Source: Halobellus rarus (lineage in GTDB: Archaea > Halobacteriota > Halobacteria > Halobacteriales > Haloferacaceae). From it: a stretch of 64,000 bases of DNA. Every line of letters starts with the position of its first letter. Positions within the stretch are counted from its first letter, which is position 1. Made by a program: the position numbers and the translations under genes. Positions 1 through 64,000 of the stretch are shown here, in pieces. The stretch covers positions 186,001 to 250,000 of the forward strand of contig NZ_JANHDI010000001.1 in NCBI RefSeq assembly GCF_024494595.1. Direction: 5' to 3'. The notes beneath the pieces are model-generated. The model had not been told where the DNA came from, did no database searches, and saw only the letters and a program-made list of their open reading frames with translations.

Positions 1-2
1 TG

Positions 3-965
3 AACTGCGAGGGTTGCGCCGGCTGTTGTCTCGACTGGCGGCCGCTCGCCTCGACGCCGTCGAACCACGAGCGCCGCGGTCCCGGCGAGCCGCTCGACGA
101 CGCGTACAACCTCGTGCCGCTGACGCGCGACGAGGTGGCGCGGTTCGTCGAGCGCGGCTTCGGCGATGCCCTGACGCCGCGGCTCTGGCGCGTCGACGAG
201 GAGACGCCGGGCGTCGTCGTCGACGGCGTTCGTCTCGCTGCCGTCGGCGGCCGCCCCGTCTTCTTCGTCGGGTTGCGGAACGCGCCGAAGCCGGTCGCGC
301 CGTTCGACACCGACCGACGGTGGCTGAGAACCTGCGTCTTCCTCGATCCGGAGACGCTCCAGTGCCGGATCCACGACGCCGACACCTACCCCGGTGAGTG
401 CGGGGCGTACCCCAGCTACAACCTCGACCTCGGGGTCGGAACCGAGTGCGAGCGCGTCGAAGCCGAGCACGGAGGCGAACGGCTCCTCGACGACGACCCC
501 GGGGAGTACGAGGGACCGCTGCTCGGCCCGCAGGCGCTCGGCGCGAAGCTGTTCGGCTATCCCGATCCCGACGAGCTCGCGGGCGCCGTCGAACGGATGC
601 GTGAGGGAGCTCTCCGAGAGACCGACAGAGCCGCCTTCGTCGGCGTGGCCGCCGGGTCGCGGCCGGGGACGCTCGACGTCGACGACGAGCGGGCGGCCGC
701 GGGGACGGCCGACGTGCTCGACGCCGACTCGTGGGTCGGACGCGCGATCGACGAGTGGGAGGCTGCGGCCGATGGGGAGGCCGACAACACCGGCGATGAC
801 GCTGCTGGCGTTGGCAACGACGACACTGCTGCTATCGACGGCGACGAAACGACGACCGACGCGATCGGGTCGCGCGCACCCGACGCTCCGACCGGAGACG
901 AGATCGAAGTCGCTCGCGGCGCGCCGGAGACGCCCGGTTGGGACGCCGTCGACGACGCCGAGTGA
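3..965 (+). CDS. YkgJ-family cysteine-cluster (Zn/Fe-chelating) protein, 5' truncated
   Basis: The reading frame is already open at the window edge, so the start is missing. The first visible residues hold a cysteine cluster (C-E-G-C-A-G-C-C) typical of the N-terminus of YkgJ/UPF0153 proteins. Downstream come the family-like segment RTCVFLD..TLQCRIHD and a YPGECGAYP stretch with further cysteines, which probably complete a metal site. The last 80 or so residues are an acidic, low-complexity haloarchaeal tail rich in D, A, T and G. Metal chelation is a family inference and the physiological role is unknown. About 80 bases separate it from the next gene. Confidence 0.8.
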   Translation, partial: NCEGCAGCCLDWRPLASTPSNHERRGPGEPLDDAYNLVPLTRDEVARFVERGFGDALTPRLWRVDEETPGVVVDGVRLAAVGGRPVFFVGLRNAPKPVAPFDTDRRWLRTCVFLDPETLQCRIHDADTYPGECGAYPSYNLDLGVGTECERVEAEHGGERLLDDDPGEYEGPLLGPQALGAKLFGYPDPDELAGAVERMREGALRETDRAAFVGVAAGSRPGTLDVDDERAAAGTADVLDADSWVGRAIDEWEAAADGEADNTGDDAAGVGNDDTAAIDGDETTTDAIGSRAPDAPTGDEIEVARGAPETPGWDAVDDAE

Positions 966-1045
966 CGGCGCCCGCGGCGGCGGCACCGCTCGCCGTGTCT
1001 GACCGCGGCGGGAACGGTTAACAGGCCGCGGCACGACGAGTCGGT

Positions 1046-2077
1046 ATGAGAGTTCTCGTGACGGGCGCGACGGGGTTCGTCGGCGGCCGTCTCGTTCCCG
1101 CGCTGCTGGCGGCTGGCCACGACGTGACGGCGCTCGTCCGCGACGCCTCCCGATACGACGCGCCCGAGGGAGTCCGCGTCGTCGAGGGCGATCTGCTGGA
1201 GCCCGGGAGTTTCGACGCCGCCCTCGACGTCGACGCCGCCTACTACCTCGTCCACTCGATGCGGGCCGGTGCGGACTTCGAGGAGCGCGACAGCCGCGCG
1301 GCGGAGAATTTCGCGCGTGCGGCCTCCGAACGCGGCGTCGACCGCGTCGTCTACCTCGGCGGTCTCGGCGAGGACCGCGACCGCCTCTCCGAGCACCTCC
1401 GATCCCGACGGGAGGTCGAGCGGATCCTCGGCGAGGGCGAGTACGAGCTCACCACGCTCCGGGCTGCGATCCTGATCGGCGACGGGTCGGCGAGTTTCGA
1501 GATGATCGAGCAACTGTCCTCGCGACTCCCGGTGATGGTGACGCCGAGGTGGGTCGAGACGAAGTGTCAGCCGATCGCAATCGACGACGCGGTCGAGTAC
1601 CTCGTCGGTGTCCTCGACGTCCCCGAGACGGCGGGCGAGACCTACGAGATCGGCGGCCCGGACGTGCTGACGTACCGCGAGATTCTGACCCGAGTCGGCA
1701 GCTACCGCGGTCGCGCGCCGCGGATCGTTCCGGTCCCGATCCTCTCGCCGAAACTCTCCTCGCTGTGGATCGGCCTCGTCACCGATATTCCCACGTCAGT
1801 CGCCCGCCCGCTGATCGAGGGGCTGAAGAACCCCGTTGTCGTGCGGGATCACCGGATCGAATCGCTGGTCGACGTCGAGCGCACGCCGTTCGACGAGGCG
1901 GTCGCGAAGGCGCTGGGCAGAGCGGTGAAGACCGACGGCGGGTCGCCTTCGAGGCACGAGAGCGACGGTCTCTCCGGGCCTCGTGTCGAGCGCGTCTCCG
2001 ACGACGAAGCGGAGATGCAGGAGCGCGCCGTTTCGAACGAGGCCACCGATTCGGCGGGTCGGGTATCGGATCGCTGA
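1046..2077 (+). CDS. NAD(P)-binding atypical SDR / NmrA-like epimerase family protein
   Basis: A 343-residue protein. Its N-terminus, MRVLVTGATGFVGGRLVP, is the Rossmann TGxxGxxG dinucleotide-binding motif, followed by a VVEGDLLEPGSF segment and YYLVHSM, as in the atypical short-chain dehydrogenases related to complex I NDUFA9 and NmrA. The core ends near residue 290, and the rest is a polar halophilic tail. The substrate cannot be named. The TGA stop overlaps the ATG of the next gene by one base, so the two are probably co-transcribed and translationally coupled. A classical SDR Y-x-x-x-K pair is not evident, which fits the atypical class. Confidence 0.85.
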   Translation: MRVLVTGATGFVGGRLVPALLAAGHDVTALVRDASRYDAPEGVRVVEGDLLEPGSFDAALDVDAAYYLVHSMRAGADFEERDSRAAENFARAASERGVDRVVYLGGLGEDRDRLSEHLRSRREVERILGEGEYELTTLRAAILIGDGSASFEMIEQLSSRLPVMVTPRWVETKCQPIAIDDAVEYLVGVLDVPETAGETYEIGGPDVLTYREILTRVGSYRGRAPRIVPVPILSPKLSSLWIGLVTDIPTSVARPLIEGLKNPVVVRDHRIESLVDVERTPFDEAVAKALGRAVKTDGGSPSRHESDGLSGPRVERVSDDEAEMQERAVSNEATDSAGRVSDR

Positions 2078-2820
2078 TGAACGGAGCATCCGGCCGGTCA
2101 GGGGAGGACGTCGAGCGCTACGGCGACACCTGGGTCTACGAGAGCATCGTCGGCGCGATCCCGGGGGTCGACCTCACGGACTGGCAGGCGATCGCGATCC
2201 AGTTGGCGCTCTTCGAGACGGGCGTACTGCTTCTCGCGTGGTTCTACGACGTCTGGGCCGCCGTCCTCCCGGGGACTGTCGCCGTCGCCGTCGCGGCCGC
2301 CGGCAGCGGAGTGATGCGGCAGTTCGGCCGGCGGATGCGTCGTCTCGACCTCCCCGAACCGTACCGACGCCTCCTGTTCGGATCGAGCATCGAGGTCGTG
2401 CTCGGCATCCTCGCGTTCGTCGCGCTCGTGACGCACCTGTTCGTCTTCGACCCGCGATCGGCCGATCCGCCGCTCCTGGAGTGGCTGTTCGGCCCCGACC
2501 CGGCGGTTCCGGTGGTCTACCTCACGCTGTTGATCCTCTGGGACCTCTGTTACCGCATCGGGACCTCGTGGTGGGCCGCGGTCGTGGCCCTGTGGCGCTC
2601 GTGGCGGTACGAGTTCGACCCCGAGACGGCCCGTCGACTCAGGCGTCTCGACGCACTCAACGTCGGGTTCGGCCTGACGCAACTCGCGATGGTGCCGTTT
2701 CTGCTCGACCGCCCGGTGCTTCTCGTCGCCGTCGGGGGGCACATCGTCGCGGTGACGGTGGTCTCGGCGGCGGCGCTGGCGACGCTACGCGTCCGGGAAC
2801 CGCACCCAACCGCCAACTGA
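2077..2820 (+). CDS. Multi-pass membrane protein, function unknown
   Basis: A 247-residue protein whose ATG at 2077 overlaps the preceding TGA by one base. I chose this start over longer upstream options because it removes a basic, out-of-frame-looking extension and leaves a clean membrane protein. Hydrophobic segments lie around residues 25-70 (two), 105-125, 145-165 and 200-240. A short cytoplasmic-looking stretch RRLRRLDALN precedes the last pair. I do not recognise a catalytic motif. Coupling to the SDR gene suggests a joint role, possibly in membrane or lipid redox, but this is inference only. Confidence 0.75.
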   Translation: MNGASGRSGEDVERYGDTWVYESIVGAIPGVDLTDWQAIAIQLALFETGVLLLAWFYDVWAAVLPGTVAVAVAAAGSGVMRQFGRRMRRLDLPEPYRRLLFGSSIEVVLGILAFVALVTHLFVFDPRSADPPLLEWLFGPDPAVPVVYLTLLILWDLCYRIGTSWWAAVVALWRSWRYEFDPETARRLRRLDALNVGFGLTQLAMVPFLLDRPVLLVAVGGHIVAVTVVSAAALATLRVREPHPTAN

Positions 2821-2861
2821 CCGCGCCTCGTCTACCCTTCCGTCCCGAACGTGCGCGGCCG

Positions 2862-3035
2862 TCACTCGCCCTGCAGCTGCTTGAACTGGTCGAGGAGCGC
2901 CTCGGTCGAGTCGCCGGAGTCGTACTCTATGGACCCTCGATACACCGTTCGGTCGTCCGAGAAGTCCGTATCGACCGCACCGTTCTTCCGCTCGCGACGC
3001 TCGTGTTCGTCGTCGTCGTATGCGCCCATCGACAT
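2862..3035 (-). CDS. Small acidic haloarchaeal protein (DUF5786-like)
   Basis: A 57-residue protein starting MSMGAYDDDEHERRER and ending LLDQFKQLQGE. The composition is highly charged with no membrane segment, and it matches my recollection of the DUF5786 family, which is confined to haloarchaea. An upstream in-frame extension exists but is arginine- and cysteine-rich and unlike the core, so I start at the ATG whose last base is 3035. Function is unknown. It converges with the membrane protein gene ending at 2820. Confidence 0.7.
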   Translation of the reverse strand: MSMGAYDDDEHERRERKNGAVDTDFSDDRTVYRGSIEYDSGDSTEALLDQFKQLQGE

Positions 3036-3192
3036 GGTACGACATACCGTGTGAATGCAACCCACATATATGTATCGCCGCTCTCGGGGGACGACTGGCG
3101 GGGTCGACCGGACGACGGGGGACAGCGCCGCTTCCGGGACACTGTGCACTCGCAGGCGACAGTATAAACCGATCGGCACGTTATCCACGGGT

Positions 3193-4182
3193 GTGGCACG
3201 CCCCCTACGCTTTCGACACGCCCCCGGTCGCTGGACCGAAGACCGGGTGGCGGGTCAGATCTACCGCGATTTAGACCGCAATCTCGGCGCGACGCGTCGA
3301 AACCCGTGGTTCAAACAGCCCGACCGGTACAACGGCGAGCGATTCGAGATGGACAACGGCGACGTCGCCCTGTTTCTGTGGAACGACGACGAGGCCTACT
3401 GGCTCGGCAACACCGAGACGCCCGAGGCGCTCTGGCGGACCGAGAAGTACAACTTCGGGACCGTCCCCGACGACGTCTCCACGTGGGCCACGCGGGAACT
3501 CACCGCCCAGTTACACGAGGAGAGCCCCTGGCTCGAACCGTATCCGCACCTCTCCTGGTTCTTTCTGCCCGTCTTCCTCTCGAAGGACGGTCGCGAGACG
3601 ACGCGGGAGTTCTTCGACGAACACGCCGCGGGGTTCCCGGACGCGACACGCGAGGAGGCTCTGGAGTTCTACGAGTCGTTCCTTCGGACCCGCGTGCTCG
3701 ACGAGTGGCGAGAGGTGATGGCCGGCAAACTCGGCACCTCCGAGTACCTCGATCACACCCGGATGACGGCGACGATGGGCGAGTTCAACGTCGGCCACCT
3801 GCTCGTCGAGGCCGGCTACGAGATCGAACCCGAGATCGAGGTGTCGACCGGCCACGCCATCGACTACCGCGCGGGCAGCGGCGGCGACGCCGTCCTCGTC
3901 GAGGTGACCCGGCCGACGCCGACGGGCGACCGCCGGGCGGGCACGCCGGTCGCGGCCGTCCGCGACACGGCGTCGACGAAGTCGGAGGGCCAACTGGAGG
4001 AACACGGCGGCGGCGTCGTCCTGTTCGTCGACTGCTCGTCGTTCCCCGACGACGAGTGGCGATCGGTACTTGCCGAAAAGCCCGAAGTGCACCACCGGCC
4101 GGCCGTGGTCTTCCGACTCAGGCCGTCCGGCCGCGTCGAGGGGTACACGAAAGGCAGCGTCCCGCTCGATCTGCCGTTCTAA
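3193..4182 (+). CDS. Haloarchaeal conserved protein (DUF5784-like)
   Basis: I start this 329-residue protein at GTG 3193 (V-A-R-P-L-R-F-R-H). A TATA-like AGTATAAACC element lies about 27 bases upstream at 3161-3170. The longer reading from 3055 would place that promoter inside the gene and adds an atypical basic segment. The body is soluble and acidic (GRWTEDRVAGQIYRDLDRNL near the start, SVPLDLPF at the end). Residues around 200-270 (EAGYEIEPEIEVSTGHAIDY, then VLVEVTRP) look like a PD-(D/E)xK nuclease-type or restriction-fold core with E and D-x-Y...E-V-T. That fold suggestion is inference; the family has no known function that I recall. Confidence 0.75.
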   Translation: MARPLRFRHAPGRWTEDRVAGQIYRDLDRNLGATRRNPWFKQPDRYNGERFEMDNGDVALFLWNDDEAYWLGNTETPEALWRTEKYNFGTVPDDVSTWATRELTAQLHEESPWLEPYPHLSWFFLPVFLSKDGRETTREFFDEHAAGFPDATREEALEFYESFLRTRVLDEWREVMAGKLGTSEYLDHTRMTATMGEFNVGHLLVEAGYEIEPEIEVSTGHAIDYRAGSGGDAVLVEVTRPTPTGDRRAGTPVAAVRDTASTKSEGQLEEHGGGVVLFVDCSSFPDDEWRSVLAEKPEVHHRPAVVFRLRPSGRVEGYTKGSVPLDLPF

Positions 4183-4208
4183 CCGCTGCTACTCGGTCGC
4201 TGCTTCGT

Positions 4209-4217
4209 ACAAAAAAC
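4209..4217 (-). terminator. T-run terminator after the DUF5789-like gene
   Basis: Read on the minus strand, a run of six T lies 25-31 bases beyond the stop of the gene at 4242-4526. Archaeal RNA polymerase commonly terminates at such oligo-T tracts. No stem is needed and none is obvious. Confidence 0.4.
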
Positions 4218-4241
4218 CGCGACACTGCTCTTTCGCGTCTC

Positions 4242-4526
4242 TCAGAACGAGACCTGCTGCGGGCCGTCTTCGCCCATCGCGTAGGCGTCGCGGTCGCTGT
4301 AGTACCGTCGGCCGATGGCCTCGTGACCGAGGCCGCACAGCAGCGCCGAGTGGGCGTCGTCGGCGCTGGCGTAGGTCTCTGAACCCGCACGGGCGAGTAC
4401 GTCTCCGAGGCGGGCGGTCCCGTTGGGGAGTTCGATAGTCTGGTCGCCGTACGCCTCGATGAGGTCCTCGGTCGTTGCCGGGAACTCGTGCGCGTCGATG
4501 AGATCGCCGGTGCGGTTCAAGCGCAT
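4242..4526 (-). CDS. Haloarchaeal small protein (DUF5789-like)
   Basis: A 94-residue acidic soluble protein, MRLNRTGDLIDAHEFPATTE at the N-terminus, with GGC-poor halophilic composition. It contains a regular pattern (DVLARAGSETYASADDAHSALLCGLGHEAIGRRYYSDRD) that matches my memory of the DUF5789 family of haloarchaea. Function is unknown. The upstream sequence on the minus strand has an ATTAAGA TATA-like element roughly 26 bases before the ATG, consistent with a leaderless transcript. It is transcribed away from the PHP gene across an AT-rich gap. Confidence 0.7.
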   Translation of the reverse strand: MRLNRTGDLIDAHEFPATTEDLIEAYGDQTIELPNGTARLGDVLARAGSETYASADDAHSALLCGLGHEAIGRRYYSDRDAYAMGEDGPQQVSF

Positions 4527-4572
4527 TGCATCCGTCTCTGATCGCTGGAGGTTCTTAATGGTTTTCTGTTAT

Positions 4573-4677
4573 GGTCTTTATAGACCGGGTATTCCTTTCA
4601 GCACCTTACATATCCTTAATCGAAAAATAATCTCACTAATATCGACTTGATGTGACACACTGACCGTGCCGTGGCAC
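4573..4677. other. AT-rich intergenic island with two small inverted repeats
   Basis: The gap between the divergent genes starting at 4526 and 4712 is markedly AT-rich for this genome. It contains GGTCT-TTAT-AGACC (4573-4586) and GTGCC-GT-GGCAC (4666-4677). Either could be an operator for the divergent promoters. A CTTTACTT element at 4683-4690 sits at TATA distance from the GTG at 4712. Confidence 0.35.
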
Positions 4678-4711
4678 AACTGCTTTACTTCGCAGACGCG
4701 CATCGAAACGC

Positions 4712-5545
4712 GTGCAAAGCGAGCGAAACGGCGATCCCACTCCTGGGGATCCTCCGGCGGCGGACCTCCACGTCCACACGACCGCTTCCGACGGCGTTCT
4801 GACGGTTCCCGAACTCGCCGACGCCGCACGCGACGGCGGCGTCGACGTCGTCGCCGTGACGGACCACGACCGGGTCCATCCGGACCTGAACGCGCCCGTC
4901 CAGACGCTCGACGGCGTGACCGTTATCCGCGGGATCGAGCTCCGCGTCGACGCCGGGGACCAGCGTCTCGACCTCCTAGGGTACGGACTGGAAGCGACCG
5001 GGGCGATCGAGACGGTGACGTCGCGGATTCAGCGCGACCGGAAGCGGCGCGGGGCCGAGATCGTCTCGCGCGTCGAGGAGCGACTCGACGTCGACCTCGA
5101 CGTGGCGCTCGAAGACGGGATCGGCCGGCCGACCATCGCCCGCGCCATCGAGGCGAGCGACGCGCCCTACGACTTCGAGGAGGCGTTCGAGGACCTGATC
5201 GGCAACGGCCGCCCCTGCTACGTCGAGCGGTGGGTCCCCTCCTTCTCGGCCGGTGCTGACGTCCTCCGAGAGTCGTGTGCCGTCGTCGCCCTGGCACACC
5301 CGTTCCGCTATCCCGATCCCGAATCGGCGCTCGAACGCGCCCGAGAACTCGACGCTGTCGAGCGGTTCTACCCATACAGCGGATCCAGCGCCCAGCGGGA
5401 GGATCGAGCGCACCTCGACCGCGTCGCCGCGGACGCGGACCTGCTCGTCACCGGCGGATCGGACGCCCACGACCGGACGCTCGGCGTCGCCGGGCCGCCG
5501 TCGACCGAGTTCGACGCCTTCGACGCGCGTCTGTCGGACGTCTGA
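4712..5545 (+). CDS. PHP-domain metal-dependent phosphoesterase
   Basis: A 277-residue protein starting at GTG. PHP-domain metal ligands are visible in order: ADLHVHTTASDG (residues 18-29), VTDHDRVHP (about 48-56), RGIELRVD, LAHPFRYPDP (about 190) and TGGSDAHDR (about 247-255). The HxH...DH...E...H...DxH pattern is complete, so hydrolytic activity on a phosphoester is likely. Relatives include histidinol-phosphatase-like, oligoribonuclease-like and 3',5'-nucleoside bisphosphate phosphatases (YciV/RNase AM type), and the sequence alone does not decide between them. A tiny zinc-finger gene follows 65 bases later on the same strand. Confidence 0.88.
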   Translation: MQSERNGDPTPGDPPAADLHVHTTASDGVLTVPELADAARDGGVDVVAVTDHDRVHPDLNAPVQTLDGVTVIRGIELRVDAGDQRLDLLGYGLEATGAIETVTSRIQRDRKRRGAEIVSRVEERLDVDLDVALEDGIGRPTIARAIEASDAPYDFEEAFEDLIGNGRPCYVERWVPSFSAGADVLRESCAVVALAHPFRYPDPESALERARELDAVERFYPYSGSSAQREDRAHLDRVAADADLLVTGGSDAHDRTLGVAGPPSTEFDAFDARLSDV

Positions 5546-5610
5546 CGCCGATTCTCGGTTGAGATAGCCGCGAGCGTAGACTTAAACCCCGAGGGGACCG
5601 AAGGAGGGAT

Positions 5611-5775
5611 ATGAAGTGCCACTACTGCGACCGGGACGCCGCCTACGCCGCGGAGAAAGACGGGATCAAGGTCGGACTCTGTGAGCGGCACTTCCGGACG
5701 CAGGTCGAATCGCTGGCCGACTCCGAGGAGCTGTCCGCGATCCGCGAGCAGATCGACATCGACCGGACCGAGTAG
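5611..5775 (+). CDS. 54-residue treble-clef-like zinc-finger protein (DUF6757-like)
   Basis: The ATG at 5611 follows an AAGGAGGGAT Shine-Dalgarno-like stretch. The protein begins MKCHYCDRDAAYAA and continues with VGLCERHFRTQVE, giving C-x2-C...C-x2-H, a likely single zinc site, followed by an acidic helix (residues 35-54). It is too short for standard gene-length cut-offs, but codon composition, ribosome-binding site and motif spacing support a real gene. Function is unknown. A T-run at 5826-5830 may terminate it. Confidence 0.75.
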   Translation: MKCHYCDRDAAYAAEKDGIKVGLCERHFRTQVESLADSEELSAIREQIDIDRTE

Positions 5776-5825
5776 ACCGCTCTCGACCGTCCCGAGGAGC
5801 CGACAGCGCGACTCCCCTCTTCTGG

Positions 5826-5830
5826 TTTTT
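5826..5830 (+). terminator. Short T-run terminator downstream of the zinc-finger gene
   Basis: Five T follow a pyrimidine-rich stretch about 50 bases after the stop at 5775. This is a plausible archaeal termination signal before the convergent small gene. Confidence 0.3.
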
Positions 5831-5835
5831 CGACG

Positions 5836-5943
5836 TCACCGTTCGGCCAGCGGACGCCCGCAGTCCGGACACTCCTCGTCGACGATCGTCACTGACGCGT
5901 CGCAATGCGGACACGTCTCGCGGTAGCACGCTCTATCGCCCAT
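5836..5943 (-). CDS. 35-residue double-CxxC zinc-ribbon miniprotein
   Basis: The minus-strand frame reads MGDRACYRETCPHCDASVTI, then VDEECPDCGRPLAER and a stop. The two knuckles CPHC and CPDC are spaced 15 residues apart, the classic zinc-ribbon layout. Haloarchaea encode many such miniproteins, some affecting adaptation and biofilm phenotypes (family knowledge), but this one has no assigned role. It is very short, so the call rests on the paired knuckles and a sensible ATG/TGA. Confidence 0.6.
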   Translation of the reverse strand: MGDRACYRETCPHCDASVTIVDEECPDCGRPLAER

Positions 5944-6120
5944 CCTGTCGTGATTCGTTACCGGCTCACATAGTCGCTCCGGCGAGGTCGCAGAGCTACC
6001 GAGTCAGACAGCCGGCCGCTCAGCGATTCAGTCGTCGAAAAAGTCGGGTTCGTCGCGAGGCGTTCGGCGCGCGGTTCGTGCGGGGCGTCGGCGTGGGGGG
6101 TGTTGGCTACGTGACCGACT

Positions 6121-7803
<1,683 letters not shown>

Positions 7804-7828
7804 AATCACCCGTTGATTGTTTGTGATT

Positions 7829-7845
7829 CTATAAAAAAGCTTCGC
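7829..7845 (-). promoter_or_regulatory. Promoter of the thermosome gene
   Basis: On the minus strand, CGAAGCTTTTTTATAG precedes the ATG. The TTTTTTATA box is centred about 30 bases before position 7803, so the leader is very short. The purine/CGAA flank resembles a BRE. Heat-responsive control is likely from chaperonin family knowledge, not shown by the sequence. Confidence 0.6.
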
Positions 7846-7905
7846 TAGCGACAGGCAGAAACGTCATACCGTCCGAAAAATGCGTGTTAATCTCTCCCAA
7901 TGAAC

Positions 7906-7919
7906 GTATTTATATATTC
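7906..7919 (+). promoter_or_regulatory. TATA box of the DICT-sensor gene
   Basis: GTATTTATATATTC lies 55-70 bases before the ATG at 7975. It would sit inside the gene if the earlier in-frame ATG at 7900 were used, which argues for the start at 7975 with a leader of about 30-40 nucleotides. Confidence 0.5.
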
Positions 7920-7974
7920 GATTTCGCAGCCGGTGTGTAAAACTCTATTACCGAGACTGAACATACATCGAGCG

Positions 7975-8748
7975 ATGGGGCTTCGGGAGTTCATCGACGA
8001 GTTCGCCGACGGCGACCACGAGACGTCGCTCTCGATCGTCAACAGCGAGCAGCCCCCGATGGTCGCCCGAATGTTGGACTCGCTCTTCGAGGGGCAGCCC
8101 GTCGCCGTCGACGAGGTCGCCCGCGTGCTCTCCGAGTCCGACGTGGTCCAGTTGCGGAGAGACGGACGCGTCGTCGCCGAGTCCGAGTTCGGTGACGTCC
8201 GCGATTCGATCCTCGCGGTCAACTCCGATCTGTACATCACCGGCACGCGACCGCTGGGAGACGTCGACACGCCCGCCGTCGTTCGCGACTTGGAGGGCAC
8301 GCGCTTCCGCGTCCGCGGTTACCCCGCCGGGACGAAGGGCAAACTCCTGCTTATCGAGATTTCGCGGTACATCGAGGCGATGGCGCTTCGCCACGGCAGC
8401 GGCGAACTCCACACGGGCTTTCAGCGCCTCTCGCGCATCGTCGACGAGCGCGGGACCGAACGCGCCTACGAGAGGCTGGCCGATACGGACCTCGACGTCC
8501 ACGTGTACGGCGTCGGCGACACCGATCCGCTGGAGTCTCGAGCCCTCACCGTGCACAACGAGGACGTCCCGGAGATCCGGTGCGGGTGGTTCGTCGTCTT
8601 CGTCCCGCCGCCGGAGTCCGAGGCGGTCGGTGCGGCACTCGTCGCGATCACCGAAGACGACGTCGAGTGGGACGGCGTCTGGACGATCGACACGGCGAGG
8701 GCTCGGCGCGTCGCAACGTATCTCGGGGCTGAATACGGCCAGAACTAG
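7975..8748 (+). CDS. DICT sensory-domain protein
   Basis: A 257-residue soluble protein starting MGLREFIDEFADGDHETSL, close to the N-terminus of haloarchaeal DICT-domain proteins. The domain (roughly residues 15-230) has the pattern LLLIEISRYIEAMALRHG, then TGFQRLSRIVDERGTERAY and GWFVVFVPP. DICT domains are small-molecule sensory modules, often found with two-component or HTH partners. No kinase, HTH or transmembrane segment is present here, so it is a stand-alone sensor. It is transcribed divergently from the thermosome gene. Confidence 0.8.
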   Translation: MGLREFIDEFADGDHETSLSIVNSEQPPMVARMLDSLFEGQPVAVDEVARVLSESDVVQLRRDGRVVAESEFGDVRDSILAVNSDLYITGTRPLGDVDTPAVVRDLEGTRFRVRGYPAGTKGKLLLIEISRYIEAMALRHGSGELHTGFQRLSRIVDERGTERAYERLADTDLDVHVYGVGDTDPLESRALTVHNEDVPEIRCGWFVVFVPPPESEAVGAALVAITEDDVEWDGVWTIDTARARRVATYLGAEYGQN

Positions 8749-8803
8749 TCTCATTCCGTTCGCGTCGATCGCGACCGCCCGATCTCGGATCGACCGCGGC
8801 CGC

Positions 8804-9346
8804 TCAACCGGACTGCCGGACGTCGAACCCCTGCGTGAGTTCGTTGTGCTTCCGTTCGAGGAACGAGTAGACCGCGCCGTGCGGCGCGCCGTCGAGGATC
8901 ATCCCCACGGCGCGGCGGACGGCCTCGACCTCTTCGGGTTGGCCGATGATGCCGAGCGTCGTGCCCTTGATGACGACCTCCGCACCGGTGAGTTCCTCCA
9001 TAAGCTCGCGTGTCCGGCCGTTCTCGCCGATGAGCCGACCTTTCTGTCGCTTGAGGTCGTTCTTGTTACGCGTGTGCGATTCGAGGTCGACGAGTTCGAA
9101 CGTCCGGAGGTCGTCGTCGAGGATCGACAGCGCCGACTCGGGCGTGAACCCCCGCCCGATCGCCCGGACGATGTCGGGTGCGAGCATCCCGCTCACGGGG
9201 TCGCCGACGTCGTCGATCGCGACCGATCCGCTCTCGGAGTCGATATCGAGACGCACTTCGGCCCGGCGCTCGATCTCGCGCATCGTCTCACCGCCCTCGC
9301 CGATGAGAACACCGATGCGGTCCTGCGGTACCTTCACGTGCTTCAT
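8804..9346 (-). CDS. Double KH-domain rRNA-processing protein (Pno1/Dim2-like)
   Basis: A 180-residue protein, MKHVKVPQDRIGVLIGEGGE, with GxxG loops in two KH domains: IGEGGETMR at about residues 14-22, and GRLIGENGRTRELMEEL at about 102-118. The ending GAVYSFLERKHNEL matches archaeal Pno1/Dim2 (KRR1-like) proteins, which assist 3' processing of 16S rRNA in small-subunit assembly. It lies 71 bases downstream of the RIO1 kinase gene, which itself overlaps eIF-1A. All three encode 30S biogenesis or initiation factors, so an operon is likely. Confidence 0.92.
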   Translation of the reverse strand: MKHVKVPQDRIGVLIGEGGETMREIERRAEVRLDIDSESGSVAIDDVGDPVSGMLAPDIVRAIGRGFTPESALSILDDDLRTFELVDLESHTRNKNDLKRQKGRLIGENGRTRELMEELTGAEVVIKGTTLGIIGQPEEVEAVRRAVGMILDGAPHGAVYSFLERKHNELTQGFDVRQSG

Positions 9347-9417
9347 ACGCCGAATACCGGACGGAACGGTTTAAGCGTTTGTTCGTGGTTCGGTCCCACG
9401 ACTCGCGATCCGCGCGG

Positions 9418-10353
9418 TTACGCCGACGAACCGTCGGAATTGCGGCGGTCGTCGGAATCGTCGGGGCCGTCTGGCGTCCCGCTCGGATCGGCCTCGACGG
9501 ACGTGACGAACTCGAAGAGGTCGTCGCCCGTCACGTCGAGCCCCTGCCGGCCGAAGAACGCGGCGACGTTCCGGCAGTCCCGTCGGAGGAACTCCCCGGC
9601 GTTCGGGTGATGGACCGTCACCGCCTGTCCGAGGTCGATCACGACGAGTTCGCCCTCGTGGATGATCATGTTGTACTCCGAGAGGTCGCCGTGGACGAGG
9701 CCGGCGGCGTGGAGCCGACGCATGTACTCGGAGACGACCTCGTAGGCCGTCTCCGGGTTCTCGACGTCGACCTCCGCCAGCCGCCGCGCCCGGTCTTCGA
9801 CCAGCCCGACGAGTTCCATCACGAGAACGTTGCGCTCGACGGCGATCGGCTTTGGAACGCGAACGCCCGCCTGTCGGGCGCGCGAGAGGTTCGCGAACTC
9901 CTTCTGGGTCCACGCGAGTACGACTTGTTTCTTGTCGTTGCCGATCCCCTCGAAGCGTGGGTCGCCCTCCAGGTACTCCCGCATCTGCCGGAAGTTCGAG
10001 GCGTTGATCCGGTAGATTTTCACCGCGACGTCCCGCTCCGTCCCGTCGTCGCTGCCGAGCGCCTCGTAGACGTTCGCCTCTTTGCCGGTCGAAATCGGTC
10101 CGCCGAAGGCGTCGATGTGGCCGTCCTGGACGAGTTTGTAGATCGCCGCGAACGTGGCGTCGTCGAAGACCGACTGCTCGACTTTGAACTGGTCGGCGTC
10201 CTTCAGCCGCTTGCGGAAGTCGTCGAACTCGCGGTCCCGCCGCCGGGCGATGCGGTCGGCCTCGGTGTCGGAAACGTCTATCTCCTCCCACTCGTCGCCG
10301 GGGGCGTCTGCCTCTTCGGGCGCCAAAAAACCGTACTCGTCGGGGTCAGTCAC
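9418..10353 (-). CDS. rio1: RIO1-type atypical serine/threonine kinase
   Basis: I start this 311-residue protein at GTG (V-T-D-P-D-E-Y-G), whose first base is 10353. That start overlaps the TGA of eIF-1A by three bases. RIO motifs seen: [14 protein letters not shown] (flexible P-loop substitute), [17 protein letters not shown] (catalytic lysine), [27 protein letters not shown] (catalytic HGD...N and metal-binding D). RIO1 acts as an ATPase/kinase in final 40S/30S maturation. The first 60 and last 25 residues are acidic and low-complexity. An alternative much longer reading reaches into the eIF-1A gene and is rejected. Confidence 0.95.
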
Positions 10354-10640
10354 TGAATGTGTCCTTCCTCGCGGAGTTGCTCGGCCTCCGAGTTCTCGTA
10401 GCGCCAGGTGATGTCGCCCTTCTCGTCCTGCCAGTCCCACGGTTCGACGAGGACGACGTCGTCCTCGCGGATCCAGATCCGCTTTTGCATCCGGCCGGGG
10501 ATCCGTGCGGTGCGCTCGACGCCGTCGGCACACCGGACCTTCACGCGATTCGCCCCCAGCATATCCGTGACGACGGCGAACACCTCGTCGTCGTCGGGCA
10601 TCCGGAGGTCGCGTCGGCCCCCGTTCTCGTCGTCGCTCAT
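10350..10640 (-). CDS. eif1A: Translation initiation factor eIF-1A (aIF-1A)
   Basis: A 96-residue OB-fold protein with an acidic N-terminus, then [20 protein letters not shown] and [20 protein letters not shown]. The [23 protein letters not shown] core is characteristic of archaeal eIF-1A. It binds the A-site of the small subunit and promotes scanning or initiation-complex assembly. It is the first gene of the eIF-1A, RIO1, KH-protein series; its stop overlaps the GTG of RIO1. Confidence 0.97.
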
Positions 10641-10793
10641 ACGCGGGCGTTCGTCGCGCCCCGGTTTAAACTCTACGAGAGAGGGCGTCTCCGCCGATGT
10701 GGACGCTTCCGCCCGGTCTCTCCAGAGCCACTGCGCTCCGACCGGCGGCACCCAGACGATAGCCTCATACGCCCGCCGTCGGTACCGACCGGT

Positions 10794-12101
10794 ATGGCTT
10801 CGGACACGCTTCTCGTCTCCGGCGGTCGGGCGTTGCGGCCGGACGCTACCGTCGTCGAGGCGGACGTCCTCGTCGATCGCGGCGACGGCCGAATCGTCGA
10901 AATCGGCCCAGACCTGATGACCGACCGCGACGCCGACGAGACGCTCGACGCTTCGGGTGGGATCGTGATGCCGGGATTGGTGAACGCGCACACGCACGCC
11001 GCGATGACGCTTCTCCGCGGCTACGCCGACGACAAGCCGCTCGACGCGTGGCTCCGCGAGGACATCTGGCCCGCGGAGGCCGAACTCACCGCCGAGGACG
11101 TCCGCGCCGGGACGGAACTCGGCCTCGTCGAGATGATCCGCTCGGGGACGACGACGTTCGCGGATATGTACTTCCACGTGCCCGAGGTGGTCGCGGCCGT
11201 CGACGAGGCGGGGATGCGCGCCCGTGTCGGCCACGGCGTCGTCACCGTCGGCAAGGACGACGAGTCGGCCCGCGCGGACGTCAGAGAGAGCCTCGACGTC
11301 GCCCGAGAGTACGACGGCGCGGCCGACGGTCGGGTCCGGACGGCAGTGATGCCGCACTCGCTGACGACGGTCGACGAACCCCTGCTCCGCGAGGCCGTCG
11401 CCGAGGCGCACGAGGACGGCATCCCGATCCACACGCACGCGAACGAGACGCGCGACGAGGTCGATCCGATCGTCGAGGAGCGCTCGGAGCGGCCGCTCTC
11501 GTACGCCGACGACGTCGGTCTCCTCTCGGACGCCGACTTCCTCGCCCACGGCGTCCACGTCGACGAGAGCGAGATCGAACTCTTGGCCGAGCGCGGGACG
11601 GCGGTCGTCCACTGCCCGGCGTCGAATATGAAACTCGCCTCGGGGATCGCGCCCGTTCAGGCCCTCCTCGACGCCGGTGTGACGGTCGCGCTCGGCACCG
11701 ACGGGGCGGCCTCGAACAACGACCTCGACCTCTTCGACGAACTCCGCGACGCCGCAATGCTCGGGAAAATCGGCGCCGACGACGCGTCCGCGGTTCCCGC
11801 CGAAGCGGCCGTGACGATGGCCACCGAAGGGGGCGCAGCGGCGCTGTCGCTACCGGGCGGTCGGGTGGAAGTCGGTGCCGCCGCGGACCTCGCGGTCGTC
11901 GACTTCGACGCGCCGCACCTCGCGCCGGCGCACGATCCGGTGAGCCACCTGGCGTACGCCGTCCGCGGCTCCGACGTCCGCCACACGGTCTGCGACGGGC
12001 GGGTTCTGATGCGGGATCGAGAGGTCCTGACGCTCGACGAGCGCGAGGTCGTCGAGACGGCACGGCAGCGCGCGGTCGACCTCGTCGCTCGCGCGGAGTG
12101 A
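10794..12101 (+). CDS. Amidohydrolase: SAH/MTA/5'-deoxyadenosine deaminase type
   Basis: A 435-residue metal-dependent hydrolase. Seen: [18 protein letters not shown] (HxH metal site, about residues 60-76), [13 protein letters not shown] (about 210), an HGVHV histidine near 240, [12 protein letters not shown], and [18 protein letters not shown] (catalytic aspartate, about 300). This is the pattern of the adenosine-type deaminases MtaD/DadD that act on S-adenosylhomocysteine, methylthioadenosine or 5'-deoxyadenosine. The location 1.4 kb from S-adenosylhomocysteine hydrolase fits recycling of SAM by-products. Exact substrate preference is inference. Confidence 0.88.
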
Positions 12102-12103
12102 GG

Positions 12104-12637
12104 ATGCGCCGGCGCACGTACCTCGGACTGTGCGGAACCGCCACGGTGGGGCTTTCGGGTTGCGTGAGCGACACCGCCGGCGTCGACGACTCCGCGAGCG
12201 ACCCAACGCGGACAACTGCCTCGGTCCACGAGAACTACGCGACGACCGAGATCGAGGTTCGCACACCCGATGGCGACCCGCTCGGATCGGTCACGGCGGC
12301 GATCGCCGATACGCGAGAGCTCCGCTATCTCGGTCTCAGCGACACCGAATCTCTGCCGGAGAATCGCGGAATGCTGTTCGTGTACGACACCGTCGACGAC
12401 CGGACGTTCGTGATGCGGGAGATGGACTTCGGGATCGACATCGTCTACGTCGACGCCGACGGGACGATCACCCGAATCCACCACGCGCCCGAACCCGCTC
12501 CCGACGAGGACGGAGAGGCGCAGCGGTACCCCGGCCGCGGCCAGTACGTGCTCGAGGTCGGCTATCACTGGACGACCGATCGCGAGATCACCGAGGGTGA
12601 CCGGCTGGCGTTCACGCTGCCGGAGTCGTCCGCCTGA
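12104..12637 (+). CDS. DUF192-family lipoprotein
   Basis: A 177-residue exported protein. MRRRTYLGLCGTATVGLSGC gives a positively charged start, a short hydrophobic core and a lipobox-like LSGC, so the cysteine at residue 20 is probably lipid-modified; the RRRTYLG start may direct it to Tat. The DUF192 core follows: RELRYLGLSDTESLPENRGM, then FVMREMDFGIDIVYVD. The family has no firm function. It starts two bases after the stop of the deaminase gene, so co-transcription is likely. Confidence 0.85.
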   Translation: MRRRTYLGLCGTATVGLSGCVSDTAGVDDSASDPTRTTASVHENYATTEIEVRTPDGDPLGSVTAAIADTRELRYLGLSDTESLPENRGMLFVYDTVDDRTFVMREMDFGIDIVYVDADGTITRIHHAPEPAPDEDGEAQRYPGRGQYVLEVGYHWTTDREITEGDRLAFTLPESSA

Positions 12638-12658
12638 TCCGGAGCTTCGGCGCTCCGA

Positions 12659-12991
12659 TCACTCCGGTCGGACCTCGACGCCCTCGTCGGTGATCGACAC
12701 TGTCAGCGACTCGACGGCACGTTCGTACACGCTGGCGTGCCGGCCGTTCTCGGCGTCGACGCGGACCCGCTCTTCGAGCAGCCCCGCCTCGACGAGCTTG
12801 TGTGCCTCGCGGTAGACTGTCGACAGCGGGATCCCCGAGCGGTCGCGGAGCTCGCAGGCCGTTCCCGGCCGCCCTGCGGCCTGCAGTAGCTCGGCTCCGG
12901 AGTCGCTCGCCAGTAACGTCAGTGCCTCCGACCGCGGTAGTGGGCCCTCCCTCCCGTCTTCGCGGCTCGGATCGCTTTCGGGTGCGGACAT
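12659..12991 (-). CDS. Winged-helix (ArsR-like) transcriptional regulator
   Basis: A 110-residue protein. After a polar acidic N-terminus the winged-helix domain runs from about residue 20: SEALTLLASDSGAELLQAA, then GTACELRDRSGIPLSTVYRE as the recognition helix, and HKLVEAGLLEERVRVD leading into the wing. Haloarchaea carry many such single-domain regulators. There is no metal-binding cysteine cluster. The target cannot be named; it is convergent with the DUF192 gene and faces the long intergenic region upstream of ahcY. Confidence 0.82.
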   Translation of the reverse strand: MSAPESDPSREDGREGPLPRSEALTLLASDSGAELLQAAGRPGTACELRDRSGIPLSTVYREAHKLVEAGLLEERVRVDAENGRHASVYERAVESLTVSITDEGVEVRPE

Positions 12992-13373
12992 CTCCGACGG
13001 GCGTACGTTCGGAGGGAGTACTCAAACGTTTACCGGAGGTCGAATCACAACCCGCCGTAACCGTTCTAGTGCTGGCGCAGAGGCTGTCCGTTGCGCTTGG
13101 GGCGAACAGTCGGCACCCGCTCTCGCTGACGACCCGCTCCTCCTCGACCGGTGGTCCCCTCGCTGTCCCGCGTCGACGTGCCGAGCAATCGCGACCCGAC
13201 GCGGGGCGAATCCTACGTCACACCGGTCGTGGTCCCGTGTTCGCATATAAACTTACAGCAGTCTGTCGACGCGAGGCAGTGGTCGTGCCGTTCCCGTATC
13301 GCGGTGCCGGACGATTCAGTGGTGGGTCGGGTCACGCGGAGGTACGACTCGCGTGGTTGTTCTAGCAGTTGTA

Positions 13374-13403
13374 CCGCGAGGCTCGCGAACGCGAGCCGAG
13401 CGG
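13374..13403 (+). repeat. Hairpin followed by T-run upstream of ahcY
   Basis: CCGCGAGGCTCGC and GCGAGCCGAGCGG form an inverted repeat around a GAAC loop (two mismatches in 13), followed by five T. This resembles an intrinsic terminator and could end a transcript begun at the orphan TATA element near 13250. Confidence 0.5.
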
Positions 13404-13419
13404 CATTTTTCCCTCTAGG

Positions 13420-13480
13420 TTTTTGCGTGGCGGGTTCCCGCAGCGAACGCAGTGAGCGAGGAAACCCGCCACGCCAAAAA
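13420..13480. repeat. Large inverted repeat with 18-20 bp arms
   Basis: The left arm, 13420-13438, reads TTTTTGCGTGGCGGGTTCC. The right arm, 13460-13480, is its complement with one extra A and one extra C. The 21-base loop has the internal motif GAACGCAGTGAGCG. It lies 45 bases before ahcY and may be a dispersed palindromic element or a strong transcript structure. Confidence 0.7.
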
Positions 13481-13524
13481 GGTAGGTCGGTAGCGTTTTG
13501 GCCCGCCTGCCGTAACCGGGAGGT

Positions 13525-14808
13525 ATGAGTACGTATCCACCGATCGGCGAGCAACTCGACGACCTCGAGGCCGCTCGCACCGAGGGACGCCGGAAGATGG
13601 ACTGGGCGCTGCAACACATGCCCATCCTGCGGGAACTCCGCGAGCAGTTCGAGGCCGAGAAACCGCTCGAAGGGCAGACACTCGGGATGGCGATGCACGT
13701 CGAGGCGAAGACGGCGAACCTCGTCGAACTGCTCGCCCTCGGCGGCGCGGAGGTCGCGATCACGGGCTGTAACCCCCTCTCGACGCACGACGACGTGAGC
13801 GCGGCGCTCGACGCCAACGACGACATCACCTCCTACGCGAAGCGCGGCGTCGGCGACGACGACTACTACGCCGCCATCGAGGCCGTCGTCTCCCACGACC
13901 CGACGATCACCGTCGACGACGGGATGGATATGGTGTACGCCATCCACGAGGACTACCCCGAACTCATCGACACCATCGTCGGCGGGGCCGAGGAGACGAC
14001 GACCGGCGTCCACCGCCTGCGTGCGATGGACGAGGACGGCGAACTGAAGTACCCGGTCTTCGCCGTCAACGACACCCCGATGAAGCGCCTGTTCGACAAC
14101 GTCCACGGGACCGGCGAGTCCTCGCTGGCGACCATCGCGATGACGACGAACCTCTCGTACGCGGGCAAGAACGTCGTCGTCGGTGGCTACGGCTACTGCG
14201 GGAAGGGCGTCGCGAAGAAGGCCGCCGGCCAGAACGCGAACGTGATCGTCACGGAGGTCGAACCCCGCCGCGCGCTCGAAGCCCATATGGAGGGTTACGA
14301 CGTGATGCCGATGAACGAGGCCGCCGAGGTCGGCGACGTCTTCGTCACGACGACGGGCAACCGCGACGTCATCACCCGCGAGGACTTCGAGGTGATGCCG
14401 GACGGGGCCCTGCTCGCGAACGCCGGCCACTTCGACATCGAGATCGACCTGGACGCGCTCTCGGATCTCGCGGTCGACGAGTACGAGGCGCGCGACGGCG
14501 TCCGCGCCTACGAGATGGCCGACGGCCGCCGGCTCAACGTCCTCGCGGAGGGCCGCCTCGTCAACCTCGCCTCGCCCATCGCGCTGGGTCATCCCGTGGA
14601 AGTGATGGACCAGTCCTTCGGGATCCAGGCTGTCTGCGTGCGCGAACTCGTCGAGCACGGCGACGAGTACGGCCCCGGCGTCCACGACGTCCCCGACGAA
14701 CTGGATCGCGAGGTCGCAGAGATCAAACTCGACGCCGAGGGCGTCGAGATCGACTCGCTCAGCGACGCCCAGGCCGAGTATATGGACAGCTGGAGCCACG
14801 GAACGTAA
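13525..14808 (+). CDS. ahcY: Adenosylhomocysteinase (S-adenosylhomocysteine hydrolase)
   Basis: A 427-residue protein that reversibly hydrolyses S-adenosylhomocysteine to adenosine and homocysteine, keeping methylation reactions going. Seen: GMAMHVEAKTANLVELLALG (substrate region), VDDGMDMVYAIHE, GGAEETTTGVHRL, VNDTPMKRLFDNVHGTGESS, the NAD-binding GGYGYCGKGVAKKAA (about residues 220-234) and the C-terminal NLASPIALGHPVEVMDQSFG. The length matches archaeal enzymes, which lack some eukaryotic insertions. The start is the ATG at 13525 after a GGGAGG element. Confidence 0.97.
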   Translation: MSTYPPIGEQLDDLEAARTEGRRKMDWALQHMPILRELREQFEAEKPLEGQTLGMAMHVEAKTANLVELLALGGAEVAITGCNPLSTHDDVSAALDANDDITSYAKRGVGDDDYYAAIEAVVSHDPTITVDDGMDMVYAIHEDYPELIDTIVGGAEETTTGVHRLRAMDEDGELKYPVFAVNDTPMKRLFDNVHGTGESSLATIAMTTNLSYAGKNVVVGGYGYCGKGVAKKAAGQNANVIVTEVEPRRALEAHMEGYDVMPMNEAAEVGDVFVTTTGNRDVITREDFEVMPDGALLANAGHFDIEIDLDALSDLAVDEYEARDGVRAYEMADGRRLNVLAEGRLVNLASPIALGHPVEVMDQSFGIQAVCVRELVEHGDEYGPGVHDVPDELDREVAEIKLDAEGVEIDSLSDAQAEYMDSWSHGT

Positions 14809-14853
14809 CCTCGGCGTTCGACCGCGTCCGGTTTCGGCCGTGACCGCGATCGG

Positions 14854-15279
14854 CTACTGGCCCCACGTCCACTTCGCGTCGAGGACGTACCGATAGATCC
14901 CGCTCACGAAGATCGCCACGGCGTTGGCCGCGAGATACAGGAGTGCCGCCGACTCGACGAGCAGATACAGCACCGCGAGCTGGATCGGGATCGCCGTCCC
15001 GCGGACGACGTTCGTCTTGAGTAGGCCGTAGAGGAACTCGACGGTCCCGGTGTTCTGCGTGGCCTCGAACGTCCAGGCGTTGTTGAGGACGTACGAGAGC
15101 ACGATCGTGATCTCGATCGAGAAGAGCGCACCCAGGAGGTAGAACAGTCCCGCGACGTCGACGAACAGCCACAAGAGTACCATCTGGATCCCGGCGGTGA
15201 CCGCGCCCACGATGACAAACCGACGCAACTGAAGCGCGAGCGGGCCGCTATGGAGGTTGCGAAGGAAACTCCGGAGCAT
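14854..15279 (-). CDS. GtrA-family membrane protein
   Basis: A 141-residue protein with four hydrophobic helices. Characteristic GtrA features are RRFVIVGAVTAGIQMVLLWL at the start, YVLNNAWTFEATQ in the middle (F-x-x-N-x-x-W-x-F signature) and DAKWTWGQ at the end. GtrA proteins are thought to help translocate lipid-linked sugars in polysaccharide or glycolipid synthesis. Its ATG comes one base after the stop of the sulfatase-like gene, so the two are an operon and may work together in envelope modification. Confidence 0.9.
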   Translation of the reverse strand: MLRSFLRNLHSGPLALQLRRFVIVGAVTAGIQMVLLWLFVDVAGLFYLLGALFSIEITIVLSYVLNNAWTFEATQNTGTVEFLYGLLKTNVVRGTAIPIQLAVLYLLVESAALLYLAANAVAIFVSGIYRYVLDAKWTWGQ

Positions 15280-15280
15280 C

Positions 15281-16714
15281 TTATCTGTAGCCCAGCGCTT
15301 CCAGCCGCGCGCCGAGGTCCTCGTCGACGTCCCCCGCCGTCGCCGCGGCGTCGCCCCGCTCTCGGAGCAGTTCCGCGTGCGCGTCGACGATCGGCCGGAA
15401 GCGCTCGACGACCGCCCGCGCGTCGCCCTCGGCCTCGTCGGAACGGTCGTCCTGTTGGGTCGGGTCGTCGGGGCGGTAGTACACCTCTTCGGTCTCCGTG
15501 TCGACGTTCCGGATGTACGTCCAGTCGCGGTCGCGGACGCTCACCAGCAGGTCCCCGTCGTCGAGCGACCGCGGGATCGGCTGGGCGGTCACGTCGTCGC
15601 CGCGAACGGTGACAGAGACCACCGGTTCGTCGGCCGGCTCGTCGCCGTCGAGGACGGTCGACGCCAGCGAGTCGCCGGTCCACTCGCCGGGGGCGTCGAT
15701 CCCGAGCAGGTCGGTCACCGTCGGCGGGATGGCGTCGAGTCCGACCTGCTGTTCGACCCGTCGTCCCTCCGCGCCCGGGACGTCGACGACGAACGGCACG
15801 TTGATCAGTTCGTCGTACAGCTTCGGGTAGTGCGCGAGGTGCCCGTGCTCCTGGAACTCCTCGCCGTGGTCACCCGCCAGGACGACCGCCGTCTCGTCGT
15901 CGAGGCCGTTGGCTGCGAGTTCGTCCAGCAGTCGGCCGATACTGGCGTCGACCTGTCTGGCGGCCGCCTGGTACAGCGTGCGAAGCTCGTTGAGTGTCCG
16001 CTCGTCGACCTCCCAGCCGAGACCGGTCCGCGTGTGCGCGTGGAGCATCCGATGGGTGCCCAAGATCCCGTCTGAGACCTCGCGGATGTAGCGCGGCGCG
16101 GGCACGTACGGCGTGTGGGTGTCCATATAGTGCACCCAGAGGAAGAACGGCCCGTCGGCCTCTTCGAGGAACTCGGTCGCGGCGTGTTCGACGTCGAACA
16201 TCCGCGAGGTGTCCAGAAACGGTCGGTCGTCGGTGTTGCCGGCGAGCCGCGATCGGATCCGGCGGACGGGCGACGCGGCCAACTGGAGCCACGCCTCGAT
16301 CGTGGGATGCGTCGCGAGATATCGGCTGTAGATGCTCGATCCGACGCTCGCGACGAACGGCTCGAACTCGTCGAAGCCGTCGTCGTATCCCCAGTGAGAG
16401 GTGAGAAAGCCGTTCGCGGCGTTGAACCCGCCGGTCGCGACGCCCGAATCCGAGACCGTCCGGGCGAGCGTCGGCACGTTCTCGACGCCGATCTCGCCGG
16501 AGTCTGCGAACACCGGCCGCGATGCCAACATCGAGGGAAACGAAAACGGCGTCCAGTTGCCGGTCGCGAACGCCCGCTCGAACACCGTCCCGCGGTCGGC
16601 GAGGTCGTCCATTACTGGCGTGTGTCGGCTCCGGTCGTACGCACCGATGGCGTCGGCTCTGAGCGAGTCGACGGTGACGAGAACGACGTTCGAGACGGGT
16701 GTATCTGTGTTCAT
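15281..16714 (-). CDS. Sulfatase-superfamily hydrolase/transferase
   Basis: A 477-residue member of the alkaline phosphatase/sulfatase superfamily. Metal ligands seen: [18 protein letters not shown] (D16), [14 protein letters not shown] (the D-H pair, about residue 270) and the lysine/histidine region [10 protein letters not shown]. The nucleophile segment is [15 protein letters not shown]: there is no Cys-x-Pro-x-Arg, so no formylglycine cysteine. A Thr or Ser must serve, as in phosphotransferase-type members. No signal peptide is visible, so it may act on the cytoplasmic face. I start at the ATG ending at 16714; a GTG ending at 16753 is an alternative. Confidence 0.88.
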
Positions 16715-16785
16715 GTGTGTGCGAACTCGTTCGACGAGGGCACATCCACCCACGGAACGACGTATTACCCGAATGATGGCATTTT

Positions 16786-16801
16786 AGACATATATACCCG
16801 C
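16786..16801 (-). promoter_or_regulatory. TATA box for the sulfatase/GtrA operon
   Basis: On the minus strand, CGGGTATATATGTCTAAA is a strong archaeal TATA element. Initiation would be near 16765, giving a leader of about 50 bases to the ATG, or about 12 to the upstream GTG. Confidence 0.55.
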
Positions 16802-16930
16802 GGATTTGTTTCAATCGGCCTGATCGACCGGTCTCGGCGGGTCAAGGCGCCATTTGCGCCGTTTCGCGGTCTCGTATTCAGGCCTCGTCTCACTCGGTGT
16901 CGGCGTCGCGCGATCGTTCGGGCGTGGGCT

Positions 16931-16970
16931 TGGAAACGCTACTGTGATCTCGGAAGCGCTACTGTAATCA
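16931..16970. repeat. Two tandem 20-bp direct repeats upstream of hjc
   Basis: TGGAAACGCTACTGTGATCT is followed directly by CGGAAGCGCTACTGTAATCA, 16 of 20 identical, ending 23 bases before the hjc start. Two helical turns of spacing suggest side-by-side binding of a regulator, or a BRE/TATA duplication. Confidence 0.6.
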
Positions 16971-16993
16971 GTCGTAAACGCCACCGTCCGCGT

Positions 16994-17431
16994 ATGTCCT
17001 CGAATCGGAAGGGCGACCGCCGCGAGCGCGAACTGGTCAACCGCCTCGACGAGGCCGGGTTCGCCGTGATGCGTGCGCCCGCCTCCGGATCGGCGACCGA
17101 GCGGGAACTCCCGGACGTGCTCGCCGGCGACGGCGACGTCTTCTACGCCATCGAGGCGAAATCCAGTTCCGGCCGACCGATCTACCTCTCCGGCGAGGAG
17201 GTCGAGGCCCTGATCTACTTCGCGCAGAACTTCGGCGCGAAGGCGCGGATCGGCGTGCGCTTCGACCGCGAGGAGTGGTTCTTCTTCCACCCGGGCGACC
17301 TCCACGTGACCGACGGCGGCAACTACCGAGTCAAAAAGGAGACCGCGCTCGCGGAGGGCGAGGGCTTCGACTCGTTCGTCGGCGGCCCCGCGCAGTCACG
17401 GCTGACCGACGTCGACGAGGGTGTCGAGTAG
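16994..17431 (+). CDS. hjc: Holliday junction resolvase Hjc
   Basis: A 145-residue archaeal structure-specific endonuclease that cuts four-way recombination junctions. Seen: [20 protein letters not shown] (conserved E and R of the first motif), [26 protein letters not shown] (the catalytic D of the PD-ExK fold), and [20 protein letters not shown] (E-x-K). The length is normal. The 3' end overlaps the convergent SWIM-domain gene by 36 bases. Confidence 0.95.
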
Positions 17432-18253
17432 GGGCGGCGGGCTGTCGTCGACGGTATTTCCCCCGCCGTCTTCGACCCCGACGCTGCCGCACCGCACTCC
17501 GGGCGCCCCGCCCCCATCGAGGTGCTGCAGTCGCGAGGCGGGGAACAGATAGCGCCGTTCCGCCTCCGTGTCGGCCGGGAGCGACGCCACGTAGACCGCC
17601 GCGAACACCGGCTCCTGCCCGCCGTAGGCGGCGTTCGTCTCGTACGTCGAGACGAGACGCCCCTCGTCGGTCCGCGTCTCGTCCGCCCGCTCGCCGACCG
17701 ACTCGACGACCACGAGGAGCGTTCCGGTCTCTCGATCCCGGACGATATCGCCCGTCGCGTGATCGTGCCGGTCACAGAGCGCCGGACTCCCGTCGTCGAT
17801 CGGTCCGAAGGTCCGGCCGCCGCAGACGGCGCAGACGCGCTCGCGCTCGTTCGGTCCGGGGACGACCCCCGCCTCGATTTCGAGGCTCACGCGGCGGATG
17901 TGCTTGCAGCGAGCGCCGCGGATCGCGTTGTCCGGACATGTGCAGGTCGTCCGCCCGGCGGCGACGACGTAGGTCCCGCCGTCGCTCTCGACGACGTAGC
18001 GGCCGTCTCGCAGCGGTCTGACTGTCATCGGTTCGGCCCGTGCGCGGTACGCGCGGCCCTCGTATCCGTCGGCGGGAAACGTCCCGCCGGTCGGGAACGC
18101 CCGGTTATCCGGGTTGAAGGCGGTCGATCCCCGGGGACCGCCGGCGGCCGCTTCTCCGGACCGGCGGCCGTCAGCGTCGCGCGGCCGGCCGGGACCCGTT
18201 TCTCTCGACGCGGTCGGTTTTCCTGACGCGGTTGGTTTTCTGGTGTGCGTCAT
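17396..18253 (-). CDS. SWIM zinc-finger domain protein
   Basis: A 285-residue protein. The central part has the SWIM pattern C-x-C...C-x-[21 protein letters not shown] at about residues 103-122, preceded by [18 protein letters not shown] second cysteine/histidine cluster, [12 protein letters not shown]...ALCDRHDH (about 140-165), adds a probable zinc knuckle. The N-terminus is a repetitive basic linker ([13 protein letters not shown]). SWIM domains bind DNA, RNA or protein, often in recombination mediators such as Shu2-like proteins. The convergent 36-base overlap with hjc is notable, but a joint role is only inference. Confidence 0.85.
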
Positions 18254-18411
18254 CGGTGAATCTCCCGAGAGTGCGGTTCCGTCGCCGGCGAGCCGCGCTC
18301 TCGTTACATACGAGTACGCGCTCGACGAACCTAAACCCTCGTTTCAGGTGGAGTTCGGCGGCGTCGCGTCGCATCGAAGCCCTTTTAGAATGTCCTCCGG
18401 AAGGCAGCGGT

Positions 18412-18606
18412 ATGGATATCGACGCGGCGATGCGCCGGAAGATCGTGGTCTCTATCGTCTCTGTCGGTGCGTTCTTCGCCCTCTTCGTCGGCATCGGTGC
18501 CACGTTCGGCCCCGATCTCGGCGAGACCGGCGGCCTCGCGCTCGTCGGTGCGATCGCGCTGTTCGTCCTCGTGATGGCCGGCGTCGGCGTGATTCTGCAG
18601 GATTGA
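18412..18606 (+). CDS. Small two-helix membrane protein
   Basis: A 64-residue protein starting at the ATG at 18412 (MDIDAAMRRKIVVSIVSVGA). Two hydrophobic helices span about residues 10-30 and 40-60, separated by GPDLGETGG. A TTTTAGAA TATA-like element at 18383-18390 lies about 26 bases upstream. It resembles short haloarchaeal membrane DUFs; no function is recognised. Confidence 0.7.
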   Translation: MDIDAAMRRKIVVSIVSVGAFFALFVGIGATFGPDLGETGGLALVGAIALFVLVMAGVGVILQD

Positions 18607-18680
18607 GCCCCTCGGTGTCTCTCTCCGCTCTGTTATTGGCGTCTGCGACCACCTCTGACGTTCCCGAGCGTTGTCGATCG

Positions 18681-19850
18681 TTATTCCCCGCCCGCGGCGG
18701 TCTCGCGCCAGTCGCGGACGTCGCCGGCGTCCCGGAGCGCGTCGGTGTAGTACGACAGCGGGTGCGAAATCGTCTCACAGCGCTCGTCCGGATCGACGCA
18801 GGTCCCGTACCCCTTCATCGTCGCACACGACGGCGGCGGGTACTGCGTCCCGTCGCTCTCCGCGAGGTACTCGACGCGCGTTTCGATGCGCGCGCCGGCC
18901 TCGCTCTGGGCGTCGACGTCGAGGAGCGTCGTCACGTCGCCGCGGTCCATCCCGAGGGCCACGAGGAAGGAGACGAGCGAGAACTCGGCGTGGTCCGAGA
19001 GCGACTCGTCGCCGCGGGCGCGGCGGACGAGCGTCCGCATACACGGCGGAAACAGGGCCGGAGCGACGGTGTCGACACGCCGGGAATCGACGGCGTCGTG
19101 GTCGTCGAGCAGACCCCGGAGCTCCGAGACGGCACCCTCCAGCGCCCCCGCGATGGCGTCGCCGCCGTCGGTGCCGCGGACCTCGAACGGGAGACCCTCA
19201 GCCACGCGCCGCTCCACGGCCGCTTCGAGGAGTCGCGAGAGGTGATCGGCGGGGATCCGGACCGCGCCGTCCGCGACCTCCCGGTTGACCAACCGCCAGC
19301 GTTCGCCCCAGTCGGCGTCGGCGAGGTCCAGATACGGACCGATTCCGACCCAGTAGTGGGTGGGGCCGCGACCGCCGCGGCCGCTCCCGCTCCGACCCCC
19401 GCGTCCCGTCGTCTCTCCACCGGGTCCGTCCCGTTCGGGCCGGACGGCGTCGGAGAGGTCGAACTCCCGAAGAACGTCTTCCAGCGACGCGCGCCGCCGC
19501 CCCGTACTCCGGATGTCGTCGTCGCCGGCCGCGAAGTCGTCCTCGAACCGCTCGCGCGCCGTCGCGGCCTCCGCCGTGGCGTACTTCTCGACGGCCGCCG
19601 GCGTCTCGATCAGCGAGACGAGGATCCGCGCGATCGGATACGAGAGCAACTTCTCGCGGTCGTCCCACCGCGAGGGATCCTCGGGGGCGACGCTACCCTC
19701 CATCAGCGCGCGTTCGACCCGCTCTGTGGCCCGCTCGACGGCGGGGGCGTCCTCGGCGATGAGCGCCGCCGGCGAGATGTCGGCCTCGCGGACGGCCTCG
19801 CGCGCCCCCTCGAAGAACGGATAGCGCGCGTAGAGCGGGTCCATCGGCAT
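18681..19850 (-). CDS. priL: DNA primase large subunit PriL
   Basis: A 389-residue primase regulatory subunit that partners PriS in RNA/DNA primer synthesis. The N-terminus MDPLYARYPFFEGAREAV is typical. Four conserved cysteines for the 4Fe-4S cluster are present: C270 (LFPPCMRTLV), C342 (PPPSCATMKG), C351 (YGTCVDP) and C358 (DERCETI). A glycine/arginine-rich linker (about 140-165) separates the N-terminal and Fe-S domains. A GTGTTTATTCGG TATA element sits about 28 bases before the start; either of two closely spaced ATGs could be used. Confidence 0.95.
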   Translation of the reverse strand: MPMDPLYARYPFFEGAREAVREADISPAALIAEDAPAVERATERVERALMEGSVAPEDPSRWDDREKLLSYPIARILVSLIETPAAVEKYATAEAATARERFEDDFAAGDDDIRSTGRRRASLEDVLREFDLSDAVRPERDGPGGETTGRGGRSGSGRGGRGPTHYWVGIGPYLDLADADWGERWRLVNREVADGAVRIPADHLSRLLEAAVERRVAEGLPFEVRGTDGGDAIAGALEGAVSELRGLLDDHDAVDSRRVDTVAPALFPPCMRTLVRRARGDESLSDHAEFSLVSFLVALGMDRGDVTTLLDVDAQSEAGARIETRVEYLAESDGTQYPPPSCATMKGYGTCVDPDERCETISHPLSYYTDALRDAGDVRDWRETAAGGE

Positions 19851-20063
19851 CGCCCTTCTCTTTCCCCTGCCGCCGAATAAACACGACGATCAGGTGGCTC
19901 GCGGTGCTCGCTTGGAACCGGACGCCGAATCCGTCGCCGGCGACGCCCCAGACGCCGTTCTCTCCCCCGATGTTCCCGCTGCCGGCGACGTCGTCGCCTC
20001 CTCGACGTTGCCGCCGGCCGCGACACCGTATCATCTAAGACGGACCCGCGCTTTTCTCTCCCC

Positions 20064-20654
20064 GTGCCGCAGTTCGACTACCCGTGTCCCGACTGCCGGG
20101 CCACGAACAGCCTCCACGACGCCGACTGCGAGTTCGAGGGGACGCCCTGGCCGGACGTCGAGAAGGCCTACACCGATATCGTGGCCCGACTCACGGCCGC
20201 GCCGACCGAGGAGGCGGACCTGTACGACGCCGTCGACGGCGAGTGGGGGGCGCTCCACCGCGCGGCGCTGGAACGCCTGAAGCGCGACGAGCGGGTCACC
20301 GAGGGCAACGACGTGCTCCGCCTCCGCACGTCCGAGGAGTTCCGCGAGGAGGTGTCGGAGCCGACCCGCGAGCCGATGCGCACCCTCTACCGCAACGGGA
20401 GCGTCCCCGGCTGTCACGACAACGCGGTCTTCGCGATGATCGCGTGGTACGAGATGGTCGGGCTCTCGTGGTCGGAAACGCGCGAGAACGTGATCGAGTG
20501 GCTCCACGACAGCGGCGCGTGGGCCCGCGGCGGCTTCGAGGAGCCCTCCCCCGAGGCGCTCGTCGACGCGAAGCGCCACGTCTACGAGGCGGGCTACGGC
20601 TGGAAGGAGAAGGCCGAGGCGGCCAAGCGCGTGATCGATCGACACCGCGGGTGA
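20064..20654 (+). CDS. Haloarchaeal zinc-finger-containing conserved protein
   Basis: A 196-residue protein starting at GTG, V-P-Q-F-D-Y-P-C-P-D-C-R, with a CPDC knuckle and a following LHDADCEF, so a small N-terminal zinc site is likely (C7, C10, C22 plus H18). The middle has a winged-helix look: LKRDERVTEGNDVLRLRTSE at about residues 72-91. The C-terminal part is helical with DNAVFAMIAWYEMVGLSWSE and GWKEKAEAAKRVID. The family is conserved in haloarchaea as I recall, next to replication genes, but no function is known. It is divergent from priL. Confidence 0.75.
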   Translation: MPQFDYPCPDCRATNSLHDADCEFEGTPWPDVEKAYTDIVARLTAAPTEEADLYDAVDGEWGALHRAALERLKRDERVTEGNDVLRLRTSEEFREEVSEPTREPMRTLYRNGSVPGCHDNAVFAMIAWYEMVGLSWSETRENVIEWLHDSGAWARGGFEEPSPEALVDAKRHVYEAGYGWKEKAEAAKRVIDRHRG

Positions 20655-20749
20655 GGGGTCGGCCGCGTGCCGCTGCCAGCTCTTTTGGATCCTCTACTTC
20701 GTTCGCCAGGACGCCGCAGCGTTATCCCGCTGGGACCCTTGGTAACAGT

Positions 20750-22291
20750 ATGCATTCGACGCCCGTCCGACGCGCCGCGGTGGGCGCCGTCGTCGGAATC
20801 GTGTGGCTCGCCGGCCTGTATCTCGCCGCACCGCTCGTCGGGGGCTTCGCCCCCGTCGCCCTCGCGGAGGGTGTCATCGTCCGCTCGCCGGGGTGGCTGT
20901 CCACGCTGGCGGTCGGCGTCCTGGGGTTCTCCGCGAAGCCGGTGCTGCTGGGATCGGTGCTCGTCGGGGCCGTCGCCGTCTCAGCCGTCGCGTGGGCTCT
21001 CTGGCCGTGGGAGCGGTCCGAGGCGACGCCGCTGGCCGGCGTTCTCGGGGTGGGTGCGACCGTCGCGGCCCTCGCGGTGGCCGGTGGAACGCTCTCGCCG
21101 GGATCGGTTCTCGGGGTCGCGCTCGCGGTCGCGCCGCCGTACGTCGCGAGTCGACTGCTCTCGACGGCGACGACTCCTTCCTCGCCCGACCGACGACGGT
21201 TCCTCCGCCGGATCGGCACCGTCGCCGTCGTCGGGACGGGATCGCTCCTCGGACTTCGTGCGGGGTTCGATCGGCTCGTCGGTGGAGGGGGTCGCGGTGG
21301 TTCCGCGGGCTCGGGCGGAAGCGGCGGAGTCGCGGGCGGCACAGGCGATAACGTCGACGACGCTGACGGCGCTTCGACTCCCAGCGAGGGCGATCCTCGG
21401 TTCGACTTCGCGGGGATGCCGGCGGCGGTCACGGCACCGGAGGACCACTACGTCGTCGACATCAACATCCGACCGCCGGACGTCGACCCCGACTCGTGGA
21501 CGCTCGACGTCGACGGCGCGGTCGAGAGCCCGTACGACCTCTCGTACGACGAACTACGCGACCACGAGGCGAGCGTCGAACAGGTCACGACGATGGTCTG
21601 TATCTCCAACCCCGTCGGCGGCGACCTCATCGGGACCCCTCGCTGGACGGGCGTTCAACTGTCGGATCTCGTTGCCGAGGCCGACCCCGCCGACGGAGCG
21701 GTCGACGTCGTCACCCACGCCGCCGACGGGTACAGCGAGGCGATCCCGCTCGAAATCGTCGAGCGCGAGGACATCCTGATCGCCTACGAGATGGGGTCGT
21801 CGCCGCTCGCGACCGAACACGGTTTTCCGGCCCGGTTGCTCGTCCCCGGCCGGTACGGGATGAAGATGACCAAGTGGATCACGCGGATCGAGGTCTCGGC
21901 GGCCGATCACGAGGCCTACTGGGAGGAGCGCGGCTGGGACGAGGAGGCGGTCGTCAACACGATGTCGTACGTGCGCGGCGTCGAGCGCGACGGCGACCGA
22001 GTCACCGTCGGGGGCGTCGCGTTCGGCGGCCTGGAGACCGGCGTCGAGGAGATCGCGGCCGTGGAAGTCAGCGTCGACGACGGCGACTCCTGGAACGAGG
22101 CCGAGCTGGAGCCGCAGATCGCACCGCACGCGTGGCGGCGCTGGCGGTACGTCTTCGACGCCCCGGATCGCTCCGGGTTCGCGGTCGTCGTCCGGGCGAT
22201 CACCCGCGACGGGACCGTCCAGACGGAGACGGGGGCCTCGCCCCGTCCCAGCGGCGCGACGGGGTGGCACAGACGCTACGTTCGGGTGTGA
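20750..22291 (+). CDS. Molybdopterin-dependent oxidoreductase with N-terminal membrane domain
   Basis: A 513-residue fusion. Residues 8-140 contain about four transmembrane helices. A twin-arginine stretch RRRFLRRIGTVAVVG (148-162) and another hydrophobic segment follow. From residue 215 runs a sulfite-oxidase-fold domain: YVVDINIRPPDVDPDSWTLD, then VCISNPVGGDLIGTPRWTGV, whose C284 should ligate molybdenum, and ARLLVPGRYGMKMTKWITRI. The C-terminal third (about 405-513) is the Mo-co dimerisation domain. The catalytic domain probably faces outside. The substrate is unknown; sulfite or sulfoxide-type chemistry is family inference. Confidence 0.9.
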   Translation: MHSTPVRRAAVGAVVGIVWLAGLYLAAPLVGGFAPVALAEGVIVRSPGWLSTLAVGVLGFSAKPVLLGSVLVGAVAVSAVAWALWPWERSEATPLAGVLGVGATVAALAVAGGTLSPGSVLGVALAVAPPYVASRLLSTATTPSSPDRRRFLRRIGTVAVVGTGSLLGLRAGFDRLVGGGGRGGSAGSGGSGGVAGGTGDNVDDADGASTPSEGDPRFDFAGMPAAVTAPEDHYVVDINIRPPDVDPDSWTLDVDGAVESPYDLSYDELRDHEASVEQVTTMVCISNPVGGDLIGTPRWTGVQLSDLVAEADPADGAVDVVTHAADGYSEAIPLEIVEREDILIAYEMGSSPLATEHGFPARLLVPGRYGMKMTKWITRIEVSAADHEAYWEERGWDEEAVVNTMSYVRGVERDGDRVTVGGVAFGGLETGVEEIAAVEVSVDDGDSWNEAELEPQIAPHAWRRWRYVFDAPDRSGFAVVVRAITRDGTVQTETGASPRPSGATGWHRRYVRV

Positions 22292-22324
22292 GGTACTGGA
22301 ACGGGAGAAGGGAGGAGAAGAGCG

Positions 22325-23068
22325 CTATTCGCTCTGGATGCGCGGGGCGAGCATGTACGTGACGTTGCCCTGCCCCTCGGCGACCGCGTAGTGGATCTTC
22401 ACCGGGAACTCCTCGCCGAGTTCGATGGTGACCTCGGCGGCCTTCGGGATCGCCTTGTTCATGTCCTTCAGGTAGTCCAGCGAGAACAGCGAGTCGGCCG
22501 TGCCGGCCGTGAGCGCGATGAGGTCGTCGGCGTCGAGCTGGAAGTCGACGTCGTCGGTGTCGCCCTCGGCCTGGATGTGGAACGCCTCCTCGTCGGCGTC
22601 GACGCGGAGTCGGACGTGATCGGAGACCATGTCGGCGGCTTTGATCCCGCGGTCCAGCTGCGCGCCCTCGAGGACGATTTCGGCCGCGAGGTCTAGGTCT
22701 GGAATGTCGGGCTCCTGTCGGATCGAGTCGGGATCGATGAGCGCGAGCGTCGAGGAGAGGCCGTCCATCCGGATGTTGAGCTTCCGGGTCTCCTCGTCGA
22801 GTTCGAGTTCGACGAGTTCGTCGCCGCTAGCCATCCCGACGAAGTCCTCGAGTTTCGCGAGGTTGACGCCGATGACGCCCCCGTCGGCCTCGTAGGACTC
22901 GAAGGCGGCGGCGTCGAGCGAGAGATCGACCATTCCGACGTTCGCGGGGTCGACGGCGCGGATCGACAGTTCGTCCTCGTTCAGCCGGATCTTGCACTCG
23001 TCGACCAGCACGCTCACCGAGTCGAGCGCGTCCTGGAGCGTAGACGCGCTCACGATGGCCTTGAACAT
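22325..23068 (-). CDS. pcn: DNA polymerase sliding clamp (PCNA)
   Basis: A 247-residue sliding clamp, starting [20 protein letters not shown]. The two-fold repeated fold is seen as [20 protein letters not shown] and [16 protein letters not shown] in the first half, and [19 protein letters not shown] and [19 protein letters not shown] in the second. The acidic C-terminus ends [10 protein letters not shown]. It encircles DNA as a homotrimer, tethering polymerase, RFC, FEN1 and ligase. A GTATTTTTAAGC promoter element supports this start. With priL 2.5 kb away and rfcS at 60 kb, several replisome parts lie in this window. Confidence 0.97.
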
Positions 23069-23089
23069 ATGCACGCTGCTACGACAGCG

Positions 23090-23103
23090 GGCTTAAAAAT
23101 ACT
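23090..23103 (-). promoter_or_regulatory. TATA box of pcn
   Basis: On the minus strand, GAGTATTTTTAAGC lies 22-35 bases before the ATG ending at 23068, as in leaderless haloarchaeal promoters. Confidence 0.55.
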
Positions 23104-23132
23104 CCTGATTTTTTCTCACGCGCGCGTCGCAG

Positions 23133-24353
23133 TCAGGCCTCTGAACGAGTCACTCGGTACGCCCCGAGGCCGACGGAGACGGTTCCGAAGATCCCGACGA
23201 GTATCGGGACGCCGGGGAAGGCCGGGATCGATCCACTCTCGGAGGAGGACGTCTCCACGGCCCCCGCCGTCGAGTTGGTTCCCGCTGTCGACTCCGCGGC
23301 GTCCGTCCGGGCACCGGCGACATCGGCGCTGATCGTCTCGCCCGCCTCCAACGACTCGTTCGTGGTGAGCATCGGGATCGGTGCCGATCCGGTTCGGAGG
23401 TTTTCGGAGTGACGCACCCGAGACGGATCGTATCCCTGCAGGACGACCGCGAGAGAGGTCGTATTCCGTCGGATCTCTTTCTCGAACTGCGTCCCGGTGA
23501 GGTCGTAGGCCACGCCGACCTGCGCGCTTCCGTTCGCCGGAACGCTGACGTTCAGTTCGACGCCCGCGTCCGTCTGCCGATACTCCGCCTGCGAACCGTC
23601 GACCATCGCGGCGTACGGCGACGCGTCGGCGGGCAGCCCGATCGTCACGGTCCCGAGGAACGGCCGGTCACTCGGGTTCTCGAAAGCTATCGTCTCGATG
23701 GCGCTCGGGGCGTCCGAGTCGTTCCCGGGCGGCACGATCTGGACGACGTGGCCGGTCGGCGTCCGGTTCGCGACACCGAGTACGGACGTGTCGTTCGTCG
23801 GCGGCCGCGCAGTGACCGTCACGTTCTGACTCGTCGACGGATCGACGGTCCGCCGGTACTCCGCGTTCCCGACCGTGGTGCGGAGTTCGTACGTCTCGTC
23901 GGATTCGAGGGGACCGAACGCGAACGCGCCCGTCTCGTTCGTCCGCCCCGTATCGACGACGAACTCGTTCTCGTCGATCAGTTCGACGACCGCGCCGGAC
24001 TGTGCGGTCCCGTCGGCGTCGACGACCCTCCCAGAGAGCCGCTGGGACAGCTCAAATTCGACCTGCGTTCGGTCCTGCAGCACTTCGTAATGCGTCGCAC
24101 CGCCGTGTTCGATCCGGACGGCATACGCCGGCGCATCCGGCGCGTCGACCGAGAAGGACGATCCCTCGACCGTCGTGGTCACCGCGTCCTCCGCCCGCTG
24201 CCGTTGCTCGGTGAGGGGTACGACCTCGACGCGAGCGCCGTCTGCACTCCCGTCGTCGACGGTGACCGTGCCGCCCACTGTCGTCGTCGCGCTGGCGACG
24301 GGAACGAACCCGAGCGCGCTGAGGACGACGAGGAGCGCGAGCAGTCTCCTCAT
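23133..24353 (-). CDS. Secreted, membrane-anchored Ig-like (carboxypeptidase regulatory-like) protein
   Basis: A 406-residue exported protein: MRRLLALLVVLSALGFVPVASA is a Sec signal peptide, and a C-terminal transmembrane helix (about 378-400) is followed by YRVTRSEA. In between are beta-rich domains, including a carboxypeptidase-regulatory-like module (LSGRVVDADGTAQSGAVVEL and YELRTTVGNAEYRRTV). Many N-x-S/T sites (NVT, NGS, NDT) could be glycosylated. Its ATG overlaps the TGA of ccmF by one base, so it belongs to the cytochrome c biogenesis operon. A role as a surface chaperone or scaffold is only a guess. Confidence 0.75.
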   Translation of the reverse strand: MRRLLALLVVLSALGFVPVASATTTVGGTVTVDDGSADGARVEVVPLTEQRQRAEDAVTTTVEGSSFSVDAPDAPAYAVRIEHGGATHYEVLQDRTQVEFELSQRLSGRVVDADGTAQSGAVVELIDENEFVVDTGRTNETGAFAFGPLESDETYELRTTVGNAEYRRTVDPSTSQNVTVTARPPTNDTSVLGVANRTPTGHVVQIVPPGNDSDAPSAIETIAFENPSDRPFLGTVTIGLPADASPYAAMVDGSQAEYRQTDAGVELNVSVPANGSAQVGVAYDLTGTQFEKEIRRNTTSLAVVLQGYDPSRVRHSENLRTGSAPIPMLTTNESLEAGETISADVAGARTDAAESTAGTNSTAGAVETSSSESGSIPAFPGVPILVGIFGTVSVGLGAYRVTRSEA

Positions 24354-26797
24354 CAGTCCGACACCTCCGTGACGCCCTCCGGACGACTCTGCGACGACGA
24401 GGCTGACTCCCCGTACCCGGCGATCGAGTTCGTCCGAACGCCGTGTCGCGGGTCGAAGAGCAGCACGAGCACCATCCCGACGAGTAGCGACACGATGCTC
24501 AGCCGCATCAGCGTCATGAAGGGAACCCGCTTGACGGACATCGAGGCGGTCCCGTCACTGACCCCGGCGATGACGTACGTGTCGACGAGCGGTCCGCGAT
24601 CGATCAGCACGTCTCTGACCTGAAGCCCGCCCTGCTCGGGATACTCTCGCTGTCCGGCGACGCCGGAGACGACGAGACCGTTATCGTCGTACACCGCGAC
24701 GGACACGCCGGTGGCGATCACCCGAGTCGGAACGGCCGCGTCCGGTGGGTCGTCGGCGGGACCGACGGTTTCGGGTCCGGCGAGCACGATGGCGTCAGCG
24801 GTCGGGACGAACTCCCACATCACCTGTCCGCGGGCGACGATCTCCTGGCCGGTTTCGACGCCCACCGTTCCGTTCCCCGCGATGCCGACCCACACCTGGG
24901 AGTCGTCGAGTTGTACCACTGTCGCCCGTGGTCCCTCACGTATCGCCGTCACCGTCCCGTGGACGGTCTGCACTGACGTGTTCAACGACTGTCCGCGAGT
25001 GAGGACCTGCGACGAGGTGAGCGCGTACGTTCCCGGTTCGGGATCGTTCGGGAACTCGCTTCGCTCGTACCCGAGCACGCGGATGTCGTACGAGGACGTG
25101 CCGACGTCGCGCTGGGACGTGTCGACTGCGCCGGCCGCGACGCCGGTCGCCATCACCGACGCCTGTCCGGCGAAGAGATACATAAACGGCAGCGAGAGCA
25201 CGAGCAGCGCCGCGCCGACGTGGATCAGCGTGATCCCCGTCTCTTTCAGTTTCGCGTCTCGACTCCCCGTCGCGGCGATCCGCCCCCCCGTTCGCTTGAC
25301 CGTCCCGAGAATCGCGTACGCCACGGGTGGCAGCACCGAGAGCGCGCTCGCGTTGCCGATCACCTGATAGATGAGCGCGTCGCCGGGGCGAGCTGACGCC
25401 AGTCGCCACGTCTCTGAGGGCGCGACAGCGGCACCGACGAGCGTCGCGAGGCCGAACACCGCCAGTCCGGCGAGACTCCGGCGCAGGCCCTCCCGGTCGT
25501 AGTCCATGTAGAACCCGAGGAGGAGCAACAGCGCGAGGACGAGCGGGAGACTCCACAGGTTGTAGTAGTGCGACTCGACCGACACCTCGAGCCCCGTCAT
25601 CGCGCTCCGCAGTACCGGGAACGAGAGTCCCCACAGCGAAACGAAGGTCAGCAGTCCGAAGAGGAGGACGGCGAGGTGAAGCAGGTTCGAGCGGGTGACC
25701 CATCTTGCGAGACGGCTCTCATCGGTCCCCTCGGTACCGGATGTGTCGTCGCCGCTCTCTTCGGTCATCGCCCAGTAGGCGAGCGGCAGCACGACGCCGA
25801 GAACGGTTGTTACGCCCATCAGTACGAGGAACGACGCGCCGATCCCACCGTCGGCGAACGAGTGGATGCTCCTGAAGACGCCGCTTCGGACCACCGACGT
25901 CGTGTACACCGCGAGCGCGAACACGCTGGCTGTCATCGCGGGCGCGAGGATTCGATACCGCCCGCCCGGTCGGTAGTTCGTGACCGCGTGCAACGTCGCC
26001 GTCAGGAACAGCCACGGGATCAGGATGGCCGTCTCGACCGGGTCCCACGCCCAGATACCGCCCCAGCCGAGCACCGTGTAGGACCAGAGTCCGCCCAGCG
26101 CGACGGCGGCGGTGAGAAACAGCCACCCGAGTCGGAGCCAGCGGGTAACGCTGCCGACCCACGTCGAGAAGAGGCCGTCGTCACCGCGGAACAGCGCGAT
26201 GAAGTGCGCGGCCCCGATTGCGAACGGCATCGTCAGCAGCGCGTAGGAGACGAACATCACCGGCGGGTGGATCGCCATATACGGATCGACGAGGAGGGGA
26301 TTCAGCCCCTGCCCGCTCGTCGGCGTGAATCCCGGCGGCGCGTTGGGGAACGCCGTCCGAACCGAGGCGAACGGGCTCTGCAGCAACAGCATCGCCGAGA
26401 AGTACGTCACGACGCCGATGGTGAGCGCGTGGACGAGCTTCCCGCGCCGAGTCGGGAAGCCCCGCGTCACGCCGGCGATCAACGCGACGACGGCGACGAT
26501 CGACGCCCACAGGAGCACCGATCCCTCGTTTGCCGCGTACACGCCCGTCACGCGGTAGAGCACCGAGAGATACGCCGCGGTGTTCTCCCACACGTACGCG
26601 TTCGAGTAATCGAGACTCACGAACTGGTAGGTGAGGTGCGCCAGGGCGGCAACCAGCAGCACCGCCGTCCCCGCGGTCAGTTTCGGGACGTACGAGAGGT
26701 ACCGGTCGTCGTCGACGAGATACGACCGCGTGAGAAGGGCCGTACTCACCACTCCGGAGAGGAACGCGAGCGCCAGCAGGATCGTCCCGGGATTCAC
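24353..26797 (-). CDS. ccmF: Cytochrome c haem lyase CcmF
   Basis: An 814-residue polytopic membrane protein with about 14-15 helices. Hallmarks: GLNPLLVDPYMAIHPPVMFV (residues 164-183) and the WWD haem-handling motif GWGGIWAWDPVE (244-255), followed by HAVTNY. In System I it transfers haem from CcmE to apocytochrome CxxCH sites on the outer face. A periplasm-like domain (about 560-760) before the last helix has a beta-rich, OB-like character (VHGTVTAIREGPRATVVQLD, then VWVGIAGNGTVGV). The length is greater than the usual 620-670. It starts with ATG overlapping the stop of the thioredoxin gene by four bases. Confidence 0.95.
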   Translation of the reverse strand: MNPGTILLALAFLSGVVSTALLTRSYLVDDDRYLSYVPKLTAGTAVLLVAALAHLTYQFVSLDYSNAYVWENTAAYLSVLYRVTGVYAANEGSVLLWASIVAVVALIAGVTRGFPTRRGKLVHALTIGVVTYFSAMLLLQSPFASVRTAFPNAPPGFTPTSGQGLNPLLVDPYMAIHPPVMFVSYALLTMPFAIGAAHFIALFRGDDGLFSTWVGSVTRWLRLGWLFLTAAVALGGLWSYTVLGWGGIWAWDPVETAILIPWLFLTATLHAVTNYRPGGRYRILAPAMTASVFALAVYTTSVVRSGVFRSIHSFADGGIGASFLVLMGVTTVLGVVLPLAYWAMTEESGDDTSGTEGTDESRLARWVTRSNLLHLAVLLFGLLTFVSLWGLSFPVLRSAMTGLEVSVESHYYNLWSLPLVLALLLLLGFYMDYDREGLRRSLAGLAVFGLATLVGAAVAPSETWRLASARPGDALIYQVIGNASALSVLPPVAYAILGTVKRTGGRIAATGSRDAKLKETGITLIHVGAALLVLSLPFMYLFAGQASVMATGVAAGAVDTSQRDVGTSSYDIRVLGYERSEFPNDPEPGTYALTSSQVLTRGQSLNTSVQTVHGTVTAIREGPRATVVQLDDSQVWVGIAGNGTVGVETGQEIVARGQVMWEFVPTADAIVLAGPETVGPADDPPDAAVPTRVIATGVSVAVYDDNGLVVSGVAGQREYPEQGGLQVRDVLIDRGPLVDTYVIAGVSDGTASMSVKRVPFMTLMRLSIVSLLVGMVLVLLFDPRHGVRTNSIAGYGESASSSQSRPEGVTEVSD

Positions 26798-27360
26798 TGT
26801 GCGGCCTCCGTCGTCGACGCTGCGGCGCTTCCGGGCGTCGAGGTCGGCCCCGCGGTGGCTGTCGTAACCGATCCGTCATCGGCCGTCTCGCCGGACTGGT
26901 AACGTTCCTCGGCCGTCTCCAGGTACGTGAGGAAGTCCTCTGTCGGGGCGTAGCCGGGAATCCGCGTGAGCACCTCCCCGTCCGGCGTCACGATGACGTG
27001 TTGGGGCGGATAGTTGACGTTGTACCGCTGCTGTAACCGCGTGGCATCCTCGGCGTCGCTGTCTAAGTTCACCGCTACCTTCGTGAAGTCGTCGAGCTCA
27101 GATCGCACCGCCGGATCGCTGTAGTGGTTCTGGTTGTAGTCCTCACAGTAGGTACACCAGGTCGTCCAGAAGTAGATCACGACCGGTTCGTCCTCTGCGG
27201 CGGCGGTTTCGACGGCGTCGGCGTAATCGGTCTGCCACCGCGTCTCCCCGTGGTGGGAGTACCCCTCTCCGGAGAGTACGGGCGCCGCGTTCATCGAAAC
27301 GTAGCCGATTCCGAGCAGTGCGGCGAAGAAGGCGATCGTCATCGCCTTTCGTGGGTTCAT
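26794..27360 (-). CDS. Membrane-anchored thioredoxin-fold protein (CcmG-like)
   Basis: A 188-residue protein with an N-terminal membrane anchor (MTIAFFAALLGIGYVSM), then a thioredoxin-like domain with EPVVIYFWTTWCTYCEDYNQ; the redox pair is C69 and C72. The cis-proline region YNVNYPPQHVIVTPDGEV is also present. The tail from about residue 160 is a Thr/Ala/Ser-rich linker. It probably reduces the apocytochrome CxxCH disulfide before haem attachment, receiving electrons from CcdA. It is the first gene of the leftward operon with ccmF. Confidence 0.9.
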   Translation of the reverse strand: MNPRKAMTIAFFAALLGIGYVSMNAAPVLSGEGYSHHGETRWQTDYADAVETAAAEDEPVVIYFWTTWCTYCEDYNQNHYSDPAVRSELDDFTKVAVNLDSDAEDATRLQQRYNVNYPPQHVIVTPDGEVLTRIPGYAPTEDFLTYLETAEERYQSGETADDGSVTTATAGPTSTPGSAAASTTEAAQ

Positions 27361-27453
27361 CGATATCTCCGGCTATTGGACTGTCGTAGTAAAATCTACC
27401 GCCGTCGTCCCGCTGGCCGAGTGTAGTATTGAACTTACTTAGCACGATCTATT

Positions 27454-27497
27454 GGTTGTAATCTATGGTAATTCCGAAATACAACCCGAATTCCGAA
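27454..27497. promoter_or_regulatory. Inverted and direct repeats in the divergent cytochrome promoter region
   Basis: GGTTGTA (27454-27460) and TACAACC (27480-27486) form a 7-bp inverted repeat with a 19-base spacer. AATTCCGAA occurs twice, at 27470-27478 and 27489-27497. The segment is AT-rich and sits between the divergent thioredoxin/ccmF and cytochrome genes. It is a plausible operator for a shared redox or sulfur-responsive regulator. A TATA-like CTTTATTATTC follows at 27529-27539. Confidence 0.5.
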
Positions 27498-27619
27498 TTT
27501 TTCTCCTTACGGTTGTGCAGAGGGGAACCTTTATTATTCGCCTATTTGGATTCTGAAACACGATATCGCAGAGGGATCCGATAAATGACAGACGAGATAA
27601 CTTCCAGGTGGGTCAACGG

Positions 27620-28975
27620 ATGAGTCAGGGCGACTCGACGCTCTTGCTCAAACCCGTCCTTCTAGTCTTCGGGACGGTTTTCGCCGCCATCGTCGTCGTG
27701 TTCGCCATCAACGGAGCCATCGCGTTCCTCGGCGGCCCGGGGGACGCGCCGGCCGCGAGCGCCGGCGGTGGCGAGGTCCGCGAACTTCCTGGCACGTGGA
27801 ACGGCAGCAAGTGGTACAGCGAAGACCTGCGCGAGCAGGGGTTCGAGTACAAGAACGCGACCGCGGGCGAGGAGGTCAACTTCGTCCCCAAGGAGATGAA
27901 CAACTCGACGCTCCCGGAGAACGAGAACCGCCGGGAGCTCATCCGTGAGGGTCGTGCGATCTTCGCGAACACCTCCAACGAGATGCCCGAACACGTGGGG
28001 AACGACCTCTCGTGTGCGAACTGTCACGGCGGAGGCGACCTCCCCACGACCACCGGAATGGTCGGACAGGACATCGATATGATCCCGCTCGTCGGGACTG
28101 CAGCCGGCTATCCCGAGTGGACCGGCCGCACCCAGCGGATGCGGGACATGCGTCAGCGGATTATGGGCTGTTTCCTCCGGAGTATGAACTCGCCGGGCTC
28201 CGAGGAGGGCGTCCCCGCGTACGACAGCCGCGAGATCCAGGCGATGGAGTCGTATATGGTCTGGCTGAACAAGGGGACGCCGAGCGAGACTGTCCCCTAC
28301 TGGCGGCACATCGAGAAACCTGAGGGCGACGAAAAGGTCCCGGTTTCGGAGGTCAATCCCGTCCGCGGGGCCGAGCTGTACCTCGAGAACTGTGCCTCCT
28401 GTCACGGGGCGGACGGACAGGGAACCGAGGGGCAGTACCCGCCGCTTTGGGGTGAGGACTCGTTCAACGATGGGGCCGGAATGGGTCGCATCTACACGTC
28501 CGCGGGCTTCACTCGCGAGGCGATGCCCTACGGCGCGGCACATACGTTCTCCGACTGGGAGGACGTCCAGGACGTCGCTGGGTTTATGAACGCCCACGAG
28601 CGGCCGCACCTCCCGCGACAGCCCAAAGACTGGGCCGCCGCCGGTGCGCCCGACGAAGCGGTCTACTACAACCGCACGCAGCAGCGTCTCGGATACGATA
28701 TGAATCCGATGACGAAGAAGCTCATGCTCGCGGACATCCCGATCGACGACTCTGAGATCAACGAGAGCGTGATCCCCGACAACGTCGAGCGATACGACCA
28801 GCCGCTTCGGAACGAGTCCGTCGACGGGTCTTGGGAGACGACGTGGATCCGGACCTACGAGGACGTCGACAACTCGACGAGCGACGACGCCGCGAACCAG
28901 TCGTCGGTGACCGCACAGGACGCGGTCACGACTGCCTTGGCGTCCGAGCGATCCACGGGCGAGACGGCGAGCTAA
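27620..28975 (+). CDS. Membrane-anchored diheme cytochrome c, TsdA (thiosulfate dehydrogenase)-like
   Basis: A 451-residue protein with an N-terminal transmembrane anchor (residues 11-37) and two haem c sites, CANCH (132-136) and CASCH (258-262). The first domain reads GRAIFANTSNEMPEHVGNDL and RQRIMGCFLRSMNS, with C184 placed 48 residues after H136. The second has AGFTREAMPYG, with M302 40 residues after H262. In TsdA, a Cys and a Met/Lys at about these distances are the distal haem ligands, so this is a probable His/Cys-His/Met diheme enzyme that couples thiosulfate to tetrathionate. Activity is inferred. The C-terminal 100 residues are polar, with NxS/T sites. A GTG at 27608 is an alternative start. 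Confidence 0.85.
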   Translation: MSQGDSTLLLKPVLLVFGTVFAAIVVVFAINGAIAFLGGPGDAPAASAGGGEVRELPGTWNGSKWYSEDLREQGFEYKNATAGEEVNFVPKEMNNSTLPENENRRELIREGRAIFANTSNEMPEHVGNDLSCANCHGGGDLPTTTGMVGQDIDMIPLVGTAAGYPEWTGRTQRMRDMRQRIMGCFLRSMNSPGSEEGVPAYDSREIQAMESYMVWLNKGTPSETVPYWRHIEKPEGDEKVPVSEVNPVRGAELYLENCASCHGADGQGTEGQYPPLWGEDSFNDGAGMGRIYTSAGFTREAMPYGAAHTFSDWEDVQDVAGFMNAHERPHLPRQPKDWAAAGAPDEAVYYNRTQQRLGYDMNPMTKKLMLADIPIDDSEINESVIPDNVERYDQPLRNESVDGSWETTWIRTYEDVDNSTSDDAANQSSVTAQDAVTTALASERSTGETAS

Positions 28976-28999
28976 CGAACCTACGACGATCAGTATCGA

Positions 29000-29692
29000 A
29001 TGATAACCGACCCGACCGCCGTCACCGTGTTTCTCGCGGGCTTTCTGACGATCCTGACTCCGTGCTGTCTCCCGATGATTCCCGTCCTCGTCGTCGGCGC
29101 GAACGGGCACGCGCTGCGGCCGGTCGCGATCGTCGTCGGGAGCACGCTGACGTTCACCGCGCTCGGCGTCCTGACCGGAATGGTCGGCTCCGTGACGCCG
29201 GACACCGTCCGCGCGCCGTTCGCTGTCTTGATGCTGGCGTTCGGTGCCGTGATGGCCGACAACGACCTCAACGAGGTCTACTCGCGGTACGCCTCCCGTC
29301 TCGCCGGGCGGGCGTCGCGGCTCACCGGCCGCATCGACGAGGACACTCACCCGCTGGGTAACGCGTTCTCGGTGGGGCTGCTTCTGGGCGTCATCTGGCT
29401 CCCCTGTGTCGGCCCCGTTCTCGGTGGCGTCTTGGCGTACGTCGGGACGACGGCGGACGTCGTCGGCAGCGCTCGGCTGTTGGCGACGTACGGGGCCGGT
29501 TTTTCAGTCCCGCTCCTGGGCGTCGCGTACCTCGGGCAGGCCGGCAGCACTCGACTGCTCGACTCGGTCACGAGCGGAGCGTCGACCGAACTGTTCAGAA
29601 CGGCGACCGGCTACGCGCTCGTCGCGCTCGGGATCGCTGTGCTCTTCGGTCTCGACAAACTCGCACTCGCATCGGTAACGACGTGGCTCTAA
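29000..29692 (+). CDS. ccdA: CcdA/DsbD-type thiol-disulfide membrane transporter
   Basis: A 230-residue protein with six predicted helices. The redox cysteines lie in two pseudo-repeated helices: LTPCCLPMIPVL (C22, C23) and IWLPCVGPVLGGVL (C136). CcdA moves reducing power from cytoplasmic thioredoxin across the membrane to the CcmG-like protein. The usual pair is one Cys per half; the doubled CC in the first half is slightly unusual. It follows the cytochrome gene by 24 bases and precedes ccmC by four, in one operon. Confidence 0.93.
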   Translation: MITDPTAVTVFLAGFLTILTPCCLPMIPVLVVGANGHALRPVAIVVGSTLTFTALGVLTGMVGSVTPDTVRAPFAVLMLAFGAVMADNDLNEVYSRYASRLAGRASRLTGRIDEDTHPLGNAFSVGLLLGVIWLPCVGPVLGGVLAYVGTTADVVGSARLLATYGAGFSVPLLGVAYLGQAGSTRLLDSVTSGASTELFRTATGYALVALGIAVLFGLDKLALASVTTWL

Positions 29693-29696
29693 CAGT

Positions 29697-30482
29697 ATGA
29701 ACGGTAACTCATCGACGGACGACGGGGACGCTCGCACGCACGAGAGCAGAGGCAGCAACGTTCGATTCGCCCGGATTATCGGGACGGTTACGGGTATTCT
29801 CCACCGCGTGACAGGTAGTCGGTTCGTCGCGTGGGGGGCATTCGGCTTCGGACTGCTCTCGATGGTGCTGGTCTTCGGGGTCGCGTCGGACACGATGTAC
29901 GGGATCGAACACGGCGCGAACCTCCTCGCGTACTGGCACATCTCGCTCGCGTGGGTGGCCGCGGCCGCGCTCGGATCGACGTTCGTCGGCAGCGCGCTGT
30001 ATCTGCGCTATCGGGGGCCGTTCTGGAGCCGGCTGGCGCACAGTTCCGGTGAACTGGGGTTCCTCTTCGCGACGTTGACGCTGCTCCTCGGCAGCGCGTG
30101 GGGACGCGTCATCTGGAACTCCTGGTGGGAGTGGACCGACGTCAGGCTGGTGACGTTCCTGATCGTGTGGTTCATTTACGCCGGCTATCTGGTCGTCTAC
30201 TCCGCGACCGACGCCCAGTCCGGCGACCGGTACGCGGCGGTCTACGGCGTCGTCGGATTCGTGACCGTTCCGCTGTCGTACGCGTCCACGCGGCTCTGGA
30301 CGCCGACGTTCCACGAGACCACGATCGGAAACAGCGGCGTCAGCGCGAACATCGATCCGCTGACGCTCGTCGTGACGCTCGTCGCGGCGACGTTCCTCTA
30401 TCTCTACCTGCTGGGCATTCGGATCCGCATCCACGAACTCGAACAGGACGTTCGCAGAGCACGGCACTCACGGAGGCGATAG
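29697..30482 (+). CDS. ccmC: Haem-handling membrane protein CcmC
   Basis: A 261-residue protein. A roughly 40-residue polar N-terminus precedes six helices. The WWD motif is WGRVIWNSWWEWTDVRL (residues 135-151), and candidate haem-ligand histidines are H81 (LAYWHISLAW) and the one in PTFHETT (about 205). CcmC loads haem onto CcmE in the outer leaflet. The segment between the two tryptophan clusters is slightly longer than in the bacterial form (WGTWW-WDARL). Two bases separate it from the ccmD-like gene. Confidence 0.92.
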   Translation: MNGNSSTDDGDARTHESRGSNVRFARIIGTVTGILHRVTGSRFVAWGAFGFGLLSMVLVFGVASDTMYGIEHGANLLAYWHISLAWVAAAALGSTFVGSALYLRYRGPFWSRLAHSSGELGFLFATLTLLLGSAWGRVIWNSWWEWTDVRLVTFLIVWFIYAGYLVVYSATDAQSGDRYAAVYGVVGFVTVPLSYASTRLWTPTFHETTIGNSGVSANIDPLTLVVTLVAATFLYLYLLGIRIRIHELEQDVRRARHSRRR

Positions 30483-30484
30483 CG

Positions 30485-30604
30485 ATGGAACCACTACTCT
30501 TAGCCGGCTACTCCGCGCTCTTCGTCGCGCTCTTCGGATACGTGACGTACCTGCAGCGTCGGATGGCTCGGCTCGAACGACGACTCGAAGACGTACAGGC
30601 GTGA
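30485..30604 (+). CDS. CcmD-like 39-residue membrane protein
   Basis: The peptide has a single helix, MEPLLLAGYSALFVALFGYV, then a charged coiled tail TYLQRRMARLERRLEDVQA. This is the CcmD layout: one helix with a positive cytoplasmic tail. CcmD helps release holo-CcmE from the CcmABC complex. Position directly after ccmC is the strongest evidence; the sequence itself is too short for certainty. Confidence 0.8.
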   Translation: MEPLLLAGYSALFVALFGYVTYLQRRMARLERRLEDVQA

Positions 30605-30687
30605 GACCGAGTCGACGGGCGGCGACCCGTCGACCGATCGAATCCGACAGCACACCGAAAACACAGGCGATTCACGACCGATACACT

Positions 30688-31398
30688 ATGTCAGCGCAAC
30701 CCAACAGATCGACCGAGAGACGAGCGTTCCTGCGCCGGACTGCGACCGGACTCGGCGCGGCAGCGACGATTGGCCTCGCCAGCGACACCGCGGCCGCGCA
30801 ATCGGAACCGGATTACGGCGGCTGGTTCGACGGCGTGTCCAACTTCGAGGGGACCTACGACTACACCGGCCAGTCGGAGGTGACCGTCGCGGTCGGCTCC
30901 GAGGCCAACGGTGGGTACTACGGGTTCGGCCCCGCGGCGATTCGGGTCGATCCGGGGACCACCGTCGTCTGGGAGTGGACCGGCGAAGGGAACAGTCACA
31001 ACGTCGTCGCCGAGGACGGGAGCTTCGAGAGCGAACTCTACACCGCTCCCGGCGAGACGTTCGAACACACGTTCGAGAGCGAGGGGACCTACAAGTACTA
31101 CTGCGATCCGCACCGGTCGCTCGGAATGCTCGGGGCAGTCGTCGTCGGCGGCAGCGGCGGCCTGGATTCGAGCCAGGTCGAACAGCCGCTTCTCGAAGCC
31201 AGCGGCGAGGGCGGAAGCGGTGGCGAATCTGGCGGTGAATCGGGCGGCGAATCCGACGGGTCGGGGACGCCGATATCCTTCGAGAGCGGGACGCTCGTCG
31301 CCATCCTCGCTCTCGGACTGCTCTCTCCGGTCTTTTTCGGCATCTTCCTCCTGCTACAGGAGACCGGGTCAGCGGAACCACCGACGAAAGCCGAGTGA
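30688..31398 (+). CDS. Halocyanin (type 1 copper protein) with Tat signal and C-terminal membrane anchor
   Basis: A 236-residue protein. RRAFLRRTATGLGAAATIGL is a twin-arginine signal. The cupredoxin domain (about 45-155) has all four type-1 copper ligands: H104 (GNSHNVV), C139 and H142 (YYCDPHRS) and M147. A Gly/Ser/Glu-rich linker (about 168-195) leads to a C-terminal helix (about 200-222). It should carry one electron on the outer face of the membrane. Its place inside the Ccm operon suggests it is the electron partner of the diheme cytochrome. Confidence 0.92.
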   Translation: MSAQPNRSTERRAFLRRTATGLGAAATIGLASDTAAAQSEPDYGGWFDGVSNFEGTYDYTGQSEVTVAVGSEANGGYYGFGPAAIRVDPGTTVVWEWTGEGNSHNVVAEDGSFESELYTAPGETFEHTFESEGTYKYYCDPHRSLGMLGAVVVGGSGGLDSSQVEQPLLEASGEGGSGGESGGESGGESDGSGTPISFESGTLVAILALGLLSPVFFGIFLLLQETGSAEPPTKAE

Positions 31399-31433
31399 AC
31401 TGAGGGACTCTCCCGCGGGCGTCGCTTCCGTTG

Positions 31434-32108
31434 TCACGTCTCGACGACGTACTCGAAGGTCGCGACGCCAGCGAGCAGCACGACCCCGGTGTACAGGCCG
31501 AGCAGTCTGAGCCACCCGCCAAGCGGCGAACCGCTTTCGAGCGCCGCGGTGAGTTCGACGCCGGCGAGGAGCAGCGGGACGACGAGCGGAACGAGGAGGA
31601 CCGGCAGCGCGAGTTGATCGAGGCCCGACCGGAACGTCAGAACCGAGACGACGACGCCGATGGCGGCAAATCCGACGGCGGCGACGAGGAGTACGGCTGC
31701 GACCGAGACCGCCGTCGGGATCGATGGACTGTAGCCGAGAAAGACCGTGGTCGCGCCCAGCGTCACCAGACTCACCACAAAGACGAACGTCGCCGTGCTG
31801 AGTACTTTTCCCAGGTAGATCGCCGAACGGTCGACCGGAGCGATCAGCAGGCCGTCGAGCGCCCCGTTCCGGTCTTCGAGTTCGACCGTCTTCGTGACGC
31901 CGAACGTCCCGGCGAACACGAAGGCGACCCACAGCGCCCCGCGTCCGAGCAACGTCGACCGCTGTAGCGTCTGGACGAAACTGAACGCGAACGCGAGCAC
32001 GACGAGCAGCGCGAAGACGGCGACGCTCGTCGTCACCTGCTTCGTCCGCTGCTCGATCCGGAGATCCTTCCTGAACACTCGGTAGACTGCTCGGAGAAAT
32101 GCGTTCAT
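31434..32108 (-). CDS. ccmB: CcmB, haem-export ABC permease
   Basis: A 224-residue permease with six predicted helices. The N-terminus MNAFLRAVYRVFRKDLRIEQ and the segment VFAGTFGVTKTVELEDRNGA, then LDGLLIAPVDRSAIYLGKVL, are typical of CcmB. The late LALPVLLVPLVVPLLLAGVE is also a family feature. With CcmA it drives ATP-dependent release of haem-loaded CcmE. It lies downstream of ccmA on the same strand with a 19-base gap, and converges with the halocyanin gene. Confidence 0.92.
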   Translation of the reverse strand: MNAFLRAVYRVFRKDLRIEQRTKQVTTSVAVFALLVVLAFAFSFVQTLQRSTLLGRGALWVAFVFAGTFGVTKTVELEDRNGALDGLLIAPVDRSAIYLGKVLSTATFVFVVSLVTLGATTVFLGYSPSIPTAVSVAAVLLVAAVGFAAIGVVVSVLTFRSGLDQLALPVLLVPLVVPLLLAGVELTAALESGSPLGGWLRLLGLYTGVVLLAGVATFEYVVET

Positions 32109-32127
32109 CGCCCCATCTCGGTGGGTG

Positions 32128-32895
32128 TCATCGCGTCGTGTCCCCCACGTGTTTCGGTTCGGACTCCACGCCGATCGTCCGGCGATACTCCGCGGCGAAC
32201 GACGCCGCCTCGTCGAGTTCGAGGTCCGCTTCGAGACGGCCACGGTCGACGACGAGCGCCCGATCGCAGCGTGCGACACCGCGTTCGAGATCGTGCGTCG
32301 TCAGAACGACGGTCCGATCGTCGAACCCGTCGAGGACCGATTCGAGGTCGGCGAGCGAGCGCTGATCGAGCCCGGTGTACGGTTCGTCGAGCAACAGCAC
32401 GTCCGGGTCGTGGAGCAGCGCCCGGGCGAGCGACAGCCGCTTTCGCAGGCCGTGTGAGAACGCGGTCGGACGATCGCTCCCGCGGTGACATAGGCCGACC
32501 GTATCGAGCACCGACGCACACCGATCCGCGGGATCGTCGACGCCGTGGAGATCCGCGTGGAACCTGAGGTTCTCGCGGGCGGTGAGCTCGTCGTACAGCA
32601 TCGTCTCGTGAGTGACGACGCCGATCGTCCGGTAGATGGTGTGGTCGTCCGGGGCGACTTCCACGCTGTCGATCGTGATCGTTCCGCGGGTCGGTCGCGC
32701 GAGCCCCGCCATCATCCGAAGCAACGTCGTCTTGCCCGCGCCGTTCGGGCCGAACAGCCCGACCGTCGAGCCGCGCTCGACGGCGAACGACAGGTCGTCG
32801 ACGGCGGTGAAGTGACCGTAGGATTTCGTCACGTGTTCGACCTCGATAGCCGGCGGTTCCGAGGTCGTCTCCGCGCGCTCCGCGTCCGGCGTCAT
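32128..32895 (-). CDS. ccmA: CcmA, ATP-binding subunit of the haem-handling ABC complex
   Basis: A 255-residue ATPase. Walker A is GPNGAGKTT (49-57), the signature is SHGLRKRLSLARA (147-159), Walker B is LLLDEP (167-172), and an H-loop occurs in LTTHDLERG. CcmA proteins typically have LSxGxxRR rather than LSGGQ, and the SHGLRKR form here fits that. Its ATG overlaps the TGA of ccmE by four bases. An in-frame extension at the N-terminus was rejected. Confidence 0.93.
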   Translation of the reverse strand: MTPDAERAETTSEPPAIEVEHVTKSYGHFTAVDDLSFAVERGSTVGLFGPNGAGKTTLLRMMAGLARPTRGTITIDSVEVAPDDHTIYRTIGVVTHETMLYDELTARENLRFHADLHGVDDPADRCASVLDTVGLCHRGSDRPTAFSHGLRKRLSLARALLHDPDVLLLDEPYTGLDQRSLADLESVLDGFDDRTVVLTTHDLERGVARCDRALVVDRGRLEADLELDEAASFAAEYRRTIGVESEPKHVGDTTR

Positions 32896-33302
32896 CGAGT
32901 GCTCTCGGGCCGCTCCTCGCCTTCGTGTGCGCGGACGGAGAGTTCGTTCGCGACCAGCCGGTCACCTTCGAACTGCCCTTTGGCGACGACGACACGGCCG
33001 TCCTGGAGCGTATCGGGGGTCGTTCCCTCGTACACCACGGGGACGGTGTGGTTCTCGTCGGTCACCTCGAAGGTGATCGTCTCTCCGTCGACGTCGAGGT
33101 CGGTGACGACGCCTTCGAGGTTGACCCACTCTTCCTGATAGGTTCCGTCCGATTCGGAGAGCTGCGTCGGCGATACGAACGCGGCCGAGGCGTTCATACT
33201 CGTCACGCCGAGGGCGGCCAGGAGGACGAGTATCCCGACGGTCGTGACGAGCAGTTTGTTCTTCCGGCGCACTTGCGTGATTTGTACGCGGCCGCTCTTC
33301 AT
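32892..33302 (-). CDS. ccmE: CcmE-like haem chaperone with altered haem-binding motif
   Basis: A 136-residue protein with one N-terminal helix (LLVTTVGILVLLAALGV) and an OB-fold beta domain (about 58-125), with WVNLEGVVTDLDVDGETITF and VVYEGTTPDTLQDGRVVVAK as CcmE family strands. Bacterial CcmE binds haem through HxxxY and the archaeal variant through CxxxY. Here the C-terminal motif is AHEGEERP: H126 is present, but residue 130 is glutamate, not tyrosine, and there is no cysteine in the protein. It is first in the leftward ccmEAB operon. A TCTAAAATCG TATA-like element lies at 33364-33373. Confidence 0.9.
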   Translation of the reverse strand: MKSGRVQITQVRRKNKLLVTTVGILVLLAALGVTSMNASAAFVSPTQLSESDGTYQEEWVNLEGVVTDLDVDGETITFEVTDENHTVPVVYEGTTPDTLQDGRVVVAKGQFEGDRLVANELSVRAHEGEERPESTR

Positions 33303-33446
33303 TGTACCGAACTACCGCAGTCAGGAGACCGATTGCGTCGGCAGTCGCGGACGACGCTGCCGTTCTAAAATCGTCGGGTGTTTGCAACTGATTGCGCATC
33401 CGCTCGCGCGCTGTCGCGCGATCGCGTGACCGAGGACTCGCAAACG

Positions 33447-33461
33447 CTACAATATATGCCC
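33447..33461 (+). promoter_or_regulatory. TATA box of the HTH-10 regulator
   Basis: GCTACAATATATGCC lies about 27 bases before the ATG at 33482, so the transcript is probably leaderless. A GC-rich inverted stretch (GCGCGCTGTCGCGCG at 33406-33420) lies upstream. Confidence 0.5.
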
Positions 33462-33481
33462 CGCCGACTCCAAAACGACGT

Positions 33482-34246
33482 ATGCGCGAACTCGTCTTCG
33501 CCCTCGAGTACGAACCCGGGTGCAACAGGGTGGCCGACGCCCTCGACGCCCACCCCGACGCCCGGGTCCGGTCGCTCTCGCTGCACGTCACCGCCGAGCA
33601 CCTCTGGCGGGTCGACCACGCGACCGGCACGCCGGCCGCGCTCGACGACATCGAGGCCGCGTTCGTCGACAGCGACTACTACGCGGACTGCCTGGCCGCC
33701 GAGCACTGCGGTGCCACCCAGGCGACCGAGGTGCTGGACCACACCGACGACACGCTCGTTCTCTACTCCCACTGGGAGCGGACGCCCGCCTGCGACTCGG
33801 TCCCGCACATCGCCCGCGATCACTTCGGCGACGGCGTCCTGTTCGAGACGCGCCACGAGGGCCGTCACTACACGTGGCGGCTGATCCACTCCGGCGACGG
33901 CGACGCCGCGGCGTTCTTCGACGACCTCGCGGTGGCCGTCGGCGACTGCGCCCGGACGGAGTTGCTCCGGTCGACGGAGACGGCCCCGCCCGCGGGCCGC
34001 GCGTCCGACGGGGGTGGTGGACTGCCCCCCGAACAGGAGGCCGCGCTCCGGGCCGCCGTCGAGCACGGTTACTACGAGTCGCCCCGAGAGGTCGACGTCG
34101 GCGAGCTCGCGGCGCACCTCGACGTGCCGCGATCGACGCTCACGTACCGGCTTCGACGGGCCGAAGAGCGGTTGGCGAAGCAACACGTGGCGAAAGAGCA
34201 CGTCGCCGATGGGCGGGTTTCGACGGAGTCGTCGACGTCACTCTGA
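33482..34246 (+). CDS. HTH-10 (bacterio-opsin activator-like) transcriptional regulator
   Basis: A 254-residue regulator. The C-terminal HTH-10 domain reads LPPEQEAALRAAVEHGYYES and VGELAAHLDVPRSTLTYRLR, from about residue 180 onward. The N-terminal sensor part (1-175) has several cysteines and histidines (EPGCNR, ADCLAAEHCGA, TPACDSVPH, GDCART), which could form a metal site. It lies 69 bases upstream of the Zn/Cd-type P-type ATPase on the same strand, so metal-responsive control of that pump is likely but inferred. The end is a short basic/acidic tail. Confidence 0.88.
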   Translation: MRELVFALEYEPGCNRVADALDAHPDARVRSLSLHVTAEHLWRVDHATGTPAALDDIEAAFVDSDYYADCLAAEHCGATQATEVLDHTDDTLVLYSHWERTPACDSVPHIARDHFGDGVLFETRHEGRHYTWRLIHSGDGDAAAFFDDLAVAVGDCARTELLRSTETAPPAGRASDGGGGLPPEQEAALRAAVEHGYYESPREVDVGELAAHLDVPRSTLTYRLRRAEERLAKQHVAKEHVADGRVSTESSTSL

Positions 34247-34264
34247 CGGACGGGGCGGCCCAAT

Positions 34265-34278
34265 TTGGAATATTCCAA
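34265..34278. promoter_or_regulatory. Perfect 14-bp palindrome at the P-type ATPase promoter
   Basis: TTGGAATATTCCAA is self-complementary over all 14 bases. A TATA-like GGCTTATCG begins five bases later (34283-34291), about 28 bases before the ATG at 34316. A dimeric regulator bound here would touch the BRE/TATA region, so it is a strong operator candidate. Confidence 0.65.
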
Positions 34279-34315
34279 CGAAGGCTTATCGAACTGAGGG
34301 GCCTACCCGAACACA

Positions 34316-36709
34316 ATGACTGATGACACCGCCCCGGTCGGACGGGCCACGGGGGAAGGGAGACGGGCGGTGACCGTCCGCCTCGTCGTCCCCGAGATGG
34401 ACTGTCCGTCGTGTGCGGGCAAGGTCGACAAGAGCCTCGACCGCGTCGAGGGCATCGTCGACACGACGCTGCAGCCGACGACGGGCACCGCCTCCGTCAC
34501 GTACGATCCCGACCGCGTCACCGAGGCCGGTCTGATCGACGCTATCGAGGGGGCGGGATACGAGGTCGTCGGAGGCGGCGGTTCGGGCGACGGGGCAGCG
34601 GCCGAGTCCGAGTCGGGCGCGTCGACCGGGGGCGTGAACGTCGCGCCGCCCGCGGAGGTATGGACGAGTCCGCGGGCGGTCAAGACGTGGATCGGCGCGG
34701 TCTTCGTCACGCTCGGGCTCCTCTTCGAGTTCGCCCTCACGGGCCAGAACCTCGCGGTGGCGAGCGTGCTCGGATATCCGCTGCATCTGGCCGACGTGCT
34801 CTTCGTCGGCGCGGTCGCCGTCAGCGGCTACCCGGTCGTCCGGGGCGGCTACTACTCGGCGCGGAACCGCAGCCTCGACATCGACCTCCTGATGGGGACG
34901 GCCATCTTGGCGGCGACCGGCATCGGTTACTTCGTCGAGGCGGCGACGCTCGCGGTCCTCTTCAGCGTCGCCGAACTGCTGGAGGACTACTCGATGGACA
35001 GAGCGCGCGACTCCCTGCGGGAACTGATGGAACTGTCGCCGGACGAGGCGACCGTCCGTCGCGACTCGGGCTCACCGGGGGTCGCCGGTGAGGCGGTCGA
35101 GGAGGTGACGGTCCCGGCCGAGGAGGTCGACGTCGGCGAGACGGTGATCGTCCGCCCGGGCGAGAAGATCCCGCTGGACGGGGTCGTCCGGGAGGGCGAG
35201 AGCGCGGTCGACGAGTCCCCGATCACCGGCGAGAGCGTGCCGATCGACAAGACCGCGGGCGCGGAGGTGTACGCCGGCAGCATCAACACGGAGGGCTACC
35301 TCGAAGTCGAGGTCACCTCGACCGCCGGCGACTCGACGCTCTCGCGGATCATCGAGATGGTGCAGGGGGCCCAGGAGAAACAGACCGACAAGGAGCAGTT
35401 CGTCGACCGCTTCGCGGGCTACTACACGCCCGCCGTCGTCGTGCTCGCGATCCTGACGGCCGCGGTTCCGCCGCTGCTGATCTCCGACCCCGTCTCGGTC
35501 GGCGTCGCCGGCTACGCGATCACGTTCGTCGGCGACTGGGGGACGTGGTTCGTCCGCGGTCTCACCCTGCTCGTGATCGCCTGCCCCTGCGCGTTCGTCA
35601 TCTCGACGCCTGTCTCCGTGGTCTCGGGAATCACGAGCGCCGCGAAGAACGGCGTTCTGATCAAGGGCGGCAACCACCTCGAAGCGATGGGCGAGATCGA
35701 CGCGGTGGCGTTCGACAAGACCGGGACGCTCACGAAGGGCGAACTGGCCGTGACCGACGTCGTCGCCTTCGGCGGCCGCGACGAGGACGACGTCCTCCGG
35801 TACGCCACCGGCCTCGAACGGCGGAGCGAGCACCCGATCGCGTCGGCGATCCTGGCCCGCGGCGAGGAGGCGGGGATCCACGATCTACCGGAGCTCTCGG
35901 CCTTCGAGAGCATCACGGGCAAGGGCGTGCGGGGGGACGTCGACGGCGAGACGTTCTACGCGGGCAACCCCGCGCTGTTCGAGGACATCGGTTTCGATCT
36001 CTCGGCCTCCCCGCACCGCACCGACGGCGGCGCGCTGACCGGCCGGTCCGCGGCCGACGACGTCTCGGACGCCCTCGCCGACCTGGAACGCGAGGGCAAG
36101 ACGGTCGTCCTCGTCGGCACCGAGGCGGAACTGCTCGGGATGGTCGCCGTCGCCGACGAAGTGCGTCCGGGCGCTCGGCGAACCGTCGAGCGGCTCCACG
36201 AACTCGGCGTCGAACATATCGTGATGCTGACCGGCGACAACGAGGGCACCGCCCGGGCCATCGCCGGGGAAGTCGGCGTCGACGAGTACCGCGCGGAACT
36301 GCTGCCCGACGAGAAGGTCGCGGCGGTCGAAGAGCTCCGAGAGACCTACGGCGACGTCGCGATGGTCGGCGACGGCGTCAACGACGCGCCGGCGCTGGCG
36401 ACCGCCGACGTCGGCGTCGCGATGGGCGCGGCGGGGACGGACACCGCCCTGGAGACCGCCGACATCGCGCTGATGGGCGACGATATCGGGAAACTCCCGT
36501 ACCTGTACGCGCTGTCGCACACGGCCAACGGCGTGATCCGACAGAACATCTGGACCAGCCTCGGCGTGAAGGCCCTGCTGGCGCTGGGGGTTCCGCTCGG
36601 ATTCGTCAGCGTCGCCGTCGCGGTCGTCGTCGGTGATATGGGGATGAGCCTCGGCGTGACCGGCAACGCGATGCGACTGGCGCGGATCGACCCCGAGCGG
36701 TTCGCGTAG
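34316..36709 (+). CDS. Heavy-metal P1B-type ATPase, Zn/Cd/Pb export type
   Basis: A 797-residue pump. The N-terminal HMA domain has MDCPSC (C30, C33). Further on: TGES, the transmembrane CPC at 423-425 (IACPCAFVISTPVSVVSG), the phosphorylated D467 in DKTGTLTKG, the SEHPIASAI HP motif, and GDGVNDAPALA (685 onward). CPCAFVISTP and the C-terminal GVKALLALGVP...VVGDMGMSL match the P1B-2 zinc/cadmium class rather than the copper class (which has CPCALGLATP). It exports metal from the cytoplasm. The neighbouring HTH-10 gene and the promoter palindrome suggest inducible resistance. Confidence 0.93.
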   Translation: MTDDTAPVGRATGEGRRAVTVRLVVPEMDCPSCAGKVDKSLDRVEGIVDTTLQPTTGTASVTYDPDRVTEAGLIDAIEGAGYEVVGGGGSGDGAAAESESGASTGGVNVAPPAEVWTSPRAVKTWIGAVFVTLGLLFEFALTGQNLAVASVLGYPLHLADVLFVGAVAVSGYPVVRGGYYSARNRSLDIDLLMGTAILAATGIGYFVEAATLAVLFSVAELLEDYSMDRARDSLRELMELSPDEATVRRDSGSPGVAGEAVEEVTVPAEEVDVGETVIVRPGEKIPLDGVVREGESAVDESPITGESVPIDKTAGAEVYAGSINTEGYLEVEVTSTAGDSTLSRIIEMVQGAQEKQTDKEQFVDRFAGYYTPAVVVLAILTAAVPPLLISDPVSVGVAGYAITFVGDWGTWFVRGLTLLVIACPCAFVISTPVSVVSGITSAAKNGVLIKGGNHLEAMGEIDAVAFDKTGTLTKGELAVTDVVAFGGRDEDDVLRYATGLERRSEHPIASAILARGEEAGIHDLPELSAFESITGKGVRGDVDGETFYAGNPALFEDIGFDLSASPHRTDGGALTGRSAADDVSDALADLEREGKTVVLVGTEAELLGMVAVADEVRPGARRTVERLHELGVEHIVMLTGDNEGTARAIAGEVGVDEYRAELLPDEKVAAVEELRETYGDVAMVGDGVNDAPALATADVGVAMGAAGTDTALETADIALMGDDIGKLPYLYALSHTANGVIRQNIWTSLGVKALLALGVPLGFVSVAVAVVVGDMGMSLGVTGNAMRLARIDPERFA

Positions 36710-36814
36710 GCGCTCTCGGCCGTGCTTCTCCGGCTCGGAACCGAGAGGTCGGAGAACGCAAATTCTAACCGACACGATGATGTCCGCTCGGTCGGACAGA
36801 CCGCACGGTCCACG

Positions 36815-37270
36815 ATGCTCCGTCAGTTCCCCGCCCGCAAGCCCCTCCAGGCTTCGAAACTCGCGGCCGTGCTCGCCGTCCTCCTCTTCGGGACGCTCGG
36901 TTTCTTTCGTATCGTCCCCGACCGGCAACTCACCGCGCTCCTCGCCGTCCCGTTCGTCGGGTTCGCCCTCGCTCTCGTCGTACTCGGCGAGGCGCTGGTC
37001 GCGGGATCGCGGCTCGTGTCGGCCGACGCGCCGGCGACCGCCCGAATCGACGACCGCCCGGTGTATACGACCGTCCGGGTGATCGAGGCGACTGCCGCCC
37101 TCGTCACGGTAGTCGGCATCGCCGGCACGATCGCCTCGGTTCCTTCGGACCCGCTTCCCGGCCCAGGAGCCATCGGTCTCCTCTTCGTCACGGCCGGCTT
37201 CGGCCTGCTCGCTCTTGGGGCGACGCTGGCCCGCACGTCGGTCGAGTGCTATCTCGCTGTTCGCGGGTGA
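36815..37270 (+). CDS. Four-helix membrane protein, function unknown
   Basis: A 151-residue protein from the ATG at 36815 (MLRQFPARKPLQASKLAAVL). Hydrophobic helices lie around residues 17-33, 38-58, 88-107 and 120-140. No motif is recognised. A longer in-frame start at 36722 adds a polar, arginine-rich stretch without a promoter and is less likely. It sits between the ATPase and rlmE on the same strand. Confidence 0.65.
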   Translation: MLRQFPARKPLQASKLAAVLAVLLFGTLGFFRIVPDRQLTALLAVPFVGFALALVVLGEALVAGSRLVSADAPATARIDDRPVYTTVRVIEATAALVTVVGIAGTIASVPSDPLPGPGAIGLLFVTAGFGLLALGATLARTSVECYLAVRG

Positions 37271-37387
37271 TTTCCCGAGGGACCATCCGATGTGCCTTTC
37301 CGGGTCGACCACGTTTCAACCGGTAATGAAGGGACATCCGTCGGCCGTTTGCGGCCGGAACAGCACAAGAGATCCGACGAGAAACGT

Positions 37388-38164
37388 ATGACGGGGAAAG
37401 ACGAGTACTACAACAAGGCCAAGCAGGAGGGCTACCGGGCCCGCTCGGCGTACAAACTGAAGCAACTCGACGAGGAGGCGGGGCTGTTCGGCCCCGGGAA
37501 CACCGTCGTCGACCTCGGGGCCGCCCCCGGCGGGTGGCTCCAGGTGGCCTCCGAGGCCGTCGGCGAGCGCGGAACCGTCGTCGGCGTCGACTTCCAGCGG
37601 ATCCGCGATTTAGGGTTGGAGAACGTCGAGACGATCCGCGGCGATATGACCGACGAGGACACCAAAGCCGAACTGAAGGAGAAGATCGGCGAGGACGGCG
37701 CGGACGTCGTCGTCTCCGACATGGCCCCGAATATGACCGGCGAGTACTCGCTGGATCACGCCCGCTCGGTCCACCTCGCCCGACAGGCCTTCGAGGTCGC
37801 GCTCGACCTGCTTCCCGCCGGCGGCGACTTCGCCGCGAAGGTGTTCGACGGGCAGGACCTCGACGACCTCCGAGCGGACGTCGACGCGGAGTTCGAGTAC
37901 GTCCGGTCGATCCACCCGGACGCCTCGCGCGACTCCTCCTCGGAACTGTACCTTGTCGGAAAACACCGGATCACGGCGCCGGTCCGGGAGGGCGACGAAC
38001 GCGACGTCGTCGTCGACGACGTCGGCAGCGAAGGCGACGGCGTCGTCAAGATCGACGGCTATACGCTGTTCGTTCCCGGGACGGAGACGGGCGACGCGGT
38101 CCGGGTCCGCGTCACCGACGTCAAGGCGAAGTTCGGCTTCGCCGAGGTCGTCGCCGAAGAATAG
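37388..38164 (+). CDS. rlmE: 23S rRNA (uridine-2'-O-) methyltransferase RlmE with TRAM domain
   Basis: A 258-residue enzyme. MTGKDEYYNKAKQEGYRARS, then YKLKQLDE carry the first catalytic K of the K-D-K-E tetrad. The SAM site is VVDLGAAPGGWLQVA (about 38-52), D of VVVSDMAPNMTGEY is the second, K of FAAKVFDGQD the third, and E of SSELYLV the fourth. Residues 195-258 form a TRAM RNA-binding domain, a haloarchaeal addition not present in E. coli FtsJ. The start is the ATG at 37388 following an AGAAACGT segment. Confidence 0.95.
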   Translation: MTGKDEYYNKAKQEGYRARSAYKLKQLDEEAGLFGPGNTVVDLGAAPGGWLQVASEAVGERGTVVGVDFQRIRDLGLENVETIRGDMTDEDTKAELKEKIGEDGADVVVSDMAPNMTGEYSLDHARSVHLARQAFEVALDLLPAGGDFAAKVFDGQDLDDLRADVDAEFEYVRSIHPDASRDSSSELYLVGKHRITAPVREGDERDVVVDDVGSEGDGVVKIDGYTLFVPGTETGDAVRVRVTDVKAKFGFAEVVAEE

Positions 38165-38187
38165 CTTCGACTCCGCCGACGAACCGC

Positions 38188-38901
38188 TCAGTCTGCCGCC
38201 CAGGCGTTATCCTCTCTCTCGATGGTCGACCCGCCGAACAAGGCGACGACCGCGTAGACGAACGGCGTGTCGATCAGGGCGATGAGCAGTTTCAAGAGGT
38301 ACTGCCCGACGATCAGCGAGAGGATCACCGAGACCGGGAGCGGGTCGCCGAGTCCGAGCACCCGCGGGGCGACGTAGAACGCGACGGCGACGAAGAGCAC
38401 CGTGTCGATCGCCTGGCTCGTCGCCGTCGAGACGATGTTGCGGAGCCAGAGCATCGATGCGCCGGTGACGTCGCGGATGCGGTGGAAGACGAGGACGTCC
38501 CAGTTCTGGCTGACGATGTAGGCCAGCAGACTCCCGATGACGATGTTCGTCCCCGGCGCGAGCACCGCGCGGTACTGCCCGGCGGCCTCGGGGTTCGCCG
38601 CGGGTGCGAGGATCGTACTCCAGACCAGCGCGAGCAGCACGAAGTTCATCGCGAAGCCGACGTTGACCATCACCTGCGCCGCGCGGCGGCCGTACAGTTC
38701 GGAGTAGCAGTCCGACGCGAAGAACGTCAGCGCGTACGCCAGCGCCGCGCCCGGCAGCACGATGCTCGCGCCCGTGACCGGCAGCTCGAACGGGAGGCCG
38801 AACGCCAGCAGTTTCGAGGCGGTCAACTGAGCGGTGGTCAGCGCGGTCACGAACAGCGCCACGAGGGCGATCTGGCCGGCCTGCGTCCGGGGCTCACTCA
38901 T
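38188..38901 (-). CDS. Queuosine-precursor transporter (YhhQ-family)
   Basis: A 237-residue membrane protein starting MSEPRTQAGQIALVALFVTA. Six helices are likely. The family pattern is FELPVTGASIVLPGAALAYALTF (in two parts), then FFASDCYSELYGRRAAQVMV, and further IGSLLAYIVSQNWDVLVFHR. YhhQ/VUT_1 proteins import queuine or preQ0-type bases; in archaea the precursor serves archaeosine in tRNA. It overlaps the preceding ribbon-helix-helix gene by eight bases, so the pair is an operon. Confidence 0.88.
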   Translation of the reverse strand: MSEPRTQAGQIALVALFVTALTTAQLTASKLLAFGLPFELPVTGASIVLPGAALAYALTFFASDCYSELYGRRAAQVMVNVGFAMNFVLLALVWSTILAPAANPEAAGQYRAVLAPGTNIVIGSLLAYIVSQNWDVLVFHRIRDVTGASMLWLRNIVSTATSQAIDTVLFVAVAFYVAPRVLGLGDPLPVSVILSLIVGQYLLKLLIALIDTPFVYAVVALFGGSTIEREDNAWAAD

Positions 38902-39067
38902 CGTCGATCCGTCCGTGTCGGGAGTCGATCTCGTCGAGCATATCCAGCGTCTTCCGGATCGACGCGCGGACCGCGTCGCTGCGGTTGACGAACTTGCCGT
39001 CGTCGCCGACGTGCTCGTCGAGGTCCGAGAGCAGTTCGTCAGGGATCTCCACACTTATCTTGGCCAT
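38894..39067 (-). CDS. Ribbon-helix-helix (CopG-like) regulator, 57 residues
   Basis: The minus-strand frame starts MAKISVEIPDELLSDLDEHV and continues GDDGKFVNRSDAVRASIRKT, ending HGRIDDE. The short beta strand, then two helices with NRSDAVRASI, is the CopG/Arc fold. Its last codons overlap the start of the YhhQ-like transporter gene, implying translational coupling and, by inference, control of transporter expression. It is shorter than usual gene cut-offs but the fold match is clear. Confidence 0.85.
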   Translation of the reverse strand: MAKISVEIPDELLSDLDEHVGDDGKFVNRSDAVRASIRKTLDMLDEIDSRHGRIDDE

Positions 39068-39188
39068 ACCCCAGGATTCTCTCGCGAATATTTAGGCGTT
39101 CGTTCTCGACGTTACCGAGTCCAAAACCCGAAGACGGAGAATCGGGGACAGGTACTATACCCGCGGACTGTCGAGACGTCACTGACCG

Positions 39189-39638
39189 ATGACCGCGACC
39201 CGTGACGCGTACGTCACTGTGGCCGGCGAGAGCCCCGTCCGGATTCCCGTCCCGCTCCCGGACGACCACGGGTACGAAACGGCGACCGTCGAGGAATCGT
39301 TCCGGTGTTCGACCGGCGACGTCATCGCCGATGGATGGACCGGCCTCGCCGTCGACGAGCTGTTGCTCGCCGCCGATACGCCGGACAGAACCACGCACGT
39401 GCAGGTGGAGGGCGCAGACGGGTTCACCGTCTGTGTCCCGGTCGGTGTCGCGCTCGACGGCGTACTGAGCTTCGAGGGCTCTGATGGGGACGTCGAGTCC
39501 ACGCCGCGCTTCGCTGGTCCCGGCATCTCTGGCACGCACACCGTGAAGGGTGTTCGCCGCATCCGACCGGTCTCCCTCGATCCGGACGAGAACCCTGAAG
39601 AATGGGAAGACCTCAAACTCGCCGAAACCGACGAGTAG
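39189..39638 (+). CDS. Stand-alone molybdopterin-oxidoreductase-like domain
   Basis: A 149-residue acidic protein. The section VEESFRCSTGDVIADGWTGLAVDELLLA... (in parts: FRCSTG, then WTGLAVDELLLA) and ADGFTVCVPVGVALDGVLSFEG mirrors the C-x-x-G...WTGVxLxxLLxxA...DGYxxxxPxxxAL pattern of the sulfite-oxidase-fold Moco domain, with C40 at the molybdenum-ligand position. Only part of the usual 200-residue domain is present, and there is no signal sequence. It may be a degenerate or minimal Moco-binding protein. Function unknown. Confidence 0.65.
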   Translation: MTATRDAYVTVAGESPVRIPVPLPDDHGYETATVEESFRCSTGDVIADGWTGLAVDELLLAADTPDRTTHVQVEGADGFTVCVPVGVALDGVLSFEGSDGDVESTPRFAGPGISGTHTVKGVRRIRPVSLDPDENPEEWEDLKLAETDE

Positions 39639-39720
39639 CGTCGTACGGGCTGTCGCCGTCTCTGACCTGTTCGGCGCTCGCAGGGATCGCGAGCACCGTG
39701 TTCCGTTGCAACAGACCGTA

Positions 39721-41961
39721 TCAGATGTCGACGCTGCGGGGCGGTGCCAGGTCGCGCCGCCCGCCGAGCGTGACGACGAACAGGACGCCGAGGCCGATCC
39801 CGTAGGCGACCATCAGCGGGATCGTCACCATGAACATCGTGAGCACGTCTGCGGGCGTAAACAGCGCCGCGAAGGCGAGGACACCGACGGTCACCTCGCG
39901 CCAGCGACCCCGCATCGACCCGTAGCTCACGCCCGCGCTGTTGAGCAGGATCATCAGGATCGGCACGTCGGCGAGGATCCCGATTCCGGCCGTGGTGAAG
40001 AAGATGAGCCAGAAGAAGTTGGTAATGCGGTAGGCGATCACCATGTTCGCCTGGACGGCGTCGTTGACCAGCCAGGAGATGACGCCCGGCGCGATGGTGG
40101 AGTAGCCGAGCGCGAACCCGCCGAGCAGGCCGGCCGCCAGGGCCCCGGTCCACAGGAAGACCGCTCGGCGACGCTGGCGGATGATGTTCCGTTCCCGGAG
40201 GGCTGGCCACGCGTAGTAAGCGAGCACCGGCGCGGTCACGATGCCGGCGATGATCGTCGAGAACTTCACCTCGAACACCAGCGCCTCCATCGGGTGGAGG
40301 GCGACGACGTTGAGCACCTCGCTCGGGGTCACCTGCGCCGGGAGCCGACTCAGGAAGTCCTCGTAGACGCGTTTGATCCCGCCGGTGTAGAGCCACCCGA
40401 ACGTCCCGGCGAGCACGAGCATGAATAGCCCCACGATGCGGAACGCCCGCGACGTGATCGAATCGAGGATGAACGCGAGGTCGGTGTAGTACCCCTCGAA
40501 ATCCCCTTCGTCATCGCTCCCCTCACCGTCGGCGGCGTCGGAATCGCCGCCGGACTCCTCGGCGTCGCCGTCGCTGAACTCGTCGAAGAACGTGCTGCTG
40601 GCGCGGGAGAACCGATCCCCGATCGACTCCGAACCACCCGTTTCGGCGGCTTCCGTCGCCCCCGCCTCCGCTGTGACCTCTCCGTCTCCGTCGCCCACTT
40701 CGGTCGCGCCGTCCTCGTCGAACCGGTCGATGATCGCCTGGGCTTTCGCCTTATCGCCCGCGTCGATAGCGTCGCCGGCGGCGGCCATCGCCTCGTCCTC
40801 GCTGAGCGCGCCGAAGACCTCCGGCGGCGCGGCGCGAACGCCGGCGGCGTCGAGGTCGTCGAGATCGATCGCGCTCGGGTCGCCGACGCCCGCCTCGACG
40901 ACCGCGAGGTCGTCGAGGTCGTGGTAGACGAAGTAGCCGACGGCGACGAGTATGGCGGCGATCCCCGCGAGGAGCACGTAGGTGACGAGCAGGGCGGCCG
41001 AGGCCGGTGCGAGAATCACGTAGTCGCTGCCGATGGCGGCGAGGCCGTCGTTGACGTAGCCGACGCCGCCGCGCTCGAAGAACGCGTAGACGAGGACGCC
41101 GCCGAGGACGCCGACGCCGGCGATGACGTTCCAGTGCGCCCGGGCGGTGGCCTTCACGTCCATCTTCTCGCTCCCGCGCCGCGCGGTCGTGACGACCTTC
41201 GCGAGGTAGAGGCTGACGCCGTACAGCGTTAGGACGGGGATCGCCCACATAATCTGGGTGAACGGATCCGGCGGCGTGAACAGCGCGCCGGCGGCGAAGA
41301 CGCCGACGACGGCGTAGCGCCACTTGTCGCGGAACGTCTCGTAGGGGACGATCTCGGCGTAGGAGAGCCCGGTCATCGCGAGGGGTAACTGGCTCGCGAG
41401 ACCGAAGGAGGCGGTGAGCAGGAAGATGAACTGCGCCCACTTCACGATGGAGTACGTCGGCGAGAAGCCGGCGGCGATGGCGTTCTGCGCGAGGAACGCG
41501 AACGTGAACGGGAAGAAGACGAAGTAGCCGTAGGCGACGCCGAGGACGAAGAGCGTCACCATCCCGACGAAGATGATCGCGAGCTGCCAGACCGGGACCG
41601 GCGAGGAGGGCCACAGCCCGCGCTCGACGAGGGCGTCCCGGGAGAAGTAGAGGAACGCCGGAAGCGCGAGGACGACGCCGACGACGAGGCCGATCTTCGC
41701 CTGCAGGAGGATCACGTCGAACGGCGTCTGCGCGATGATCGAGACGTCGCCGCTGATCTGCGCAGACATCTGGGCTCTCGTGACCCGTTTCAGGAAATCC
41801 CAGACGTAGAGTCGGAGCGCGTAGAACGTCCCGAGAAAGCCGATCAGGAAGAAGATGAAGACCTTCTGGAGATCCTTCTGCGCGGCTCGAAGCATCGCGC
41901 CGGCGGTCTCCCGCCCGGCGTCGAGTGTCGCTCTCGTGTCCTCGTCGAGCGCGCTGGACAT
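39721..41961 (-). CDS. tatCt: TatCt: fused double TatC translocase subunit
   Basis: A 746-residue protein containing two TatC modules (about 15-250 and 500-746) plus extra helices (about 290-400) and a long acidic linker (about 405-525) rich in D, E, G and A. The first module opens AAQKDLQKVFIFFLIGFLGT, the second SITSRAFRIVGLFMLVLAGT. Haloarchaea, which export most proteins via Tat, carry this double TatC as an essential component alongside TatCo (family knowledge). It is divergent from the second TatC gene, with a 110-base shared promoter region. I start at the ATG whose first base is 41961. Confidence 0.93.
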   Translation of the reverse strand: MSSALDEDTRATLDAGRETAGAMLRAAQKDLQKVFIFFLIGFLGTFYALRLYVWDFLKRVTRAQMSAQISGDVSIIAQTPFDVILLQAKIGLVVGVVLALPAFLYFSRDALVERGLWPSSPVPVWQLAIIFVGMVTLFVLGVAYGYFVFFPFTFAFLAQNAIAAGFSPTYSIVKWAQFIFLLTASFGLASQLPLAMTGLSYAEIVPYETFRDKWRYAVVGVFAAGALFTPPDPFTQIMWAIPVLTLYGVSLYLAKVVTTARRGSEKMDVKATARAHWNVIAGVGVLGGVLVYAFFERGGVGYVNDGLAAIGSDYVILAPASAALLVTYVLLAGIAAILVAVGYFVYHDLDDLAVVEAGVGDPSAIDLDDLDAAGVRAAPPEVFGALSEDEAMAAAGDAIDAGDKAKAQAIIDRFDEDGATEVGDGDGEVTAEAGATEAAETGGSESIGDRFSRASSTFFDEFSDGDAEESGGDSDAADGEGSDDEGDFEGYYTDLAFILDSITSRAFRIVGLFMLVLAGTFGWLYTGGIKRVYEDFLSRLPAQVTPSEVLNVVALHPMEALVFEVKFSTIIAGIVTAPVLAYYAWPALRERNIIRQRRRAVFLWTGALAAGLLGGFALGYSTIAPGVISWLVNDAVQANMVIAYRITNFFWLIFFTTAGIGILADVPILMILLNSAGVSYGSMRGRWREVTVGVLAFAALFTPADVLTMFMVTIPLMVAYGIGLGVLFVVTLGGRRDLAPPRSVDI

Positions 41962-42071
41962 ACCCGAAGAGAACCGACTCGCAGTTATCAATCTTTTCGA
42001 CCGCCGCGCCGGGATCGCCGCCGAGACGATGCGGAAAGGCCTATAAGATCCGGGCGGCGAAACTCTGGTGA

Positions 42072-44135
42072 ATGGCCGACGATTCGGAGGACGGGGACCG
42101 GACGCCCGAAGACGACGCAACCCCGTCCGGGAGCGGCGAATCCGCGGGCGAGGACGCCCACCCCGAGCAGTCCGCCAGTTCGGAGTCCGACACCGCCGCC
42201 GGCGACACCTCGTCCGACGATATCGGCGACGACGCTGACGACGCCGACCAGTCCGAAGAGGCCGCTGATAGCGAAAATGCGTCGACTTCCAACGGCTCTG
42301 GTGCCGACGACCACGAAACGGCCGACGACCACGAAACGGCCGACGCCCCGGACGCGGACGATGGAACCCCGGACGCGGGCGAGGGGTCGTCGGACGGCGA
42401 TTCAGGACCGCTGGACGAGGCCGACGAACCGACTGACACCGACGACGAGCCGGCCGATCCGGACGACGAACCGACTGACACCGACGACGGGCCGGCCGAT
42501 CCGGACGACGATCTGCCGTCTACCGGTGATCCGACAGCCGGGTGGGACCTGTCGGCCGGGGAAAACGTCGCAGACGACCTCGACTCGACCGACGATTCCG
42601 CAGAGGGGACCGACGACGGTGCCGACGATTCCGCAGAGACGGTCGAAAACGAAACTGACGCCGGCGACGGCTCCGACGATGAACCGGATTCGAGCGTTGC
42701 CGGCGACGACACGGACGAGCTCTGGCCCGACTCGCGGACGGAGGTGACCGACGAGACCGACCTCGAAGACACGGCCACTGGGACGGACGGCGGTGCGCCG
42801 GCGGCCGCCGGCGACGCCGCTTCCGGTGATTCGGCGGGCGAGGCTGTCGCGCCCGACCCGCTCGTCGACGCCGACGACGGGATGCTCTCGGACGGACCCG
42901 AGAGCGACGAGGAGATGCCCCTGGCGGATCACATCGAAGAGATGGTCCGCCGACTGGCGGTCGTGCTCGGCATCGGCGGCATCGTCACGCTCCTGCTGTA
43001 TCCCGGGGCCGACCTCGTCAACTCGGCGCTCGGCCTGGACCTCGTCAGCTCCACCGAGGTCATCGACTTCCTCTGGAACAAGCACATCCCCGGCGCGCCC
43101 GAGATGGTCGACCGCCGACCCCGAGTCTACGGTCCGCTCGAACTGCTGTTGACGGAATTGAAGGTCGCCGCACTCGGGGGCCTGGTGATCGGGTTGCCGG
43201 CCTTCGTCTACGAGACCTACCTGTTCATGCGGCCGGGGTTGTACTCGAAGGAGCGCCGCTACTACCTCGCGGCGGTGCCGACGAGTCTCGTCCTCGCGTT
43301 CGTCGGCATCTCCTTCGCACACTTCATCGTTCTCCCGGCCATCTTCGCGTACTTCACCTCCTATACGACCGGGACGGCGGTCGTGGCGTTCGGGCTCAAG
43401 GAGACGTTCAACCTCATCCTGATCCTGATGGGCTACAACGCCATCATCTTCCAGATCCCGCTGTTCGTGATGCTGGCGATCATGATGAATCTCGTCACCC
43501 GGGTGTGGCTGGAAGACCGCCGGCTGATCTTCTGGGGGACCTTCCTGGGGCTCGCGTTCCTCATCAGCCCCGACCCGACGGGGATGGCTCCGATCATCAT
43601 CGGCGCGACGATGATCGCGCTGTTCGAGGGCACGCTGTTCGTGCTGCGGTGGACTGGGAGGGGGTCGCTGGCTCCCACCGCCGAGGGACTGGCGGCCCGC
43701 CGTCCCCAGGCCGCCGTGCTCGCGGCGCTCGTCGGCTACCTCCTCAGTCCCCTGCCGGCCCCGACGGGCTATTACGACCTTCTTCCCTCGGTGGTCGTCG
43801 AGACGCTCGCGGCCAACGGCCTCGCGGCGTACACGCCCCTGATCATCGCGGGCGCTCTCGTCGGTGCGTTCGAACTCGCGTCGCTCCTCCTGCGCCGCTA
43901 CGGCCGTTCGCGGCGGATGCTGCGGGTCCGTCTCGCCGTCGACACCGCCCGCCGCCCGGTGTGGCTGGCCGCCGTCGTCGTGGGTTATCTCGGCAGCCCC
44001 GATCCGGCCGTCCTCCGGTGGGCCGCCGAGCTGAATCTCCACCCGGCGCTGGCCGGCGGGATCGCGGTCGGGCTGGTGCTCGGCTACGAGGCGCTTCGAC
44101 TCCTGCTGGCGTCCCGCGAAGACCGTGCGTCCTGA
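42072..44135 (+). CDS. tatCo: TatC (TatCo-like) with a long acidic N-terminal extension
   Basis: A 687-residue protein. Residues 1-280 are almost entirely D, E, G, S, T and A, with tandem peptide repeats (DDHETA twice; DEPTDTDDEPADPD twice). The TatC domain starts at PLADHIEEMVRRLAVVLGIG (about 283), with the conserved MRPGLYSKERRYYL segment and FVGISFAHFIVLPAIFAYFT. After the six TatC helices, about 130 residues with additional helices follow. The acidic region should be cytoplasmic. Its role is unknown; it is probably a salt-adapted interaction domain for Tat substrates. Confidence 0.92.
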   Translation: MADDSEDGDRTPEDDATPSGSGESAGEDAHPEQSASSESDTAAGDTSSDDIGDDADDADQSEEAADSENASTSNGSGADDHETADDHETADAPDADDGTPDAGEGSSDGDSGPLDEADEPTDTDDEPADPDDEPTDTDDGPADPDDDLPSTGDPTAGWDLSAGENVADDLDSTDDSAEGTDDGADDSAETVENETDAGDGSDDEPDSSVAGDDTDELWPDSRTEVTDETDLEDTATGTDGGAPAAAGDAASGDSAGEAVAPDPLVDADDGMLSDGPESDEEMPLADHIEEMVRRLAVVLGIGGIVTLLLYPGADLVNSALGLDLVSSTEVIDFLWNKHIPGAPEMVDRRPRVYGPLELLLTELKVAALGGLVIGLPAFVYETYLFMRPGLYSKERRYYLAAVPTSLVLAFVGISFAHFIVLPAIFAYFTSYTTGTAVVAFGLKETFNLILILMGYNAIIFQIPLFVMLAIMMNLVTRVWLEDRRLIFWGTFLGLAFLISPDPTGMAPIIIGATMIALFEGTLFVLRWTGRGSLAPTAEGLAARRPQAAVLAALVGYLLSPLPAPTGYYDLLPSVVVETLAANGLAAYTPLIIAGALVGAFELASLLLRRYGRSRRMLRVRLAVDTARRPVWLAAVVVGYLGSPDPAVLRWAAELNLHPALAGGIAVGLVLGYEALRLLLASREDRAS

Positions 44136-44171
44136 ACTGTCGGCTGTCTCTCCGTGCGCTCCCGGACGGTC

Positions 44172-44266
44172 AGAACCGGGGTTACGACGCAGAACCGGGG
44201 TTACGACGCAGAACCGGGGTTACGACGCAGAACCGGGGTCACAACGCAGAACCACGGTCACGACGC
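44172..44266. repeat. Five tandem 19-bp repeats
   Basis: The unit AGAACCGGGGTTACGACGC occurs three times exactly (44172-44228), followed by two diverged copies. There are no spacers. It lies between the convergent tatCo and larE genes, about 36 bases after the tatCo stop. Confidence 0.9.
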
Positions 44267-44292
44267 TCCGACCACCGGCTGCCGACGCGGCT

Positions 44293-45231
44293 TCACTCGC
44301 TGGCGGTCGGGTACTCCGCCGAGAACACGTCTTCGACGAGCGGTTCGTCGTCCGACTCGTCGCCGTCGGCGCCTGCGTCGTCCTGCTCGTCCTCGCCCGC
44401 TGGACTGACACTGCCGGTCTGATACCCGTGGAGGTCCAGCGTCACGTGCTCGAACCCGAGGTCCGAGAGGTGCTCGCGGACGGCGACGGCGAAGTCGTGG
44501 TTCAGCGCGGCCTCCAGTTCCTCGGCCGCGATTTCGATCCGCGCGAGGCCGTCGTGGTCGCGGACGCGGAACTGCGAGAAGCCCCACTCCCTGAGCACGC
44601 GCTCGGCCTTCTCGACGCGCGTGAGCCGCTCCGTCGTCACTTCCAGCCCCGTCGGGATCCGCGAGGAGAGACACGCCATCGAGGGCTTGTCGGCGACCGA
44701 CAGGTCGTAGGCGTCGGCGATCTCGCGGACCTCGTCCTTTCCGATTCCCGCGTCCAAGAGGGGCGAGCGGACGTCTAACTCCTCGACTGCGCGGAGTCCC
44801 GGGCGGTGCCCCTCGCCCGGATCGGAGGCGTTGGTCCCGTCGCAGACCGTCCCGATCCCCAACTCCTGGGCGGCCTCGTACATCCGGCCGAGGCGCATCG
44901 TCCGGCAGTGGTAGCACCGGTCGCCGTCGTTCTCCACGAAGTCGGGGTTGTCGAGTTCGGAGAACTCGACGATCTCGTGGCGGATGCCGATCTCCTCGGC
45001 GACCCGACGGGCGTCGTCGAGTTCGGCGGCCGGAAGGGTCTCGGATTTGGCCGTGCACGCGACGGCGTCGTCGCCGAGAGCGTCGTGGGCGAGCGCGGCG
45101 ACGACCGAGGAGTCGACGCCGCCGGAGAAGGCGACGAGGACGCCGTCGCAGTCCGCAAGGGAGTCGCGGACGGCGGCGGCCTTCCCCGCGGCGTCGTCGG
45201 CGGTCGGTTCCGGATCCGTCTGGGTTGCCAT
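44293..45231 (-). CDS. larE: Sacrificial sulfur transferase LarE (nickel-pincer cofactor synthesis)
   Basis: A 312-residue PP-loop enzyme: VLVAFSGGVDSSVVAALAHD (PP-loop 36-42) and DKPSMACLSSRIPTGLEVT (C187, the position of the sulfur-donating cysteine in L. plantarum LarE). CYHC (C106, C109) is also present; together with C187 it may bind an Fe-S cluster as proposed for three-cysteine LarE forms (inference). The C-terminal 40 residues are an acidic tail. It adenylates the pyridinium dicarboxylate precursor and converts its carboxylates to thioacids for the lactate-racemase cofactor. LarB is 6 kb away. Confidence 0.92.
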   Translation of the reverse strand: MATQTDPEPTADDAAGKAAAVRDSLADCDGVLVAFSGGVDSSVVAALAHDALGDDAVACTAKSETLPAAELDDARRVAEEIGIRHEIVEFSELDNPDFVENDGDRCYHCRTMRLGRMYEAAQELGIGTVCDGTNASDPGEGHRPGLRAVEELDVRSPLLDAGIGKDEVREIADAYDLSVADKPSMACLSSRIPTGLEVTTERLTRVEKAERVLREWGFSQFRVRDHDGLARIEIAAEELEAALNHDFAVAVREHLSDLGFEHVTLDLHGYQTGSVSPAGEDEQDDAGADGDESDDEPLVEDVFSAEYPTASE

Positions 45232-45401
45232 ACCCGACGTATCCGGTGCAGCGGCAAAAACACGTTGTCGTCGGCCGCGGACCGGAGATCGCCGGGAGAT
45301 CCGCTTCCGACCGGGCCCGTGAACGACTTCGGATCGGATTTTTCTATCGTCGCCGGGCGGACCCGTAACGTTTTGTCGGATCGGGAGCGAAGCCAGTCCG
45401 A

Positions 45402-47390
45402 ATGGAGTTCGAGGCCATCCCGGGCGTCGGCGAGAAGACGGCGGCGGCGCTGTCGGAACTCGACGACGCCGAACGGGCGCTCAGGGAGGGCGACGTCGCC
45501 ACGCTGACTCGCGCGCCCGGCGTCTCGGAGGGGCGAGCGGCGGCCGTCGCGCGCGGGGCGATCCGCCGCCGACACGACGACGACGGCGATTTCCTCGCGA
45601 CCGATCGGGCGCGGGAGGTGTACGAGGACGTCCTCGGCCTCCTGCGCGCGCGGACTGTCACCGACTACGCCGCGAAGCGGATCGCGACGTTCTACCCCAC
45701 CGCTTCGGCCTCGCGGATCGAGGAAGTCCGCGAGTTCGTCGAACGCGCGAGCGAGCGCGACCCCGATCCCGACGTCCTCGACGCGCTCGCCGGCGTCGAG
45801 CCGCTCTCCCCGCCCGCCACGCGTCGGGTGCGCGACCGCTGCCTCGCGACGGCCGACGCCGAGCGCTTCGCCGCGGCGGAGGAGGCGTTCCCCGAGCTCT
45901 CCGTCGAGGTCGTCGAGGACGCCCGCGGCCTCGCCGAACTCGCCCGCTCGTACTCGACGGTCGTCGCGCTCGACGAGGCGTTCGCCGGGATCGACGTCGA
46001 GGGCGACGTCCGCGTGCGGCCCGACGCGATGGAGAACCCCGGCGAGATCGTCCCCGAGCGCGTCCTCGCCTTCTTCGCGGAGAACCGCTCGCGGATCCTC
46101 GCGGCGGCGGCGGTCCACGAGGCAGCGGAACTGGACCCTCCCTGCGATCTCGATGCGCTTCGAGACGCGCTCGACCGCCTGGCCGACGACGGGACGATCG
46201 TCGGCGACGCGGAACTCGACCGACTGGTGACGGCCGTCGACGACCTCGACGCGACGGTCTCGACCGCCGAGTCCGTCGCCAACGACCGCCTCCGCGAGGC
46301 GATCCGCGAGCGCGACGTGACGATCGAGGGGACGGACTTCCTCTCCCTCGTCGAGCAGGGCGCGCGGGTGGACTCGCTGCTCGATCGCGAGCTGGAAGAC
46401 GAGTACGACGCCGCCGTCGCCGCCGCGCGCGAGCACCTCGTCGACGCGCTCGACCTCCGCCCCGAGGAGGCCGACTTCGCCGAGCGGGCGTTTCCGGACG
46501 ATCCGGCATTTCCGGTCGAACACGAGCCGTCGGTGATCTCGCGGCTCCGAACGGAACTGAAGGTCGGCCGCGACCGCCGCGCCGCGCGGCTCAAGCGCGA
46601 CCTCGCCGACGACCTCTCGGCGCTCCGCGACCCGGTCGAGGACCTCGTCCGCGAGGCGCTCGAACTCGACGTCGAACTCGCGGTCGCGCGCTTCGCCGAC
46701 GACTTCGACTGTACGCTGCCGACGTTCGCCGACGCGAATACGGACGAGAGCCACGGGTTCGCGATCGAGGACGGCCGCTCGCCGCTCTTGGACGTCGACT
46801 TCGCCGACGTCGACCCGGTCGACTACCGGGTGTCGGGGGCGACGCTCCTCTCGGGCGTCAACTCCGGCGGGAAGACCTCGACGCTCGATCTGGTCGCGCT
46901 CGTGGTCGTCCTCGCGCAGATGGGGCTGCCGGTCCCGGCCGAGCGCGTCGAACTCGAACGCTTCTCGGAACTGCACTACTACGCGAAGACCCAGGGCACG
47001 CTCGACGCCGGCGCGTTCGAGAGCACCCTGCGGGACTTCCGCGAACTCGCCGACGGCGAGACGAATCGCCTCGTCCTCGTGGACGAGTTAGAGAGCATCA
47101 CCGAACCCGGCGCGTCGGCGAAGATCGTCGCCGGAATCCTGGAGGCGCTCGACGAGCAGGCCGCGACGGCCGTCTTCGTCTCGCACCTCGCGGGGGAGAT
47201 CCGCGAGGCCGCCGGCTTCGACGTCGCCGTCGACGGCATCGAGGCGCTGGGGCTCGAAGACGGCGAACTGGTCGTGAACCGCTCGCCGGTGAAGGACCAC
47301 CTCGCGCGCTCGACGCCCGAGTTGATCGTCGAGAAACTGGCCGACGACGACGGCTCCGGCTTCTACGACCGGCTCCTAGAGAAGTTCTGA
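45402..47390 (+). CDS. MutS-like DNA-binding ATPase with N-terminal HhH
   Basis: A 662-residue protein. Residues 1-55 form tandem helix-hairpin-helix motifs (FEAIPGVGEKTAAALSEL, then APGVSEGRAAAVARG). A long helical region (about 60-450) follows. The MutS ATPase domain has Walker A GVNSGGKTST (485-494), the MutS-typical DAGAFESTLRDFRELAD with F and E, and Walker B LVLVDELESITEPGAS (from 557). No mismatch-recognition domain I (F-x-E) is visible. Haloarchaea carry such proteins as MutS5-type; the substrate may be junctions or branched DNA. It is divergent from larE. Confidence 0.85.
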   Translation: MEFEAIPGVGEKTAAALSELDDAERALREGDVATLTRAPGVSEGRAAAVARGAIRRRHDDDGDFLATDRAREVYEDVLGLLRARTVTDYAAKRIATFYPTASASRIEEVREFVERASERDPDPDVLDALAGVEPLSPPATRRVRDRCLATADAERFAAAEEAFPELSVEVVEDARGLAELARSYSTVVALDEAFAGIDVEGDVRVRPDAMENPGEIVPERVLAFFAENRSRILAAAAVHEAAELDPPCDLDALRDALDRLADDGTIVGDAELDRLVTAVDDLDATVSTAESVANDRLREAIRERDVTIEGTDFLSLVEQGARVDSLLDRELEDEYDAAVAAAREHLVDALDLRPEEADFAERAFPDDPAFPVEHEPSVISRLRTELKVGRDRRAARLKRDLADDLSALRDPVEDLVREALELDVELAVARFADDFDCTLPTFADANTDESHGFAIEDGRSPLLDVDFADVDPVDYRVSGATLLSGVNSGGKTSTLDLVALVVVLAQMGLPVPAERVELERFSELHYYAKTQGTLDAGAFESTLRDFRELADGETNRLVLVDELESITEPGASAKIVAGILEALDEQAATAVFVSHLAGEIREAAGFDVAVDGIEALGLEDGELVVNRSPVKDHLARSTPELIVEKLADDDGSGFYDRLLEKF

Positions 47391-47539
47391 GCGGTCGTCC
47401 GGTTCGGTCGGTTCGGTCTGTCATCCGTTTTCGTGCGGACTGCTTCCGATCGGTCGCTCGTTCCCGATTTCGCGACTCGAAAGGGCGAGAACCCGAAAAC
47501 AAAGGAGCCACGGTGCGCTTGTGTCACCGTAGCTCCGGT

Positions 47540-48058
47540 ATGAGTCGTTCGAACCCTCCACATCAGACGCTGAAGCTGGCCCTCGTCGGTCTCGTCGCCG
47601 CTCTCGTGATCGTCGATACCGGGTTGTTCTTTGTGACACCGACGACGTCGCGGGCGGAGTTGCTTCGACTCCTGCTGGCGATCGGCGCGTTCGGCGTCCC
47701 GTTCCTCGGTTTCGTCCTCGGCCTCGCACGCCGGCCGGTCTACGCAGTCGGTGCGGTCCTCTCGGTCCCGCTCGCGGCGCTGTACGCCTACACCGGACTG
47801 TTGCTGCCGTGGACGCAGCTCTCCTTCTCGATCGGTCAGTTCGGGCTCGAACTGCTGCTCGCGGTCCCGGTCCTCGGCGAACCGCTGGCGACCGCCCTGT
47901 TCGGTGGCTTCACACTCGGTCAAGCGACGCTCCAAGCGTCGTTCCGGTATCATTACGCGGTCGTCGCTCTCGCTACCGCCGGAGTCGTCGTCGCGATCGC
48001 GAGGATCGGCTGGCGGCGCTCGGATTTCGATCCGTCCCGGGACGGGTCCAGCGGCTGA
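47540..48058 (+). CDS. Multi-helix membrane protein, function unknown
   Basis: A 172-residue protein from the ATG at 47540. About five helices: residues 10-30, 39-58, 62-84, 90-105 and 145-165, with the segment LLPWTQLSFSIGQFGLELLL. It has some resemblance to cytochrome b-type N-terminal membrane domains but no conserved haem histidines. The short polar tail ends RRSDFDPSRDGSSG. I do not recognise the family. It is 150 bases after mutS. Confidence 0.65.
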   Translation: MSRSNPPHQTLKLALVGLVAALVIVDTGLFFVTPTTSRAELLRLLLAIGAFGVPFLGFVLGLARRPVYAVGAVLSVPLAALYAYTGLLLPWTQLSFSIGQFGLELLLAVPVLGEPLATALFGGFTLGQATLQASFRYHYAVVALATAGVVVAIARIGWRRSDFDPSRDGSSG

Positions 48059-48157
48059 GGTTCGACCGCGACGGTCCCGACCGCCGGAACCGTCCTCGGG
48101 GTCCGTGACCTGGCGCTCGCCTCCCGGATTTTTCACGCCGCGGACGGAGTGTCGAGT

Positions 48158-48469
48158 ATGGTCCCCGATCCCTCCAGCGACGCCCGCGATCGACCCGAAC
48201 TCGACGAACCGTCCGACGGCGCCGTCGACGACGCCACGTACGACCTCGTCTACCGAGCGACTCGCGAGGCGATCTGGGACGTGGTCGGAGCGGCGACGCT
48301 GATCCTCTTTTACCTCGCGTTGGCGGCGATCAGCCTCTCGATCGCCGTCGGCGGAATCGGGCCGTTCCTCCGCGGCTCGACCTCCTCCGTCGCGCTGGTG
48401 GTCGGCGTCGCCGCGCTCGTGGTCGGTGTGTTCGCCCTCTTCCGCGTCTACCGGCTCGTGACCGAGTGA
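48158..48469 (+). CDS. Small two-helix membrane protein
   Basis: A 103-residue protein from the ATG at 48158 (MVPDPSSDARDRPELDEP). A 30-residue acidic polar head precedes helices around 48-70 and 78-98. The GTG nine bases upstream is an alternative. The pattern DDATYDLVYRATREAIWDVV before the first helix recalls haloarchaeal DUFs. No function is recognised. Confidence 0.65.
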   Translation: MVPDPSSDARDRPELDEPSDGAVDDATYDLVYRATREAIWDVVGAATLILFYLALAAISLSIAVGGIGPFLRGSTSSVALVVGVAALVVGVFALFRVYRLVTE

Positions 48470-48541
48470 CGGCTCGGTTGGGATTCCGTCGACGCGCGGT
48501 CTGGGGAATGATTAAGTAGACTCCTCAACGTGGTTCAATCG

Positions 48542-49666
48542 ATGAGGGACGACCCCGACGAGGGGATGCTGTCGTGGGACGAGACCGTCTTCCGCGACGA
48601 ACACGTCTTCGAGATCGACTACGTCCCCGAGACGTTCGAACACCGCGAGAGCCAATTAGAGAGCCTGAAGTACGCGCTCCGGCCGGCCGTCCGGGGATCA
48701 CGGCCGCTGAACACGGTGGTTCGCGGGCCGCCGGGGACGGGCAAGACGACCGCGGTCCAGAAACTGTTCGGCGACCTCGGCGTCCAGAGCGGCGTCCAGA
48801 CCGTCCGCGTCAACTGCCAGGTCGATTCGACGCGCTACGCCGTCTTCTCGCGCATCTTCGAGGCGATCTTCGAGTACGAACCCCCGTCGTCGGGCATCTC
48901 GTTCAAGAAACTGTTCGGACAGATCACCGACCGACTCGTCGAGGAGGAGCAGGTCCTCGCGGTCGCCCTCGACGACGTGAACTACCTCTTCTACGAGAAC
49001 GAGGTCTCTGACACGCTGTACTCGCTGCTTCGCGCCCACGAGGCGCACTCGGGGGCCCGAATCGGGGTCGTCGTCGTCTCCTCGGACCTCTCGCTGGACG
49101 TGATCGACGAACTCGACACTCGCGTCCAGAGCGTCTTCCGCCCCGAGGAGGTGTACTTCCCGGTCTACGACGTCGACGAGATCGTCGACATCTTGCGCGA
49201 GCGGGTCGAACGCGGGTTTCACGAGGACGTCGTGAGTTCCCGCGAACTCGACCGCGTCGCCGAACTGACGTCCGAAAGCGGCGATCTCCGGGTGGGGATC
49301 GACCTCCTCCGACGCGCCGGCCTCCACGCGGAGATGCGCGCGAGCAGAACCGTGAGCGTCGAGGACGTCGAGGCCGCCTACGAGAAGTCCAAGTACGTCC
49401 ACCTCTCGCGGAGCCTCCGCGGCCTCTCCGACCGCGAGCGCGACCTCGTCCGCGTCGTCGCCGAACACGACGGCGACCAGGCCGGCGAGGTCTACGAGGC
49501 GTTCCACGACGAGACCGACCTCGGCTACACCCGCTACTCGGAGATCGTCAACAAACTCGACAACCTCGGGCTCCTCGATGCCGACTACGCCGAAATCGAA
49601 GGTCGCGGCCGATCGCGCTCGCTGTCGCTGTCGTACGACGCCGAAGCGGTCTTAGAACGGCTGTAG
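48542..49666 (+). CDS. orc: Orc1/Cdc6-type replication initiator
   Basis: A 374-residue AAA+ protein. Walker A is GPPGTGKTT (62-70), Walker B VALDDVNYLF (about 140-149), sensor 1 VVVVSSDLSL, sensor 2 region ESGDLRVGIDLLRRAGLHAE, then a winged helix at 290-374 (SDRERDLVRVVAEHDGDQAG and GYTRYSEIVNKLDNLGLLD). Haloarchaea encode many Orc1/Cdc6 paralogues; only those next to ORB-bearing origins serve as main initiators. I found no ORB-like repeats upstream, so this may be a non-origin paralogue. A GATTAAGT TATA-like element sits at 48509-48516. Confidence 0.93.
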   Translation: MRDDPDEGMLSWDETVFRDEHVFEIDYVPETFEHRESQLESLKYALRPAVRGSRPLNTVVRGPPGTGKTTAVQKLFGDLGVQSGVQTVRVNCQVDSTRYAVFSRIFEAIFEYEPPSSGISFKKLFGQITDRLVEEEQVLAVALDDVNYLFYENEVSDTLYSLLRAHEAHSGARIGVVVVSSDLSLDVIDELDTRVQSVFRPEEVYFPVYDVDEIVDILRERVERGFHEDVVSSRELDRVAELTSESGDLRVGIDLLRRAGLHAEMRASRTVSVEDVEAAYEKSKYVHLSRSLRGLSDRERDLVRVVAEHDGDQAGEVYEAFHDETDLGYTRYSEIVNKLDNLGLLDADYAEIEGRGRSRSLSLSYDAEAVLERL

Positions 49667-49751
49667 CCGTCCGTGGGGCGGCGAACGTCTTTCTTCGACC
49701 GCACGCGCCCGGAGCGGAAGTTTTGTGCCGCGCGTCGTCGAGACGACGCGT

Positions 49752-50444
49752 ATGAAGACGACCGGCGGAACGGACGATCAGAAGCGACGCGCGGGCGAAC
49801 GGGCCGCCGAACTCGTCGAAGACGGCGACGTCGTCGGCCTCGGAACCGGGAGCACCGCGGCCCACGCGATCCGGGCGATCGGCCGCGCGGTCGACGACGG
49901 CCTCGACGTTCGGGGCGTTCCGACGTCCTTCGACTCCCGTGCGCTCGCGCGCCGATCCGGAATTCCGCGCTGCTCTCTCGACGAGGTCGACGGCGTCGAT
50001 CTCGCGATCGACGGCGCAGATCAGATCGACGCCGACCTCAGCGCGATCAAGGGCGGCGGGGCGGCTCACGCCCGCGAGAAGGTCGTCGACGCCGCGGCCG
50101 ATCGGTTCGTCGTCGTCGCCGACCCCTCGAAGGTCGCCGAGTCGCTGTCGCGTCCGGTCCCCGTCGAGGTCCTCCCAGACGCCCTCGCGGCTGTCGAGCG
50201 GGACCTCGAAGCCCTCGATGGGGATCCGACACTCCGGCGGGCCGAGCGGAAGGACGGCCCCGTCGTCACCGACAACGGGAACCTCCTCCTCGATTGCGAC
50301 TTCGGCGTCGTCGACGACCCCGCGTCGCTTTCGACGGCGCTGTCGGGGCTGCCGGGTATCGTCGAGCACGGCCTCTTCGTCGACCTCGTCGACGCGGTCT
50401 ACGTCGGCACCGACGACGGCGTCGACGTGCGAGAGCGGATCTGA
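49752..50444 (+). CDS. rpiA: Ribose-5-phosphate isomerase A
   Basis: A 230-residue enzyme interconverting ribose-5-phosphate and ribulose-5-phosphate. Motifs: EDGDVVGLGTGSTAAHAIRA (phosphate-binding, T-G-S-T), LAIDGADQIDADLSAIKGGG (catalytic DGAD and KGGG), PVVTDNGNLLLDCDFG, and GLPGIVEHGLFVDLVDAVYV. It is likely involved in making ribose for nucleotides. I start at the ATG at 49752; upstream in-frame residues are basic and lack support. Confidence 0.95.
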   Translation: MKTTGGTDDQKRRAGERAAELVEDGDVVGLGTGSTAAHAIRAIGRAVDDGLDVRGVPTSFDSRALARRSGIPRCSLDEVDGVDLAIDGADQIDADLSAIKGGGAAHAREKVVDAAADRFVVVADPSKVAESLSRPVPVEVLPDALAAVERDLEALDGDPTLRRAERKDGPVVTDNGNLLLDCDFGVVDDPASLSTALSGLPGIVEHGLFVDLVDAVYVGTDDGVDVRERI

Positions 50445-50537
50445 TACGCTGTCGTCTCCGGTCGCCCTCTCGTGGACTGTCTTGTCCGATTTGGGGCTCC
50501 GCTATCGGCGGAGCGACGGCTACACGTGTGGTATCGC

Positions 50538-50543
50538 AAAAAA
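50538..50543 (-). terminator. T-run terminator of the DUF1931 gene
   Basis: On the minus strand, six T lie 20 bases past the stop of the gene at 50563-50730. Confidence 0.4.
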
Positions 50544-50562
50544 TCGGGATCGAGTCGCCGAC

Positions 50563-50730
50563 TTACAGGTCGCGGGGCTGGACCGTCTTGCGGTCGTTCT
50601 GTTCCGCACGACGGGCAGCGTCTTCGAGCAGTTCGTCGACTTCTTCATCGAGCGCGTCGTAGAAGTCGGAAGCAACGTTTTTGTCCTGGAGCGCTTCCTT
50701 CACGGCCGCTTTGACAATAAGGTCTGCCAT
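50563..50730 (-). CDS. DUF1931 histone-fold-like 55-residue protein
   Basis: The minus-strand frame reads MADLIVKAAVKEALQDKNVA, then SDFYDALDEEVDELLEDAAR and RAEQNDRKTVQPRDL. Three helices with the ending N-x-R-x-x-V-x-x-x-D are typical of the DUF1931/CENP-like single histone-fold proteins conserved in haloarchaea. Such proteins bind DNA as dimers or act as NF-YB-like subunits (inference). A strong AGGGAGGTGT Shine-Dalgarno is directly upstream of the ATG, although the TATA (50751-50763) would give a near-leaderless RNA. Confidence 0.85.
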   Translation of the reverse strand: MADLIVKAAVKEALQDKNVASDFYDALDEEVDELLEDAARRAEQNDRKTVQPRDL

Positions 50731-50750
50731 ACACCTCCCTCTATATCGGC

Positions 50751-50763
50751 ACTATATAAAAAG
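50751..50763 (-). promoter_or_regulatory. TATA box of the DUF1931 gene
   Basis: On the minus strand, CTTTTTATATAGT is centred 26-27 bases before the ATG whose first base is 50730, which predicts transcription start at about the start codon. Confidence 0.6.
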
Positions 50764-50823
50764 ATTTTCCAAAACGACCGCCTCTCCGTCCGTGCGCGTC
50801 GTCTGTAGCGTTTGCCAGGGGAA

Positions 50824-50836
50824 TAATTTATATACC
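50824..50836 (+). promoter_or_regulatory. TATA-like promoter in the DUF1931-larB gap
   Basis: AATTTATATACCC reads rightward, more than 200 bases before the larB ATG at 51038. The 307-base gap (50731-51037) contains no other gene that I can support, so this promoter would give either a long larB leader (about 180 nucleotides) or a non-coding RNA starting near 50857. Confidence 0.45.
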
Positions 50837-51037
50837 CGGGTGTCACATTAGAACGGTCAGAGAACTTCGGCCGAATCGGCGGTTATCACGCGCTGAGCCG
50901 ACTGGTTGGGTCAACTGAACGCGGCACACGGTATCTATTCAATCTGCCACGCGTCAGTTATCATCTCGCTATTAGGCGCGGTCAGATTCCGACCGCCAAA
51001 CGATAGGTACGTCCCGCTCGGTCCCGGAACGAGACGT

Positions 51038-51802
51038 ATGCGCGAACTGCTCGAAGCCGTCGCGGCGGGCGAACTCTCGCCGGCCGAGGCCGAGGCCCAA
51101 CTGGCCGGATACGTGACGACCGACGCGGGACGGTTCGACGCCGCACGCGAACATCGGCGCGGTGCGCCGGAGGGCATCCTCGCCGAGGGCAAGACCCCCG
51201 CAGAGGTCGCGACGCTCGCGGCCGCCGCGCTCGACTCGACCGGCCGCGCGATCGTCACGCGGGTCGCCGCCGCGGACGTCGCCGCCGTCGAGGAGGTCGT
51301 CGACGAGTCGGTCGACGTCGTCCACGACGAGCGTGCCAGGACCGTCGTGGCCCGACGCGCGGACTACGACCCGCCGATGCTCGATGCGACCGCCGCCATC
51401 GTCACCGGCGGGACAGCCGACGCCGCCGTCGCCGGAGAAGCCGCAACCGTGCTTGACGCGATGGGTGCGGCGGTCGAACGGATCGACGACGTCGGGGTGG
51501 CCCACCTCGGTCGGATTCTGGATCACCTCGACACCCTCCGCGCGGCGGACGTCCTCGTCGTCGCCGCCGGGAGAGAGGGCGCGCTCCCGACCGTCGTGGC
51601 CGGCCTCGTCGACACGCCCGTGATCGGCGTCCCGGTCTCGACGGGCTACGGACACGGCGGGGACGGGGCGGCGGCGCTGTCGGGGATGCTCCAGTCCTGC
51701 ACCGTGCTCTCGGTCGTCAACGTCGACGCCGGATTCGTGGCCGGCACGCAGGCGGGCCTCATTGCCCGCGCCGTCAGCGACGCCCGTGCCGACGAGGAGT
51801 GA
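51038..51802 (+). CDS. larB: LarB: nickel-pincer cofactor carboxylase/hydrolase
   Basis: A 254-residue protein with a PurE-like (AIR carboxylase) core: ATAAIVTGGTADAAVAGEAATV and VDTPVIGVPVSTGYGHGGDGAAALSGMLQS (in parts), including the loop GTQAGLIARA at the end. The N-terminal 100 residues carry the LarB-specific region MRELLEAVAAGELSPAEAEA. LarB carboxylates nicotinate adenine dinucleotide to start the cofactor that LarE thiolates. The presence of both LarB and LarE suggests the host makes an NPN-type cofactor. Confidence 0.92.
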   Translation: MRELLEAVAAGELSPAEAEAQLAGYVTTDAGRFDAAREHRRGAPEGILAEGKTPAEVATLAAAALDSTGRAIVTRVAAADVAAVEEVVDESVDVVHDERARTVVARRADYDPPMLDATAAIVTGGTADAAVAGEAATVLDAMGAAVERIDDVGVAHLGRILDHLDTLRAADVLVVAAGREGALPTVVAGLVDTPVIGVPVSTGYGHGGDGAAALSGMLQSCTVLSVVNVDAGFVAGTQAGLIARAVSDARADEE

Positions 51803-51861
51803 CTGCCGCTTCGTGCCGTTTCCCTCCTGTCTCCCCGACTGCCGTCGCGCGCGTGCGCGGA

Positions 51862-51871
51862 AGCCCTATAA
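51862..51871 (+). promoter_or_regulatory. TATA-like element upstream of the 49-residue zinc protein
   Basis: AGCCCTATAAG lies about 57 bases before the ATG at 51924, so a leader of roughly 30 bases is expected. Confidence 0.35.
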
Positions 51872-51923
51872 GTCGCGGGTCCGTACGTGGTCCACCGGCA
51901 AATGGTGGCTGCCGGACACACGC

Positions 51924-52073
51924 ATGCCAAGTTGTGACCACTGCGGGTCACACGTCTCCGACCGCTTCGCGCGCGTGTTCGCCGACAAGCAAGGGCGACT
52001 CCTCGCCTGTCCAAACTGCTCGGCGAACGCGGGTATCGCGGAGGTCGCACGGCGGCGCACCCGCACAGCGTGA
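51924..52073 (+). CDS. 49-residue zinc-finger miniprotein (DUF7563-like)
   Basis: The peptide begins MPSCDHCGSHVSDRFARVFA, continues DKQGRLLACPNCSANAGIAE and ends with a basic tail. CDHC and CPNC knuckles, 23 residues apart, with a beta-rich connector form a likely zinc ribbon. It matches the size and layout of a haloarchaeal miniprotein family annotated as DUF7563, as far as I recall. No function is known; the VARRRTRTA tail suggests nucleic-acid contact. Confidence 0.75.
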   Translation: MPSCDHCGSHVSDRFARVFADKQGRLLACPNCSANAGIAEVARRRTRTA

Positions 52074-52208
52074 CCACTGAAACGGACACAGACCACCACG
52101 CGAAGCCGACTCCCGTTTTCGATCGGGCGGACGAACCACCCCCGATCGCCGTCTCGACGACCGCTCCGGACCGGAAGGGCTACCTTGCTCTCCCCGAACT
52201 CATCCCCA

Positions 52209-53075
52209 ATGAGCGACGGTCCCGAGATCCTCCTGACCAACGACGACGGCATCGACGCGCCGGGCATCGCGACGCTCCGGACGGAACTCACCGCACTCGG
52301 TGACGTCACCGTCGTCGCCCCCGACGCGAACCAGAGCGGCGTCGGCCGCACCCGGAGCCACACGGCCCGCATCCGTGAGCACCCCTGGGGATATCGACTC
52401 TCCGGCACCCCCGCGGACTGCGTCGCCTACGGTCTCCGCGGGCTGGAGACCGACTTCGACGTCGTCGTCTCCGGCGTCAACAACGGCCCGAACGCCGGCA
52501 ACTACGTCGTCGGGCGCTCCGGCACGGTCGGCGCGGGCATCGAGGCGGCGTTCCTCGGCACGCCCGCGCTCGCCATCTCGGCGTACCACTCGACGGACTT
52601 CTTCCTCTCGCCGCCCGAGGAGTACGACTTCGCTCGCCCCGCCCGGATCGCCGCCCGACTCGTCTCGCGGGCGCTCGAATCCGGCGTCTACGACGACGTC
52701 GACCTGCTGAACGTCAACGCCCCGGTCGACGCGTCGTCGCCGCCGGTCATCCTCACGGAGCCGTACCACGACTACGGGCAGCACGTCGAACCCGCCGACC
52801 TCGAGACGCTCGACGATGGAGTGATCGATGCCAACGGCGGGGAGTTGGCCGCGGACGAGCAGCTCGTCCACCTCCACGACCGGACGTGGCCCGGCGTGGT
52901 CGGCTGGGAGAACCCGTTTCCGCCGACCGACGAGCACCGCGAGCGCTACCCCGTCGGGACGGACCGTCGCGCGATGGTCGACGCCTCGGTGAGCGTCTCG
53001 CCGCTCGCGGTGACGCACGCCTCGCCAGACAGCGCCGCGCTGGCGGAGGTCGTCGAGACGATCGACGTGGAGTGA
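52209..53075 (+). CDS. surE: 5'/3'-nucleotidase SurE
   Basis: A 288-residue metal-dependent phosphatase. Signature segments: [20 protein letters not shown] (the metal-binding TNDDG), [33 protein letters not shown] and [20 protein letters not shown], then [12 protein letters not shown] with the S/G residues. SurE dephosphorylates nucleoside monophosphates and polyphosphate. It is about 30-40 residues longer than bacterial SurE. Its TGA overlaps a GTG that could start the GIY-YIG gene. Confidence 0.95.
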
Positions 53076-53089
53076 CTGTTAGCGAAGCG

Positions 53090-53371
53090 ATGTCCGATCC
53101 CGACTCCCGAGTCCCGGTGTCCGACGCCGACCACTACGTCTATCTCCTAGAATGCGACGACGGCTCGCTGTACACCGGCTACACGACCGACGTCGAGCGG
53201 CGCGTCGCCGAACACGACGCCGGCGAGGGCGCGAAGTACACGCGCGGCCGGACGCCCGTCGCGTTGGTCCACGTCGAGCCCTTCGACTCGAAGTCGGCCG
53301 CGATGTCCCGCGAGTACGAGATCAAGCAGTTCTCGCGCGCCGAGAAGGAGCGGTTGGTCGGCCTCGACTAG
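53090..53371 (+). CDS. GIY-YIG nuclease-superfamily protein
   Basis: A 93-residue single-domain GIY-YIG protein. [20 protein letters not shown] carries the paired YVY/YTG motif, then [20 protein letters not shown], and [20 protein letters not shown] with the catalytic glutamate. This is the UPF0213/YhbQ type, of unknown biological role in archaea, with possible nuclease or repair function. The ATG at 53090 or a GTG at 53072 that overlaps the surE stop may start it; the latter suggests coupling. Confidence 0.9.
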
Positions 53372-53528
53372 CCGAACTCGGGTCTCACGCGCGGAGAACC
53401 GTCTACAACGTTGTATAGCGACTCACGGAGCGAAGCAGACACCGCGCGTAGGCCGCTGTAGCTCCGAAGTGTGAGTGTCTGAAAGAACAAATCACCCTAT
53501 CGCTACGAACGACGGGCGAGATGGGTCG

Positions 53529-53735
53529 TTAGTTGCGGACGAGGTTCGTCGCGCGGGGTCCCTTGGGGGACGATTCGATGTCGAACTCGACTTCCTGCCC
53601 CTCTTCGAGGTCCGGACCGCCGACGTCCTCCATGTGGAAGAACACGTCCTCGTCGTCGTCGACAGCGTCGTCGTCAGTCGAAATGAAACCGTAGCCGCCA
53701 GTGTCGTTGAAGAAATCAACCTTACCGTTTGCCAT
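53529..53735 (-). CDS. cspA: Cold-shock-domain protein (CspA family)
   Basis: A 68-residue OB-fold protein: MANGKVDFFNDTGGYGFIST with RNP1-like GYGFIS, DVFFHMEDV as RNP2, then a C-terminal QEVEFDIESSPKGPRATNLV. It binds single-stranded RNA/DNA as a chaperone. The acidic DDDAVDDDED loop is a haloarchaeal adaptation. A TCCCC-ATCC-GGGGA hairpin lies 16-29 bases before the start, and a GCGTTATCC TATA-like element lies next to it. Confidence 0.95.
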   Translation of the reverse strand: MANGKVDFFNDTGGYGFISTDDDAVDDDEDVFFHMEDVGGPDLEEGQEVEFDIESSPKGPRATNLVRN

Positions 53736-53750
53736 TACAAGACAACAGAG

Positions 53751-53764
53751 TCCCCATCCGGGGA
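53751..53764 (-). promoter_or_regulatory. Short hairpin in the cspA leader/promoter
   Basis: TCCCC and GGGGA pair around an ATCC loop. Depending on where transcription starts (the TATA-like element lies at 53764-53772), it is either part of the core promoter or just upstream of a near-leaderless RNA. Confidence 0.35.
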
Positions 53765-53905
53765 TAACGCTTCCGAGGGTCGAGGTACCACGACTGTCGT
53801 GAGATCGGATGTAACGCCGAGCGCCCAGCCGTTCGGATCGCGACAGCCACCTCGTTTCGGAGGCAGGTATTTACCGTGTGATCGCGTGCCGTACCGTGCA
53901 CCGCT

Positions 53906-54175
53906 ATGAAACCGTGTCACAGCTGCCAGTCGGTTATCGACGAGTATCTCTTAGATAAACAACTCGAACCGCTGCGCGAACTCACGGCCGACGACTTCAA
54001 CCTCTGTGCGGACTGTGCGACCATCGTCGCGGACGCGTGCGTGGAGTGCGGCGGCGCGGTGTACGTTCCCCGAAGCGAGTCCGTCATCCCCGACTACTGC
54101 CCGGCGTGTCGGTCCGACCTCATCGACCGCACCGGCCGCGATCCCGGCTGGACGTGCAGCCAGCTGCCCGGCTGA
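53906..54175 (+). CDS. 89-residue multi-CxxC zinc-finger protein
   Basis: The protein has four cysteine knuckles: MKPCHSCQSVID (C4, C7), NLCADCATIV (C34, C37), DACVECGGAVYV (C45, C48) and DYCPACRSDLID (C65, C68). Eight ligands could bind two zinc ions. It is a haloarchaeal family of unknown function. It is divergent from cspA and converges with the ABC exporter gene six bases away. Confidence 0.75.
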   Translation: MKPCHSCQSVIDEYLLDKQLEPLRELTADDFNLCADCATIVADACVECGGAVYVPRSESVIPDYCPACRSDLIDRTGRDPGWTCSQLPG

Positions 54176-54181
54176 GCGACG

Positions 54182-56095
54182 CTACCCCGCTCGGTCCGCG
54201 CTGACCGTTGCGGACTCGTCGAGTTGCGCGTCCCACAGCGCGGCGTACTCCCCGGATCCGGCGAGCAACTCGTCGTGCGTGCCCGATTCGACGACTTCGC
54301 CGTCGTCGAGGACGACGACCCGATCGGCGTCTCGAATCGTCGAGAGACGGTGCGCGATGACGAAGGCGGTCCGGTCCTCGATCAGCCGGTCGATGCTCGC
54401 TTTGATCCGTTCCTCGGTCTCGGTGTCGACGTCGCTGGTCGCCTCGTCGAAGACGATGATCGCCGGGTCGTTGAGCAGCGCCCGCGCGATCGCGATCCGC
54501 TGTCGCTGGCCGCCGGAGAGCTTGATCCCCCGTTCGCCGATCTGGGTCTCGTAGCCGTCCGGGAGGTCGGCGACGAACTCGTGAGCGGCCGCGGCTTTCG
54601 CAGCCGAGACGACGCGATCGCGGTGTTCCCGCCCGCCGTGTCTCTCGGCGGCGAGCACCTCGCTGTCGCCGTAGGCGACGTTCTCGGCGACGGTTCCCGA
54701 GAAGAGGTAGGGGTTCTGCTCGACCACCGCGATCTCCTCGCGGAGGGCCTGGAGGTCGTACTCCCTGACGTCCCGCCCGTCCACGGAGACGGATCCCTCG
54801 TCGACGTCGTGCAGGCGCGGGACGAGTTTCACGAGCGTCGACTTCCCGGCGCCGGTCGCTCCCGCGAGGCCGATCGTCGCGCCGCTCGGGACGTCCAACG
54901 AGACTGATTCGAGCACGGACTCGCGGTCGTCGTAGCTGAACGAGACGTCCTCGAACGTCACCTCGCCGTCGATCTCGTCGGACACGTACGGATCCTCGGG
55001 TTCGGTGACGGTCGGCTCGCGACCGAGCAGGCCGAACACCCGTTCCGCGCTGGATTTAGCGAGCTGGTACTTGTTGGCCGACCGGCCGATCCGACGCATC
55101 GGGGAGTACAGCCGCCGGAGGTACAGGAAGAACGCCGCGAAGGCGCCCGTCGAGATCAGGGCCGCTTCGCCGGGCGGCGTCGTGATGATGGCCCGACCGC
55201 CGACGTATAAGATGAGGACGAACACCACGCCGGTGAGGAGTCGGAGCGCCGCGAAGAACCCCCGACGGATGCGGAGTGCGGCGACTTTCTCGTCGTGATA
55301 CGCCTCGCTCTGCTCGGCGACGCGGTCGCGTTCGAAGGCGTACCGGTTGAACGACTTCACGACGGCGACGCCGCCGAGGTTGTTCTCCAGGCGGGTGTTG
55401 AGTCGGGCGACCGTCTCCCGAAGCGATTTGTACCGCGGTTCGATCCACCGGAGAAAGAATACGCTCCCGAGACCGATCACGGGAACGGGAGCCAACGCGA
55501 TGATCGCGAGCGTCGGCGCGTAGTACCAGAGGATGATCGCGATCCCGCCGACGGTCGCGACGACGCGGATGAGTTGGCGGAACTCCGTGTTGAGGAACTG
55601 CTCTAACCGATTGATGTCGCTGTTGAGAATCGACATCAACCCGCCGGTCTGGTGGTCGGCGAAGAAGTCCATCGAGAGGTGCTGGAGGTGATCGTACGTG
55701 TCGTCGCGGAGGTCGCGCTGGATCTTCTGTGCGGAGGACTGGAGCAAGTACCGCGAGCCGAACCGCGTGACCGAGCGAAAGAGATACGCCAGCGCGGCGA
55801 TCGCGACGAGTCGCTGGAGGAACGCCAATCGGGCGGCTTCGCCGGTGATCGCCCCGCCCGGTAACAGGCCCGCTTCGGTCAGCAGCCCCGGTTCCTCCGC
55901 TCCGAGCACGATTCGATCGATGGTCGTCGCGACGATGATCGGCGGGACCAGCCGAGCGAACCGGGTCCCGATCGCCGCGATCACCCCGAGCGTGATCCGG
56001 GGCCAGTACGGACGAGCGTACCCGAGCAGGCTCCGCATCGGGTGCCCGTCGACCGTCTCACTGACGTCGGTGAAGCCGCCGTCCTCGTCGGTCAC
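54182..56095 (-). CDS. ABC exporter (MsbA/MDR-like), fused permease-ATPase
   Basis: A 637-residue half-transporter. The N-terminal half has about six helices, starting GYARPYWPRITLGVIAAIGT, with the coupling region DLRDDTYDHLQHLSMDFFAD. The ATPase domain (about 380-610) has Walker A GATGAGKSTLVKLV, Q-loop EQNPYLFSGT, signature KLSGGQRQRIAIARALL, Walker B IIVFDEATSDVD and H-loop AHRLSTIRDADR. It functions as a dimer. Family members export lipids, drugs or peptides; the substrate here is unknown. Confidence 0.94.
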   Translation of the reverse strand: MTDEDGGFTDVSETVDGHPMRSLLGYARPYWPRITLGVIAAIGTRFARLVPPIIVATTIDRIVLGAEEPGLLTEAGLLPGGAITGEAARLAFLQRLVAIAALAYLFRSVTRFGSRYLLQSSAQKIQRDLRDDTYDHLQHLSMDFFADHQTGGLMSILNSDINRLEQFLNTEFRQLIRVVATVGGIAIILWYYAPTLAIIALAPVPVIGLGSVFFLRWIEPRYKSLRETVARLNTRLENNLGGVAVVKSFNRYAFERDRVAEQSEAYHDEKVAALRIRRGFFAALRLLTGVVFVLILYVGGRAIITTPPGEAALISTGAFAAFFLYLRRLYSPMRRIGRSANKYQLAKSSAERVFGLLGREPTVTEPEDPYVSDEIDGEVTFEDVSFSYDDRESVLESVSLDVPSGATIGLAGATGAGKSTLVKLVPRLHDVDEGSVSVDGRDVREYDLQALREEIAVVEQNPYLFSGTVAENVAYGDSEVLAAERHGGREHRDRVVSAAKAAAAHEFVADLPDGYETQIGERGIKLSGGQRQRIAIARALLNDPAIIVFDEATSDVDTETEERIKASIDRLIEDRTAFVIAHRLSTIRDADRVVVLDDGEVVESGTHDELLAGSGEYAALWDAQLDESATVSADRAG

Positions 56096-56235
56096 GCGTG
56101 CGGCACCCGACGGTGTGCGCTACTTCCCGCACGATCGACACCGAATCTCTCACTCATGGCTGAGACACGTCGACCGAAGGCATCGAACCCAGACAAAGGT
56201 GTTGTTCGATCCGGCGATGCGCCGGCGCTCCGACG

Positions 56236-56580
56236 CTACTCGGCGCGCTCCGCTTCGAGTGCGTCGAGCGCCCGGTAGGCTTCGACGGCGTAGGTCATCG
56301 CGGGGCCGCCGCCCATCACGACGGCGATCTTCAACGCGTCGACGATCTCCTCGTGCGTCGCCCCGGCGTCCAGTGCGGCGTCGGTGTGCCAGAGGATGCA
56401 GTGATCGCACCTGACGACCACCGAGATCGCCAGCGACATCAGTTCCTTCGTCTTGTTGTCGATCGTCTCGGTCGCCTCCGCGGACTCGACGAACCCGACG
56501 AACGACTCCAGTTCCGGTGCCTCTTCGATCAGATCGCCCAACGACTCCTTGAGGTCTGTGAGCTCTTGCGCGCGGGACAT
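56236..56580 (-). CDS. AhpD-like (carboxymuconolactone decarboxylase family) protein
   Basis: A 114-residue helical protein. The AhpD-type motif is VRCDHCILWHTDAALDAGAT, with C-x2-C and H seven residues on, giving a redox-active thiol pair. It probably works as a peroxide-related disulfide reductase. I start at the ATG whose first base is 56580, which lies about 28 bases from the TATA box; a second ATG 12 bases upstream is possible. Confidence 0.88.
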   Translation of the reverse strand: MSRAQELTDLKESLGDLIEEAPELESFVGFVESAEATETIDNKTKELMSLAISVVVRCDHCILWHTDAALDAGATHEEIVDALKIAVVMGGGPAMTYAVEAYRALDALEAERAE

Positions 56581-56602
56581 CGTTCGAGACATCGCCGAGA
56601 TA

Positions 56603-56613
56603 ACATATATATT
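56603..56613 (-). promoter_or_regulatory. TATA box of the AhpD-like gene
   Basis: On the minus strand, GAATATATATG is about 28 bases from the chosen start codon, so the transcript is leaderless or nearly so. Confidence 0.6.
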
Positions 56614-56679
56614 CCGCGTGAGATTCTCATAGCGTAACAACGGCTTCGAGCGCCGGTCGTTGCGTGTCGCCGCTTCGAC

Positions 56680-57216
56680 TCACGAACTCGGGTGCAGCCG
56701 TCGCGCCTCCTCGACGACCGCCACCCCCAGTTCTTCGAGTCGCCGTCGCGTGTCGTCGTCGGTGAGGCGGTCGCCGTCGTACTTCTTCGAGGCGCTCCGC
56801 ACGCCGACCTGTTCGGGGACCGTGTGCCCGTGCACGCCGCGGACCGTGCTCCGCATATGTTCCAACGTCGGGCCGTAGGAGCCGCCGCCGGCGGTCGCGA
56901 CGAGGCCGACGGCCGTCTCCCGAAACTCCTCCTTCGAGCAGTAGTCGTGGAAGTTGCGGAACGTCGAGGAGTACGAGCCGTGGTAGACGGGCGAGCCCAG
57001 GACGACCGCCTCGGATTCGCGGACGCGACGCGTCAGTTCGGCGGAGTCGCCCTGCTCGTCGCGGTCGGGGTGATACAGCGGGAGGTCGACCGCGCCGAGG
57101 TCGATCATTTTGGTTTCGAGCCCCATCTCGCCCGCGGTGTCGAGGACGACCCGCAGGGACCTCTTCGTGTAACTCCGTTCGCGCCGGCTCCCGGAGACTG
57201 CGAGGACCGTGGTCAT
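56680..57216 (-). CDS. NADPH-dependent FMN reductase-family protein
   Basis: A 178-residue flavodoxin-like enzyme: MTTVLAVSGSRRERSYTKRS (FMN phosphate loop G-S-x-R-x-x-S) and AVVLGSPVYHGSYSSTFRNF (isoalloxazine region), then VGLVATAGGGSYGPTLEHMR. It reduces FMN, or azo/quinone compounds, using NAD(P)H. The adjacent AhpD-like gene makes a role in oxidative stress possible but not shown. The start is the internal ATG; the 12-residue extension is poorly composed. Confidence 0.9.
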   Translation of the reverse strand: MTTVLAVSGSRRERSYTKRSLRVVLDTAGEMGLETKMIDLGAVDLPLYHPDRDEQGDSAELTRRVRESEAVVLGSPVYHGSYSSTFRNFHDYCSKEEFRETAVGLVATAGGGSYGPTLEHMRSTVRGVHGHTVPEQVGVRSASKKYDGDRLTDDDTRRRLEELGVAVVEEARRLHPSS

Positions 57217-57333
57217 TACCTTCTCTCGGTCTCCGAGAGCGAAAAGAACCACGGGTCCGGCGAGCGGCGGAACCGCCGAGACGGCGCGCAGCCTCGCCGC
57301 ATCTTTTTATCCGATGCTGGACACAGATGCGGT

Positions 57334-58707
57334 ATGGACGCGATCTCCTTCGGCACGGACGGCTGGCGGGCGACGCTCGACACTTTCACCGACGAGCGCG
57401 TGCGGATCGTCGGGCAGGCGGTCGCCGACTACCTCGCCGAGGAAGGGTACGACGACCCCGTCGTGATCGGCTACGACGCCCGTCAGAGCTCCGAGGGGTT
57501 CGCCGACACGTTGGCCGACGTGTTCACGGGCAACGGCTTCGACGTCCTCCTTCCCAAGCGCGACTGCCCGACGCCGCTCGTCGCGTACGCCATCGTCGAC
57601 CGCGGTCTCTCCGGCGGGCTGATGATCACGGCCTCGCACAACCCCCCCGAATACAACGGCGTGAAGTTCATCCCCGCCGACGGCGCGCCGGCGCTTCCGG
57701 AGGTGACCGACGCCGTCGCAGAGCGGCTCGCGGAGCCGAGACTCCGTCCCGAAGACGAACGCGGGACCGTCAGACGGGTGGATCTCGTGACGCCGCACGC
57801 CGAACGCGCCCGCGAGCTGGTCGACGCGGACCTCTCGGGGCTCACGGTCGTCCACGACGCGATGCACGGTTCCGGCCGCGGCGTCACCGACGAACTCCTC
57901 CGGTCGGCTGGCGCGGAGGTGCTGAACGTCCGCGACGACCGCGACCCCGAGTTCGGGGGGACGCCGCCGGAACCCAGCGCCGAGAACCTCGAACCGCTCG
58001 TGGAGGCGGTCGAAAAGTACGACGCAGACTTGGGCGTCGCCAACGACGGCGACGCCGACCGCGTCGCGTTCGTGACGCCGGAGCGCGGCCATTTAGACGA
58101 GAACCTCTTCTTCGCCGCCGCCTACGACCACCTGCTCGAATCGGACTCCGGCCCCGCGATCCGGACGGTCTCGACGACGTTCCTGATCGATCGGATCGCC
58201 GAGGCAAATGATGAGCAAGTGTTCGAGACCGCGGTCGGGTTCAAGTGGGTCGCGGCGGCGATGGCCGAACACGACGCGCTGATGGGCGGCGAGGAGTCCG
58301 GCGGCTTCTCGATCCGCGGGCACGTCCGCGAGAAGGACGGCGTCCTGATGGGGTTACTCGGCGCGGCCGCGACGGCCGCAGAACCGATGGACGACCGTGT
58401 CGACCGCCTGCTCGACACGCACGGCGACATCGTCGCCGACAAGATCGGCCTCGACTGCCCGGATTCGGAGAAGGAACGCGTCATCTCGGAACTCGACGAC
58501 GTGCTTCCGGACCAGATCGCCGACCGCGACATCGCCGAGGTGGTGACGCTCGACGGGTTCAAACTCCTCCTGGAGGACGGCTCGTGGCTCCTCGTCCGTC
58601 CCTCGGGGACGGAGCCGAAGATGCGGATCTACGCCGAGGCGTCGAGTCGGGAGCGCGCCGACGCGTTGCTTGCGGCGGGTCGGGAGTTGGTCGAGCCCAT
58701 CATCTGA
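57334..58707 (+). CDS. Phosphoglucomutase/phosphomannomutase-family enzyme
   Basis: A 457-residue alpha-D-phosphohexomutase. Motifs: DAISFGTDGWRATLDTFTDE, LMITASHNPPEYNGVKFIPA (phosphoserine S of TASHNP), VANDGDADRVAFVTPERGHL (metal site DGDADR), MGGEESGGFSIRGHV (sugar site) and VRPSGTEPKMRIYAE (phosphate site). It interconverts 1- and 6-phosphates of glucose, mannose or glucosamine; the substrate cannot be decided. A CTTTTTATCC TATA-like element (57303-57312) is about 26 bases from the ATG. Confidence 0.95.
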   Translation: MDAISFGTDGWRATLDTFTDERVRIVGQAVADYLAEEGYDDPVVIGYDARQSSEGFADTLADVFTGNGFDVLLPKRDCPTPLVAYAIVDRGLSGGLMITASHNPPEYNGVKFIPADGAPALPEVTDAVAERLAEPRLRPEDERGTVRRVDLVTPHAERARELVDADLSGLTVVHDAMHGSGRGVTDELLRSAGAEVLNVRDDRDPEFGGTPPEPSAENLEPLVEAVEKYDADLGVANDGDADRVAFVTPERGHLDENLFFAAAYDHLLESDSGPAIRTVSTTFLIDRIAEANDEQVFETAVGFKWVAAAMAEHDALMGGEESGGFSIRGHVREKDGVLMGLLGAAATAAEPMDDRVDRLLDTHGDIVADKIGLDCPDSEKERVISELDDVLPDQIADRDIAEVVTLDGFKLLLEDGSWLLVRPSGTEPKMRIYAEASSRERADALLAAGRELVEPII

Positions 58708-58746
58708 GGGAGACGCGTACCGCGCCGCTGAAGACGCGCGGACGAC

Positions 58747-59463
58747 TCAGGTGAGGACCCCGTACAGTCGGTCGTCACCGCTGATGGGATCACGGTCGCC
58801 GATCTCGTCACTGTCGCCACTATCGCTACCGTCGCCGCCTTCGGCCCCGTCGTCGCCGCTCGCCTCGCTCACCGGCGCTCGGATCTCGAACCCGAGCGCC
58901 TCGTAGAACGGTCGCACCTGCTCGTGGAACCGGGCGACGAGCGGCCCCGCCGAACGCGCCGCCGCGGCGCCGACGAGCGCGCGTCCGATGCCGCGGCCGC
59001 GCCGCGAGCGGTGGACCGCGATCGATACGATCTCGGTCGCGGGGCGCTCGGATCCGACGACGTCCGCGACAGCGGCGAAGTCGCCGTCGTCCGTCGGTGT
59101 CCGTTCGGTCGCATCGACATCGCCGTCGTCCGCCGCTGTCCGTCCGACCGCATCGAGCACGCAGACGCCGACGACGCGGTCCGCCGGCGTCTCCGAGCCG
59201 TCGACTCCGCAGTCTCCACCCTCGGTTTCGGCCTCACCGTGTGTCCCACCGCTCCCGGGTTCGGCCTCACCGTGTGTCTCACCGGTCCCCAACTCGCGGC
59301 CGCCCGCGGGCGTTCCGTGCGCCTCGGTAACGGCCACGAGCACGTCTCCGTCGTCGATTCGACGGCGCACCCGCTCGCGGTCGAACTCCAGCATCGCGGC
59401 GTCGAGCAGTCGGGCGGCGTCGTCGGCGTCGGCGGCCGTCGCCTCGCGGATGTCGTGGCTCAC
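58747..59463 (-). CDS. GNAT-family N-acetyltransferase with repetitive acidic insertion
   Basis: A 238-residue protein. The N-terminal MSHDIREATAADADDAARLL and the later RPATEIVSIAVHRSRRGRGI, then GRALVGAAAA are the GNAT beta-strand and acetyl-CoA pyrophosphate loop (R-x-x-G-x-G/A). VRPFYEALGFEI is the usual last strand. Between residues about 50 and 130 lies an acidic insertion with two tandem peptide duplications (ETHGEAE/GTHGEAE; RTAADDGDVDA/RTPTDDGDF). The C-terminus is also acidic. It follows the SAMP-like gene by 22 bases. The target is unknown; N-terminal or small-molecule acetylation is possible. Confidence 0.85.
   Translation of the reverse strand: MSHDIREATAADADDAARLLDAAMLEFDRERVRRRIDDGDVLVAVTEAHGTPAGGRELGTGETHGEAEPGSGGTHGEAETEGGDCGVDGSETPADRVVGVCVLDAVGRTAADDGDVDATERTPTDDGDFAAVADVVGSERPATEIVSIAVHRSRRGRGIGRALVGAAAARSAGPLVARFHEQVRPFYEALGFEIRAPVSEASGDDGAEGGDGSDSGDSDEIGDRDPISGDDRLYGVLT
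59085..59286. repeat. Tandem duplications within the GNAT gene
   Basis: TTCGGCCTCACCGTGTGTC recurs with a 33-base period (from 59227 and 59260). A second duplicated block of about 39 bases around 59085-59160 contains GCCGTCGTCCG. Both are in frame and expand the acidic insertion. Confidence 0.7.
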
Positions 59464-59485
59464 GGTCGGCTCCTCGCGCGAAAAT

Positions 59486-59698
59486 TCACCGTCGCGACGA
59501 CCCGCCCTTGATCAGCCTGAGCACTCGCACGCGGTCGACCTCGACGGGCTGATCCTCGGGGACGGGGCTGCCGTCGATCATCACGGACACCTCGTGCGGC
59601 GAGTAGCCGACGGCGCGGACGACGTCGGCGTACGTGTCGCCGTCGTCGGTCTCGACCGTCTCCTCCCCCTCGCCGACGACGTCGACGGTCACGCGCAT
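59486..59698 (-). CDS. samp2: Ubiquitin-like small archaeal modifier protein (SAMP2-like)
   Basis: A 70-residue beta-grasp protein: [20 protein letters not shown], then [20 protein letters not shown] and [20 protein letters not shown]. Haloferax SAMP2 ends at Gly-Gly; here the diglycine is followed by Ser-Ser-Arg-Arg. It should act as a protein modifier and as a sulfur carrier for tRNA thiolation after activation by an E1-like enzyme (UbaA). The extension would have to be removed first. The ATG at 59698 was chosen over an arginine-rich upstream extension. Confidence 0.9.
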
Positions 59699-59789
59699 AC
59701 GGCCGCTTGGGCCGCCCCGGGCTTGCCGGTTTCGCTTCCGACGGAACGGGCCGACGGCGGAGACGCCGCGCGTCACCGCCGACCGAACG

Positions 59790-59800
59790 CGGGTGGTTTA
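59790..59800 (+). promoter_or_regulatory. TATA-like element of rfcS
   Basis: GGTGGTTTATG lies about 30 bases before the ATG at 59827, consistent with a very short leader. Confidence 0.45.
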
Positions 59801-59826
59801 TGAGCCACGGGCTCCCTCTCACGCGT

Positions 59827-60807
59827 ATGAGTGAGGCCGACGCCTCGGAGGGGACCCCGGCGGGACGCGAGATCTGGATCGAGAAGTACCGACCGGAGAC
59901 GTTCGAGGACATCTACGGACAGGAGGAGATCGTCGAACGCCTCCGATCCTACGTCGAGCGCGACGACCTGCCGCACCTGTTGTTTTCGGGTCCAGCCGGA
60001 GTGGGGAAGACCACCGCAGCTACCGCCATCGCCCGGGAGATCTACGGCGATGACTGGCGCAACAACTTCCTCGAACTGAACGCCTCCGACGAGCGCGGGA
60101 TCGACGTCGTCAGAGACCGGATCAAGAACTTCGCGCGCTCGTCGTTCGGCGGCTACGACCACCGGGTCATATTCCTCGACGAGGCCGACAGTCTCACCGA
60201 CGACGCCCAGTCAGCGCTGCGCCGGACGATGGAGCAGTTCTCCGACAACACGCGCTTCATCCTCTCGTGTAACTACTCCTCGAAGATCATCGACCCGATC
60301 CAGTCGCGGTGTGCGGTCTTCCGCTTCTCGCCGCTCTCCGACGACGCCGTCCGTCAGCAGGTCGAGGACATCGCCGCGGCCGAGGACATCGAGATCACCG
60401 AGGACGGCCTCGACGCGCTCGTCTACGCCGCGAGCGGAGACATGCGCCGCGCGATCAACTCCCTGCAGGCGGCGGCGACGACCGGCGACGTCGTGGACGA
60501 GGAGGCGGTGTATCTGATCACCTCGACCGCCCGTCCCGAGCAGATCGAGGAGATGGTCGAGGCGGCGATCGACGGCGACTTCGCGTCGGCGCGGTCCCAG
60601 CTCGAAACGCTGCTCGTCGACACCGGGATGGCCGGCGGCGACGTCATCGATCAACTCCACCGCTCGGCGTGGGACTTCGACCTCGACGAGCGCGCGACGA
60701 TCCGGCTGATGGAGCGGATCGGCGAGGCCGACTACCGCATCACCGCCGGGGCGAACGAGCGGGTCCAGTTAGAGGCGCTGCTCGCGTCGCTCGCGGCCGA
60801 GAAGTAG
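59827..60807 (+). CDS. rfcS: Replication factor C small subunit
   Basis: A 326-residue AAA+ clamp-loader subunit. [20 protein letters not shown] at the start, Walker [12 protein letters not shown] (55-65), the DExx box [23 protein letters not shown]-type SRC motif ([19 protein letters not shown]) and C-terminal helical collar. It forms the RFC complex with RfcL to load PCNA onto DNA. The length is normal and no intein is present, although archaeal rfc genes often carry one. Confidence 0.97.
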
Positions 60808-60895
60808 GTATCGACGGGAACTGACGTCCCTCCGTCGGTGGCTAATCACTCGTTAAACGCTCTCGAACGCCCGTCCGGCGCTCCCGCACCCGGAA

Positions 60896-60906
60896 CTGTT
60901 TTACCC
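60896..60906 (+). promoter_or_regulatory. TATA-like element of alaS
   Basis: ACTGTTTTACC is about 28 bases before the ATG at 60930, the usual position for a leaderless haloarchaeal gene. Confidence 0.4.
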
Positions 60907-60929
60907 GGTCGTGGGTCAACTGACGGGTA

Positions 60930-63698
60930 ATGAGTGAACTCGAAGCGGAGTATCGTCTCGACTACTTCGAGGAGGAGGGATTCCACCGGAAGCAGTGTCC
61001 GGTGACGGACGTCCACTTCTGGACGCGCGACCCCGACCGCGAGACGTGCGGCGAGCCGCCCGCGGACGACTACTCCTTCATCGATAACCCCGGCTTCGAC
61101 GAGGAGTACACCCTAGAGGAGATGCGAGAGGAGTTCCTCTCGTTCTTCGAGGAGCACGGCCACGAGCGGATCGAGCCGTACCCGGTCGCGGCGAACCGCT
61201 GGCGCGACGACGTCCTCCTGACGCAGGCGTCGATCTACGACTTCCAGCCGCTCGTAACCAGCGGGCAGACGCCGCCGCCGGCGAACCCCCTCACTATCTC
61301 CCAGCCCTGCATCCGGATGCAGGACATCGACAACGTCGGAAAGACCGGCCGACACACGATGGCCTTCGAGATGATGGCCCACCACGCCTTCAACGCCCGC
61401 GAGGAGGTCGGCGACGAGTACGCCTATTCGGGGGAAGTCTACTGGAAGGACGAGACGGTCGAACTCTGCGACCAGTTCTTCGAGCACATGGGCGCGGATC
61501 TGGAGGAGATCACCTACATCGAGGACCCGTGGGTCGGCGGCGGCAACGCCGGCCCGGCGTTCGAGGTCCTGTATCGCGGGGCCGAACTCGCGACGCTCGT
61601 CTTCATGTCGATGGAGCAGGACGAGGAGGGCGACTACGAGATGAAGGACGGCAACCGGTACTCGCCGATGGACACCTACATCGTCGACACCGGCTACGGC
61701 CTCGAGCGCTGGACGTGGGTGTCGCAGGGGACGCCGACGGTCTACGAGGCGGTTTACCCCGACATGATCGAGTTCCTCAAGGAGAACGCGGGGATCTCGC
61801 TGAGCGAGGAGGAGGAAAAGCTCGTCCACCGCGCGGCGAAGCTCTCGGGGTATCTCGACATCGACGAGGTCGACGACCTGACCGAGGCCCGGGCGGACGT
61901 CGCCGAGGAACTCGGCGTCGACTCCGCGGAGCTGACCGAACTCCTCCACCCGCTGGAGACGATCTACGCCATCGCGGACCACTGCCGGACGCTGGCCTAC
62001 ATGTTCGGCGACGAGATCGTCCCCTCGAACGTCGGCACGGGCTACCTCGCGCGGATGGTCCTGCGGCGGACGAAGCGGCTGGTCGACGACGTCGGCGTCG
62101 ACGCGCCGCTGGACGAACTCGTGGACATGCAGGCCGAACGCCTCGACTACGACAACCGCGACACGATCCGCGACATCGTCCGCACCGAGGAGCGGAAGTA
62201 TCGAGAGACGCTCGAACGCGGCCGCCGGAAGGTCGAGAACCTGGCCGTCGAATACGCCGAGAAGGCGGAGTCGATCCCCGTCGAGGAACTCATCGAACTG
62301 TACGACTCCCACGGTATCCAGCCCGAGATGGTCGAAGAGATCGCGGCCGACCGCGGCGCGAGCGTCGAGGTCCCCGACGACTTCTACTCGCTCGTCGCGG
62401 AGCGCCACGAGGGCGAAGGGGCGTCCCGAGAGGCCGTCGAACGCAGCGAGCGCCTCGCGAACCTGCCCGAGACGGAACGCCTCTACTACGACGACCAGGA
62501 GCGCACGGAGTTCGAGGCGGTCGTCCTCGACGTCATCGAACGCGAGGAGGGCTACGACGTCGTCCTCGACCAGACGATGTTCTACCCCGAGGGCGGCGGT
62601 CAGCCCGCCGACCACGGGACGCTCGCGAACGACGACACGACCGTTCAGGTGACGGACGTCCAGATCCGCGACGGGATCGTGCTTCATCGCGCAGACGGGA
62701 ACCCCGGCAAGGGCGAGTTCGTCCGCGGCCAACTCGACGTCGAGCGTCGCCGGCGGCTGATGCGACACCACACCGCCACGCACGTCATCGGGTACGCCGC
62801 CCGCCAGGTCCTCGGCGAGCACGTTCGGCAGGCCGGCGCACAGAAGGGCACACGCCGCTCACGCCTCGACGTCAGGCATTACGATCGGATCTCCCGCGAG
62901 GAGGTAAAACGGATCGAGGCGGTCGCCAACGACCTCGTGATGCGGAACGTCTCGGTCAAGCAGCACTGGCCGGACCGACACGAGGCCGAGGAGGAGCACG
63001 GCTTCGACCTCTATCAGGGCGGCATCCCGCCGGGACAGAACATCCGGACGATCACCATCGACGACGACGTCCAGGCCTGCGGCGGGACGCACGTGAGCCG
63101 CACCGGTGATATCGGGACGATCAAGATCCTCACGACCGAGCCGGTACAGGACGGCGTCGAGCGCATCGCCTTCGCCGCCGGCGACGCCGCGATCGAGGCC
63201 ACCCAGCGCACCGAGGACGCCCTCTACGAGGCGGCCGACGTGCTCGACGTGACGCCCGAGGACGTCCCCGAGACGGCCGAGCGGTTCTTCACCGAGTGGA
63301 AGGAGCGGGGCAAGACGATCGACCGCCTGAAGACCGAACTCGCGGAGGCCCGCGCCGCCGCCGGCGAGGACGAGATCGACGTCGACGGGACGCCCGCCGT
63401 GGTGCGGCGACTCGACGGCGACGCCGACGAACTCAGAGCGACCGCCAACGCGCTCGTCGAGGAGGGAACGGTGGCCGTGCTCGGCTCCGCGAGCGGCGGC
63501 AGCGCCCAGTTCGTCGTCGGCGTCCCCGACGACGTCGGCATCAACGCCGGCGAGGTCGTCGGCCGACTCGCCGGCCGCGTCGGCGGCGGCGGCGGCGGCC
63601 CGCCGGACTTCGCCCAGGGCGGCGGTCCCGACGTCGACGCGCTCGACGACGCGCTCGACGAGGCACCCGAGATCCTCCGGGCCGTCCGGAGCGCCTGA
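60930..63698 (+). CDS. alaS: Alanyl-tRNA synthetase (archaeal type)
   Basis: A 922-residue enzyme that charges tRNA-Ala with alanine. The archaeal N-terminal extension ([20 protein letters not shown], then a [26 protein letters not shown] stretch) precedes the class II catalytic core with [19 protein letters not shown] and [10 protein letters not shown]. The editing domain has [17 protein letters not shown] (H-x3-H) and [13 protein letters not shown] (C and H ligands). The C-Ala domain ends with [18 protein letters not shown]. The length is usual for archaeal AlaRS. It follows rfcS by 122 bases. Confidence 0.97.
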
Positions 63699-63732
63699 TC
63701 GGGGGACGTCGGTGCCGATCCCTCGACCGCGG

Positions 63733-63787
63733 CGCGCTGCTGTCGGTCCCGGCCTCTTTATGTCGACGCGCTGCTGTCGGTCCCGGC
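63733..63787. repeat. Exact 21-bp direct repeat downstream of alaS
   Basis: CGCGCTGCTGTCGGTCCCGGC occurs at 63733-63753 and again at 63767-63787, separated by CTCTTTATGTCGA. It lies between alaS and the next gene and could bind a regulator of that gene. Confidence 0.75.
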
Positions 63788-63839
63788 AACGGAGTCGTTC
63801 GACACAAGACTTATCGATACTTGTTGATCTTCTAACATT

Positions 63840-64000
63840 GTGTCCTCCATCGAGCAGGTGGCGTCACGAGCCGAGGGGGCGTCCACCGCGTTAGTCCTCC
63901 GACCACAGACGGCGGTCCTCGGTGACGTCGAGTGCAAAGGAGCGATCGTCGGGGAGTCAGCGGACGTCGAACTGCTCGGCGTGTCCTTCTCTCAGCCACC
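63840..64000 (+). CDS. Unrecognised protein, 3' end outside the window
   Basis: An open frame begins at GTG 63840 (V-S-S-I-E-Q-V-A-S-R-A-E-G-A-S-T) and stays open to the window edge, giving 53 residues. A TATA-like GACTTATCG (63808-63816) lies about 27 bases upstream, supporting a leaderless start. I see no motif; the segment TALVLRPQTAVLGDV hints at a beta-rich start. Function cannot be assigned from this fragment. Confidence 0.45.
   Translation, partial: MSSIEQVASRAEGASTALVLRPQTAVLGDVECKGAIVGESADVELLGVSFSQP

Follow-up and report, generated by a model that had tools for sequence, protein, structure and literature searches.

The window, by which we mean the whole 64,000-nucleotide stretch of Halobellus rarus DNA analysed here (contig NZ_JANHDI010000001.1, positions 186,001 to 250,000, of a 3.66-Mb draft genome), contains at 27620-28975 an open reading frame which is a homologue of TsdA and very probably catalyses the TsdA reaction, in one direction or the other. 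With the same high confidence we propose that the product functions as a membrane-anchored haloarchaeal thiosulfate dehydrogenase/tetrathionate reductase. This reading depends on sequence scores, on aligning individual residues with those of the solved enzyme and on comparison of folds, all of which bear out the membership in TsdA that had been suspected from the motifs of the open reading frame.

The TsdA homologue and its fold

The features of the gene and of its product are as follows.

27620..28975, + strand: TsdA-family di-haem cytochrome c gene of Halobellus, an intact ORF of 451 aa
Residues 10-37: N-terminal membrane anchor (putative)
Residues ~99-225: catalytic SoxA-like domain
Residues ~245-335: electron-transfer domain
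Residues 336-451: C-terminal extension
28013..28027, + strand (residues 132-136): CANCH, haem 1 attachment, with His136 as proximal ligand (coordinates computed from residue numbers)
28169..28171, + strand: Cys184, predicted distal ligand of haem 1 and catalytic cysteine, equivalent to Cys123 of Allochromatium vinosum TsdA (alignment; PMC4423706)
28391..28405, + strand (residues 258-262): CASCH, haem 2 attachment, with His262 as proximal ligand
28523..28525, + strand: Met302, predicted distal ligand of haem 2, equivalent to A. vinosum Met236 (alignment; PMC5146829)

The sequence-only reading had singled out the CANCH and CASCH motifs, a cysteine within RIMGCFLRSMN 48 residues beyond the first haem histidine and a methionine within FTREAMPYG 40 residues beyond the second, together with a membrane anchor at the N-terminus. 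Both motifs are present, Cys184 and Met302 lie at exactly these distances from His136 and His262, respectively, and a hydrophobic helix at residues 10-37 is apparent in the sequence as well as in the structural model, suggesting either a membrane anchor or an uncleaved signal.

The best match of the ORF among solved structures is TsdA of A. vinosum (4v2k; phmmer E 2.9e-39), followed by the TsdBA fusion of Marichromatium purpuratum (5lo9; E 3.1e-37), and these matches, over residues 95-335 (99-335 for A. vinosum TsdA), take in the two haem domains. Neither of the outcomes that would have refuted the sequence-only reading came up, matches to the cbb3-type CcoP being far weaker in the same search (E ~1e-4 or worse). 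In Pfam, the SoxA-TsdA_cyt-c profile matches at 32.3 bits (cut-off 27) and Cytochrom_C is also above its cut-off; an NCBIfam scan returned no TsdA line, the best line being SoxA at 40.7 bits against a cut-off of 110, with ccoP at 24.7 bits likewise below its cut-off of 179.95.

An alignment of 17 sequences yielded a haem-free AlphaFold2 model of moderate confidence (mean pLDDT 60, with core blocks mostly at 75-90), whose both-domain fold fits that of TsdA, with VIA-align Z scores of 20.5-23.6 to all TsdA chains. Foldseek places TsdA at all of ranks 1-9. In VIA-align the best fold match is MpTsdBA (5lo9; Z 23.6); A. vinosum TsdA superimposes with Z 20.5-20.8 and an rmsd of 2.4-2.8 over 213-223 residues, and SoxA comes next after the TsdA chains at Z 10.4. 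The nearest structures are all those of TsdA, and the two CxxCH motifs sit in two cytochrome c domains, as they do in TsdA.

Predicted haem ligands and thiosulfate pocket

In A. vinosum TsdA, Arg109, Arg119, Ser127 and the main chain of Gly221 surround the bound thiosulfate, Cys123 is the catalytic ligand, and His80, His191 and Met236 are the other haem ligands (PMC4423706, precursor numbering). All eight residues have counterparts in the ORF: His80, Arg109, Arg119 and Cys123 align to His136, Arg170, Arg180 and Cys184, and Ser127, His191, Gly221 and Met236 align to Ser188, His262, Gly287 and Met302. Each of the eight is kept in 39/39 haloarchaeal rows, a set that includes some genes fetched twice, and the two distal ligands, Cys184 and Met302, are invariant in 17/17 aligned homologues. 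Given this invariance and the phmmer score to TsdA, the Cys/Met ligand pattern is not a product of chance. Cys184 is moreover the sole cysteine of the ORF outside both haem motifs, just as the catalytic cysteine is the sole one outside the haem motifs in A. vinosum (PMC4423706). The predicted His/Cys ligation of haem 1, with its Arg/Arg/Ser pocket kept, and the predicted His/Met ligation of haem 2 are therefore both upheld by the alignment.

The residue preceding the haem 2 methionine is a lysine in A. vinosum, which ligates haem 2 when oxidised, and an asparagine in Campylobacter jejuni, in which methionine ligates haem 2 already in the oxidised state (PMC5146829). Across the haloarchaeal rows this position (301) is Ala or Ser, being Ala301 in the ORF, and position 299 is Arg. 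Since Ala or Ser replaces the switching lysine in all haloarchaeal copies, a lysine/methionine switch is unavailable at position 301, and haem 2 of haloarchaeal TsdA is probably always His/Met, as in C. jejuni.

Gene neighbourhood, probable electron partner and proposed reaction

The gene is embedded among genes for haem handling, thiol reduction and a blue copper protein:

23133..24353, - strand: CarboxypepD_reg protein with a membrane anchor, a conserved member of TsdA islands
24353..26797, - strand: CcmF-type haem lyase, 814 aa
26794..27360, - strand: thioredoxin-like protein (WCTYC) with a membrane anchor, divergently oriented to TsdA and conserved together with it
29000..29692, + strand: DsbD/CcdA-type transmembrane thiol reductant protein
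29697..30482, + strand: CcmC-type haem handling protein
30485..30604, + strand: conserved 39-aa single-helix ORF directly after CcmC, CcmD-like by size and place only
30685..31398, + strand: blue copper protein of the halocyanin type (halo_cynanin 141.9 bits, cut-off 93.8), a candidate for the electron partner
31434..32279, - strand: CcmB
32128..32895, - strand: CcmA-like ATPase
32892..33302, - strand: CcmE without CxxxY or HxxxY, ending SVRAHEGEERPESTR and devoid of cysteine

Thus, the thioredoxin-like protein and CcmF are encoded upstream of and divergently from TsdA, the DsbD-type protein, CcmC, the 39-aa ORF and halocyanin follow downstream, and CcmB, CcmA and CcmE lie beyond halocyanin on the strand opposite to TsdA. 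The placement of thioredoxin and CcmF upstream and of DsbD downstream of TsdA recurs in 27 of 28 loci found in a search of haloarchaeal genomes, the exception being L044. The CarboxypepD_reg protein next to CcmF, for which MauG-type islands gave no match at E 1e-4, is possibly an assembly factor. Near the cassette a sulfite-oxidase-type molybdopterin oxidoreductase with a membrane part is encoded (20735-22288, + strand), as it is also in Halobellus rufus; it was not seen at TsdA loci other than these two.

By analogy with the bacterial enzyme, haem 1 (His136/Cys184) would form the active site at the outer face of the membrane, where Arg170 and Arg180 would hold thiosulfate and Cys184 would be converted to a Cys-S-thiosulfonate. 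A second thiosulfate, assisted by Ser188, would then displace the Cys184 adduct to yield tetrathionate, and the two electrons would exit via haem 2 (His262/Met302). Judged solely by gene neighbourhood, the partner accepting these electrons is most likely a halocyanin, in this genome probably the product of the downstream gene; such a link would connect TsdA with terminal oxidases and in this way couple thiosulfate/tetrathionate chemistry to the respiratory chain, as the sequence-only reading had supposed. Halocyanin adjoins TsdA in Halobellus, Halorussus and some others, and was not detected at the Halococcus and Halogranum TsdA loci; a TsdB-like partner was not found in the genome of the window, which has no second PF13442/PF00034 match. 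The adjoining ccm, dsbD and thioredoxin genes would make holo-TsdA, probably for this single client.

The catalytic direction of haloarchaeal TsdA is not readable from sequence. Given the TsdA reaction, we lean towards net thiosulfate oxidation under oxic conditions, and since the switching lysine is missing tetrathionate reduction is a possible activity too. Run in reverse in the cell, the enzyme would act as a tetrathionate reductase and as an electron sink at low oxygen, as in C. jejuni, a role in keeping with methionine being the sole candidate ligand of haem 2 and lysine being absent, as in that bacterium; the adjoining halocyanin, however, being a neighbour of a kind that points to a high-potential electron acceptor, argues in the other direction, and we regard such a role as rather unlikely. 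Bidirectionality is a property of the family, and the residue before the methionine does not alone set the direction: in C. jejuni TsdA, Asn254Gly favoured reduction and Asn254Lys gave no oxidiser (PMC5146829).

A different chemistry would follow if the protein were a SoxA-like enzyme conjugating thiosulfate to a thiol, carried by a protein or a small molecule, and not to a second thiosulfate. SoxA has both the SoxA-TsdA domain and a Cys-ligated haem in common with the ORF, but its score among solved structures is 14.9 bits (E 0.085) compared with 138 bits for TsdA, its fold is more distant (Z 10.4 compared with 20.7), the ORF carries on its C-terminal side an electron-transfer domain of its own that includes Gly287, as TsdA does, and SoxB is not above cut-off in the genome (best match 200.6 bits, cut-off 550). 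On the low score, the fold and the missing SoxB we reject a SoxA identity as highly improbable. A general di-haem electron carrier of the CcoP or bc1 type, in which the cysteine and the methionine would be coincidental, is for practical purposes ruled out, because CcoP and QcrC match the second haem domain weakly, at least 30 orders of magnitude below TsdA, and mainly over one domain, and because the active-site arginines and serine as well as the fold are those of TsdA.

The ccm cassette and its probable clients

TsdA is the sole match of PF00034, PF13442 and PF21342 in the genome of the window, and MauG (PF03150) is absent from it, so that no other ccm client was found among these four families. 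For this reason, the cassette in this genome probably serves TsdA alone, among the cytochrome c families tested. Of the 14 genomes that possess CcmE and lack TsdA (L055-L068), 12 have, beside the cassette, a CNTCH ORF with a second haem motif, and a scan of a single such di-haem ORF identified it as a peroxidase of the MauG type (PF03150, E 4e-59); of the remaining two, one contains multihaem ORFs and the other lacks any within the region retrieved. In a further genome (G037) the TsdA locus retains its own thioredoxin and CcmF, the other ccm genes being located elsewhere by a MauG-like gene. It seems, then, that the cassette has two alternative clients, TsdA or MauG.

Archaeal CcmE has been described, in a study of Methanosarcina, as universally containing CxxxY, and archaeal systems as lacking CcmD (PMC9084895). 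In contrast, the haloarchaeal CcmE motif is of the [ST]VRAHEG type, with neither CxxxY nor HxxxY. Among 31 haloarchaeal CcmE proteins (that of the window, 32892-33302, with L002-L008, L050-L052 and L055-L074) a terminal histidine motif is conserved, as VRAH or close variants and in one more divergent case as KSH; CxxxY is absent from all 31, and in the part read any cysteine is absent from 27/31. In 25 loci (the window and 24 others) the CcmC gene is immediately followed by a conserved, short single-helix ORF of ~39 aa; a Pfam scan of the 39-aa ORF gave no match and hence no support for CcmD.

A tentative extension of these data, to which we give slightly less than even weight, is that the TsdA island constitutes a self-contained, horizontally movable unit of an enzyme and its haem-attachment apparatus with an exchangeable client (TsdA or MauG), in which a divergent CcmE would use the conserved histidine of VRAHEG, together with a CcmD-like peptide, in an attachment chemistry differing from the one described in other archaea.

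Distribution and possible origin

TsdA occurs in 26/391 haloarchaeal genomes and in 14/86 genera, and in a phylum-wide draw is confined to haloarchaeal genomes; the nearest named relative is H. rufus, with 97% identity for this protein. All 26 TsdA genomes carry CcmE, compared with 14 of the 365 others, and TsdA is found in none of the 351 CcmE-negative genomes (Fisher p 9e-31, a value that, the genomes being related, is not an independent-sample probability). In two genomes TsdA and CcmE are each present in two copies. Plasmid-borne matches to TsdA occur in Halobacterium noricense, at two places on one plasmid, and in Halorussus halophilus. On the H. noricense plasmid TsdA is accompanied by ccm genes both times (NZ_CP089469.1 74625-75959, L023; G320:C2:241130-242467, L045), with two CcmE copies.

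Bacterial homologues were sought across genomes of bacterial phyla, and a tree of 66 core sequences (33 haloarchaeal and 33 bacterial TsdA-like), computed with no SoxA or other outgroup and with a bootstrap not fully settled, unites the 33 haloarchaeal sequences in one clade (support 100/100) beside the bacterial rows. This clade has a long stem of 1.45 changes per column. A single clade standing on a long stem, apart from the bacterial sequences, fits one acquisition from bacteria followed by patchy spread, and a bacterial origin of haloarchaeal cytochromes c has been suggested by Kletzin et al. (PMC4429474).

Relation to known systems and significance

With A. vinosum TsdA (4v2k, 4wq7) the Halobellus protein shares the two cytochrome domains, the His/Cys active-site haem, the Arg/Arg/Ser thiosulfate pocket and the methionine on haem 2, but differs in having a membrane anchor and an extension at either terminus, in the replacement of the switching lysine by Ala/Ser in haloarchaeal copies and in the location of the gene inside a ccm cassette. 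C. jejuni TsdA, likened here by description, similarly lacks a lysine before the haem 2 methionine, the latter being the likely oxidised-state ligand (PMC5146829). The fold match to M. purpuratum TsdBA (5lo9; Z 23.6) reaches into the C-terminal extension, to residue 411, whereas the Halobellus protein lacks the TsdB domain and has the membrane anchor instead.

Haloarchaeal TsdA beside ccm genes is already known in kind from Kletzin et al. (2015), who reported 'thiosulfate dehydrogenase homologs' of five species, operon-like with ccm genes, as their cluster 28 (PMC4429474). The length of these proteins (368-485 aa), their haloarchaeal source and their operon-like association with ccm genes agree with what we find, and, matched by this description, the Halobellus TsdA almost certainly belongs to the same family; the main text of that report contains no residue-level or functional analysis. 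Our searches of the literature on thiosulfate oxidation by haloarchaea and Halobellus, at the level of abstracts and of the main text of PMC4429474, retrieved no experiment on haloarchaeal TsdA. What is new here is the residue-level test, the replacement of the lysine, the wider distribution, the duplication of the cassette and the exchange of its client between TsdA and MauG, as well as a CcmE of haloarchaea from which CxxxY, called universal in archaea, is missing.

For the haloarchaea themselves, the sequences make a testable prediction, namely that thiosulfate/tetrathionate redox chemistry may operate in ~7% of the genomes sampled. Cytochromes c are rare in this group, and a cassette comprising one di-haem client with its own maturation genes would provide a compact system for studying archaeal haem attachment.
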